Shown: positions 1-39,343 of the stretch, piece by piece
How positions within the stretch are numbered: the stretch's first letter is position 1
How the letters are laid out: each line of letters starts with the position of its first letter
Assembly (NCBI RefSeq): GCF_000621865.1
Contig: NZ_KK211358.1
Span: 279,047-318,389, forward strand
DNA: 39,343 bases
Origin: Pseudobutyrivibrio sp. MD2005
GTDB lineage: Bacteria; Bacillota; Clostridia; Lachnospirales; Lachnospiraceae
Reading direction: 5' to 3'
Notes under the pieces: model-generated
What the model was told of the DNA's origin: nothing
The model's input: only the letters and a program-made list of their open reading frames with translations
Databases searched by the model: none
Translations under genes and position numbers: made by a program

Positions 1-269
1 TATAGTCACCTCTGCCTTTTGTGACTATATCTACTCGCTTTCCAGCTTTTCATATAGTCGCACCTCTCCTCTTGTGACTATATGATTGCCACTTCATGCT
101 CTTCATATAGTCTCCTCTGCCTTTTGTGACTATATCTTTTCACTTTCTAGCTTTTCATATAGTCGCACCTCTCCTCTTAAGACTATATGATTTCCGTCTT
201 AATACCTTTATATAGTCATCGTCTAAGAATGCGACTATAGATTTGCAAGTATCCCGCTTATATATAGTC
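1..269. repeat. Inverted-word array A (ATATAGTC / GACTATAT), period 52.5 bp
   Basis: ATATAGTC starts at 52, 105, 157, 210 and 262 (the first copy is clipped at base 1). Its reverse complement GACTATAT starts at 23, 76, 128, 181 and 233 (last copy GACTATAG). Outer spacing is always 29 bp and inner spacing alternates 23/24, so units alternate in an A-B-A-B pattern. Loops of units 1 and 3 end in GCCTTTTGT; loops of units 2 and 4 read GCACCTCTCCTCTT. The array starts before the window. 52.5 bp equals five turns of B-DNA, which would put every word on one face of the helix. No coding capacity is apparent and the period is not a multiple of three. Function unknown. Confidence 0.9.
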
Positions 270-483
270 AACACATTATTGGCAACAGCATTAGATGAGT
301 AGCATTAACTCTCTAAAGCCCCATCTATTATATTGTCATACTCTAATAATGAAATAATGCCCCTTGCACCTAGGGCATGAGCCTGCGAACCAGGCTCAAA
401 TGAATTGTAAAAATTATTCGTGTGTTATATTAACATGTTCCGCTTGTTTTGTCCACAAAAATATAACGGCTAGCCAATGGCAT
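270..483. other. Intergenic region with tandem hairpins
   Basis: No gene is seen here. Two adjacent hairpins lie at about 358-403: ATGCCC pairs with GGGCAT, and GAGCCTG pairs with CAGGCTC across a 5-nt loop. A weaker A/T stem follows. The hairpins do not fold as a tRNA and no known riboswitch was recognised. They could be part of a small RNA or the remains of a mobile element. Confidence 0.4.
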
Positions 484-520
484 AAAAAAAGACACACATT
501 TTGCCCAAGCAAAATATGTG
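484..520 (-). terminator. Intrinsic terminator of the glycosyltransferase gene
   Basis: On the minus strand a 12-bp stem with one mismatch (arms 493-504 and 509-520, loop of four) is followed directly by seven T residues (plus-strand A run 484-490). It lies about 30 bp past the glycosyltransferase stop codon. Confidence 0.85.
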
Positions 521-528
521 CCATTTAC

Positions 529-562
529 GGATTCAACTAGCCTCTGATGGCTAGTTGAATCC
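529..562. other. Perfect 14-bp hairpin straddling the glycosyltransferase stop codon
   Basis: Arms 529-542 (GGATTCAACTAGCC) and 549-562 are perfectly complementary with a 6-nt loop. The stop codon (551-553) and the last three sense codons lie inside one arm. There is no T run, so it is probably an mRNA 3'-end structure ahead of the terminator at 484-520 rather than the terminator itself. The same word occurs again at the gene's promoter (1625-1636). Confidence 0.75.
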
Positions 563-1567
563 TACTACCTTCTGAGCAATCTTGTAAGCTGTGATGGAGA
601 TTGCGCGTCCACTGCGGCCTGGAAGGTTGGTGGTTGCACACATGAATCCATAACGAAGCTTTCTATATAAATAGTAGTCATGCTCTTTAATATAGTTCCA
701 AAGATCACGGCGCTTTTGCTGATGCTCTGTTGTGCCGCTCTTCATTAGAAGTACTGTAGAGATAACAGTAATCATCTCAAGATAGTTGAACATGTACTTC
801 TTTACATGATCATTTTTAATATTCTTGTAGTCATATGCTTCTAGCATAAGCTTGTTAACTTTAATCTGCTGGTCGATGCGGCCAATCATAACCTTTTCAT
901 TAACAGACTGATCTTCTCTTCCTATATAATAATGATAGAAGTCTACATCTAAGTAGTAGATATTCTTAACATAAGGAAGTGGATAGAATACATAAAGGTT
1001 ATCCACATAGAATGTATGCTTAGGAAGCTCCAAGCCACAATCTCTAAGAAGCTTAGTACGATAGATAACTGAATGCATCAGTATGTACTGGCCCTTTCTA
1101 AAGTGCTTTGTATCATCCCATCCAAAATATTGATTAACAGGAAGGTTTGAATAAGACATAACCTTTTTGTGGTGTGCCCCTTCCTTATCATATACAAAGT
1201 TTGAAATAAGCATGTCCAGCTGCTTGCTGTGTTCTACTGAATTACGAAGAACATTTAAAATCTTGTCGTAAGCCTCTTCATCTACCCAGTCGTCAGAATC
1301 GACAACCTTGAAGAATAGGCCTGTGGCATTTTTAAGGCCTGTGTTGACAGCCTGGCCATGTCCACCGTTTTCCTGATGAACTGCCTTTATAATAGAAGGA
1401 TGCTCTGCTGCAAGTCTATCTGCTATTTCCGCTGTGTTATCCTTAACAGATCCGTCGTCAACAATGATGATTTCAACATCCTCGCCGCCGTGTAACAATG
1501 TCTCTACGCAATGTTCCATATAATCTGCAGAATTGTAACATGGTACTGCAAATGATAATAGTTTCAT
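551..1567 (-). CDS. Family 2 (GT-A) glycosyltransferase
   Basis: A 338-residue cytoplasmic or membrane-associated glycosyltransferase that would move a sugar from a nucleotide-sugar donor to a surface glycan. The N-terminal GT-A fold begins SFAVPCYNSADYM, then IIIVDDGS, NGGHGQAVNTGL and the metal-binding VDSDDWVD near residue 95, which is the expected family order. No clear membrane segment is present. The start at 1567 is preferred over an ATG three codons upstream because AGGAG lies 9 nt before it and abuts the upstream ATG. It has its own promoter (1602-1630) and is divergent from the HD-GYP gene. The acceptor sugar and polymer cannot be read from the sequence. Confidence 0.88.
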   Translation of the reverse strand: MKLLSFAVPCYNSADYMEHCVETLLHGGEDVEIIIVDDGSVKDNTAEIADRLAAEHPSIIKAVHQENGGHGQAVNTGLKNATGLFFKVVDSDDWVDEEAYDKILNVLRNSVEHSKQLDMLISNFVYDKEGAHHKKVMSYSNLPVNQYFGWDDTKHFRKGQYILMHSVIYRTKLLRDCGLELPKHTFYVDNLYVFYPLPYVKNIYYLDVDFYHYYIGREDQSVNEKVMIGRIDQQIKVNKLMLEAYDYKNIKNDHVKKYMFNYLEMITVISTVLLMKSGTTEHQQKRRDLWNYIKEHDYYLYRKLRYGFMCATTNLPGRSGRAISITAYKIAQKVVGFN

Positions 1568-1601
1568 ATTTAACATCTCCTCACCTAAATTCGCTTTAAT
1601 G

Positions 1602-1630
1602 ATTTTAACAAATCACTCTTCTTTGTTCAA
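1602..1630 (-). promoter_or_regulatory. Sigma-A-type promoter of the glycosyltransferase
   Basis: On the minus strand TTGAAC (1625-1630), a 17-bp spacer and TAAAAT (1602-1607). The -35 box is the tail of the word GGCTAGTTGAAC (1625-1636), which is repeated in the hairpin at the end of the same gene. Confidence 0.65.
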
Positions 1631-1704
1631 CTAGCCACAGATTATTCACGTAAATGTTATAACATATCTCTACAGGAAAATTTTTATTAGAATAGGTAAC
1701 CACT

Positions 1705-2787
1705 ATGACTAAAGAAATTGATGGATATGTTTGGGATTTACCCCTAGGCTGTGTAACTGAAACTGATATATTCACCGATAAAGATGTACTATTATGCCCT
1801 CGCATGACAATAATAGACTCAGCCCAGATGGAGCTTCTTTCCCATTACAAGGGAAAGATTCACGCGGTCGTTTCTTACACAGCAACAGAAGAAGAAACCA
1901 ATCAAGGCGATATAGAGCCTGATGAAGATGCTTCCATTGGTTTCGAAGATTCTTTCAAGCACTATGCTGCTGAAACCCTAGAAGCAATTTTTACCAATAT
2001 AAGCGATGTAAAAAGCTTGACTGCTGGAGCCAGGGAGATTGGCGAACAGGTATATTCTGTCATTGACGCTTCCAAAGAGCTCTTCATCAACTTGGCAAAG
2101 CTTAAGGTAAGTGATGAGTACACCTACAAGCATTCTGTTGATGTTGGAACTATGGCTGCCGTACTTGCAAGAAAAATAGGCGAAAACAGTAAATTCATCC
2201 ACGACATTACAATAGCAGGCCTTTTGCACGATGTTGGTAAGGAAAAGATTCCTAGCGCCATCATAAATAAGCCAGCTAGACTCTCTCCCGAAGAATTTGA
2301 AATCATAAAAACTCATCCAGTCCATGGCTATAATATACTGATTAATTCTGCCGATGTCTCAGAAGATATGCGCCAAGGTATTTTAAACCATCATGAGAAC
2401 TATGATGGCACCGGCTATCCGCGTGGCTTGTCCGCTGATAAGATTGGAAAGATGGGCCAGATACTTGCTATAGTAGATGTTTATGACGCTTTAGTTACAA
2501 AGCGTTCATATAAGACAGCAAAGACTCCTGCCCAGGCCATTGAAATAATGTTTACTATGAGCAATAAGTTTAACTTGGACTATTTCAAGTCTTTCCTTTC
2601 TGTTATAAACGCCTATCCGAATGGCTCACATGTGTTGCTTAGTGACGGTGAAAAGGCAATCGTCCTTAGACAAAACAGCGCTTACCCGCTAAGGCCTATT
2701 ATAAAAATTGAATCCACTGGACAAGTCGTTAACCTAGCTTCTGATGCTGGCTATCTATCAACTGTTATTGTTAGTTCTAGTGAATAA
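1705..2787 (+). CDS. HD-GYP domain protein, probable cyclic-di-GMP phosphodiesterase
   Basis: A 360-residue soluble protein. The C-terminal half is a complete HD-GYP domain: HSVDVG near 143, the HD pair in LLHDVGKEKIP (H175, D176), THPVHG near 203, HHENYDGTGYP at 229-239 (the HHExxDGxGYP signature), then DVYDALVTKRSYK. All metal ligands and the GYP loop are present, so it should be active in hydrolysing c-di-GMP. The first ~100 residues are a poorly conserved sensor region, typical of this family in Clostridia. No receiver domain or membrane segment is seen. It is monocistronic and ends at a bidirectional terminator shared with thiN. It may link to motility or surface polysaccharide control, which is inference. 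Confidence 0.9.
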   Translation: MTKEIDGYVWDLPLGCVTETDIFTDKDVLLCPRMTIIDSAQMELLSHYKGKIHAVVSYTATEEETNQGDIEPDEDASIGFEDSFKHYAAETLEAIFTNISDVKSLTAGAREIGEQVYSVIDASKELFINLAKLKVSDEYTYKHSVDVGTMAAVLARKIGENSKFIHDITIAGLLHDVGKEKIPSAIINKPARLSPEEFEIIKTHPVHGYNILINSADVSEDMRQGILNHHENYDGTGYPRGLSADKIGKMGQILAIVDVYDALVTKRSYKTAKTPAQAIEIMFTMSNKFNLDYFKSFLSVINAYPNGSHVLLSDGEKAIVLRQNSAYPLRPIIKIESTGQVVNLASDAGYLSTVIVSSSE

Positions 2788-2793
2788 AAAACA

Positions 2794-2823
2794 AGAGAGT
2801 TTTGCATTGCAAAACTCTCTTTT
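2794..2823. terminator. Bidirectional terminator between the HD-GYP gene and thiN
   Basis: A 12-13 bp stem (AGAGAGTTTTGCA at 2794-2806 with 2808-2820) has almost no loop. It is flanked by an A run on the left and a T run on the right, and overlaps the thiN stop codon. It can serve both convergent genes. Confidence 0.85.
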
Positions 2824-3466
2824 ATTCTCCACATTCGCACACAAGCAGATACCCACATTCTAAAGAAATAGTTGCGTTAGTATCCACAATTTCATTGCTA
2901 ACTGTTAATGTATTAAAGCCTTCCAGCTTCGCATTTTTAAGAGGATATTTAAAACCTTCCATGGTGACAACAGCCGATCCGTAATACGGAAATACGGATA
3001 CGTATTTACCATATTGCTCGTCCTTTTTTATAACAAGCTTCATGCCTGCGCCAATCATCTGAAGACGATTAGTCTCATCCACCAGGTACACCTTTCTGCC
3101 CTCTTTTAGGCCCATACCAAGCAATGCTATATTGCCCAGGCTGTGGTCTACTCTTCCACCTAAGGCTCCTAGTATTGTGATGTCTCCCTCAGTGTTGTCA
3201 AATGCATATCTCAGAGCAGCCTCTATATCAGTGTCATCTTTGATTGGATTTAGCTTTATTATTTTGCCACTGCAGGCCGGTTCAGGTTCCCCCTGGCTTG
3301 CCGAATCAAAATCACCAATAATCACATCCGGCTTTGCCCCAGCTGCAATCACATGCTCATATCCTTTATCGCAGGCAATGATAAAGCGTGCCTCTGAGCT
3401 TTCAGAAATTACATTCTTCAAAAACTCTATATCCTTTATCATCGCCCCAACAATAAATGTTATCAT
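2822..3466 (-). CDS. thiN: Thiamine pyrophosphokinase
   Basis: This 214-residue enzyme transfers pyrophosphate from ATP to thiamine to make thiamine diphosphate. Family landmarks are present: ACDKGYEHVIAAGAKPD, then IGDFDSAS, KDDTDIEAALRYA, and the GALGGRVDHSLGN block, all typical of the TPK fold. Length is normal. Its ATG overlaps the rpe stop codon (ATGA), so the two genes are translationally coupled. It is the last gene of the priA-to-thiN run, which is the usual position in Firmicutes (rsgA-rpe-thiN). Confidence 0.93.
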   Translation of the reverse strand: MITFIVGAMIKDIEFLKNVISESSEARFIIACDKGYEHVIAAGAKPDVIIGDFDSASQGEPEPACSGKIIKLNPIKDDTDIEAALRYAFDNTEGDITILGALGGRVDHSLGNIALLGMGLKEGRKVYLVDETNRLQMIGAGMKLVIKKDEQYGKYVSVFPYYGSAVVTMEGFKYPLKNAKLEGFNTLTVSNEIVDTNATISLECGYLLVCECGE

Positions 3467-4116
3467 TTCATTTTCTCCAGAAGTGCCTCGGTATTTGCCT
3501 TAACATCTCCTTCAAACACTGCAGAACCTGCAACTATGATATTAGCTCCTGCTTCCAAAGCCGAATCAATAGTATCCTTATTTATTCCGCCATCAACCTC
3601 AATATCAATATCAAGCTGCTTCGCATTTACGAAGTTTCTAAGTTCACGTACTTTATCTAAAGTGTAAGGAATAAGCTTTTGTCCACCAAAGCCAGGGTTA
3701 ACAGTCATAATAAGAACCATATCAACCTTATCAAGCACATGGATGATATTTGCAATAGGTGTAGCTGGATTAATTGCAACACCCGCCTTCACTCCACAGC
3801 TCTTGATTTGATCGATTGTAGCATCTAAATGAGTGCAAGCCTCAGCATGAACAGTGATAATATCAGCCCCTGCTTCAGCAAACTTTTCAATATATCTTTC
3901 TGGATTAACAATCATCAAATGAACATCTAATACTCTGTTAGTGTATTTACGCATGCTCTTGAGAACTGGAAATCCAAAGCTGATACTTGGTACATACATT
4001 CCGTCCATCACATCAAAATGTACATACTTGGCTCCTGCCTTATCGATTAACTCTAACTGCTCCTTAATAATGCCAAAATCAGCAGAAAGAACTGATGGTG
4101 CCAAACATTTTTCCAT
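3463..4116 (-). CDS. rpe: Ribulose-phosphate 3-epimerase
   Basis: A 217-residue TIM-barrel enzyme interconverting ribulose 5-phosphate and xylulose 5-phosphate in the pentose phosphate pathway. It carries PSVLSADF at the N-terminus, HFDVMDGMYVPSISFG, HLMI, HAEA, MTVNPGFGGQ and EVDGGIN, which supply the metal-binding His/Asp residues and the phosphate loop. Full length. It lies 5 bp after rsgA and overlaps thiN by 4 bp, so it is part of one transcription unit. Confidence 0.96.
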   Translation of the reverse strand: MEKCLAPSVLSADFGIIKEQLELIDKAGAKYVHFDVMDGMYVPSISFGFPVLKSMRKYTNRVLDVHLMIVNPERYIEKFAEAGADIITVHAEACTHLDATIDQIKSCGVKAGVAINPATPIANIIHVLDKVDMVLIMTVNPGFGGQKLIPYTLDKVRELRNFVNAKQLDIDIEVDGGINKDTIDSALEAGANIIVAGSAVFEGDVKANTEALLEKMK

Positions 4117-4121
4117 AAGAT

Positions 4122-5009
4122 TTACCTATATTTATTATTCCTTTCATTTAACATTTCGCCATAAATCTGCAAGTAGTTCTCGTATCGACTTGCTGCTATT
4201 TCTCCCGCCTCAACTGCGTCTTTAACGCCGCATTTCGGCTCTTTATCGTGGGCACAGCCTGTAAACTTACAATTAAGTGCCGGCTCCACAAATTCAGGGA
4301 ACAAAGTATATAAATCAGTGAGTTCCACCTTTGGTACAAACAAAGAAGAAAATCCTGGTGTATCCATAATAAATGTATCACCGCCCAGGTGTAATAGCTC
4401 TGAGTGTCTTGTGGTATGTTTGCCTCGCCCAATCTTTTCAGAAACCTCGCCAGTCTCCATATGCTGATCTTCTGTAAGAAGATTTACAATTGAACTTTTA
4501 CCAACACCAGATGGGCCTGCCACGGTGGTTGTTTTTCCCCGTAAAATTGATTTGAGTTCTTCTAGACCTAAATTGTTTTTGGCAGAACAAAAAATCACTC
4601 GATATCCTGCCGCTTCATAGGTGCGTCGCATTTGCTCTTCAAATCCTTCATCTGCCAAATCATCCTTATTAAAGCAAATGGTGATTGGCAACTCCTGCTC
4701 TTCCATCATACAAAGGAATCTATCCAAAAGATTAAGATTTGGTTCAGGATTCTTAGTAGCAAAAATGAGCAATGCCTGATCCACATTAGCCACCGCAGGC
4801 CTGATCAATTCAGACTTGCGTGGCAGTAGCTTTACTACATTGCCCGTTTTATTATCTTCGGAGATGATGTCTATCTCCACATCATCCCCGACCAATGGTT
4901 TAACTTTTTCTTTTCTAAATACGCCCTTCGCCTTACATTCATAAATGCCTTTGTCATCAACGTAGACATAATAGAATCCGGCGATGCCTTTAACTATCTT
5001 TCCTGTCAT
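4122..5009 (-). CDS. rsgA: Ribosome small-subunit-dependent GTPase A
   Basis: A 295-residue circularly permuted GTPase that helps mature the 30S subunit. It has an N-terminal OB fold (residues 1-70). The G motifs then come in permuted order: FNKDD (G4), CSAKNN (G5), GPSGVGKSSIVNLL (P-loop), RGKHTTRH (switch I region) and DTPGFSSL (G3). The C-terminal zinc site is CKFTGCAHDKEPKCGV. Everything is intact. It sits between prkC (3 bp gap) and rpe, a conserved arrangement. Confidence 0.96.
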   Translation of the reverse strand: MTGKIVKGIAGFYYVYVDDKGIYECKAKGVFRKEKVKPLVGDDVEIDIISEDNKTGNVVKLLPRKSELIRPAVANVDQALLIFATKNPEPNLNLLDRFLCMMEEQELPITICFNKDDLADEGFEEQMRRTYEAAGYRVIFCSAKNNLGLEELKSILRGKTTTVAGPSGVGKSSIVNLLTEDQHMETGEVSEKIGRGKHTTRHSELLHLGGDTFIMDTPGFSSLFVPKVELTDLYTLFPEFVEPALNCKFTGCAHDKEPKCGVKDAVEAGEIAASRYENYLQIYGEMLNERNNKYR

Positions 5010-5012
5010 AGA

Positions 5013-6926
5013 TTAATTTGCTGTTCCTGCAATTGTCTGTGTCTGAGCCTGCTCTGCGATAGGTGTAGCGCCATCCTCAGCTAATGGTGTAAGAGTAATT
5101 GTAAGTGTATCCTTTGAAACATCAGAGATGTTTATTGCTCCATTAGCTGGAATTGTACCTGATTTATTAAGCTCAGCAATTGCATATGTACATGCACCAG
5201 GGAATGGATTTGTTACAGTGTAGCTGTATGTAGCTTGCTTTGCCCCCTTGCTGATAACAAGACTGATTGTTGAATTTGTCTTAACAACCTCGCCTGCTGC
5301 AATCGACTGGCTGATTACCTGACCTGAAGGGACTGTATCAGAGTAATCCTGAGTGGTGCTTGTTACAACGATTTTTGCCTTATCAAGTACTGTTGTAGCC
5401 TCAGCCTGTGTCAATCCTACAACTGTAGGAACTGTGACTGTATCACCATCTGTTTCAGCAGCATCTGTCTCTGTTGTGTCCTTATTTGTAGTAGAGCTGC
5501 TGTCAGAACCAGATGAGCTAGAGCTTGATGATGAGCTTGAACTACTTGAATCATCTGATGAGCTTGAGCTGTCTGATGACTCCTCTTCGCCTGCAACTGT
5601 AAGTCTAAGTGTATCGTTTAATGAGAATTCATCACCCTCTTTTGTAGACTGTGACATTACAACGCCATCTTCGTAATCATCGCTATCTTCGTAAGAAACC
5701 ATAATATCGTCTTCTTCAAGACCAAGCTCTGTAAGCTGTTCCTTAGCAGAATCAAGCTCTGTTCCAACCACATTAATCATGGTAACTTTCTTTGCACTAA
5801 AATTAAATAATCCGAACATATTGCCAAGAATAGCAACAACAATGATTACAATTAAGATACCTGCTGCAATTCCTGCAATAGTAATGATTCTATCCATACG
5901 AGAATCATCTTCTTCATCCTCGTCATCGTCATAGTATTCATCGTCGTAATAGTCGTCATCATACTCTTCTTCGTCTTCGTATTCATCGTCGAAGATAAGA
6001 GCCTGGGCAGCTTTCTTTGTGATAGAAGCCTCATCCTCCTGAGCTACCTTTGAAATAACCTGAGTCTTTCCAAGATCAGATTCAACTATTGTAACGAAAT
6101 CTTCATTAGGGCTAACAAGCGCTCTCTTTAAATCCATGAGCATATCAGAGATAGTAGCATATCTTCTATCTGTTGATTTCATTGTTGCCTTAAGGATAAT
6201 CTTTTCAAGTGAAATAGGAAGATCTGGAGCGTAAGCGCTAGGTGCAACCATTTCCTCCTGCAAATGCTGAATGGCAATTGCTACAGTGTTATCTCCATCG
6301 AAAGGCACACGGCCTGTAACCATTTCGTACATTACGATACCAAGTGAATAGATATCACTCTTGCCATCAACGAAACCGTTTCTAGCCTGCTCTGGTGAAG
6401 AATAATGAACAGAACCCATTACATCAGCATGGATTGTGTTTGAGCTGGCAGCTCTGGCAATACCAAAATCAGTAACCTTAACCTTTCCCTCTGTGGAAAT
6501 AATGATATTCTGTGGCTTAATATCACGGTGGATTATGCCCTTTTGGTGAGCAGCCTCAATACCACGACCAACCTGAATTGCAATAGAGATAGCTTCCTTG
6601 AAATTAAGCTGCCCCTTCTTTTCGATATAAGTTTTAAGAGTGATTCCCTCAACATATTCCATAACGATGTAGTACATTCCGTTTTCAGAACCTACATCAT
6701 AGATATTAACGATATTTGGATGTTCCAAACCTGCTGCTGACTGTGCCTCTGTTCTGAACTTTGCTACGAATGTGGCATCCTCAGAAAACTCTGGCTTAAG
6801 AATCTTGATGGCAACTTCACGGCCTAAAATGTGATCCTTTGCTCTGTAAACATCAGACATTCCGCCTGAACCAACTTTATCAATAACCTCGTATCTATCC
6901 GCTATAAAAACGCCTTGTGTAATCAT
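5013..6926 (-). CDS. prkC: PASTA-domain serine/threonine protein kinase
   Basis: A 637-residue membrane kinase that senses muropeptides or lipid II and phosphorylates cell-wall and translation factors. The kinase domain spans about 10-270 with G-loop VGSGGMSDVY, Lys41, HRD at 133-135 and DFG at 153-155, all intact. A strongly acidic Asp/Glu/Tyr-rich juxtamembrane stretch (about 313-342) precedes one membrane helix (347-370). Outside are two PASTA repeats (about 382-448 and 497-562) separated by a ~35-residue Ser-rich linker, then a C-terminal tail of unknown fold. Two PASTA repeats is fewer than the three or more in many Firmicutes. It is paired with the phosphatase prpC immediately upstream. 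Confidence 0.95.
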   Translation of the reverse strand: MITQGVFIADRYEVIDKVGSGGMSDVYRAKDHILGREVAIKILKPEFSEDATFVAKFRTEAQSAAGLEHPNIVNIYDVGSENGMYYIVMEYVEGITLKTYIEKKGQLNFKEAISIAIQVGRGIEAAHQKGIIHRDIKPQNIIISTEGKVKVTDFGIARAASSNTIHADVMGSVHYSSPEQARNGFVDGKSDIYSLGIVMYEMVTGRVPFDGDNTVAIAIQHLQEEMVAPSAYAPDLPISLEKIILKATMKSTDRRYATISDMLMDLKRALVSPNEDFVTIVESDLGKTQVISKVAQEDEASITKKAAQALIFDDEYEDEEEYDDDYYDDEYYDDDEDEEDDSRMDRIITIAGIAAGILIVIIVVAILGNMFGLFNFSAKKVTMINVVGTELDSAKEQLTELGLEEDDIMVSYEDSDDYEDGVVMSQSTKEGDEFSLNDTLRLTVAGEEESSDSSSSSDDSSSSSSSSSSSSSGSDSSSTTNKDTTETDAAETDGDTVTVPTVVGLTQAEATTVLDKAKIVVTSTTQDYSDTVPSGQVISQSIAAGEVVKTNSTISLVISKGAKQATYSYTVTNPFPGACTYAIAELNKSGTIPANGAINISDVSKDTLTITLTPLAEDGATPIAEQAQTQTIAGTAN

Positions 6927-6936
6927 GTATTCTCCT

Positions 6937-7665
6937 TTATTCTAAACTTTCGATTATAATCACTGAAACATTATCTTTACCGCCGTGAGCATTTGCCAGA
7001 CTCACAAGCTTGTTAGCCCTATTGGCAATAGTATCCTGGCTAACTAAAACATCGAATATCTCATTATCATCTAACATATTTGTAAGACCATCAGAACAAA
7101 TTAAGATATGCTCATCACCATTAATCGAAACGTCAAAATAATCCGCAACAATGGTGTCCTCTGCGCCAATGGCTCTGGTAATCATATTTTTACGCTTGTC
7201 GTATTTAGCATCTAAAGCATCTAACTCGCCATTACGAACAAGCTCTGCTACTACAGAGTGGTCCTTTGTAACCTGCTTGATTTTTGTAGAAGTAGCTACG
7301 TAAAGCCTGCTGTCACCCACGTTTGCAACATAGAGGTGCCCTGCAAACACAGTAGCAAGCACTAAAGTGGTACCCATGCCAGCCTTAGTTGGATCTGTCT
7401 TCGCTTCTAAGTGTATTCTATTGTTGGCAATTTGGATTGCTCTTTCGAAAATTCGTACTGTCTCAAGTTCGGTGGAATTCTTAATCTCATCAACAAGAAT
7501 CTCGACGCATTTTGCAGATGCATAATCACCTGCCAGCTCTCCGCCCATGCCGTCTGCGACTATGTACAAATTTGGCAATTTACCAATTTGGGTGTCTGAA
7601 GAAAATACAGAGTCTTGATTAACTCTCCTCTTCACTCCCACATCAGTCTTTTCATAGCTTATCAT
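6937..7665 (-). CDS. prpC: PP2C-family Ser/Thr protein phosphatase
   Basis: This 242-residue metal-dependent phosphatase reverses PrkC phosphorylation. Motifs run in order: KRRVNQDS, VADGMGGELAG (metal Asp and Gly-Gly), GMGTTLV, NVGDSRLY, TKDHS, CSDGLTNML and GGKDNVSVI, giving the full set of metal-binding aspartates. No membrane segment. The start codon overlaps the rlmN stop (TAATG) and prkC follows after 10 bp, the usual stp-stk pair. Confidence 0.95.
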   Translation of the reverse strand: MISYEKTDVGVKRRVNQDSVFSSDTQIGKLPNLYIVADGMGGELAGDYASAKCVEILVDEIKNSTELETVRIFERAIQIANNRIHLEAKTDPTKAGMGTTLVLATVFAGHLYVANVGDSRLYVATSTKIKQVTKDHSVVAELVRNGELDALDAKYDKRKNMITRAIGAEDTIVADYFDVSINGDEHILICSDGLTNMLDDNEIFDVLVSQDTIANRANKLVSLANAHGGKDNVSVIIIESLE

Positions 7666-8729
7666 TAATTAGTCCCTTTCGAAGCGTCTATGTGTCGCTT
7701 TCTCAATTGTCCACAGGCCCCGTCTATGTCGCGACCCATTTCCCTTCTAATAGTAGCATTATTCACGTATTTTTCAATCTTTTTTTGGAATGCGAAGGCT
7801 CTATCCTGGCTTGGACTTACAAAGTCTCGCTCCTTGATTGGATTGACCGGAATAAGATTTACATGACAATTTAGCTTGCCAATCAACTGTCCTAATTCCT
7901 CGGCATCCACATCCCTATCATTTACACCTCCAACAAGAGAGTATTCAAAAGTGATTCGACGTCCTGTCTTGTTAAAATAGTATTCACAGGCATCAATCAA
8001 TTCGTGAATGTCATATTTATTAGCTATTGGCATAAGTTCAGCTCGCTTCTGTTGATTTGGAGCATGGAGAGATATTGCAAGCGTAATTGTCAAATCCTCC
8101 TCTGCCAATTGTCTGATACGTGGAACTATACCACATGTACTAACAGTAATATTTCTCTGGGAAATATTTAATCCATTTTCATCTGATAAAAGCCTTACGA
8201 ACTTAACTATATTATCATAGTTGTCCATTGGCTCTCCTGTGCCCATTACAACCACATTTGAAACACGCTCGCCTGTATCTTTTTGAATGGCATAAATCTG
8301 TCCAAGCATCTCTGATGGAGTAAGATTTCTCACCCATCCATCTAATGTAGATGCACAGAATCTGCATCCCATTTTGCAGCCTACCTGGGAACTGATACAC
8401 ACAGAATTGCCATGCTTGTAGCTCATCCAAACGCTTTCAACCATCTCACCATCGAATAACTCAAAAAGATATTTTCTTGTGCCATCGATTTTAGATACCT
8501 GCAAATTGATTTGTTGAAGTGGATGATAGTTACAAGTATCGCTAAGCTTTTGCTTAAGTGACTTAGGAAGATTTTTCATCTCTTCATAATCTGCTGCAAG
8601 ATGCTTATGAATCCATTCGTACAACTGCTTTGCGCGAAACTTTGGCTCTCCTAAATCATTAGTGACAAAATCTGTCAGCTCTATTAAGTTAAGTGATCTA
8701 ACATCAATTAATTCTTTTTCATTACACAT
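7665..8729 (-). CDS. rlmN: 23S rRNA A2503 / tRNA A37 C2-methyltransferase (radical SAM)
   Basis: A 354-residue enzyme that methylates C2 of adenosine in 23S rRNA (and in some tRNAs) by radical SAM chemistry. The [4Fe-4S] motif CxxxCxxC is at Cys118, Cys122 and Cys125. GTGEPMDNYDN and TVSTCG follow, and the C-terminal DGACGQL supplies the second catalytic Cys (Cys339). Length is typical. It overlaps the end of rsmB by 22 bp, so the two are translationally coupled. Confidence 0.95.
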   Translation of the reverse strand: MCNEKELIDVRSLNLIELTDFVTNDLGEPKFRAKQLYEWIHKHLAADYEEMKNLPKSLKQKLSDTCNYHPLQQINLQVSKIDGTRKYLFELFDGEMVESVWMSYKHGNSVCISSQVGCKMGCRFCASTLDGWVRNLTPSEMLGQIYAIQKDTGERVSNVVVMGTGEPMDNYDNIVKFVRLLSDENGLNISQRNITVSTCGIVPRIRQLAEEDLTITLAISLHAPNQQKRAELMPIANKYDIHELIDACEYYFNKTGRRITFEYSLVGGVNDRDVDAEELGQLIGKLNCHVNLIPVNPIKERDFVSPSQDRAFAFQKKIEKYVNNATIRREMGRDIDGACGQLRKRHIDASKGTN

Positions 8730-9988
8730 ATATAAAATCCGTCGTGATCCTTATCAGGCAATAATTGCTCACTATTTTCCATCTTAAACTCTGGATGTGA
8801 TGACAAAAAGTTGTTTACCTGATTTTCATTTTCATCCTTATTAATGGTGCATGTGCTATAGCATAACACCCCACCGCTTTTAACATATCTACAAACCGTA
8901 TCAAGAATCTTTGCCTGAAGTGCAACAAGCTCATCTAAAGATTCCTTTGTTTGATTATATTTGATATCCGGCTTTTTTCGGATTATACCAAGACCTGAAC
9001 AAGGTAAATCCGCAATTACCACATCATACTTGTTTTCTGAATTCTCGTCAAATTCTGTGGCGTCCCACTTTTCTGCTTTTATATTATCTGCCTTGGTTCT
9101 AAGGATGTTTTCATTTATGATTGCAACCTTTGCATCTGTCAAATCCCTAGCCAAAACCTGCCCGTTATTTGCTATTTCAGCTGCATGTAGTGCCTTGCCT
9201 CCTGGAGCAGCACACACATCTATTATATGATCTTCTGACTTGATGCAAGCCTTGTAGGCCACCAGCTGTGAAGAATAATCCTGAACATAAAACAGACCAT
9301 CTTTAAACTGCGGTATCGCATTTACGGAATCAAAATTTGAAATATATAATGCACTTGGAATGCTATCGCATATACGAACTGTAATACCTTGCTTTTCTAA
9401 GCAGGACTTTAATTCACCTCTGCTGACTTTGCTAAGATTGACTCTTATGCACAAATCTTCCTGGACTAAAAAGCCCTTTAAGATTTCTTCCGCCTGTTCC
9501 TTTCCATAATCGCCAGTCCATTTTTCAACAATCCACTGAGGCATTGAATACTCTGTGCTAAGGCTTGTGAATTTAACAGTATCCTTTTGTCTAGAAGTGT
9601 TTCTAAGGACGCCATTTACAAAGCCTGACAATCCAGAAAACCCTTTCTTCTTAGCAAGCTTTACATATTCATTACAGGTAGCCGAATCAGGCACTGAATC
9701 CATATAAAAGATTTCGTAAGCCCCCATTCGCATGATGGTACGAATCACAGGCTTCATCTTTTTTACCTTTGTTTTTGAAAAGCTATCTATTATAAAATCA
9801 AGCTGCAGCTTTCTTTCTACCACTCCATTAACTAGGCGTGTTAAAAAGGCACGCTCGCTCTTTTCAAGATAACCATACTTATCTAAAACAGCCTTGAGAT
9901 AGATATGAGAAAACTGACCATGCTCCAATATCTCAATCAATGTTTCAAGAGCAATTGCTCTCACATTAGTCTTATTACTCTCTACCAT
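8708..9988 (-). CDS. rsmB: 16S rRNA cytosine-C5 methyltransferase
   Basis: A 426-residue enzyme methylating C967 of 16S rRNA. The N-terminal ~140 residues resemble the NusB RNA-binding fold (ALETLIEILEHGQFSH, RAFLTRLVNGVVERK). The C-terminal Rossmann methyltransferase has the SAM site DVCAAPGGKALH, the ADLPCSGLGIIRKKPD block and YSTCTINKDEN, containing the two conserved cysteines. It overlaps fmt by 14 bp and rlmN by 22 bp, in the standard fmt-rsmB-rlmN order. Confidence 0.95.
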   Translation of the reverse strand: MVESNKTNVRAIALETLIEILEHGQFSHIYLKAVLDKYGYLEKSERAFLTRLVNGVVERKLQLDFIIDSFSKTKVKKMKPVIRTIMRMGAYEIFYMDSVPDSATCNEYVKLAKKKGFSGLSGFVNGVLRNTSRQKDTVKFTSLSTEYSMPQWIVEKWTGDYGKEQAEEILKGFLVQEDLCIRVNLSKVSRGELKSCLEKQGITVRICDSIPSALYISNFDSVNAIPQFKDGLFYVQDYSSQLVAYKACIKSEDHIIDVCAAPGGKALHAAEIANNGQVLARDLTDAKVAIINENILRTKADNIKAEKWDATEFDENSENKYDVVIADLPCSGLGIIRKKPDIKYNQTKESLDELVALQAKILDTVCRYVKSGGVLCYSTCTINKDENENQVNNFLSSHPEFKMENSEQLLPDKDHDGFYICVMKKN

Positions 9989-10910
9989 TTACAAACCTCG
10001 TACCAGCCTCAAGCTGATATCCTCTCAGAAAATCTGAAACTGCCATGCGCTTTTTTCCTTCCAGCTGAAGCTCATTAATCTCAAGAGCTTTTTCACCGCA
10101 TGCTATCGTAAATACGTTTTTATTTACATCGATAACTGTTCCTGCTTCACCTGACTTTTCTACAACAGTTGCTTTCCAAATCTTAAGCTGCTTGCCATTT
10201 ACAAAAGTAAATGCAGATGGCCATGGATTAAGTCCTCTGATCAATCTTTCGATTTCTACTGCAGGCTTTGTCCAATCAATATTGCCCATATCCTTGCTAA
10301 TCATACCAACGTGAGTAGCTTGGGATTCATCCTGAGGAACCGGTGTGATTTCACCTCTATCAAGAGCTTCAATAGTCTTAACAGCAAGCTTTCCACCGTC
10401 AATAGCAAGCTTATCAAAAAGGCTTCCACCTGTCTCATCAGCCGCAAGCTCTATCTCAGATTTAAGAAGCATATCTCCATCATCAAGACCTGGTCCCATA
10501 AGCATTGTAGTGTTACCAGAAACCTTTTCTCCATTGATAACAGCCCACTGAATAGGTGCTGCTCCACGATACTTTGGAAGAAGTGAGCCATGGACATTTA
10601 CACATCCAAGGCGAGGCATATCAAGAATTACCTTTGGTAAAATCTGTCCGAAGGCTGCCACAACAAAAACATCTGCTTCGTATTTACGAAGATATTCTAC
10701 TGATTCCTCTGCTCTGATTTTTACTGGCTGGAACACTTCGATGCCATGCTCTAAAGCAAACTCCTTCACAGGTGTAGGCTGAAGCTTTCCGCTACGTCCC
10801 TTTGGCTTATCTGGCTGAGACACTACTAAAATTATCTCATGCCCTGCCTCATATATTGCTTTTAATGTCTCCACCGCAAAATCCGGTGTACCCATGAAAA
10901 CTACTTTCAT
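9975..10910 (-). CDS. fmt: Methionyl-tRNA formyltransferase
   Basis: This 311-residue enzyme formylates initiator Met-tRNA using 10-formyl-THF. The N-terminal fold starts VVFMGTPDFAVETL. The catalytic region has VNVHGSLLPKYRGAAPIQWAVINGE, with the Asn-His-Asp set completed by GLDDGDML, followed by the C-terminal OB-like domain. Normally fmt directly follows def. Here the two are separated by a muramidase gene and a palindromic mobile element. Confidence 0.95.
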   Translation of the reverse strand: MKVVFMGTPDFAVETLKAIYEAGHEIILVVSQPDKPKGRSGKLQPTPVKEFALEHGIEVFQPVKIRAEESVEYLRKYEADVFVVAAFGQILPKVILDMPRLGCVNVHGSLLPKYRGAAPIQWAVINGEKVSGNTTMLMGPGLDDGDMLLKSEIELAADETGGSLFDKLAIDGGKLAVKTIEALDRGEITPVPQDESQATHVGMISKDMGNIDWTKPAVEIERLIRGLNPWPSAFTFVNGKQLKIWKATVVEKSGEAGTVIDVNKNVFTIACGEKALEINELQLEGKKRMAVSDFLRGYQLEAGTRFVNGRE

Positions 10911-10944
10911 TTATATTAATCCTTTCATTTTTACGCACAAAAAT

Positions 10945-10990
10945 AAAGCGTCCTCGACGTTACATCTAGTGTAACATTTTAGGACGCTTT
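10945..10990. terminator. Terminator originally following the GH25 gene
   Basis: Outer stem AAAGCGTCCT (10945-10954) pairs with 10981-10990, and inner stem GTTACA (10959-10964) pairs with 10970-10975. On the minus strand a T-rich tract follows. It is now about 625 bp from the GH25 stop codon because the palindromic element inserted between them; without the insert it would be about 25 bp away. Confidence 0.75.
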
Positions 10991-11004
10991 TGTCATTCTT
11001 ACTC

Positions 11005-11613
11005 GTTACCATTCACAGTTGCCATAAGGTTGGGACGCCCTCAACCCTGGCAGGGCCTCCACTATATACATGGCGCATTGCAAGAATATTGCGTTTTTCT
11101 AATGGGCCATTTATGCATCTTTATTTACATGTGTCTTTTGCAGGCCTGTACAATTTTGAAAAAGGTTTTTAGTTGGCGGACACACAACATAGTGGAAAGT
11201 GTACTTCTTAGACTGAGGGAAACTTGGTTGATTTTGGAGCGAGCCTAGTAAAATAAAAGCAGGTTTTGCAATATATAAGCATGCGCTGCCATGGACGGCA
11301 GCGCAAGTGGTCACTTAAAACACGATGTTGAATGTGCCACGGTGATTATATATGCAAAACCTGCTTTGTTATTTTACTTAGCAAACGGAGTATGAAACCA
11401 AGTTCCCTCAGTCTGAGAAGTACATTAAAAACTTAAGTGTCCGTCACCTAAAAAACATTTTTCAAAATGGTTCATTCCGCAACAAGACACATGTGCGATG
11501 CATAAAATTGGCCCATAAGAAAAACAGCAATATTCGCAAAATCACGCCATGTGTATAGTGGAGGCCCCTGCAGGGTTGAGGGCGTCTCTTCAAAACAAAC
11601 TGTGAATGGTAAC
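11005..11613 (+). mobile_element. Giant palindromic element, copy 1 (609 bp) with 8-bp target duplication
   Basis: A non-coding near-palindrome. It is bounded by the 16-bp inverted repeats GTTACCATTCACAGTT (11005-11020) and its complement (11598-11613). The flanks are a perfect direct repeat TCTTACTC at 10997-11004 and 11614-11621, the hallmark of transposition. The two arms, about 280 nt each, are complementary with bulges, like one long hairpin. Near the middle are a GCGCTGCC / GGCAGCGC hairpin (11283-11304) and a stem with AGCAGGTTTTGCA and its complement. Short ORFs inside simply read through the stems. It resembles a very large MITE or a structured RNA gene and has no transposase. Confidence 0.9.
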
Positions 11614-11615
11614 TC

Positions 11616-13211
11616 TTACTCAACTACCTTTATGTAACTGCTAACACAATAAAGTACCTGGCCGTTGTATTCCACCCTGGACCAACCATAGTCATTATTG
11701 ACACCGGTTCTAACTGCAGTTTCGCCTGCACTAAGTGTAGCAACCACCTGAGAATCCTCATCAGTAACACTTGGCTTTGATCTTAGGTTCACAAGCTCTT
11801 TAGCAGTGATTGTCTCGTTTACATCTGTAAATTTTGTTTTAAAGCCGCTTGTTGGCATTTCCTGGGCTGTTTCGGTTTGAGCAGGCGCTGAATCAGTCTG
11901 AGCTGCTGCACTCAAATCTGTTGTTAGATAGCTTGAAACTGCATAATATGTAGCCCCGTCATACACCACTCTCGACCATCCACTTGAACTTGTTCCTGTG
12001 CGAGTTGCAGTCTGACCATTTTGTAGCGTCTGCTTTACTGTACTATCAGAACCCTGGCTCGGCTTATCCCTTAGATTGGTCTTGCTCTTTGCTGTAACAG
12101 TTTCGTTAACTTCTGTAAAGTTCATCAGAGCTTCCACATCGGCAGTTACTTCTTCACGCTCTGAGGAATCCTTTGCACTTTCTGTGCCTACATAACCAAA
12201 ATATGCTACGTCTACATCAACCTTGCCGCCGACACCTGGCACTGTTCCCTGATTTGAATACTGCCACATATCACACTTCACACCTGCCGATGGCGCTGTT
12301 CCTAGATTAGAAGTATCCTGATTATACCAGGCCATCCAAATCTTATATTTTGAAGATATTGTAGACGTGTTCCACTTGGCATCATTTACCATTTCATTTT
12401 TAGATGCATAAAAAATTGGAGTGTATCCCTTATTTTTTATTTCATCCAAAAATGCCACAGCAATGTTACTTCTCTCATCTTTTGTAAGATTGTATTGACG
12501 GCTTGTGCTATTTTCAAAGCCTTCGCAATTGTAGCCCACAGGATAGGTAATTGCGTACTTTGCAATGTAACTAGCAACCCAGTCAGCCTCTTCTACAGCC
12601 TCATCCTTGCTGACAGCTGTGGAAAAGAAATATGCACCAACCTTGATTCCATTTTTCTCGGCCTCCTGCATATTATACTTGGCATTGCTGTCTGCCTTTA
12701 TCTCTCCTGTGGTGGAATCCCTGTAACCCACACGAACCATAGCGTAGTTTATGCCTGCCCCTGCAACCTGAGACCAATCAATGGTCCCCTGAAATCGGGA
12801 TACGTCTATTCCATATGTAACCTGAGATGTTTCTCCAGGATTAGTAGCCTTCACGACCTCAACTACATTCACAACTGCGCCAGTTTCTTTTGTAGCACTA
12901 GCCTCAGGATCAGATGCACTTTCTGCATCATCTGTAGTATTTTCAGTATCAGTCTCCTCCGGCATTACTACCTCTATTTTGGCATCCTCATCCTTTACCT
13001 CTTCTACCTTGGCACTTTCTGTGGTTTGATTAGAGTCTCCAGCCTTTGAAGTAACCTTCTTTGCTACTAGAACTATGCTTGTAGTCAAAACTGCAATCAA
13101 AACACAGGCGCCCGCGCCAAATATAATCCTGCGCCTAATCAGCTGCCTTCTTTTCTTAGCCTTTCGCGCCCTGCGCCTTGCCATTCTCTCATCATCATCA
13201 TCGTTATTCAT
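11616..13211 (-). CDS. Membrane-anchored GH25 muramidase with two SH3 domains
   Basis: A 531-residue cell-wall hydrolase. The order is: basic cytoplasmic tip (RRRARKAKKRRQLIRRR), one membrane anchor (about 30-50), an acidic Thr/Glu-rich linker, a GH25 lysozyme domain (about 135-340) starting YGIDVSRFQGTIDW, then two SH3b domains ending at the C-terminus. GH25 enzymes normally use a DxE pair; here the site reads PVGYNCEGFEN, so Asp is Asn while Glu remains. ATG at 13211 is chosen over a GTG three codons upstream because AAGGGTG lies 6 nt before it. It has its own promoter and sits between def and fmt. The stop codon lies inside the target duplication of the palindromic element. Confidence 0.88.
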   Translation of the reverse strand: MNNDDDDERMARRRARKAKKRRQLIRRRIIFGAGACVLIAVLTTSIVLVAKKVTSKAGDSNQTTESAKVEEVKDEDAKIEVVMPEETDTENTTDDAESASDPEASATKETGAVVNVVEVVKATNPGETSQVTYGIDVSRFQGTIDWSQVAGAGINYAMVRVGYRDSTTGEIKADSNAKYNMQEAEKNGIKVGAYFFSTAVSKDEAVEEADWVASYIAKYAITYPVGYNCEGFENSTSRQYNLTKDERSNIAVAFLDEIKNKGYTPIFYASKNEMVNDAKWNTSTISSKYKIWMAWYNQDTSNLGTAPSAGVKCDMWQYSNQGTVPGVGGKVDVDVAYFGYVGTESAKDSSEREEVTADVEALMNFTEVNETVTAKSKTNLRDKPSQGSDSTVKQTLQNGQTATRTGTSSSGWSRVVYDGATYYAVSSYLTTDLSAAAQTDSAPAQTETAQEMPTSGFKTKFTDVNETITAKELVNLRSKPSVTDEDSQVVATLSAGETAVRTGVNNDYGWSRVEYNGQVLYCVSSYIKVVE

Positions 13212-13246
13212 ATCATTCACCCTTAATTTTAATACTCACTATTGCC

Positions 13247-13274
13247 ATTATAGTCTATTTACAATTATATTCAA
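13247..13274 (-). promoter_or_regulatory. Sigma-A-type promoter of the GH25 gene
   Basis: Minus strand TTGAAT (13269-13274), a 16-bp spacer and consensus TATAAT (13247-13252), about 35 bp before the chosen start codon. Confidence 0.7.
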
Positions 13275-13330
13275 ACCTTGCATTAGTTGCAGTTTGCGAC
13301 TATTTACGGCATTTATCGCAAATACTTGCA

Positions 13331-13366
13331 AAAAAGCAGGTTCTGCTCTATTGCAAAACCTGCTTT
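13331..13366 (-). terminator. Terminator of def; stem shared with the palindromic element
   Basis: AAAGCAGGTT-c-TGC (13333-13346) pairs with 13353-13366. On the minus strand the stem is followed by a T run (plus A run 13331-13335). The minus-strand arm shares the 18-mer AAAGCAGGTTTTGCAATA with the core stem of the palindromic element. Confidence 0.85.
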
Positions 13367-13380
13367 ATCTTTAATCTTAT

Positions 13381-13872
13381 TTATTCTTCTTCCTCGTATT
13401 CTTCCATGAGGTCTTCTACATTGTAAAGCTCACCTTCGACTTTTTCAGTATAGATGTGACCATCAAGATGATCGATTTCGTGTAGAAGCGCGCGAGCCAT
13501 AAGGCCTTCACCTTCTACGATGTATTCTTCCATGTCCTCGTTTAAGGCTTTTACCTTAGCGTAGTTTGGACGTGTAACCTGTCCAGTCTTGCCAGGAACT
13601 GAAAGACATCCTTCGTTGCCTGTCTGCTCGCCAGATGTCTCAAGAACCTCTGGGTTTATAAGAGTAACAGGACCCTCGCCTATATCGATAACGCAGATAC
13701 GGCGAAGTACACCAACCTGAGGTGCAGCAAGGCCTACGCCATCAGCATCATACATAGTTTCATACATATCCTCAATCAATGTCTTAAGTCTAGGTGTAAG
13801 CTCCTTAACAGGCTTGCAAACCTTAAGTAGAACATCGTCTTTTCCATACTCTCTAATTTCTAATAATGCCAT
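13381..13872 (-). CDS. def: Peptide deformylase
   Basis: This 163-residue metalloenzyme removes the formyl group from nascent proteins. It has all three motifs: GVGLAAPQVG, EGCLSVPG (metal Cys) and HEIDHLDGHIY (HExxH). The start at 13872 (MALLEIREYG) is chosen because AAAGGA lies 7 nt upstream and it matches the family N-terminus. A longer frame reaching 13926 would overlap priA and has no good ribosome site. It follows priA after 25 bp. Fmt, its usual next neighbour, is displaced by the GH25 gene and mobile element. Confidence 0.95.
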   Translation of the reverse strand: MALLEIREYGKDDVLLKVCKPVKELTPRLKTLIEDMYETMYDADGVGLAAPQVGVLRRICVIDIGEGPVTLINPEVLETSGEQTGNEGCLSVPGKTGQVTRPNYAKVKALNEDMEEYIVEGEGLMARALLHEIDHLDGHIYTEKVEGELYNVEDLMEEYEEEE

Positions 13873-13897
13873 TTTAAAATCCTTTCTAATATCAATA

Positions 13898-16129
13898 CTA
13901 TAATGTATTAATAGGGTCAAAATCAAACCAGGTTGTAGTGCTGCGATATTGCTTCTGCTCTAACAAAAACTTATCAATCGCATCTTTAACCTTTACTAGT
14001 CTATCATATTCGTCAGCTTTTACATAGATGACTCTTCGATATATGTCTTTTAATTTGCCAATATATGCATCCTCTGGCCCCATAACAATTATATCGGAAT
14101 CCGTCTTCTTTATTATAGCAGCTAAAGTATCTGCTTGTCCCACTGCATCATCATATTTTTCGCTACTAACCTGTATTCCAAGGATGTGGGAACAAGGTGG
14201 ATAAGCTAATAATCTGCGATATGCATATTCCTGCTTGAAAAAGCTGTCGTAATCCTGATTAGCAGAAGTAACTACTGCATAATTCTCAGGCTGATATGTC
14301 TGGATAACGGCGACTCCAGGCTCGCTGCCTCTGCCTGCTCGTCCCACAGCCTGTGTAAGAAGCTGAAATGTGCGCTCACCACTGTGATAATCACTCTCGT
14401 TAAGGGAGATATCTGCCGCAATGATTCCAACAAGAGTTACGTTAGCAAAATCGTGGCCCTTTACTATCATCTGCGTACCAATAAGCACATCTGCCTCATG
14501 GGCTGCAAATGCTGATAAGATTTCCTCGTGACCATTTTTTCCAGATGTGGTATCGGCATCCATTCTAAGAACCCTGACACCAGGAAATGTTTCTTTTACA
14601 AGCTCTTCTAAGCGTTGTGTTCCCGCTTTAAAACTGCCGATATATTTGCTTCCGCAGCTTGGGCAAGTCTTGGCGGCCCTAGTAGTAAATCCACAGTAAT
14701 GGCACTTCATAACTCCGCCATTATGAAGGTGTAACGCCACATCACAGTGCGGACATTTTAGCACATGTCCACAAGCTCTGCAGGAAACAAATCCCATCAG
14801 TCCACGTCTATTCAAAAACAGCATAATCTGCTGATGCTTGCTAATTCTATCTGCCATCAGCTCTTTCAGCCTGCGGCTTAGCATTGAACGATTGCCGGAT
14901 TGGAGTTCTTCCCTTAAATCCACTATCTCGCAATCTGCCATCTGCGCCCCCATAGCTCTGTTGTGAAGCGTGATAAGCTGATACTCTCCTGCCCTGGCCC
15001 TGCTATATGCCTCTAAGCTTGGGGTTGCGGACCCTAAAATCACTGTGGCACCAGTGAGCTTTGCTCTATAAACTGCAGTCTCTCTAGCATGGTATCTAGG
15101 AACAACCTCAGATTTGTAGCTAGGCTCATGCTCCTCATCAATGATGATGAGCCCCAGATTTGCAAATGGTGTAAAGAGCGCAGAGCGAGGCCCCACCATA
15201 ATGCTAATCTCACCAGATTTAGCCCTTTCAAACTGATCAAATCGCTCTCCTAGAGACATTCTACTATTCAATATGCTGACCTTATCACCAAAGCGTGTGT
15301 AGAATCGCATAACAGTCTGGTAAGTAAGGGCGATTTCAGGAATGAGCACAATCACCTGCTGTCCCATGTTAATCACATGCTCCATGACATCCATGTAGAC
15401 TTCCGTCTTGCCCGAGCCTGTGACACCATGGATTAGATAGGTCTTGTGACGCCCTGTGTCTATATCAGCCTTAATAGTCTCCGCTGCAGCCTCCTGCTCC
15501 TCATTAAGCACGATATGCTTCGGTGTAGCTGCCCCCTGAATATGAGGATTTCTAAATGTTCGAACAGAATCAATTTTGATGATTCCCTTTGATTCTAAAT
15601 CCCTGATATTCGCTGTTGGAATCTGAAGCTTTTTAGTAGCAAGCTCCCAATCAAGCACATCCACTTCTAAAAGTTCCCTAAGCAAACGTTCTTTTCCTAT
15701 GGCATGACGCTTGTTTGTAAGAAGCTCATTGAGCTCGATTCTGGCTTGTTCCAGGGATATTGCAAGACTGATTTCTTTTTTGAGCTTTTCGTTTTCCCTC
15801 TTTTTGATAGGGATGACCGTCTTTAGAGCCTGATTCATCGTGCTTCCATAATTGCGTTTCAAAAATGCTGCCAAAGAAATAAGCTGAGACTCTATAGCGA
15901 TGCTATCCTTTACAACTCTCGCAATAGGCTTCAGCTTTGTGACATCAAACCCCGGTTTATCATGCAATCCCACAACGTATCCTGTGATGGCACGATTGCC
16001 AGCGCCGAAAGGTATCACAACCTGCACACCTTCGGTAACCGACTCCTCCAGCTCCGATGGAACAATATATTCAAATGTTTTATCCAATCTCTCATGAGAT
16101 ATGTCAATTATTATATCAGCGTATTTCAT
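13898..16129 (-). CDS. priA: Primosomal replication-restart helicase PriA
   Basis: A 743-residue superfamily 2 helicase that reloads the replisome at stalled forks. The N-terminal DNA-binding domain starts YADIIIDISHERLDKTFEY. The helicase core has GVTGSGKTEVY (Walker A), IIIDEEHE (DEEH box), LGSATPSLEAY, and a zinc-binding insert with eight cysteines (CRACGHVLKCPHCD ... CHYCGF ... CPSCGS). Length is normal. No ribosome-binding site precedes the ATG, and a promoter -10 ends only 7 nt before it, so the mRNA may be leaderless. Confidence 0.95.
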   Translation of the reverse strand: MKYADIIIDISHERLDKTFEYIVPSELEESVTEGVQVVIPFGAGNRAITGYVVGLHDKPGFDVTKLKPIARVVKDSIAIESQLISLAAFLKRNYGSTMNQALKTVIPIKKRENEKLKKEISLAISLEQARIELNELLTNKRHAIGKERLLRELLEVDVLDWELATKKLQIPTANIRDLESKGIIKIDSVRTFRNPHIQGAATPKHIVLNEEQEAAAETIKADIDTGRHKTYLIHGVTGSGKTEVYMDVMEHVINMGQQVIVLIPEIALTYQTVMRFYTRFGDKVSILNSRMSLGERFDQFERAKSGEISIMVGPRSALFTPFANLGLIIIDEEHEPSYKSEVVPRYHARETAVYRAKLTGATVILGSATPSLEAYSRARAGEYQLITLHNRAMGAQMADCEIVDLREELQSGNRSMLSRRLKELMADRISKHQQIMLFLNRRGLMGFVSCRACGHVLKCPHCDVALHLHNGGVMKCHYCGFTTRAAKTCPSCGSKYIGSFKAGTQRLEELVKETFPGVRVLRMDADTTSGKNGHEEILSAFAAHEADVLIGTQMIVKGHDFANVTLVGIIAADISLNESDYHSGERTFQLLTQAVGRAGRGSEPGVAVIQTYQPENYAVVTSANQDYDSFFKQEYAYRRLLAYPPCSHILGIQVSSEKYDDAVGQADTLAAIIKKTDSDIIVMGPEDAYIGKLKDIYRRVIYVKADEYDRLVKVKDAIDKFLLEQKQYRSTTTWFDFDPINTL

Positions 16130-16136
16130 GAAAAAT

Positions 16137-16166
16137 ATTTTAGCATAAAAGGGTTCCTTTTTGTAA
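16137..16166 (-). promoter_or_regulatory. Promoter of priA, predicted leaderless transcript
   Basis: Minus strand TTACAA (16161-16166), 18-bp spacer, TAAAAT (16137-16142). Only 7 nt separate the -10 box from the priA ATG (16129), so transcription should begin at or next to the start codon. Confidence 0.5.
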
Positions 16167-16172
16167 TCAATG

Positions 16173-16181
16173 TGGTAAAAT
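16173..16181 (+). promoter_or_regulatory. Extended -10 promoter of pyrB-pyrI
   Basis: TGGTAAAAT is an extended -10 (TGn plus TAAAAT) with no good -35 box. It would give a ~38-nt leader with the strong ribosome site AGGGAGG before the pyrB ATG. No PyrR-type attenuator is evident in so short a leader. It faces the priA promoter. Confidence 0.4.
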
Positions 16182-16225
16182 GAATTGATTTTAACAAAAT
16201 AACAGTTTTATCAGGGAGGATACCT

Positions 16226-17140
16226 ATGCGTCATCTAATGAGCCCTCTAGATTTTTCTAGAGAGGAGCTAGAGCAGCTTATGGACCTGGCCGATGATATT
16301 AAAAATCATCCAGATAATTACTCTGAAAAGTGCCACGGCAAAAAGCTCGCTACATGCTTCTACGAACCAAGCACACGTACACGACTATCTTTTGAGGCTG
16401 CCATGCTTAATCTTGGTGGTTCAGTACTTGGTTTCTCTTCAGCTGATTCTTCTTCAGCAGCCAAAGGCGAAAGTGTTTCTGACACCATTCGCGTCATTTC
16501 TTCTTACGCAGATATTTGCGCTATGCGTCATCCAAAAGAAGGCGCTCCACTTGTTGCTTCGCAACGTTCACTTATTCCAGTTATTAACGCCGGTGATGGC
16601 GGTCATCAACATCCCACTCAAACACTTACAGATTTATTTACTATTCGTTCTTTACGTGGCGAAATCAAAGATCTTACAATTGGACTTTGCGGTGATTTGA
16701 AGTTTGGTCGTACCGTCCACTCGTTAATTAATGCACTCGTTCGCTATCCAGGCATCAAATTCGTGCTTATCTCACCAGAGGAATTAAGAGTTCCTGAATA
16801 TATCCGCGAAGATGTATTAGAAAAAAAAGGTTACGAATACAAAGAGGTTGATTCACTGGATGATGTAATGGGCGAGCTCGACATTCTTTACATGACTCGT
16901 GTACAGAAAGAACGTTTCTTCAACGAAGAAGACTACATCAGATTAAAAGACTTCTTCATCCTGACTCCAGAGAAAATGCAACTTGCAAAGAAAGATATGA
17001 TGGTGCTACATCCACTTCCAAGAGTTAACGAAATCTCTGTCGATGTAGATGAGGACCCTCGAGCAATGTATTTTACTCAGGCAAAATATGGAGTATTTAT
17101 CAGAATGGCACTGATTCTTACTCTTCTAGAACTGGTATAA
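16226..17140 (+). CDS. pyrB: Aspartate carbamoyltransferase catalytic subunit
   Basis: A 304-residue enzyme of de novo pyrimidine synthesis (carbamoyl phosphate + aspartate to carbamoyl aspartate). The carbamoyl-phosphate loop [16 protein letters not shown] is near residue 48. HPTQTLTDL follows, then the aspartate-binding region TRVQKERF and HPLPRVNEI. Full length. It starts 12 bp before pyrI, with which it should form the allosteric ATCase holoenzyme. Confidence 0.97.
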
Positions 17141-17152
17141 GGAGGAACAAAC

Positions 17153-17590
17153 ATGTTAAATATCAGTGGCATCCACGAGGGATTCGTACTTGACCACATT
17201 AAGGCCGGCGAATCTATGACTATATATAACAACCTTCATTTAGGCGAACTTGGCAGCGACTGCACAATCGCCATGATTATGAATGCAAAATCTAATAAAA
17301 TGGGTAGAAAAGATATTATAAAAATCGAATGCCCAATAGAAAGAGTTGACTTAGATATACTCGGCTTTATCGATCACAATATCACATGTAATATTGTAAA
17401 AGCCGACGCTATCGTTGAAAAAAGACAATTACGCCTCCCTAAGGAAATAAAAAATGTAATTAAATGCAAAAATCCACGATGCATAAGCACCGTGGAGCAG
17501 GAGCTTGATCAGGTATTCATCCTCACAGATGAAGAAAACGAAGTATATCGTTGCAAATACTGCGAAGAGAAATACACTGGTACAAAATAA
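17153..17590 (+). CDS. pyrI: Aspartate carbamoyltransferase regulatory subunit
   Basis: A 145-residue subunit giving nucleotide control of ATCase. An N-terminal allosteric domain with GLDHI-type residues (EGFVLDHIKAG) is followed by a C-terminal zinc domain with four cysteines (CKNPRC and CKYC). The ribosome site AAGGAGG precedes the start. The pair pyrB-pyrI is common in Clostridia, unlike Bacillus, which lacks pyrI. Confidence 0.96.
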   Translation: MLNISGIHEGFVLDHIKAGESMTIYNNLHLGELGSDCTIAMIMNAKSNKMGRKDIIKIECPIERVDLDILGFIDHNITCNIVKADAIVEKRQLRLPKEIKNVIKCKNPRCISTVEQELDQVFILTDEENEVYRCKYCEEKYTGTK

Positions 17591-17605
17591 CTATAGCCTA
17601 GTTAC

Positions 17606-17621
17606 GACTATACGACTATAT
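17606..17621 (+). other. Tandem GACTATA words in the pyrI 3' region
   Basis: GACTATAC (17606-17613) directly followed by GACTATAT (17614-17621), just before the terminator. These match the word of array A but here are direct, not inverted. It could be chance or a single site for the same factor. Confidence 0.35.
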
Positions 17622-17624
17622 AAT

Positions 17625-17660
17625 AAGCCGCCATGTGACCTACATGACGGCTTTTTCTTT
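17625..17660. terminator. Terminator after pyrI, probably bidirectional
   Basis: A 12-bp stem with one mismatch (AAGCCGCCATGT with ACATGACGGCTT, 4-nt loop) is followed by TTTTT on the plus strand. On the minus strand the tail is weaker but could serve the convergent CoA-transferase gene. Confidence 0.85.
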
Positions 17661-17696
17661 ACCTAAGTATTTCTAGTATATTCTTTCGATATACGA

Positions 17697-19037
17697 TTAT
17701 TTATTTGAACGTCTCCAGATATGCATCTTCTCTGCTTCTGCAATAAGCTCATCTCTGAAATCTGGGTGTGCAATAGAGATAATAGCCTCTGCACGCTGCC
17801 AAGCAGAAAGTCCCTTAAGACAAACTTTACCATACTCTGTAACAAGATAATGTGTGTTTGCACGAGTATCTGTAACGATTGAACCTTCAGCAAGTGTAGG
17901 ACGGATACGGCTCTTAACTGTGCCATCCTTTGTTGTAAATGTAGATGAGAGACATACAAAGCTCTTACCACCGTTTGAAAGGTAAGCACCAAGTACGAAA
18001 TCAAGCTGTCCGCCTGCTCCTGAAATGTGCTTTGTACCTGCTGATTCAGCATTAATCTGACCAAATAAATCAACGTCTACAGCATTGTTGATAGAAATGA
18101 AATTATCAAGTGCTGAAATCTGACGAATATCATTTGTATAATCAACTGGAGCACTCATAAGCTCTGGATTCTCATCCATGTAATCGTACATCTTCTTTGT
18201 ACCAGCACCGAAAGCGTATGTCTGACGGAAACGATCGATGTTCTTCTTTGCACCAGTAATCTTGCCAGCCTTTGCAATATCAACAAAAGCATCAACGTAC
18301 ATTTCTGTATGAACACCAAGATCCTTAAGGTCTGACTCTGCAATCATAGCACCAACTGTGTTTGGCATACCGCCAATACCAAGCTGTAAGCATGCACCGT
18401 TTGGAATCTCCTCTACGATAAGCTTTGCAACTGCCTTATCTACATCTGTAGGAGCTCCGCCTGCGCCCATCTCTGAGATAGCTGGATTGCTTCCCTCAAC
18501 AATAGCATCAACCTTTGAAATATGAACGCCTTCCTCAAAACCACCAAGGCAACGAGGCATGTTCTCATTGACCTCAACGATGATGTGCTTTGACTTCTCT
18601 ACTGCTGCCATAAGGTGTGAAGCGTTAGGACCAAAGTTGAAGTATCCATGATTATCCATTGTTGTAGTCTGAATCATAAGAACATCATTTGGCTCAATAT
18701 GCTCACGGTAATATCTAGGAAGCTCGGAATATCTGATTGGTGCATAGTAAGAGCAACCTCTTGCAATAAGCTTTCTTTCAATACCACCCATGTGCCATGA
18801 GTTCCAGCAGAAATGCTCTCCTGCATCCTCTCTCTCAAAGATAGCTGGAAGCTTCATTAAGATACCACCACGTACCTTAACATCAGTAAGCTCGTCTGTG
18901 CGAGCTGCAAGTGCTTTATCTAAAGCATCAGGTGTACCTGTACACCAGCCATAATCTACCCAGTCTCCACTCTTTACTACCTTAACAGCCTCTGCTGCTG
19001 TAGTAAGTTTTTTCTTGTACTCAGCTTGAAAATCCAT
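17697..19037 (-). CDS. but: Butyryl-CoA:acetate CoA-transferase
   Basis: A 446-residue family I CoA-transferase. It moves CoA from butyryl-CoA to acetate, the last step of butyrate formation in Roseburia/Butyrivibrio-type gut and rumen bacteria. Landmarks include [34 protein letters not shown], and [11 protein letters not shown], where Glu245 is the expected CoA-accepting glutamate. [21 protein letters not shown] follows. Related 4-hydroxybutyrate CoA-transferases share the fold; the motif set and host type favour But. A strong ribosome site (GGAGG) and a near-consensus promoter are present, consistent with high expression. Confidence 0.88.
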
Positions 19038-19075
19038 ATTAACCTCCGCTCGTTAAAAAATTATCAATTGCATAC

Positions 19076-19104
19076 ATTGTACCACTTATTGCTCTAAGCT
19101 TCAA
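19076..19104 (-). promoter_or_regulatory. Promoter of the CoA-transferase gene
   Basis: Minus strand TTGAAG (19099-19104), 17-bp spacer, TACAAT (19076-19081). The -35 box overlaps the stop codon (TGA) of the zinc-ribbon gene upstream. Confidence 0.7.
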
Positions 19105-19967
19105 TTGTTTTCATCTTCTTCCGAGATATCCGCCTCTTCAGAGTTTTCAGCTTCCTCAGAACTCTCATCTTCTTCAGCGTTCTCGGCTTGCTCAGATTTC
19201 TCATCTTCCCCTGACTCTAGTTCTAAAGGATCCTCCATATCTTCAGGATTAGCGTCTTTGAAGATTTCTTCGTAAATACCATACCCTTCAAGAGTATCAC
19301 CATTCTCAAACAATTTATAATAATCATCAGGTATAGATGTTTCAGGCTCGTAATCTTCAATCGCTTTATCTATCACATCCCATCGCTTTTTAGACTGCTC
19401 ATAAGAATGATATTCTTCGTCCTTTGCAGCTAAATAAGAAAGGATTCCCATAATCAGCACCAACATAAACTTAATAATAGCAACCATTTTCTCGCCATCA
19501 GTCATAGCTTCGAATCTACCCATAAATCTATTTGTTTTACGAGGCTTGCTTGGGGTTGGCACCTGTCTGGTTGTTCTTTGTGGGGTTGGTTCATCCTGAA
19601 ATATCGTAGGCCTATTGTATTCTATCTTGTTTCTTTCAATTCTAGCTTTTTCTTGCGCTATTAATGCTTCCTGTTTTGTTATATATATCTGCTTTAATAC
19701 AGCAACAAGCTTGCGCTGGGCTATTTCTTTGCCTGGCTCAACAAGTACCTGCTCCTCTATTTGGGTACTTTTCTCTTTTTGGGTATCTTGCTCTTTTTGG
19801 TACTCTTGGTCTACTGGGGCATATGTTTGCGCTGGCGCAGGCACATTAACTGGCTCGCCCCAATTAATGCTACCGGTCACCCCTGTACTATAATTAACCA
19901 GAGCCCCACAGTTAAGACACATTATATGGCCATTTTCAATTTCTTTTCCGCAATTTTTACAAATCAT
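19101..19967 (-). CDS. Zinc-ribbon membrane protein with acidic tail, function unknown
   Basis: A 288-residue protein not matched to a named family. The N-terminal zinc ribbon is MICKNCGKEI..MCLNCG (two CxxC knuckles). A coiled-coil-prone Gln/Glu/Lys region (about 60-120) and a basic Pro/Thr segment follow. One membrane helix (about 165-185) comes next, then a soluble part, then a ~45-residue Glu/Ser/Ala tail with repeats of the EEAENSEEAD type. This is the common clostridial 'zinc-ribbon plus membrane' layout of uncharacterised envelope proteins. ATG at 19967 is preferred because GGA lies 9 nt upstream. A four-hairpin element occupies its 5' leader. Confidence 0.7.
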   Translation of the reverse strand: MICKNCGKEIENGHIMCLNCGALVNYSTGVTGSINWGEPVNVPAPAQTYAPVDQEYQKEQDTQKEKSTQIEEQVLVEPGKEIAQRKLVAVLKQIYITKQEALIAQEKARIERNKIEYNRPTIFQDEPTPQRTTRQVPTPSKPRKTNRFMGRFEAMTDGEKMVAIIKFMLVLIMGILSYLAAKDEEYHSYEQSKKRWDVIDKAIEDYEPETSIPDDYYKLFENGDTLEGYGIYEEIFKDANPEDMEDPLELESGEDEKSEQAENAEEDESSEEAENSEEADISEEDENN

Positions 19968-19993
19968 TATGTTCATTCCAATTATAGTTTTTA

Positions 19994-20114
19994 GGTTTTT
20001 GATTTTCCTCAGAAAATCAAGAACCGGACAAAGACCAATATTTTCTGCAAGAAAATATTGCTTGGCAAAGCCAAGTTCTTGTGGGCTTTTTCCTTAAGTA
20101 GCCCACAAGAAGTC
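19994..20114 (-). repeat. Four-hairpin element, copy E2
   Basis: Read on the minus strand from 20114, it begins GACTTCTTG. Stem 1 is TTCTTGTGGGCT / AGCCCACAAGAA, stem 2 CTTGGC-ttt-GCCAAG, stem 3 CAATATTTTC / GAAAATATTG. A GTCTTTGTCC linker follows, then stem 4 GATTTTC-tgag-GAAAATC inside GGTT / AACC. The same architecture, order and loop sequences recur at 23299-23420 with different stem sequences. It lies in the 5' leader region of the zinc-ribbon gene, in the sense direction, so it could be transcribed with it. It encodes no protein. Confidence 0.85.
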
Positions 20115-20164
20115 ATAATCAGTATTATTATACACAACTATTTATTAAATCATTAGTCAATATT

Positions 20165-20564
20165 GGCTAATCTTAAAATCATTTTCCATTTATCTTAGCC
20201 ACCGCTTAACCCATTAGGCTAATCTATTTCTATTTTAGCTGGTTTATTAGCCGCACCTGTTCCAATTCGGCTAATCTATTTCATTTACTCCTACCCGATT
20301 AGCCACTACTGCTCCTCTCTGGCTAATCTATTTCACTTACTCCTGCCTGATTAGCCACTACCTCTCCTCTTTGGCTAATCTATTTCACTTACTCCTCCAC
20401 GATTAGCCATCACCTCTCCACTTTGGCTAATCTATTTCACTTATTCCTCCCCGATTAGCCACACCTTCTACAATTCGGCTAATCTATTACACTTACTCCT
20501 CCCCGATTAGCCATCACCTCTCCTCTCTGGCTAATCCTTTTCAAATTCCAGCCCACGATTAGCC
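20165..20564. repeat. Inverted-word array B (GATTAGCC / GGCTAATC), exact 52-bp period, 8 units
   Basis: GGCTAATC starts at 20165, 20217, 20269, 20321, 20373, 20425, 20477 and 20529. GATTAGCC (the first two copies degenerate) starts at 20193, 20245, 20297, 20349, 20401, 20453, 20505 and 20557. Every step is exactly 52. Words are 8 bp, the loop is 16 bp (type ATCACCTCTCCTCTCT) and the spacer is 20 bp (type TATTTCACTTACTCCTCC). The pyrimidine-rich spacers are conserved across units, which excludes CRISPR. It fills the gap between the zinc-ribbon gene and the thioesterase gene. Confidence 0.93.
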
Positions 20565-20664
20565 ACACCCCTACGGTTCTACAAGTTTTATTGTTTTTTA
20601 ATAATTAACTCTACCTTAAAGTGTTATACTATAATTAATAAACATATCATCAGGAGGTAAGACT

Positions 20665-21120
20665 ATGGCAAAACAAGAAATTGAAGTAGCTGGTGCTAAG
20701 AGGCAAATTAAGATTACCCCTTTTGAGCATCGCACAAAATATCATGAGACTGATTACCATGGCGTGATTCATACATCCAATTATATCAACTGGATTGAAG
20801 ATGCCAGAATGAATTTAATGGAACAGATGGGACTTTCTTTTAAGCAAATGCTTGAAATGGAAATTAGCTCACCAATCATATCTCATTCTATTGAATATAG
20901 AAGTAGTGTTAAGTTTGATGAGACTGTAGTGATAGATACAAAGCTTATTTCTTACGATGGGCATGAGATGGAAGTTGCTTATCGTATATACGATAAAGCT
21001 ACTGGCGAAGACCGCGCCATCGCAAGAACAAGCCACTGCTTTGTGAACAAATCCGGAGCACCTATTTCTATGAAGCGTGCTTATCCAGAACTTGATACGA
21101 AATTCTTTGAATTTAAATAA
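20665..21120 (+). CDS. 4HBT-family acyl-CoA thioesterase
   Basis: A 151-residue single hot-dog-fold enzyme that would hydrolyse an acyl-CoA thioester. The signature YHETDYHGVIHTSNYINWIEDAR (about 29-51) has the catalytic Asp of the 4-hydroxybenzoyl-CoA thioesterase / YbgC type. The substrate is unknown. A strong ribosome site (CAGGAGG) precedes the ATG. Its last 8 bp overlap the convergent nucleotidase gene, and its terminator lies inside that gene. Confidence 0.85.
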   Translation: MAKQEIEVAGAKRQIKITPFEHRTKYHETDYHGVIHTSNYINWIEDARMNLMEQMGLSFKQMLEMEISSPIISHSIEYRSSVKFDETVVIDTKLISYDGHEMEVAYRIYDKATGEDRAIARTSHCFVNKSGAPISMKRAYPELDTKFFEFK

Positions 21121-22006
21121 CCTTAAGAAAATTAGGAACCTTTGCAGCCAGTACAACAGTGCTGGCTGCTTTTATATTATCATCGCTATCGTCGAAGAAA
21201 ATATGAGCACCAAAGGCTTTTAAAACTGCTGTCTTATCCATACCTCCTAAGAAGTGCGCTTCATCAATCCTGACGCCCCAATCCCTAAAAGTGCGGATAA
21301 CTCTTTCGTGAGCAGGTGCACATCTTGCTGTAACAATAGCTGTCCTAATTGGGGACTGAGCAACATCATCAAACTGGCCCTGCAACTCAGAAATAACAGA
21401 AAGCAGATTAGCAAAAGGCCCTCTCTTCAAAGGCACTAGAGCATGACTTAATTCATGTTCTCCAAAAGCTTCCAAGCCCTCCCTCCTGAAAATCAACTCA
21501 GACTCATTATTGAATAATACACAATCCCCATCAAATGCGATTCGTATTTGCGATATACCATCCTTTGCCGATTCCGGCGATGCTAATACCGTAGCTGCTG
21601 CAATGCCTCCCATCGTAGCCCTGGCTACATCCTCCTCATTAGCAGATAAATACAAATCAATATTATAGGCAGATAGATATGGCACAATTGATGCGCCTGT
21701 AGTAAGTGCTGCCCTCGAAATATCTAATTCATAAGATGAAATAGAATTAAAAATCCTAAGCGAGCTATCTGCAGAATTTTGGCTCATAACAATGACCTCA
21801 ACCACTGGCTCATCGTACAAATCATTAAGAGCCAAAAATGCCTGAATCAAGCCAAAAGCTGGTCCCTTTTTCAAAGGTTCATGTTCATGCTCCACCATAT
21901 ATCTAACATAGCTATCCGCTCCCTCATTTACAAAAATTTCATTCTCATAATCCAAATCAAATAATGCTCTGGTAGAAATACCAATTGTAAGCTTTATACT
22001 AGTCAT
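21113..22006 (-). CDS. Cytosolic 5'-nucleotidase (5_nucleotid / NT5C1-like family)
   Basis: A 297-residue HAD-like enzyme predicted to dephosphorylate nucleoside monophosphates. Recognisable blocks: LTIGISTRALFDL, KKGPAFGLIQAFL, VMSQNSADSSLRIFNSI, RAALTTGASIVPYL, AFDGDCVLFNNESE, TARCAPAHERVIRTFRDWGV and HFLGGMDKTAVL..FFDDSDDNI. These match the pfam06189 family pattern as I remember it. ATG at 22006 is chosen because GGGAGGTG lies 6 nt upstream; the frame is open 10 codons further but has no good site. That ribosome site is buried in a hairpin followed by six T's. Confidence 0.82.
   Translation of the reverse strand: MTSIKLTIGISTRALFDLDYENEIFVNEGADSYVRYMVEHEHEPLKKGPAFGLIQAFLALNDLYDEPVVEVIVMSQNSADSSLRIFNSISSYELDISRAALTTGASIVPYLSAYNIDLYLSANEEDVARATMGGIAAATVLASPESAKDGISQIRIAFDGDCVLFNNESELIFRREGLEAFGEHELSHALVPLKRGPFANLLSVISELQGQFDDVAQSPIRTAIVTARCAPAHERVIRTFRDWGVRIDEAHFLGGMDKTAVLKAFGAHIFFDDSDDNIKAASTVVLAAKVPNFLKVI
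21144..21173 (+). terminator. Thioesterase terminator inside the opposite gene
   Basis: GCAGCCAG (21144-21151) pairs with CTGGCTGC (21162-21169), followed by TTTT on the plus strand. It lies 24 bp past the thioesterase stop and within the C-terminal codons of the convergent nucleotidase. Confidence 0.8.
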
Positions 22007-22058
22007 AAAAAACACCTCCCTCGTTAGCTTACCCAAAGCCTAACACAGGAAGGTGTCC
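22007..22058 (-). promoter_or_regulatory. Leader hairpin plus T6 that sequesters the nucleotidase ribosome site
   Basis: On the mRNA, ACACCTTCC (plus 22048-22056) pairs with GGGAGGTGT (22012-22020), one G-U wobble included. An inner GTTAG / CTAAC stem (22040-22044 with 22023-22027) adds to it. The second arm holds the ribosome site. Six T's follow directly and lead into the ATG, so the structure looks like an intrinsic terminator placed immediately before the start codon. It could attenuate transcription, block translation, or both. Confidence 0.65.
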
Positions 22059-22117
22059 ATAAATATTCTCTCCCATCGCATTTAAAGGCAGCTTAAAGGC
22101 AAATTTGAATTGTCCGA

Positions 22118-22768
22118 TTATAACTCAACAAAATAATTGATTTCCTTCTCCAAAAGACGAAATACATTAGCAACCAAATATCCATCTGCAATTGCGTGAT
22201 TAAGTCGAACTGTTACAGGCATAACAAGTCTACCGTTTTCCTCTCTGTATTTTCCCCAATTGATAATAGGAGCAAAGAATAAATGTCCATCAGGCAATTC
22301 AATATTAAGCGAGTCATATGAAAGCCATGATATATAAGATGCATCAAACCAGTTTGGATGATTTGCCATGTCTAAACCATATTCACGAGTCTTCTTCGCT
22401 TCCTCAACATCATTTAAAGCACCAGTGTAAAACTTTTTATATTCCTCAAAATACTCTGTATATACCGGCGTACAGGTTTCCGTATCTTCATGGAAAACAT
22501 ACTGTGTTGGATTGATCACGTCATAGCAGATCAGCTCATCTGTCTGCCAAAGGTATCCCATTCTGTAGTCTTCACGTGAATTCATAACCTTTGAAAGAAT
22601 ATACAGGAAATTGACATAAAACTTCGTTCCTGTGTTCTTTGAATGTGTGACGAGCTCTGTTACGTCTATTCTCGACGTTATCGAGGTTGAGCACTTGCAA
22701 TCTTCCGTAAAGTGGCGAAATACGCCTTTACGATAATATGTCTCTTTGTCAATTACTTTATAATTCAT
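22118..22768 (-). CDS. Chloramphenicol-acetyltransferase-family (CatA-like) acyltransferase
   Basis: A 216-residue protein collinear with type A chloramphenicol O-acetyltransferases. It has the N-terminal YYRKGVFRHF block, SRIDVTELV, the FYVNFLYILSKVMNS helix, a TPVYTEYFEEYKKFY segment and the C-terminal RLNHAIADGYLVANVF. That last block retains the catalytic His and DG of the HHxxxDG site, but the first His of the pair is Asn. Chromosomal members of this family are often of unproven substrate, so resistance should not be assumed. ATG at 22768 (AAGGGTG 6 nt upstream) is preferred to a GTG three codons earlier. It follows the small membrane protein by 27 bp. Confidence 0.78.
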   Translation of the reverse strand: MNYKVIDKETYYRKGVFRHFTEDCKCSTSITSRIDVTELVTHSKNTGTKFYVNFLYILSKVMNSREDYRMGYLWQTDELICYDVINPTQYVFHEDTETCTPVYTEYFEEYKKFYTGALNDVEEAKKTREYGLDMANHPNWFDASYISWLSYDSLNIELPDGHLFFAPIINWGKYREENGRLVMPVTVRLNHAIADGYLVANVFRLLEKEINYFVEL

Positions 22769-22795
22769 TTTCTTCACCCTTACAAACTTGAATTG

Positions 22796-23113
22796 TTAAA
22801 CTCTATATTTCTTTTCTATAAAAATGTAGGAAATAATTATAGCAATCACAAGCAAAAAAGCTCCTAATACTATAACTGTAAAAACAGGAGAATTCTGCTC
22901 ACAAAATAGAAATGGTAACCCCAAAAACTCAAGTAACAATGCAAATACAAACCATAGGATTGCCACTGCTTTATTATACTTCTTAATGTCAGTAACAGTT
23001 GGAGGCTTAGCAAAAGTAAAAAATCCTACAGGTTCTTTTGCGCGTAAGCAAGAAATACCGATAACGACAAAAATAAAAGAAACAACAGTCCAGATAATAA
23101 ATCCAATTATCAT
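22796..23113 (-). CDS. Small membrane protein, function unknown
   Basis: A 105-residue protein with three predicted membrane helices (about 1-23, 48-68 and 77-98) and a conserved-looking cytoplasmic loop REKEPVG-type (CLRAKEPVGFFTFAKPPTVTDIKKYNKAVAILW). Similar three-helix proteins seem common in Lachnospiraceae, but I know no function. Ribosome site AGGGGG precedes the ATG. It probably forms an operon with the CAT-like gene downstream. Confidence 0.65.
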   Translation of the reverse strand: MIIGFIIWTVVSFIFVVIGISCLRAKEPVGFFTFAKPPTVTDIKKYNKAVAILWFVFALLLEFLGLPFLFCEQNSPVFTVIVLGAFLLVIAIIISYIFIEKKYRV

Positions 23114-23154
23114 ATTTTTCCCCCTACAAGCTCCGATTTGTTAATTTAAATCAC

Positions 23155-23227
23155 CTTATAAGCTTATCACATCTCATATTTAAAAAAGAAAATATTTTTA
23201 AAAAAATTAAGGTTATAAGCTTATAGG
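23155..23227 (-). promoter_or_regulatory. Two palindromic TTATAAGCTTAT sites upstream of the small membrane protein
   Basis: TTATAAGCTTAT occurs at 23156-23167 and 23213-23224, 57 bp apart, each with the dyad ATAAGCTTAT at its core. Between them is an A/T-rich stretch. The position in front of the membrane-protein operon suggests operator sites, but no promoter consensus was secured. Confidence 0.4.
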
Positions 23228-23291
23228 TTAAAATTCACCGCTTACTGAAGATATTATTAATAAAACCATTGAAGCTTACCTGCTAGACAAA

Positions 23292-23682
23292 AAGGTATGA
23301 CTTCTTGCTGACAGAACAATGAAATTGTCAGCAAGAATCCTGCTTTGCAGGACATGAAAATAGATAAATCTATTTTCATGGTATTTACGATTCCTGAAAA
23401 ACTGATGTTTTTCAAGAATCTATAACCATCTACTATTTTTGCTCTTAGTTATACCTTGTTCGCTTCAATATAATGTCTCATCGCCCGCCAAAAGGTATAA
23501 CCTGACATAAAACCCCACTCTGGTTATACCTTTTTGACTTCTAAATAATGTCTCATCGCCCGCCAAAAGGTATAACCTGACATAAAATCCCATTCTGGTT
23601 ATACCTTTTTGACTTCAACATAGTGTCCTATAGCTCACCAAAAGGTATAACCACCTCCCATATCAGCCCATGATTATACCTT
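23292..23682. repeat. Inverted-word array C (AAGGTATAACC / GGTTATACCTT), exact 75-bp period
   Basis: AAGGTATAACC starts at 23492, 23567 and 23642; GGTTATACCTT (end copies degenerate) starts at 23447, 23522, 23597 and 23672. All steps are 75. Geometry is an 11-bp arm, 19-bp loop, 11-bp arm and 34-bp spacer. The first AAGGTAT/AACC word (from 23292) is split by the four-hairpin element. Subtracting that 125-bp insertion puts it exactly 75 bp before the next word. Confidence 0.92.
23299..23423 (+). mobile_element. Four-hairpin element, copy E1, inserted in array C with TAT duplication
   Basis: Body 23299-23420 runs from GACTTCTTG to CAAGAATC. Stem 1 TTCTTGCTGACA / TGTCAGCAAGAA has a 12-nt loop, stem 2 is TCCTGC-ttt-GCAGGA, stem 3 CATGAAAATAGAT / ATCTATTTTCATG. 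The linker is GTATTTAC, and stem 4 is GAAAAAC-tgat-GTTTTTC inside GATTC / GAATC. It is flanked by TAT (23296-23298 and 23421-23423). Precise removal restores AAAGGTATAACC and the 75-bp period. It has no coding capacity and imperfect inverted ends. Confidence 0.85.
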
Positions 23683-23687
23683 CAAAG

Positions 23688-23712
23688 AAAAAATGAGGGT
23701 CCGAAGACCCTC
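23688..23712 (-). terminator. Intrinsic terminator with UUCG tetraloop
   Basis: On the minus strand GAGGGTC-TTCG-GACCCTC (23695-23712) is followed by ATTTTTT. It is the second of two terminators downstream of the histidine kinase and small-gene unit. Confidence 0.85.
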
Positions 23713-23800
23713 TATACTAAATAAACCTGTTTGCAGAATTCTTTAATACAAGCTACGATTTGTTTAATACATATATTCTAATTATTTCTGCAGACAAAAT

Positions 23801-23824
23801 AAAGCCCACTTATTTGTGAGCTTT
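23801..23824 (-). terminator. First terminator after the small gene
   Basis: On the minus strand AAAGCTCAC pairs with GTGGGCTTT (one G-U wobble, 6-nt loop), then TATTTT. It lies about 40 bp past the small gene's stop. Confidence 0.7.
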
Positions 23825-23841
23825 ACTTTTAGTCCTTATTT

Positions 23842-23857
23842 AACTGTGAATGGTAAC
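23842..23857. repeat. Solo terminal repeat of the palindromic element
   Basis: AACTGTGAATGGTAAC is identical to the right end of copy 1. No partner end or arm sequence is present nearby. It sits 7 bp past the stop codon of the small gene and ahead of that gene's terminators, the same position copy 1 takes behind the GH25 gene. It is probably a remnant of a deleted copy. Confidence 0.7.
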
Positions 23858-23864
23858 GTGTCAT

Positions 23865-24104
23865 CTACCCCTTAGAGCCAATTTCCATCAAGAGATTGAT
23901 TAGCTCGATGTCGGATTCCTGAACCCTAAGGTTGGTTTCAATCTTTTCGCCAGAAGGGTCTGTGATTGAAAGTTCAATGACTGAGCCTGGGGTCATCGCT
24001 TTTCCTTTGGCTGCTCCTAAAAATGGAATCAGCTTTGGATGATTGGAATTGAATTTTTCTGCTGCACCTCTGATTTTAAATAGATCTGCTGGATTAAATG
24101 CCAT
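23865..24104 (-). CDS. Small soluble protein, function unknown
   Basis: A 79-residue protein (MAFNPADLFKIRGAAEKFNSNHPKL...) with no motif I recognise and no membrane segment. The N-terminal half is amphipathic helix-like; the second half is strand-rich (SVIELSITDPSGEKIETNLRV) and ends in a helix. The ATG at 24104 has GGAG 7 nt upstream. It follows the hybrid histidine kinase by 38 bp in the same direction, so it may be cotranscribed with it. Confidence 0.65.
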   Translation of the reverse strand: MAFNPADLFKIRGAAEKFNSNHPKLIPFLGAAKGKAMTPGSVIELSITDPSGEKIETNLRVQESDIELINLLMEIGSKG

Positions 24105-24142
24105 AATACTCTCCATTCCGCCAGTTGATATTCAACAGGCTA

Positions 24143-26479
24143 TTAAATCAAATATTTTCGGAGTAACTTGCGTAGCTCCTCTTCTTTTATAGGTTTTTCA
24201 ATGTAATCATCAAAACCTAGTTTTTCGTACTCTTCTCTTGCACCAACCACTGCATTGGCTGTCTGCATGATAAGCGGTGTCTCCCGATTTGGATTGTCCG
24301 GTAAAGCTTCGATAAGAGATTTTAGTTCTATACCGTCCATTCCAGGCATCAGGTGATCAACAAATATCATATCATATTTTATCTTTTTAATCTTCTCTAA
24401 TGCTTCATTGCCGCTAATTGCAGTGTCTACGTTAATATCTGTGTTATTTAAAAGCATTGTAAACACTCGTAAATTGATAGCAACATCGTCAACTACGAGA
24501 ATCTTTCCAATGATGTCAAATACTTCGTTTCGGTCTGCCACACGTCGATCTCCATTTGGTCCCATAGAGAATGTGCCGCATGGCTCAATAGAGCGTATTT
24601 CTTGAGGAATAACTACCGTAAATACGGTACCCTTTCCCAGCTCTGATTCAACCTTAATAGTGCCTCCCATAAGATCAACTAATTGCTTTGTAATAGTGAG
24701 TCCAAGTCCAGTGCCTTCGATACGTCCATGAGAGAACTCGCCTACTCTGCTAAATGAATCAAACAGATAAGGGATGTTTTCCTTTGCAACGCCGATGCCT
24801 GTATCACTGACACTGATAATAAGAAGTAAACGTCCTTCTGATATCTTTCCTTGAACAGATAGTGTGATTCGTCCTTCAGGTGTGTACTTTACGGCGTTGG
24901 TAAGAAGATTTGTGATGATTTGAATCATCCTTTCTTTGTCGCCTCTAAGCTCGGCTGGTAGCACATCACTCATGTCTACCTCAAAAGCAAGGCGATTAGC
25001 CTTTGCTCTAGGCCTTACCATAGCGTAGCACTCACGAATCATATCGATTATTTCATAATCAGATTCCACCAGCTCTATCTTGCCAGCATTTACCTTAGCC
25101 AAATCAAGCACTTCATTTACTATACTGAGCAGATAGTTTCCTGCACCATTTACATCTCTGGCATAGTCTAAGATATTTTCATCTCTGCTCTCGCGAAGGA
25201 TCATTTTATTCATTCCAAGAATGGCATTGATAGGTGTACGCATTTCATGAGACATTCGCCTTAAGAATGCTGTACTTGCCTCCTGAGCTTGAACTGCTGC
25301 ATACATATCTCGCTCCATGGTTCTTACATTTTTGAGAGCTCTGATATATGACATGGTAATCATAAATAGCAGGCCGAGTAAGATAATCCTTCTATCGATT
25401 GAGGTAGGTCTGGTTCGGTAAGCAACTATCTGTATAATAGCCGCCACAAATACACCAAATATTCCGACCATCTCTGTCCAAATTTCTTTTATATGTCCTT
25501 GGATAAAATCACTGACTACCGCGATTATAAAGATAATCATGGTTAGGATTATACCTGCAAATGCAAATACAAGAATTCCACTTAAATCAGTGTTATTGAA
25601 AAACTGAAGAATCAGCCCTATGAATGCAACAAATAACTCAAGCACTGATGCAATCATATATAATTCCCTGTATCGCCCATCCTGCAATCTGTCAAAATAC
25701 ATAGCCATAATAAATGGCATCATCATCAGACTTAGGTAAGTGATATATGAAATAAGTGAAAAGTTTGGTGCTATAAACTGTCTGGTAGGCGACTCGGCTA
25801 ACGCCCAAAGTCCAGCGCACATAACGCCCCACCCTGAAAAAAACAACGGTAGTGTCTTGTTGTAGGAAAGCTTTACAAGAACACCGATAATAAAGGCCAT
25901 CAGTCCAAGAAAAATAACGGTTCCTGTTAGTAGTAGCGGTATCTTTTCTCTTTCAAATAGGCTTTGGGTAATTCCCGCCTGTGTTCCAATAGAAACTTTG
26001 TCCACCACGCCGGCATAATTGTTGTTTCCTATCCATTCAACTGTTAATGTTTTTCCTTCATCGGATTGATAGATAGGGATAAACATTAATGCCCCTGGAC
26101 TATTATCTCCAAATAATCTGGTTTCATCTGTTGAGTAACTATATCTAAACTCATCATCAACATAAACATATATATCCTGTTTTTCAGAATCAAATGAAAC
26201 ATACATTACAGGCTCATCAATATGTTCTATCTTCTTTTCGATGATTAGCTCTTCTGCTCTTGAAAGCTCGTATTTTCCTGGAATGGTAATATCCTCATAA
26301 GTGCCATCTGGACATAGCCGTCTCCAGCCATCGCTATAATCTGCCACACTAAAATCAGTGTAGGTTCGCTCATCAGGAAGATTGTTTTCTCCCCAAAGCA
26401 TCATACCAATCATGAACAGATATATGATAATTCCAATGACGATAATAATCTGATATACGAATCTGCTTGTGTTGTGCAT
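24143..26479 (-). CDS. Hybrid sensor histidine kinase with 7TM-DISM-like input
   Basis: A 778-residue membrane kinase. The first helix (about 8-28) is followed by an extracytoplasmic domain (about 30-185, beta-rich, DISM extracellular type). About seven membrane helices follow (190-385), then HisKA with RRMSHEMRTPINAILGMN carrying the phospho-His. HATPase has NLLTNAVKYTPEG (N box), DTGIGV and GTGLGLTITKQLV (G boxes). A C-terminal receiver reads KILVVDDVAINLRVF..MIFVDHLMPGMDG with the phospho-Asp. All catalytic residues are present. The ATG at 26479 has GGGGGA 5 nt upstream. No separate response regulator or output gene is adjacent. It is divergent from a TPR protein. Confidence 0.9.
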   Translation of the reverse strand: MHNTSRFVYQIIIVIGIIIYLFMIGMMLWGENNLPDERTYTDFSVADYSDGWRRLCPDGTYEDITIPGKYELSRAEELIIEKKIEHIDEPVMYVSFDSEKQDIYVYVDDEFRYSYSTDETRLFGDNSPGALMFIPIYQSDEGKTLTVEWIGNNNYAGVVDKVSIGTQAGITQSLFEREKIPLLLTGTVIFLGLMAFIIGVLVKLSYNKTLPLFFSGWGVMCAGLWALAESPTRQFIAPNFSLISYITYLSLMMMPFIMAMYFDRLQDGRYRELYMIASVLELFVAFIGLILQFFNNTDLSGILVFAFAGIILTMIIFIIAVVSDFIQGHIKEIWTEMVGIFGVFVAAIIQIVAYRTRPTSIDRRIILLGLLFMITMSYIRALKNVRTMERDMYAAVQAQEASTAFLRRMSHEMRTPINAILGMNKMILRESRDENILDYARDVNGAGNYLLSIVNEVLDLAKVNAGKIELVESDYEIIDMIRECYAMVRPRAKANRLAFEVDMSDVLPAELRGDKERMIQIITNLLTNAVKYTPEGRITLSVQGKISEGRLLLIISVSDTGIGVAKENIPYLFDSFSRVGEFSHGRIEGTGLGLTITKQLVDLMGGTIKVESELGKGTVFTVVIPQEIRSIEPCGTFSMGPNGDRRVADRNEVFDIIGKILVVDDVAINLRVFTMLLNNTDINVDTAISGNEALEKIKKIKYDMIFVDHLMPGMDGIELKSLIEALPDNPNRETPLIMQTANAVVGAREEYEKLGFDDYIEKPIKEEELRKLLRKYLI

Positions 26480-26629
26480 AACATCCCCCATTATTTAACT
26501 ATTAACTACCGTTATTTTAATATTTAATAGGGTTCAAAACAACAAATTACGAAAAACGTCACAGAATTTTAAATATTACTTATTATACTTATTGAAAGAA
26601 GTTTGTGGAGTAATGTTTAGGAGGTAGTT

Positions 26630-27577
26630 ATGGCTAGTACAGAACAGATTGCACTCGAGTACTATAACAAAGGTCTAGAACTTGTACAGGCAAACAGCCT
26701 GGAGCTAGGTATCGATAATCTCAACATGGCTCGAAGTATTTACGAAGAAATAGGCGACAAGACTCACTACATTCTATCGCTGCGTGGGCTTGCTATTGCA
26801 TACGGCATCATGGGCTACGACAGTAAAATGCTTTACAAATGCCTCTCTGCCTTTGATTATATTGATAAAAATGGAATCAAAGGTGCAAAGCACTTTTTCT
26901 ATACTACCATCTGCAATCGTTATATGCTTCTTGGCGATTATGACGGAGCAATCAGTTATGGCAAAATGGCATTGCAGGATTTAGAAGAATATGGCACTGA
27001 ATTTGACAATTCACCTCATGCCTATCTTGTTGTGTTCCTCAATCTGGCTTATTCATACCTACACACACATCGTTACTCCGATGCAGAGGCTTATCTAAAA
27101 CGAGCTACTGAAATATCTCAAAAGAATGATATGCATCATCATGATTTGAGTCTTTCTGTTTTGTATGCTAATCTCCACTATCACATGGGTGACAACCAGT
27201 ACGTTTACGACCACATCGATGAGCTGGTTACATTTATAAAAAGCTCCAAGATTACGGTTCAGGATTATGTTGAAGATTTAAAGCTTCTTATAGAGACATT
27301 CTGTGGAATGGGTGAATTCAAACGCGCGGAAGCCGTTGTACTTAGCATGGATTCCTCAGCAACTATTTCAAATGATATCCACATGAAGCTACAAGCCTCA
27401 AAGCTCTATATGCTTGTGTACAGTAAGAGTGGCGAAACTGAAAAGTATCATGAGGCCTGCGTTAGATTTGCAGAAGATACCATCGAAGTTTCAAATACAG
27501 AAGCGGCAAGACATCTAATTGAGATGGACACTGAAATCGCATTGTCTATTGCAGATACCCCAGGCGAATTGATATAG
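26630..27577 (+). CDS. TPR-repeat protein
   Basis: A 315-residue soluble all-helical protein with several tetratricopeptide-like repeats. Examples are ALEYYNKGLELVQANSLELGIDNLNMARSIYEEIGD-type, then YDGAISYGKMALQDLE and YSDAEAYLKRATEISQKND. There is no enzymatic domain. It is a likely scaffold or signalling partner, and being divergent from the hybrid kinase it could belong to the same pathway (inference only). Strong ribosome site TAGGAGGT. A hairpin with a T tract follows its stop. Confidence 0.72.
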   Translation: MASTEQIALEYYNKGLELVQANSLELGIDNLNMARSIYEEIGDKTHYILSLRGLAIAYGIMGYDSKMLYKCLSAFDYIDKNGIKGAKHFFYTTICNRYMLLGDYDGAISYGKMALQDLEEYGTEFDNSPHAYLVVFLNLAYSYLHTHRYSDAEAYLKRATEISQKNDMHHHDLSLSVLYANLHYHMGDNQYVYDHIDELVTFIKSSKITVQDYVEDLKLLIETFCGMGEFKRAEAVVLSMDSSATISNDIHMKLQASKLYMLVYSKSGETEKYHEACVRFAEDTIEVSNTEAARHLIEMDTEIALSIADTPGELI

Positions 27578-27587
27578 TTTCATATAT

Positions 27588-27620
27588 GGAGGAATAACTG
27601 CTAGTTCTGCTAGCAGTTTT
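27588..27620 (+). terminator. Hairpin with T tract between the TPR gene and the exported protein gene
   Basis: AACTGCTAG (27596-27604) pairs with CTAGCAGTT (27610-27618), 5-nt loop, then TTTTATTTT. It ends only 10 bp before the next ATG. A GGAGG (27588-27592) sits before the stem, inside a tiny ATG-GAG-GAA-TAA frame. It may be a leaky terminator, or a leader structure for the next gene. Confidence 0.6.
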
Positions 27621-27630
27621 ATTTTGAATA

Positions 27631-28809
27631 ATGAAGAAAAAAATAATAATTGTATTTATAATCTTTTTTGCCATTATCATATTTATCAAGGCTCAGCTTA
27701 CCTACAATCCATCTGTTAGGATTCTAGCCTCGGTCATAGATTTTTCTGAATCCACGCTAAAAGATCCAGAGTACCTGGCTTACGGAATCGATTTAAAAGA
27801 TTTATTCGATAACTATACCAATGCGGATATACGATATTCTGGTTCTACATCTATAAAAAAGGTCAAGGGGTTCCCTTACTCAATCAGCGGCTCCATCCGC
27901 GGTGAGCGTTCTTCTTCCCAAAAGAAGTTTTCTTGCAAAGCCAATCTGGATGTGCTGGTTTTACAGGTAGGCGAGCTGGATGTATATGCAGATAACGATA
28001 CCATTTATCTTGTTGCGCCTCTCCTTGGCGGCATTTCATACGGTTTTGACACTAATAACGACTTATTCACAGAGGCTCCTCAGCTAAAATACGATATCAA
28101 CAGAGAATGGTTCCATAACAACAAGCGAAATATTTATAATTTCGTTAACAGCATCAAAATTGAAGCCACAGGCGAGACTTTTGTTGATGAAGACGGCACA
28201 GAGGCTAGTGAATTTGCAATAACAGTCCCAGAAGGCGAAGGCGATTTCATTTGGGATTTGCTTGGAATGGATGCACCAGATCATGATATTAATTGCTCTG
28301 TTTTCCTGGATAAGCACAATCATGCCAGAAAGCTTGTGTTTGATTTATCTTATAGAACCAAGGGTGCTTATATTTCAGTTTATGGAGACAACCTTAGCAC
28401 TTTGGAACTTTATCGTCCTCTTCCAGATGATGAATATGTAACTGCCACAATAAAACGCAATGGAGATACACTTTACACCAACTCATTTACAAACAACCTT
28501 AGCTACTACGCTTCTAATGGTGATGTATACACAATCGATTCCGGAATGCTTCTAAACTACAGCGAATCCGGCATCAGTATGGAAGCCACCAATATAGTTG
28601 TCGCAAGAAACGATGATACTTTGGCGGAGGGGTACGTAAAAGGCAAGATTTCCACCGTAGACGATATGGGTGATGTCTTTGAAGATGCAAAAGCGGATTT
28701 ATCAAATGTAAAAGTCATTGATTGGAACACAATAAAAAATGACACCGCCGCATTCATCGACGATGTCATTTCTAAAGCTCGTGAAAATGTAGATTTATTT
28801 AGCTTCTAG
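27631..28809 (+). CDS. Exported or membrane-anchored protein, function unknown
   Basis: A 392-residue protein with an N-terminal signal-anchor (MKKKIIIVFIIFFAIIIFIKA) and no lipobox Cys. The rest is extracytoplasmic, rich in beta strands and polar residues. The middle (about 75-290) recalls the curved-sheet, LolA-like pattern of envelope proteins such as DUF-type carriers, but no diagnostic motif is present. The only good Shine-Dalgarno (GGAGG) is about 40 nt upstream on the far side of a hairpin, which is odd. It converges with ohrR; the stop codons are 6 bp apart. Confidence 0.65.
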   Translation: MKKKIIIVFIIFFAIIIFIKAQLTYNPSVRILASVIDFSESTLKDPEYLAYGIDLKDLFDNYTNADIRYSGSTSIKKVKGFPYSISGSIRGERSSSQKKFSCKANLDVLVLQVGELDVYADNDTIYLVAPLLGGISYGFDTNNDLFTEAPQLKYDINREWFHNNKRNIYNFVNSIKIEATGETFVDEDGTEASEFAITVPEGEGDFIWDLLGMDAPDHDINCSVFLDKHNHARKLVFDLSYRTKGAYISVYGDNLSTLELYRPLPDDEYVTATIKRNGDTLYTNSFTNNLSYYASNGDVYTIDSGMLLNYSESGISMEATNIVVARNDDTLAEGYVKGKISTVDDMGDVFEDAKADLSNVKVIDWNTIKNDTAAFIDDVISKARENVDLFSF

Positions 28810-28836
28810 CTAGTGCTAATCATTAGCCTGGAAGCT
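28801..28836. terminator. Possible shared hairpin over the convergent stop codons
   Basis: AGCTTC (28801-28806) pairs with GAAGCT (28831-28836), with an inner GCTAAT / ATTAGC (28815-28827). It covers both stop codons. It lacks a strong T run, so its terminator role is uncertain. Confidence 0.35.
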
Positions 28837-29259
28837 TCCCAAAATCTTATAAAGTAAATTATAAAGCTGTGATGATTCTTCAGGCGAAAGCTGAACACAT
28901 TGCCCCATTTTAGCAGGTATTTGACATGCCTGCTTTTTTAATTCCAATCCTTCATCAGTCAAAGTGATAATAAGATTACGCTCATCATCCTTTGAGCGAC
29001 TACGCTTAACATAGCCCTTCTGCTCAAGCTTCTTAAGAACAGGTGTAAGTGTACCTGAATCAAGAAATAGCTTATCGCCAAGTGCCTTAACTGTAATCTC
29101 CTTCTCTTCCCAAATCACCATCATAGCAATGTATTGAGTGTAAGTAAGATCTATTGGATCAAGATATGGCTTATATCTTTTTACAATCTCCTTAGAACAA
29201 GCATACAGCGGAAAGCATAGCTGATTTGAAATTTTTAAGCAATCGTATTTATCGCCCAT
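28816..29259 (-). CDS. ohrR: OhrR-type MarR-family peroxide-sensing repressor
   Basis: A 147-residue winged-helix repressor. It aligns residue for residue with Bacillus OhrR in memory: LKISNQLCFPLYACSKEI, TYTQYIAMMVIWEE, LFLDSGTLTPVLKKLEQKGYVKRSRSKDDERN. With the start at 29259 the reactive cysteine in NQLCF is Cys15, as in B. subtilis OhrR, and the length is the same. A second Cys follows six residues later. The ATG has GAGGTG 6 nt upstream; a GTG three codons earlier is less likely. It is the last gene of trxB-trxA-ohrR and probably controls that operon, since no ohr gene is nearby. Confidence 0.85.
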   Translation of the reverse strand: MGDKYDCLKISNQLCFPLYACSKEIVKRYKPYLDPIDLTYTQYIAMMVIWEEKEITVKALGDKLFLDSGTLTPVLKKLEQKGYVKRSRSKDDERNLIITLTDEGLELKKQACQIPAKMGQCVQLSPEESSQLYNLLYKILGSFQAND

Positions 29260-29279
29260 TTCATTCACCTCATTAATTA

Positions 29280-29591
29280 TTATAGATTCTTAGATACGAA
29301 ATCAGAAAGTGCCTCTTTTGGAACAAATCCAACATTCATATCAACTTTTTCCCCATCCTTTAAAACAACGATGGCAGGTATGTTCATTATACCATATTCT
29401 CTTGCTAAATCTGGATTATCATCTGTATCAATACTGTAGAAATTAGCCTTGTCGCCTAACTCCTCTGATACCTCTTCCAAAACTGGTGCAAGCATCTTGC
29501 ATGGACCACACCAAGTTGCGTTGAAATCTAATACTGAAACCCCTGACTTATCAAGTGCCTTAAATTCATCCTGATTAATTTTCTTTACCAT
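29280..29591 (-). CDS. trxA: Thioredoxin
   Basis: A 103-residue thioredoxin with active site WCGPCK (about 27-32), the cis-Pro region NIPAIVVLKDGE, and a normal fold length. It reduces protein disulfides and is recharged by the reductase encoded 34 bp upstream. It sits between trxB and ohrR in one operon. Confidence 0.95.
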   Translation of the reverse strand: MVKKINQDEFKALDKSGVSVLDFNATWCGPCKMLAPVLEEVSEELGDKANFYSIDTDDNPDLAREYGIMNIPAIVVLKDGEKVDMNVGFVPKEALSDFVSKNL

Positions 29592-29625
29592 AGTATAACT
29601 CCTTTCAATTTAAATCAACTCTTAA

Positions 29626-30498
29626 TTAGTTTTGTGCTTTCTTAAGTTCTGCAAGATATGAAACAGCTGAAAGCGCTGCCACATTTCCCTCTCCTGCAGC
29701 CTTGATATACTGATATGGTGCACCAGTGATATCGCCGCATGCAAATAATCCTTTGATATTGGTAGCCATTGAACGATCTACACCGATGTGATTACCATCC
29801 ATCTGAAGACCTGGCACCAACTGGGATGGTGCAATCTGCTGTCTTAAGATAAAGATTCCGTCTGCTTTAAATGTGCCTTTATCTGTTTCAAGTGTTGCCA
29901 CACCATCATTATAAGCGATAGATGATGGCTTTACATCAACCGATACTTCGATGTTGCCACCTAAATTTCCAGCATAATCATACTGAGGTAAATAATAAAC
30001 CTTTTCAGCACGCTCTGCTAAAAACTCTGCTTCCTCCTCATCCTCAGCGTCATATGCCACAATGATTGCTGTTCTGCCCTTATAAAGAGCTGCATCACAT
30101 GTTGCGCAGTAGCTAACGCCGCGGCCAAGATTTTCCATCTCACCAGCAAATGGCTTCATAGCGCTCATTCCAGCTGCCACGATTACAGAGCTGGCCTCGT
30201 AATCGCCTCCGTGGCACTGAATCGCAAAATACTGTCCCATGGAATAAACTGCATTGACTTTATCTTCTGTGATTTCTATACCCATGCCCTTAGCATGATC
30301 CAAAAATGCCTTGGCCATATCCTCGCCAGAAACATTTGGAAGTCCCAAGTAATTTTGAATTGTATGGGCCTTTGACACCTTATCTGAAGAACCCTTATTA
30401 CCAAGTAATAGAACAGACTTATTTCTAACTTTTGCTGTAATAGCTGCCTCTAATCCAGCAGGTCCTGTTCCTATAACTGCAATATCATATCTTTCCAT
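29626..30498 (-). CDS. Thioredoxin reductase-like flavoprotein lacking the NADPH signature
   Basis: A 290-residue FAD protein of the low-molecular-weight thioredoxin reductase type. The FAD loop GTGPAGLEAA is at 10-19, the redox pair CATC at Cys131/Cys134, and the C-terminal FAD block GLFACGDITG is intact. The NADPH region normally has GGGxSA and HRRxxxR. Here it reads IIVAYDAEDEEEAEFL (about 145-160) and no HRR motif follows. This resembles ferredoxin-dependent flavin thioredoxin reductases described from Clostridium. The TrxB name would fit the role but not necessarily the electron donor. Strong ribosome site AGGAGGT. Confidence 0.85.
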   Translation of the reverse strand: MERYDIAVIGTGPAGLEAAITAKVRNKSVLLLGNKGSSDKVSKAHTIQNYLGLPNVSGEDMAKAFLDHAKGMGIEITEDKVNAVYSMGQYFAIQCHGGDYEASSVIVAAGMSAMKPFAGEMENLGRGVSYCATCDAALYKGRTAIIVAYDAEDEEEAEFLAERAEKVYYLPQYDYAGNLGGNIEVSVDVKPSSIAYNDGVATLETDKGTFKADGIFILRQQIAPSQLVPGLQMDGNHIGVDRSMATNIKGLFACGDITGAPYQYIKAAGEGNVAALSAVSYLAELKKAQN

Positions 30499-30565
30499 TT
30501 TATACCTCCTGCTACAAAAACTACTAACAGGCCTATTAATAAAACTAATCTCTTAGGATGATTAA

Positions 30566-30594
30566 ATTGTACACAATCTAATTGCCTTTGTCAA
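30566..30594 (-). promoter_or_regulatory. Near-consensus promoter with overlapping dyad, probable OhrR operator
   Basis: Minus strand TTGACA (30589-30594), 17-bp spacer, TACAAT (30566-30571). A dyad ATTGT-AC-ACAAT (30566-30577), extendable to TTA/TAA arms, covers the -10 box. Its A/T-rich ATTGT half sites resemble OhrR operators. It fits autoregulation of trxB-trxA-ohrR. Confidence 0.7.
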
Positions 30595-30622
30595 CATCTT
30601 TTTTCTTAATCTCAAATTAATC

Positions 30623-31248
30623 GTTACCATCCACTGCCGTGGTGTCTTTAGGCCGCCCTCCACCTGCCTTCACCTGCCACCGCCTACCGGCACACAAGGC
30701 ACATTGCATGAATATTGCGCTTTTCTAATGGACCATTCATGCATCTTTTATTTACATGTGTCTTTTGCAGGCCTGTACAATTTTGAAAAATGTTTTTGGT
30801 TGGCGGACACACAGCATTGTATAAATTGTACTTCTTAGACTGAAGGGGACTTGGTTGATTTTGGAGCGCGCTTAGTAACATAAAAGCAGGTTTTGCAATA
30901 TATAGGTATGCGCTGCCATGGACGGCAGCGCAAGTGGTCACTTAAAACACGATGTTGAATGTGCCACGGTACCTATATATGCAAAACCTGCTTTGTCATG
31001 TTACTTAGCAAGCGTAATATGAAACCAAGTCCCCTCAGCCTGAGAAGTACATTAAAACCTAAAGTGTCCGCCACCTAAAAAACATTTTTCAAAATGGTTC
31101 ATTCCGCAACAAGACACATGTGCGATGCATAAATTGGTCCATAAGAAAAAGCAGCAATATTCGCAAAATCGTGCCTTGTGTGCCGGTAGGCGGTGGCAGG
31201 CTAAGGCAGGTGGAGGGCGGCCCCATAATATAAACTGTGGATGGTAAC
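30623..31248 (+). mobile_element. Giant palindromic element, copy 2 (626 bp)
   Basis: Ends GTTACCATCCAC (30623) and its near complement finishing GGTAAC (31248). The core is nearly identical to copy 1, including the GCGCTGCC / GGCAGCGC hairpin and the AGCAGGTTTTGCA stem. The outer stem (about 50 bp, GC-rich, from GGCCGCCCTCCACCTGCC) differs completely from copy 1 yet pairs almost perfectly with the other end (right arm about 31175-31222). No target duplication is visible. It lies between the trxB promoter and the flagellin terminator. Open frames up to 85 codons inside are read-through of the stems. Confidence 0.88.
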
Positions 31249-31266
31249 GCCCCTATCACCGCAAGA

Positions 31267-31294
31267 AAAAAGCCCTAAGCTTTTAGCTTAGGGC
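31267..31294 (-). terminator. Flagellin terminator
   Basis: GCCCTAAGCT (31272-31281) pairs with AGCTTAGGGC (31285-31294) with a 3-nt loop. On the minus strand it is followed by six T's. Confidence 0.92.
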
Positions 31295-31306
31295 CGTATA
31301 ATTGAT

Positions 31307-32122
31307 TTATTGTTGTAGCATCTTGTTTACTAGGTTTTCCTGACTTTCCATCTGATTCTTAAAAGTCATGTTTTGTGCTTGTCTAACCACAGAGCTGTTC
31401 TTCATTTTTGTAACAGATTCTGCAAAATCTGCATCCTCAGCTCTTGACTGGGCTGCTGTGAGATTCTCAGCTGTAGTGTTATTGATGTTGTAAGCAGCTG
31501 AAAGTCCGTTGGTTTCGGCACCTATCTGACTACGCATAGAAGAAAGCTTTGAATAAGTCTCGTCTAATGCATCGGTAGATATTTTATTAGGGTCGCCAGA
31601 TATATCAAAGTTTTCAAGTCCAGCCATTGCTGATTTAGCATCGGCCTCTGTGATCGCAGTACTAGATGTTCCAGTGTAGATATTTATATCACCTGTTGTT
31701 CCATCTAGCAGGTTCTTACCATTGTAGCTGGCCTGGTTGATTGTTTGATTTATTGTAGCAACAGTCTGCTTATTTGCCTCCTGTAAAACAGCTCTGTCAC
31801 TCTCTGAATATAATCCATTCATGGCACGAACTGTGTTCTGCTCCATATCTCCAAGGGAATCCGCAATATTAGCAAGAGCTCCATCAGCAATATTTGCTGC
31901 GTCAATTCCATAAGAAATATTATTGCTTCCAGTCTTGAGGCTCTTAACCTCCTCAGCAATCTTCTGACTGATAGCCATAACTGCTGCATCATCTGCTGCT
32001 GTATTCACTTTTTTGCCACTGGAAAGCTCTCTAGCAGATTTCTTCTGCTGCTCTTCAGTTGACTTCATGTGATTGATATTTTTTTGATACTGCGATGTGT
32101 TTAAGTTGGATTGAATTTTCAT
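31307..32122 (-). CDS. Flagellin (short, divergent)
   Basis: A 271-residue flagellin exported by the flagellar type III system. The N-terminal D0/D1 helices contain RELSSGKKVNTAADDAAVMAISQKI. The short central variable part (about 140-185) is followed by C-terminal helices SAAYNINNTTAENLTAAQSRAEDADFAE and VNKMLQQ. The start MKIQSNLNTSQYQ departs from the usual MxIxxN of major flagellins, and GLRINSA is GKKVNTA. It may be a minor or alternative filament subunit. No other flagellar gene is in the window. A consensus sigma-A promoter rather than a sigma-28 site lies upstream. Confidence 0.88.
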   Translation of the reverse strand: MKIQSNLNTSQYQKNINHMKSTEEQQKKSARELSSGKKVNTAADDAAVMAISQKIAEEVKSLKTGSNNISYGIDAANIADGALANIADSLGDMEQNTVRAMNGLYSESDRAVLQEANKQTVATINQTINQASYNGKNLLDGTTGDINIYTGTSSTAITEADAKSAMAGLENFDISGDPNKISTDALDETYSKLSSMRSQIGAETNGLSAAYNINNTTAENLTAAQSRAEDADFAESVTKMKNSSVVRQAQNMTFKNQMESQENLVNKMLQQ

Positions 32123-32177
32123 ACTACCACTCCAATCTCTTGTTACAAAGAAAAACCAAATTCCGATTTGTACAATA

Positions 32178-32206
32178 ATTATAACATCACATCAATCAAA
32201 AGTCAT
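32178..32206 (-). promoter_or_regulatory. Flagellin promoter, sigma-A type
   Basis: Minus strand ATGACT (32201-32206), 17-bp spacer, TATAAT (32178-32183), about 56 bp before the ATG. No sigma-28 box was found. Confidence 0.6.
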
Positions 32207-32221
32207 GTGAACAATTTGTTT

Positions 32222-33280
32222 TCAATTTTCCGGTTCGTGGACTGAACCATAAAGCTCTAAGTTCTTTTCCTGCCTAGCAATTTCGTCATTGTAACGATTT
32301 ATTACGGTAGTCCAATACTCATTAAGAGCCTTTTCATCTCTTCTATCCGGCACATTATACTCTTCAGAAAGAATCGTTCCAAAGTACTGAGAAAGCTTTT
32401 CGGCACCAGCGAGATTTAGGTGTAAGCCTCCATCATATGTATCTGTGCTCCAGTCGATTCCGATTTCATCCTGGGCTTCAAGGAAATTAATATAAGTAAG
32501 ATTATTCTCCTTGGCAAACTCTGAAATCTGCTCATCCCATTCATCATACCAGTAAGGATAAAGTGTAGGAGCCTTTACCAAAATAAGCTCTACGTCATTT
32601 TCCTTACAAAGCTGTGTAAGCTTTTCTAAATAGTAGTATGAATTATCTCCAAACTGATAATCTGGAAGCGGACGGCCCTCAGGAACATCCTCTGCCGCCT
32701 TGACATCCACGCGCATATAGTAGCCATTGAAAGAAACCTTATCACGATGGAACAGATATTTAAAATCATCAGAATTCAAATCGCTCCATCTAGAATGGTA
32801 TCTTAATATAGGGAAAAGATACTCAATAAACTTCTCGTCATCGGTCATTGAGGCATTGATGGAATCAACCTTGCTCTTTGACCATTTCATACCATCCAAA
32901 GTCATTCTATTATAAGCTTCGTTCTGTGGCTCATTGTATTTCATTGAAAGCACATTAAACACAATGATGTCAGGCTTTTCTGTTTTAATTGTCTCCTCTG
33001 CAAGGTAATATGACTGCCAGATTAACTGCTGGGCGCTACCTCTGATGTAAGAGTTGATTCCGAAATTCTCCCATAGATAAACAGGCGAAATGTTTTCGTA
33101 TAATTCACAGTCACCTATGAAAACCACATTGTGATCAGTAGGGTCATCATAATACTCTTGTATCATTGCGCCTTCTAGGATTCCCGACATATATTTAGGT
33201 TCTAGAAGCTTTGTTGCAAGCCCAAGCCCTGACAAACAAATCGCTATTATTAAAATAACTATAATAATTTTTTTGTACAT
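32222..33280 (-). CDS. SGNH-like DltD/AlgX-type surface acyl-transfer protein
   Basis: A 352-residue protein with an N-terminal signal-anchor (about 4-24) and an extracytoplasmic SGNH-hydrolase-like domain. Block I reads VVFIGDCELYEN: the usual nucleophile Ser of GDS is Cys58. A GSAQQLIWQS block and the C-terminal DGGLHLN (the DxxH block) follow. DltD-type partners of MBOAT acyltransferases have this layout. It is the last gene of the dlt-like operon, 11 bp after the MBOAT gene. It would act outside the membrane in the final transfer of the acyl group. Confidence 0.78.
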   Translation of the reverse strand: MYKKIIIVILIIAICLSGLGLATKLLEPKYMSGILEGAMIQEYYDDPTDHNVVFIGDCELYENISPVYLWENFGINSYIRGSAQQLIWQSYYLAEETIKTEKPDIIVFNVLSMKYNEPQNEAYNRMTLDGMKWSKSKVDSINASMTDDEKFIEYLFPILRYHSRWSDLNSDDFKYLFHRDKVSFNGYYMRVDVKAAEDVPEGRPLPDYQFGDNSYYYLEKLTQLCKENDVELILVKAPTLYPYWYDEWDEQISEFAKENNLTYINFLEAQDEIGIDWSTDTYDGGLHLNLAGAEKLSQYFGTILSEEYNVPDRRDEKALNEYWTTVINRYNDEIARQEKNLELYGSVHEPEN

Positions 33281-33291
33281 TTTAACTCCAA

Positions 33292-34884
33292 CTAGAATTG
33301 ATTATAAATAAACTGGCTTGCTGAATAGCCGATTCCGTATGCGCCAAAGATAAGTGTCACCATAAATAATCCGTACCAGATTACAAAGCGAACTGGTGCT
33401 TTAAGAGTTGCGATTTTACCGCGGACGCTTCCGGTACGCTGCACTAAGCTGACAGCTACTAGCACAAGCATTCCTATAAATACAACCAGGTAATCACATT
33501 CTGTAAGCCCCATTTCAATAAATGCATCTATCTTCAGCTGGGAAAGACTTGATTTGCTGAATATGCTTCCAAACATTTTGAATGTAAGAGGCACATCCCT
33601 ATAGCAATCAAACATACGAAGGCTAGACATAATAAGTGTGGTCCGAACAACCTGGAATAATCTCCAACCAAATGTTCCTGCCACATGCACCTTAGAATGG
33701 AACCATCTGTAAAATGGTTCAAGCTCTTGGGAAATCATGATAACTACAAAGTTGCCAAGTCCCCATACAATAAAGTTCCAGCTGGCACCATGCCAAATAC
33801 CTGTAGTAAACCAAACGATAAAACTTGAAAGATAAACAGGCACTCGCTTGCCTAAATTGTTGCCCAGCTTTGCTCTGCTCTTCTTTGAAAGCTTCATCAT
33901 AAACTGGCTAGCGCTGATAGGATAAAAGATGTAATCTGTAAACCATGTACCCATGGTAATATGCCATCTATTCCAATACTCTTTGATGTTCTTTGAAAAA
34001 TATGGGCGAATAAAGTTTTCTGTAACTTTGATTCCCATTGTCTCTGCCACACCAATAGTAATATCGATTCCCCCAGTGAAATCTGCATAAAGCTCTAAGG
34101 CGTAAAACATGGCACCGGCAAATGCATAGAAACCGTTGTAGGTATTTGTATCTTCAATAATTGCTTTAACAGCAACCAGAATTCTATCTGCTATAACCAG
34201 CTTTTTAAAGAATCCCCAAAGGATTCTCTCTAGTCCAAATGATACTGTACGCCAGTCAAATCTATGCTCCTCGTAAAGAGTGGCACTTAAATCTGAATAG
34301 CGGCTGATAGGTCCCTGAACTAACTGTGGGAAGAATGATACGAATAATGCAAATTTGAATAGATTATCCTGAGCCTCATGCTTGCCATTAAAAACATCTA
34401 TAAGATATCCCATAGACTGGAAGGTATAGAACGAAATTCCCATTGGAATAATCAATTGTACAAATGATATTCCATCAGCCCTTCCAAAAGTTGATAACAG
34501 AGAGTTGATATTTGCTATGGTAAAATTAGTGTATTTTGTCACAGCAAGAATACCTAAATTAAAAAGCAGACATGCCAGAAAAATCTTTTTCTCTGCCGCA
34601 TGCTCCTTTGCCTTAAGGCTCTTTCTCTCCTCTTTTTCATACTCCTTTTTATGCTCTTTAAACCAAACATCAAAAGATTTCTTTTTATCGGAAATCTTTT
34701 TTGCCGCCAAAAATGTGGTAGCCGATGTTATGGCAATAAAGATTAGATATCTTGGGTCAGCGATAAAATAGAATACGTAGGACGCCAGCAGCAAAAACTG
34801 CCACTGGAAGCGTCCAGGCAATAAATAATATATCGCAAATACGATAATCAAAAAACCTATAAATCCATATGAAGTAAATAACAT
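33292..34884 (-). CDS. MBOAT-family membrane O-acyltransferase (DltB/AlgI-like)
   Basis: A 530-residue polytopic membrane protein with about 10-12 helices. It carries IPMGISFYTFQSMGYLIDV, the WNRWHITMGTWFTDYIFYPI block, and the catalytic His in GIWHGASWNFIVWG, all standard for DltB/AlgI. It would move an acyl or aminoacyl group from a carrier protein across the membrane. It sits between the carrier protein gene (3 bp gap) and the SGNH gene. AlgI-type O-acetylation partners lack an adenylating enzyme, so the DltB-like role is favoured here. Confidence 0.9.
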   Translation of the reverse strand: MLFTSYGFIGFLIIVFAIYYLLPGRFQWQFLLLASYVFYFIADPRYLIFIAITSATTFLAAKKISDKKKSFDVWFKEHKKEYEKEERKSLKAKEHAAEKKIFLACLLFNLGILAVTKYTNFTIANINSLLSTFGRADGISFVQLIIPMGISFYTFQSMGYLIDVFNGKHEAQDNLFKFALFVSFFPQLVQGPISRYSDLSATLYEEHRFDWRTVSFGLERILWGFFKKLVIADRILVAVKAIIEDTNTYNGFYAFAGAMFYALELYADFTGGIDITIGVAETMGIKVTENFIRPYFSKNIKEYWNRWHITMGTWFTDYIFYPISASQFMMKLSKKSRAKLGNNLGKRVPVYLSSFIVWFTTGIWHGASWNFIVWGLGNFVVIMISQELEPFYRWFHSKVHVAGTFGWRLFQVVRTTLIMSSLRMFDCYRDVPLTFKMFGSIFSKSSLSQLKIDAFIEMGLTECDYLVVFIGMLVLVAVSLVQRTGSVRGKIATLKAPVRFVIWYGLFMVTLIFGAYGIGYSASQFIYNQF

Positions 34885-34887
34885 TAA

Positions 34888-35121
34888 TTAGTCCTCGTCA
34901 TCTAACTTAGCTTTGATGAGTGCATAAATTGTCTCTGCTGATGCAAAATTCTCTGGTGTAAGCTCTGCTGCACCAATTGTCACATCAAACTCCTCATTAA
35001 TCTCCGAAATAAGTGACACAATATCAAATGAATCCAAAATTCCGCCTGTCACCAAATCCTTTGCAGTGGCAAAATCCACCTCTGGATGTAAATCTCCTAA
35101 AATCTCTAATAACTGTTCCAT
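34888..35121 (-). CDS. Acyl/aminoacyl carrier protein (DltC-like)
   Basis: A 77-residue carrier protein. The phosphopantetheine site is LDSFD (Ser in GGILDSFDIVSL), in a four-helix acidic protein of normal length. It would carry the aminoacyl group made by the adenylating enzyme upstream to the MBOAT protein downstream. Strong ribosome site AAGGAGG. The 209-bp structured gap separating it from the ligase gene is unusual for an operon this tight. Confidence 0.88.
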   Translation of the reverse strand: MEQLLEILGDLHPEVDFATAKDLVTGGILDSFDIVSLISEINEEFDVTIGAAELTPENFASAETIYALIKAKLDDED

Positions 35122-35330
35122 ATTCTTTCCTCCTTATATTTCGTAGCGGCCTCCAAGTTTTACGTACTCCCGTAGGGCACCCGTACTTGCGTTCGCCCAG
35201 GTTATGTAGCCGCTTAATCTATACAGTATAAATCTTTGATGAGCTGGTAGGCATCAAGCTCTAAGAACTCTCAAGCGGAGCTTTCTATGCGAAGCGGAGA
35301 GTCCTTAGGCTTGTAGCCGTAACCAGCGGA
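35122..35330 (-). ncRNA. Structured intergenic RNA inside the dlt-like operon (candidate)
   Basis: On the mRNA the first domain has an outer GCTGGT / ACCAGC and a long inner CTAAGGACTCTC / GAGAGTTCTTAG stem with one mismatch. The second domain is closed by AGCGGC / GCCGCT and contains GTAC..GTAC and CGGG..CCC pairings. It ends about 15 nt before the ribosome site of the carrier-protein gene. It is richer in G+C than its surroundings, as is the last ~230 bp of the ligase gene. There is no open frame on the sense strand. It may be a regulatory leader or a processed RNA; no known family was recognised. Confidence 0.5.
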
Positions 35331-36842
35331 CTAGGTTTCCTCGTACATCTTGGCGAGGCGCACGCGGTCAATCTTTCCGTTGGCTGTGAATGGCATAGCC
35401 TCAAGGCGGTTGACCTTGTTTGGTAGCATGTAGCGTGGCAGCTTGGTTTTGAGCGCCTTGATAAGGTCGCCTTCTGTGATGTCGCCCACGTAGTAGAGTA
35501 CAATCTTGCCTTGTTCTTTGGCGTAGATGCACCCTGAGAGCTTGATTTCGGGTACAAGGTTTACATTGGCTTCAATTTCACCTAGTTCGATGCGGTGTCC
35601 CATGTGCTTGATTTGAAAATCCTTACGTGAGTGGAAAACAAGCTCACCGTATTCGTTGATGTGACCAATGTCGCCTGTGCGATAAATGATTTCCGGGTAG
35701 GCTGTGTTTAGTGGATTTTGCACATAGGCTTCTTTTGTCTTTTCTGGATTGTTGTAGTAGCCAAGTGTAACAGATGTTCCACGAATACAGATTTCGCCCT
35801 GTTCCCCATCCTTTGCCAAAGTGTTATCTTCCTTGAGAAGAAGAATCTCTGTATTTTTAAATGGGAATCCCACAGGAATCACTTCATCATCTGCAAATTC
35901 TCTCTCTACTGGATAATAGCAACACATTCCTGTGCCTTCAGTAGGTCCATATAGATTAAAGAATTTGGCCTCTGGACAGGCTGCCTTCCATAATCTGAAC
36001 TGTTTTATAGGAAATACTTCGCTACCAAAAGCAATTGTGCGCAGTGTGTGTGGCACAACTGTATCAAATGTAGCAAATGCACTTATCATAGTAAGAGCTG
36101 ATACAACCCAGCAAACAGTGTTGATGTTATGCTCGTTGATGTATTCCACAAGCTTTATTGGGAACATAAAATATGAATGTGGAATCAAGTATGTTGTGGC
36201 ACCAAATTTCAGTGTAGGATAAAGCTCCTTTAGACAGGCATCAAAGTAAAGTGGTGTCTGATTTCCAAAGATTGTATCCTCATTAAAGCCAAGTGTTTCT
36301 GAAAGCTGTTCGATGTAATCTATTACCGAACGGTGGCAGGCACACACTCCCTTTGGCACACCTGTTGAGCCTGAAGTAAACACGATGTAGATTGGATCTG
36401 TATCAATAGCGTGCTTTCTAACATCCGCTAAAGCCTTCTCATCGCTCTTCGTATTTACGATATCACTGAATAATACCACATCAGCTTTATAGTCAAAGTT
36501 ATTTGCAATCTCTATTGTTGAGTCATCGCAGATTATAACCTTTGGCTTGCAATTATCTAAAATAAGATTGATACGTGTTGCTGGCATCTCGCTGTCGATT
36601 GGCACGTAATAGCAACCAGCATTAATTACACCAAAGAATGTTGCAATGGTGTTAGGACTCTTCTTCATAAATACGATAACTGGCTCTTTTTTGCAGCCTC
36701 GCTCTAAAAGATTAGTTCCCACTGAATCCATGATGTTTTTCACATCTGAAAAAGTAAGCTGTACCTCGTCATCCGCATATGCGATTTTGTCTGGTACACG
36801 TTTTAGACTTTCGTCTATGTAATCTAGTACATTGTTTTGCAT
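35331..36842 (-). CDS. AMP-binding amino-acid adenylating ligase (DltA-like)
   Basis: A 503-residue ANL-superfamily enzyme. The ATP loop is YIVFTSGSTGVPKG (about 152-165). It also has NLYGPTEGTGMCC, YRTGDIG, FHSRKDFQIKHMGHRIELGEIE and the C-terminal NGKIDR lysine, all intact. It would activate an amino acid and load it on the carrier protein, as DltA does with D-alanine. The binding-pocket specificity cannot be read with certainty. The racemase immediately upstream suggests a different D-amino acid. Ribosome site GAGGTG. Confidence 0.88.
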   Translation of the reverse strand: MQNNVLDYIDESLKRVPDKIAYADDEVQLTFSDVKNIMDSVGTNLLERGCKKEPVIVFMKKSPNTIATFFGVINAGCYYVPIDSEMPATRINLILDNCKPKVIICDDSTIEIANNFDYKADVVLFSDIVNTKSDEKALADVRKHAIDTDPIYIVFTSGSTGVPKGVCACHRSVIDYIEQLSETLGFNEDTIFGNQTPLYFDACLKELYPTLKFGATTYLIPHSYFMFPIKLVEYINEHNINTVCWVVSALTMISAFATFDTVVPHTLRTIAFGSEVFPIKQFRLWKAACPEAKFFNLYGPTEGTGMCCYYPVEREFADDEVIPVGFPFKNTEILLLKEDNTLAKDGEQGEICIRGTSVTLGYYNNPEKTKEAYVQNPLNTAYPEIIYRTGDIGHINEYGELVFHSRKDFQIKHMGHRIELGEIEANVNLVPEIKLSGCIYAKEQGKIVLYYVGDITEGDLIKALKTKLPRYMLPNKVNRLEAMPFTANGKIDRVRLAKMYEET

Positions 36843-36851
36843 GTCACACCT

Positions 36852-37574
36852 CTATTTTGTAATTAGATTATCGAACTCTGGACGTAATTTTGCGCATTTC
36901 TTAACGCAATCCTGAGCCAAAACATCTATTATATCAAGCACCTTTTCACCAACGTCATGATCTCTTTTGACGATGGAAAGCTCTGTGCATCCAAGAATTA
37001 TCACTTCTGCCCCAGCCTCTAGAAGCTGACTTTTGACAAGTTCAAATTCCTTCATATCTACTGGCTTGCCCGCCTTTACATCATCATAGATGATAGACAT
37101 AACAAGCTTTTGACATTCTACGTCCGGATAAACGCATGTAATATCATAATCCTTTAAAACAGAATCAAACAAATGCATGGACGCCGTTCCATCTGTAGCC
37201 ATAATTCCTACTTTGGATATGCCCTCAGCCGACAGATAAGCCGCCGTCTCCTTGATTCCATTGCTCACAGGCACAAATACTGCATCCGCAATTTGATCAT
37301 GAAAATAGTGAGCAGTGATACACGGCATGGCGATATAATCTACATTATCTCGCTCCAGCTTATTGGCAAGCTCCACTATCTTAGGGAGTGGGCTTTTCTT
37401 GCTCTTTCCAAGTATGTAGCCTGTCCTGTCTGGTATGGATGGCACATTGTATATAACCATTTCTATATTGTCTTGATCAGTGGCTGCGTCTGTCATTTCG
37501 ATGATACGACGCATGAAATATGCTGTGGCCATAGGCCCCAAGCCACCGATTATTCCTAATCTTTTCATCCCCAT
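36852..37574 (-). CDS. Aspartate/glutamate racemase family enzyme
   Basis: A 240-residue two-domain racemase. The N-terminus is LGIIGGLGPMATAYF. Both catalytic cysteines are present: Cys85 in IAMPCITAH and Cys196 in ILGCTEL, giving a normal two-base racemase. The motif is of the amino-acid (Asp/Glu-type) racemase rather than MurI, and no sign of inactivation is seen. It overlaps the stop codon of the transglutaminase-like gene (TAATG) and precedes the ligase by 9 bp, so it probably supplies the D-amino acid used by this operon. Confidence 0.88.
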   Translation of the reverse strand: MGMKRLGIIGGLGPMATAYFMRRIIEMTDAATDQDNIEMVIYNVPSIPDRTGYILGKSKKSPLPKIVELANKLERDNVDYIAMPCITAHYFHDQIADAVFVPVSNGIKETAAYLSAEGISKVGIMATDGTASMHLFDSVLKDYDITCVYPDVECQKLVMSIIYDDVKAGKPVDMKEFELVKSQLLEAGAEVIILGCTELSIVKRDHDVGEKVLDIIDVLAQDCVKKCAKLRPEFDNLITK

Positions 37575-38845
37575 TATTGCTCCTGGTCGTCATTAAAATA
37601 TGTGTAAATCTCTCTATCATAGTTGTGAGAATGATAATGCATATCAGAGTAAGCCATCAGCTCCTCGTCAGTAAGATAAAATCCCTTAAAGGTTTTATCC
37701 ACACGTGGTGTTGTATCAAAATGTCTCCAGCCCTCACCACAATCAATCACGTTCCAATAGTGATGACGTGTTGCCGTAGGAATAATTTCGATATCTTCGT
37801 TCTTAATGCCTGCTCTTGTAAGCAGTGCTTTGCTGACTGCAAAATAGTTATAGCAATCGCCATGTCGATTCTTAAGTCCATCGTAAGCACCCTTTAGCCA
37901 GTCGCCTCTGTCGGTGCTTTCGCTATACCCCATATGCCCCTGTATCCAAACATAAATAGCATGCGCCTTATCATAATCAGACATATCATCTGTAATGATT
38001 TCATCAAGAACCTCATCCGCCAGAGCAAATACCTCATCCTCTGTATAGAGCTGCTCAATAACAGTAATTACGCCTTCCTTTAAATCCATATTTCCCATGG
38101 AATCGGTAGCTGTATAAATCACTGTATACTCTCCTGGTTCATTAAGATTGACCTGACTGCTATCAACCTGCACCTCTAAATCTGTATCTATGTTATCTGT
38201 AACAACCACACCGTTTTTAAAGCTTACAGATTCACCTACATATACAGTCTTATCAAGCTGTCCCTCTATTACTGGTGGAACAATATCATACTCTTCCACC
38301 AGATGCAGCACCGTATCAGCCTCTGTACGATTCCCCGAAGCATCCTCTGCCACAATAGTAACTGGAATATCACCATAATTATCAAAGCTGATACCCGTGC
38401 CAAAATAGACATTTACTTCCCCTGACAAATCGCTGACTTCATCAATGAAATCCTTAACTGCAGGGATTTCTTCTTTTGTGCGGGTAAGCTCATGAACCTT
38501 TAATTCTGGAGCTGTGGTATCATCCACCTCCAAAGTACACTCATATGTGTATCCATCAGACTGAATCCCCACAGTATATACCCCAGCATGCTCTGTTGAA
38601 ATCACAGTGCCAGGTGTAAACTCCGCCGACTTATTGCTATTCCTTAGAAAATCTGCCGCAGTAACACTTCCGCCGAGCTCCACCACACAATTTGAATACA
38701 CTCTATTTGAATAATCATAATAAAAATAGGCTCCCACACCTGCGCAGACTACGACAACGGCTGCGCATATAGGTATGATAAGCCTACTACGTTTTTTATT
38801 TTTTCTCTTTTTCTTATTTCTCTTATATTTGACTTCGTTTTCCAT
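37574..38845 (-). CDS. Membrane-anchored Ig-like plus transglutaminase-like protein
   Basis: A 423-residue protein. A very basic cytoplasmic tip (KRNKKKRKNKKRSR) is followed by one membrane helix (about 22-43). Two Ig-like or HYR/DUF5011-type domains come next (about 105-185 and 187-265, the second with PPVIEGQLDKTVYVGESVSF). A transglutaminase-like domain follows (about 285-400) with Cys331 in NRHGDCYNYF, His361/362 in ATRHHYWNV and Asp377 in WRHFDTTP, a complete triad. It is probably a surface protease, amidase or crosslinker. It is the first gene of the dlt-like operon. Confidence 0.85.
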   Translation of the reverse strand: MENEVKYKRNKKKRKNKKRSRLIIPICAAVVVVCAGVGAYFYYDYSNRVYSNCVVELGGSVTAADFLRNSNKSAEFTPGTVISTEHAGVYTVGIQSDGYTYECTLEVDDTTAPELKVHELTRTKEEIPAVKDFIDEVSDLSGEVNVYFGTGISFDNYGDIPVTIVAEDASGNRTEADTVLHLVEEYDIVPPVIEGQLDKTVYVGESVSFKNGVVVTDNIDTDLEVQVDSSQVNLNEPGEYTVIYTATDSMGNMDLKEGVITVIEQLYTEDEVFALADEVLDEIITDDMSDYDKAHAIYVWIQGHMGYSESTDRGDWLKGAYDGLKNRHGDCYNYFAVSKALLTRAGIKNEDIEIIPTATRHHYWNVIDCGEGWRHFDTTPRVDKTFKGFYLTDEELMAYSDMHYHSHNYDREIYTYFNDDQEQ

Positions 38846-38850
38846 AATAA

Positions 38851-38880
38851 CATCTTCTCCAGAGTGAACTCACTCGAAGA
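38851..38880 (-). promoter_or_regulatory. Leader hairpin of the dlt-like operon
   Basis: GAGTGA (38862-38867) pairs with TCACTC (38870-38875), and an outer TCTTC / GAAGA pairs part of the ribosome site GGAGAAG. It starts at about +1 of the mRNA, so it may also protect the 5' end. Confidence 0.45.
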
Positions 38881-38882
38881 TA

Positions 38883-38911
38883 ATTTTATCAATCATGGCC
38901 CAGGTAGTCAA
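38883..38911 (-). promoter_or_regulatory. Sigma-A-type promoter of the dlt-like operon
   Basis: Minus strand TTGACT (38906-38911), 17-bp spacer, TAAAAT (38883-38888). It lies 15 bp from the end of the third palindromic element. Confidence 0.75.
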
Positions 38912-38926
38912 ATTATTCAGGCATTT

Positions 38927-39343
38927 GTTACCATTCACAGTTTACATATACTAATAGCCCCGCCCATGCAGTAGCCCTCGGGGCTTTGTGGGGGATGCAA
39001 TTTTGCGAATATTGCTGTTTTTCTTATGGGCCCAATTTATGCATCGCACATGTGTCTTGTTGCGGAATGAACCATTTTGAAAAATGTTTTTTATGGGGGC
39101 GGACACTTAAGTTTTAAATGTACTTCTCAGGCTGAGGGAACTTGGTTTCATACTCCGTTTGCTAAGTAAAATAACAAAGCAGGTTTTGCATATATAATCA
39201 CCGTGGCACATTCAACATCGTGTTTTAAGTGACCACTTGCGCTGCCGTCCATGGCAGCGCATGCTTATATATTGCAAAACCTGCTTTTATTTTACTAAGC
39301 GCACTACAAAATCAACCAAGTTTCCCTCAGCCTAAGAAGTACA
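38927..39343 (-). mobile_element. Giant palindromic element, copy 3 (partial, inverted)
   Basis: Begins GTTACCATTCACAGTT and carries the same core as copies 1 and 2 but in reverse orientation; it runs off the window end. Its outer stem (from about 38943, TAGCCCCGCCC) differs from those of both other copies. It abuts the promoter of the dlt-like operon. Confidence 0.85.

Follow-up and report, generated by a model that had tools for sequence, protein, structure and literature searches.

Helically phased arrays of alternating short words adjoin a family of nuclease-like genes in Pseudobutyrivibrio and other Lachnospiraceae

Arrays A, B and C in the window

The stretch of DNA analysed here, referred to as the window, comprises 39,343 nucleotides of Pseudobutyrivibrio sp. 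MD2005 (contig NZ_KK211358.1, positions 279,047 to 318,389). Three arrays lie within it and a nuclease-like gene is found just outside its left edge. The window's own genome (G000, 3.09 Mb) was compared within a set of 29 Pseudobutyrivibrio genomes of which it is one. The features are as follows.

Window 1-269, no strand: array A, word TATAGTC/GACTATA (8-mer ATATAGTC), period 52-53 bp, continuing beyond the left window edge.
G000:C2:277792-278604, minus strand: nuclease-like gene of array A (270 aa), just outside the window, with array A upstream of it.
Window 20165-20564, no strand: array B, word GATTAGCC/GGCTAATC, period 52 bp, gene-less.
Window 23421-23682, no strand: array C, word GGTATAACC/GGTTATACC, period 75 bp, gene-less.

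Array A contains 11 copies of TATAGTC/GACTATA, spaced 22-23/30. At array B, 15 copies of ATTAGCC/GGCTAAT are present, in which a first step of 52 is followed by a spacing of 23/29. When 8-bp words are considered, the units consist of an arm of 8, a loop (15-16 in A, 16 in B), a second arm of 8 and a spacer (21 in A, 20 in B). An earlier interpretation made from the letters alone (the sequence-only reading) had described an 8-bp arm, a 15-16 nt loop and a 20-21 nt spacer, and the measured units agree with it. The word was also said to be coherent on both arms, and the two arms do agree in nearly every unit of A and B. The first units of B (20165-20244) are degenerate, the next unit starts with TATTAGCC, and the array is regular from 20245. 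Independent change of the word from unit to unit was not observed.

A and B had been taken as one frame with the word exchanged. The frame is indeed shared, but the words are not unrelated and differ by point changes: from the outer edge GGCTAATC and GACTATAT have G-R-CTA in common, and contig C14 carries the intermediate GACTAATC. The loop text reported as common to the two arrays is real: an exact match to CACCTCTCCTCT is found at three places in the genome (3.09 Mb), two of them in A and one in B. With one mismatch it is found at 12 places, 5 of them in arrays, compared to 8 places for the reversed pattern, and the shared text by itself is therefore modest evidence. What stays constant across arrays is the helical spacing described below, not the loop text.

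The word of array B is also present at both ends of contig C14 and, as TATTAGCC, at C9:118.8 kb. The pattern GATTAGCC-N10..22-GGCTAATC occurs seven times in G000, always in arrays (5 in B, 2 at the C14 ends), and its mirrored control 0 times. Among the 28 other genus genomes it was detected in two, at one place each, and inspection by eye showed no array at either place. Beside the GATTAGCC arrays close to the two ends of C14, GC-rich repeats with GCGAGAC were seen by eye (L111 200-500 and the end of L114). The idea that C14, with an array at both ends and perhaps circular, is a plasmid or carries a centromere was rejected, since its genes look ordinary and chromosomal when their translations are read by eye.

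The different period ascribed to array C proved real, at 75 bp with the word GGTTATACC. The same word and period are found again at two other sites, C10:14.3 kb, where a nuclease-like gene is adjacent, and C5:143.5 kb, where the array is gene-less. The units of array C and of the G025:C45 array are nearly identical.

A zinc-ribbon protein gene (window 19101-19976) adjoins array B, and a relative is present at the same place in G009; in both genomes it has a CoA-transferase gene on one side and the array on the other. The arrays upstream of the thioesterase gene that borders array B have the word TTCGTGTC in G009 and AGTATTAAA in G015. In G019 and G028 a family gene is located there with an array visible by eye, which in both genomes falls below the detector threshold. 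Neither the zinc-ribbon gene nor the array is seen by eye at this place in G025. A hairpin-rich intergenic element with interchangeable stems was noted by eye near array B (20000-20115) and adjoining array C (23290-23430), as well as beside several other arrays (loci L310, L314, L224 and L177). The two stretches in the window gave no Rfam match at the gathering threshold. Three TwoAYGGAY RNA motifs are also present in the window (11232-11393, 30859-31020 and 39150-39311).

Distribution and helical spacing of the arrays

Arrays A, B and C are members of a large class in Pseudobutyrivibrio and the Lachnospiraceae, a family of gut and rumen bacteria, in which each array repeats one word of 7-9 bp in alternating orientation. 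Covariance models detected further arrays in G000, G002, G003, G009, G010, G015 and G025; these models (R1 and R2) are biased to their source words, scored 150 candidates per genome and missed, for example, the locus-B array of G009. A word-agnostic scan of 54 stretches of 20 kb (1.08 Mb in all, seven genomes) yielded nine array calls, of which seven had regular spacing. With mirrored words five irregular calls were obtained, and with shuffles one. The three-word TATAGTC array pattern matched 8 stretches in a collection of 84,980 species from which the window's own genome was possibly excluded; seven are in Pseudobutyrivibrio, each with an array, and the eighth, outside the genus, is without one.

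At locus A the order is glycosyltransferase, array and 270-aa gene, with an orthologous array and gene in G002, G003, G009 and G015. Array and gene thus occur together in 5 of the 29 genomes. In the remaining 24, two of them covered over just ~300 bp at this place, no such gene was seen; three of these 24 gave irregular array calls. The word is TATAGTC in G000, G002 and G015, although the loops and spacers of these arrays are unalignable by eye; it is TATAGCA in G003 and TACTAA in G009.

The spacings cluster around 52, 62 and 73 bp, corresponding to 5, 6 and 7 helical turns. Same-orientation spacings of 30-90 bp in 20 array stretches fell at 51-54 (165), 62-63 (4) and 71-75 (25); seven others at 33-45 come, by eye, from degenerate units or shifted one-mismatch matches. 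In five arrays that mix spacing classes, one of the two gaps is fixed and the second differs by roughly one or two turns (15-16 to 26; 18 or 19 to 39; 17 to 36). The 75 gene-linked arrays (see next section) have peaks at 52-53, 62-63 and 73-75; minor peaks lie at 86 and 93-96, and doubled periods around 105. Values off the peaks, e.g. 40, 48-50, 58, 65, 78 and 83-84, were each seen once or a few times. The best period for these arrays was 10.6 bp (R 0.76, 191 array-spacing pairs), as against a jittered null with a mean of 0.16 and a maximum of 0.315. This spacing is close to the repeat of B-DNA, which argues for proteins on double-stranded DNA rather than for hairpins, and points to the arrays being sites on the duplex.

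A nuclease-like gene family and its words

One proposal of the sequence-only reading was that the sites are addressable and that diverging DNA-binding proteins of one family read them. Such a paralogous family does lie beside the arrays, its members presumably binding them: homologs of the array-A gene sit directly beside arrays with other words. They encode proteins of ~270 aa (full-length members about 260-290 aa) with a C-terminal PD-(D/E)XK nuclease-like domain, a feature that goes beyond the earlier proposal. A search seeded by an alignment of eight members found the family in 28 of the 29 genus genomes, with 174 matches as per-genome counts, nine of them in G000. Across the Lachnospiraceae it is present in 98 of 299 sampled genomes, two of the 98 from Pseudobutyrivibrio. 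The copies are patchy and diversifying among genomes.

Against Pfam the eight members had no significant match (best E 0.03) and against NCBIfam none, and at E up to 1 neither database returned an HUH/Y1 transposase of the IS200/IS605 kind. The C-terminal half matched the ends of the PADLOC PDC-S68 profiles in 8/8 members (best 3.8e-30) and HEAT_CxxC_PD-DEXK in 8/8. It also matched parts of proteins on seven plasmids, which are AAA ATPases or helicases where annotated (one record is unannotated). T7 endonuclease I (PDB 2pfj, 1fzr, 1m0d) was matched weakly over the motif stretch (E ~0.002) and was not found by a second profile. Residues R165, S166, E169, E186, P199, D200, E215, H216, G218, Y225 and E252 are invariant in 91/91 proteins and K232 is present in 89/91; the third nuclease motif is E-H-x-G, rather than E-x-K. 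The N-terminal half is more variable, with a mean entropy of 2.6 bits compared to 1.9 for the C-terminal half in the 91 proteins. A structure model from a thin alignment reached pLDDT 73-88 over about residues 151-240 and was poor in the N-terminal domain (block means 32-74, below 50 in long stretches). No fold is therefore assigned to the N-terminal domain, which may resemble the beta-sheet arm-binding domains of integrases.

Relatives were found at 10 loci in viral contigs, with the match limited to the C-terminal part. Three unannotated faecal phage records match the family, one over 81% of the protein at 34% identity. The TATAGTC array pattern occurred in 0 stretches of the viral contigs, in which single GATTAGCC pairs were present in 13 and single GGTATAACC pairs in 3; on these counts a phage or decoy-operator idea was set aside.

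Linkage of gene and array was assessed with a detector that requires an exact 6-mer to alternate at least three times within a segment made up of the 500 bp upstream and 30 bp of the gene. It was applied to 72 of the 174 genes, i.e. the best match of most genomes and further ones from eight genomes. An array was called upstream of 56/72 genes, downstream of 6 and on either side of 60, compared to 2 in shuffled upstream sequence; these counts are not independent, some genes having little or no upstream DNA and some being mutual orthologs. At the 28 best-scoring loci of other Lachnospiraceae genera, the array was upstream in 19, downstream in 4, in shuffled sequence 0 and on either side in 21. 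The detector gave no array on either side at 12/72 and 7/28 of these loci, respectively. Among controls, calls were made at 2/52 butyryl-CoA transferase locus flanks, in 37/2000 random segments and in 55/600 AT-rich segments, the last drawn from sequence that also contains real arrays. The gene-linked arrays are mostly upstream and end at a median of 34 bp before the start codon.

Of the nine family genes in G000, C5:353 is the sole one without an array, by detector and by eye over the ~350 bp upstream that are covered. The sequence preceding it (L312 1-320, contig edge) resembles what we take to be the start of an IS110-type transposase gene, and this IS110-like start may separate the family gene from an array. 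A further member with two in-frame stops (G000:C1:160782-161597, L224) is still beside an array, with the word ACGCTGTTT.

Gene lineages differ in their word. The check suggested earlier, a paralogous family covarying with the words, gave a positive outcome: the N-terminal domain tracks the word better than the C-terminal domain does, chiefly at N-domain identity of at least 0.5. For 77 protein-word pairs, word similarity follows the N-domain given the C-domain (partial Mantel r 0.31, p 0.001). Without this conditioning, word and N-domain are only slightly correlated when all protein pairs are taken (Spearman 0.08, Mantel p 0.014), and the coefficient is 0.03 for pairs below 0.4 identity. When only the 276 pairs with nuclease-domain identity of at least 60% are taken, which are not independent, the word is common to 53/73 with N-domain identity of at least 0.5 versus 11/203 below. 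The clearest case of an orthologous word switch is locus A of the sister species G002 and G003 (TATAGTC vs TATAGCA), where the N-domains are 47% identical, the nuclease domains 83% and the neighbouring protein 98.6%. At a gene-less array locus common to the two species, one part is TATAGTC and one TATAGCA.

The word of a gene-less array is often also that of a gene-linked one, a further point beyond the earlier proposal. Such a match within the same genome was found for 16/26 gene-less arrays and no match for 10/26; the 26 were found partly with word-biased models, and the family gene set is incomplete for some genomes. By word set, 11/18 were matched within the genome and 7/18 unmatched (against a mean of 3.4 over permutations, p 0.0002). 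Where a genome had at least four gene words (seven genomes), 12/19 arrays match their own genome, compared to 13/114 array-by-other-genome cells. Within G000, array C and the array at C5:143 kb have the word and the 75-bp period of the gene at C10, the C1:126 kb array has the word AGTATCACT in common with the gene at C5:98.8 kb, and the C7:75 kb array has GCTAGTA, as does the gene ~3 kb away at C7:78 kb. No reader gene for the array B word GATTAGCC emerged among the G000 family genes that have an array, and C5:353 is a tentative candidate.

Two composite gene-less arrays were seen. In G009:C37 (L172 9894-11027) the word shifts along the array from TATAGTC to CGCACTAAG and GTACTAAG, and in G002:C15 (L177 9208-10310) from TATAGTC to TATAGCA.

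Three gene-less array loci are known in G002, of which one is also in G003 and two were compared and are missing there. The two missing arrays are ~320 bp each. One block is bounded by the 7-bp direct repeat TATTATT, which is single in G003 and, being AT-only, possibly a chance occurrence; the other replaces ~30 bp that look like a terminator hairpin in G003. The two empty sites represent either gain in G002 or loss in G003 of an array as a block.

Twenty flanking or nearby proteins were scanned and had no common function, and regulation of one gene class by the arrays was rejected on this ground. No Cas family was present among the 20; one of them, beside the G025:C45 array, matches general methyltransferase families, a cognate methyltransferase next to the nuclease being what a restriction-modification system would have.

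Interpretation and relation to known systems

The arrays are most plausibly recognition platforms for word-reading nuclease-like proteins, with gene and array forming an autonomous unit and the gene-less arrays its satellites; we assign this reading a probability of roughly 0.72. What the sequences themselves show is gene-array linkage, helical spacing, word/N-domain covariation, word sharing within a genome, joint presence or absence at one locus, and two arrays that a sister species does not have. The variable N-terminal domain, joined to the conserved PD-(D/E)XK nuclease-like domain, would read the word. One site would be an inverted word pair about 35-38 bp long, and since the sites repeat at whole helical turns, bound proteins could lie on the same face of the DNA and act together. 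A gene with its adjacent array may constitute the autonomous unit, and arrays of the same word elsewhere may be its satellites. By analogy with REP/RAYT, the task of the nuclease is probably to act on its cognate arrays and so to spread or maintain them. Since cutting of its own intact arrays would sever the chromosome, the activity must be conditional.

The arrays could instead be operators, the nuclease-fold protein being mainly a transcription regulator of its own promoter and of other genes, with catalysis secondary or lost. The upstream position of most gene-linked arrays, so near the start codon, would suit this, as would the location of array B between divergent genes. The motif residues of the nuclease domain are however invariant in all of the 91 proteins, some genes have the array downstream, the genes on either side of one gene-less array are convergent in two species, and the 20 neighbour proteins have no function in common. 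We regard operators as an unlikely explanation, with some weight left to it.

Somewhat less probable is a role in defence, in which an anti-phage or anti-plasmid nuclease is restrained or silenced by the chromosomal arrays until invasion. The C-terminal domain is most like the PD-(D/E)XK domains of PDC-S68, HEAT_CxxC_PD-DEXK and the plasmid AAA ATPase/helicase proteins, and the patchy, diversifying copies are in keeping with such a role. The likeness to the PADLOC candidates is nevertheless limited to the nuclease domain, the viral contigs are devoid of the TATAGTC array pattern, and defence alone does not account for the gene-less arrays.

Stem-loops of RNA or single-stranded DNA, in which only base pairing is relevant, had been offered as the other possibility in the sequence-only reading, and are now disfavoured to the point of being very improbable. 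As single strands, the tested units of A, B and C are more stable than almost all of their shuffles (0, 0 and 1 of 200 reaching the same stability, respectively). For two diverged TATAGTC units the folding energies are only -1.7 and -1.8 kcal/mol; 10 and 52 of 200 shuffles, respectively, fold equally well, and one of these units does no better than shuffled sequence. No compensatory drift of the word is seen within arrays, the words stay fixed despite loops unalignable by eye, and the spacing follows the B-DNA repeat. Protein-bound, centromere-like sites that organise the chromosome are equally hard to credit: the phased clusters of inverted sites dispersed over the chromosome would suit them, but the locus-A gene is not seen in 24/29 related genomes and a single genome has several unrelated words. 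Neutral satellite DNA, whose words are kept uniform within an array by tandem duplication alone, would fit the near-identical units of array C and G025:C45 and is scarcely credible, as in other arrays word and period are preserved between loops and spacers that appear unalignable, the words go with linked genes and reappear at unlinked sites, and linkage and helical spacing contradict it.

The proposed recognition platforms for a word-reading nuclease-like protein resemble in several respects the REPtron, in which a DNA-processing gene (RAYT/TnpA-REP) lies beside its cognate repeats, the REP palindromes and BIMEs (PMC2817692, PMC8266576). In both, a chromosomal DNA-processing gene adjoins cognate palindromic repeats of alternating orientation; protein and repeat coevolve (here the N-domain/word covariation and the G002/G003 switch); and cognate repeats are dispersed in the gene-carrying genome (here 11/18 word sets), with several pairs per genome (PMC2817692, PMC8266576). 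RAYTs are HUH enzymes related to IS200/IS605 that process folded single-stranded REPs, whereas the domain here is PD-(D/E)XK-like (PMC2817692, PMC8266576). The repeat here differs from REPs in being a pair of short words in helically phased arrays, whose stems can be very weak. In the REPtron the RAYT gene is flanked on both sides by two inverted REPs, whereas here the array is mostly on one side (56 upstream, 6 downstream, n=72). Because protein family, DNA form and array geometry differ, the gene-array system is not a member of the REPtrons. The best reading, by analogy, would be a REP/RAYT-like pair built on an unrelated nuclease, for which we infer binding, cooperative assembly, cutting and movement.

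Other known systems share single features. PDC-S68 and HEAT_CxxC_PD-DEXK have a matching C-terminal nuclease domain, but the PDC-S68 profiles span ~1200 positions, of which only the C-terminal end matches, and members here have about 260-290 aa. T7 endonuclease I, with its weak match over the motif stretch, is a junction resolvase and, to our knowledge, is without an N-terminal word-reading domain and without arrays. In arrayed centromere sites such as sopC of plasmid F, short inverted words recur in tandem units spaced by whole helical turns. Here the proteins are different, the arrays are located at dispersed sites of the chromosome, a genome has several words, and a nuclease-like gene is linked. 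A CRISPR array has identical direct repeats and unique spacers of constant length, with cas genes nearby, whereas conservation here is limited to alternating words of 7-9 bp.

Among the matches listed from the open full-text literature, there was no description of such a system. We lean towards the view that this is an undescribed, widespread class of elements, comprising a nuclease whose swappable N-domain is directed to an 8-bp word, phased arrays, autonomous and satellite copies, and co-diversifying words and readers. The class would then be REPtron-like, with a nuclease of the PD-(D/E)XK type and with words that are read in double-stranded form, and would provide a natural catalogue of matched words and reading domains. 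If so, about a third of the sampled Lachnospiraceae genomes (98/299) would encode a protein of an unrecognised protein-DNA address system, and a class of intergenic repeats would be accounted for. The arrangement of nuclease and dispersed repeats known from REP/RAYT would have had an independent origin. The many natural pairs of reading domain and word, the orthologous word switch included, would make the recognition code directly testable.
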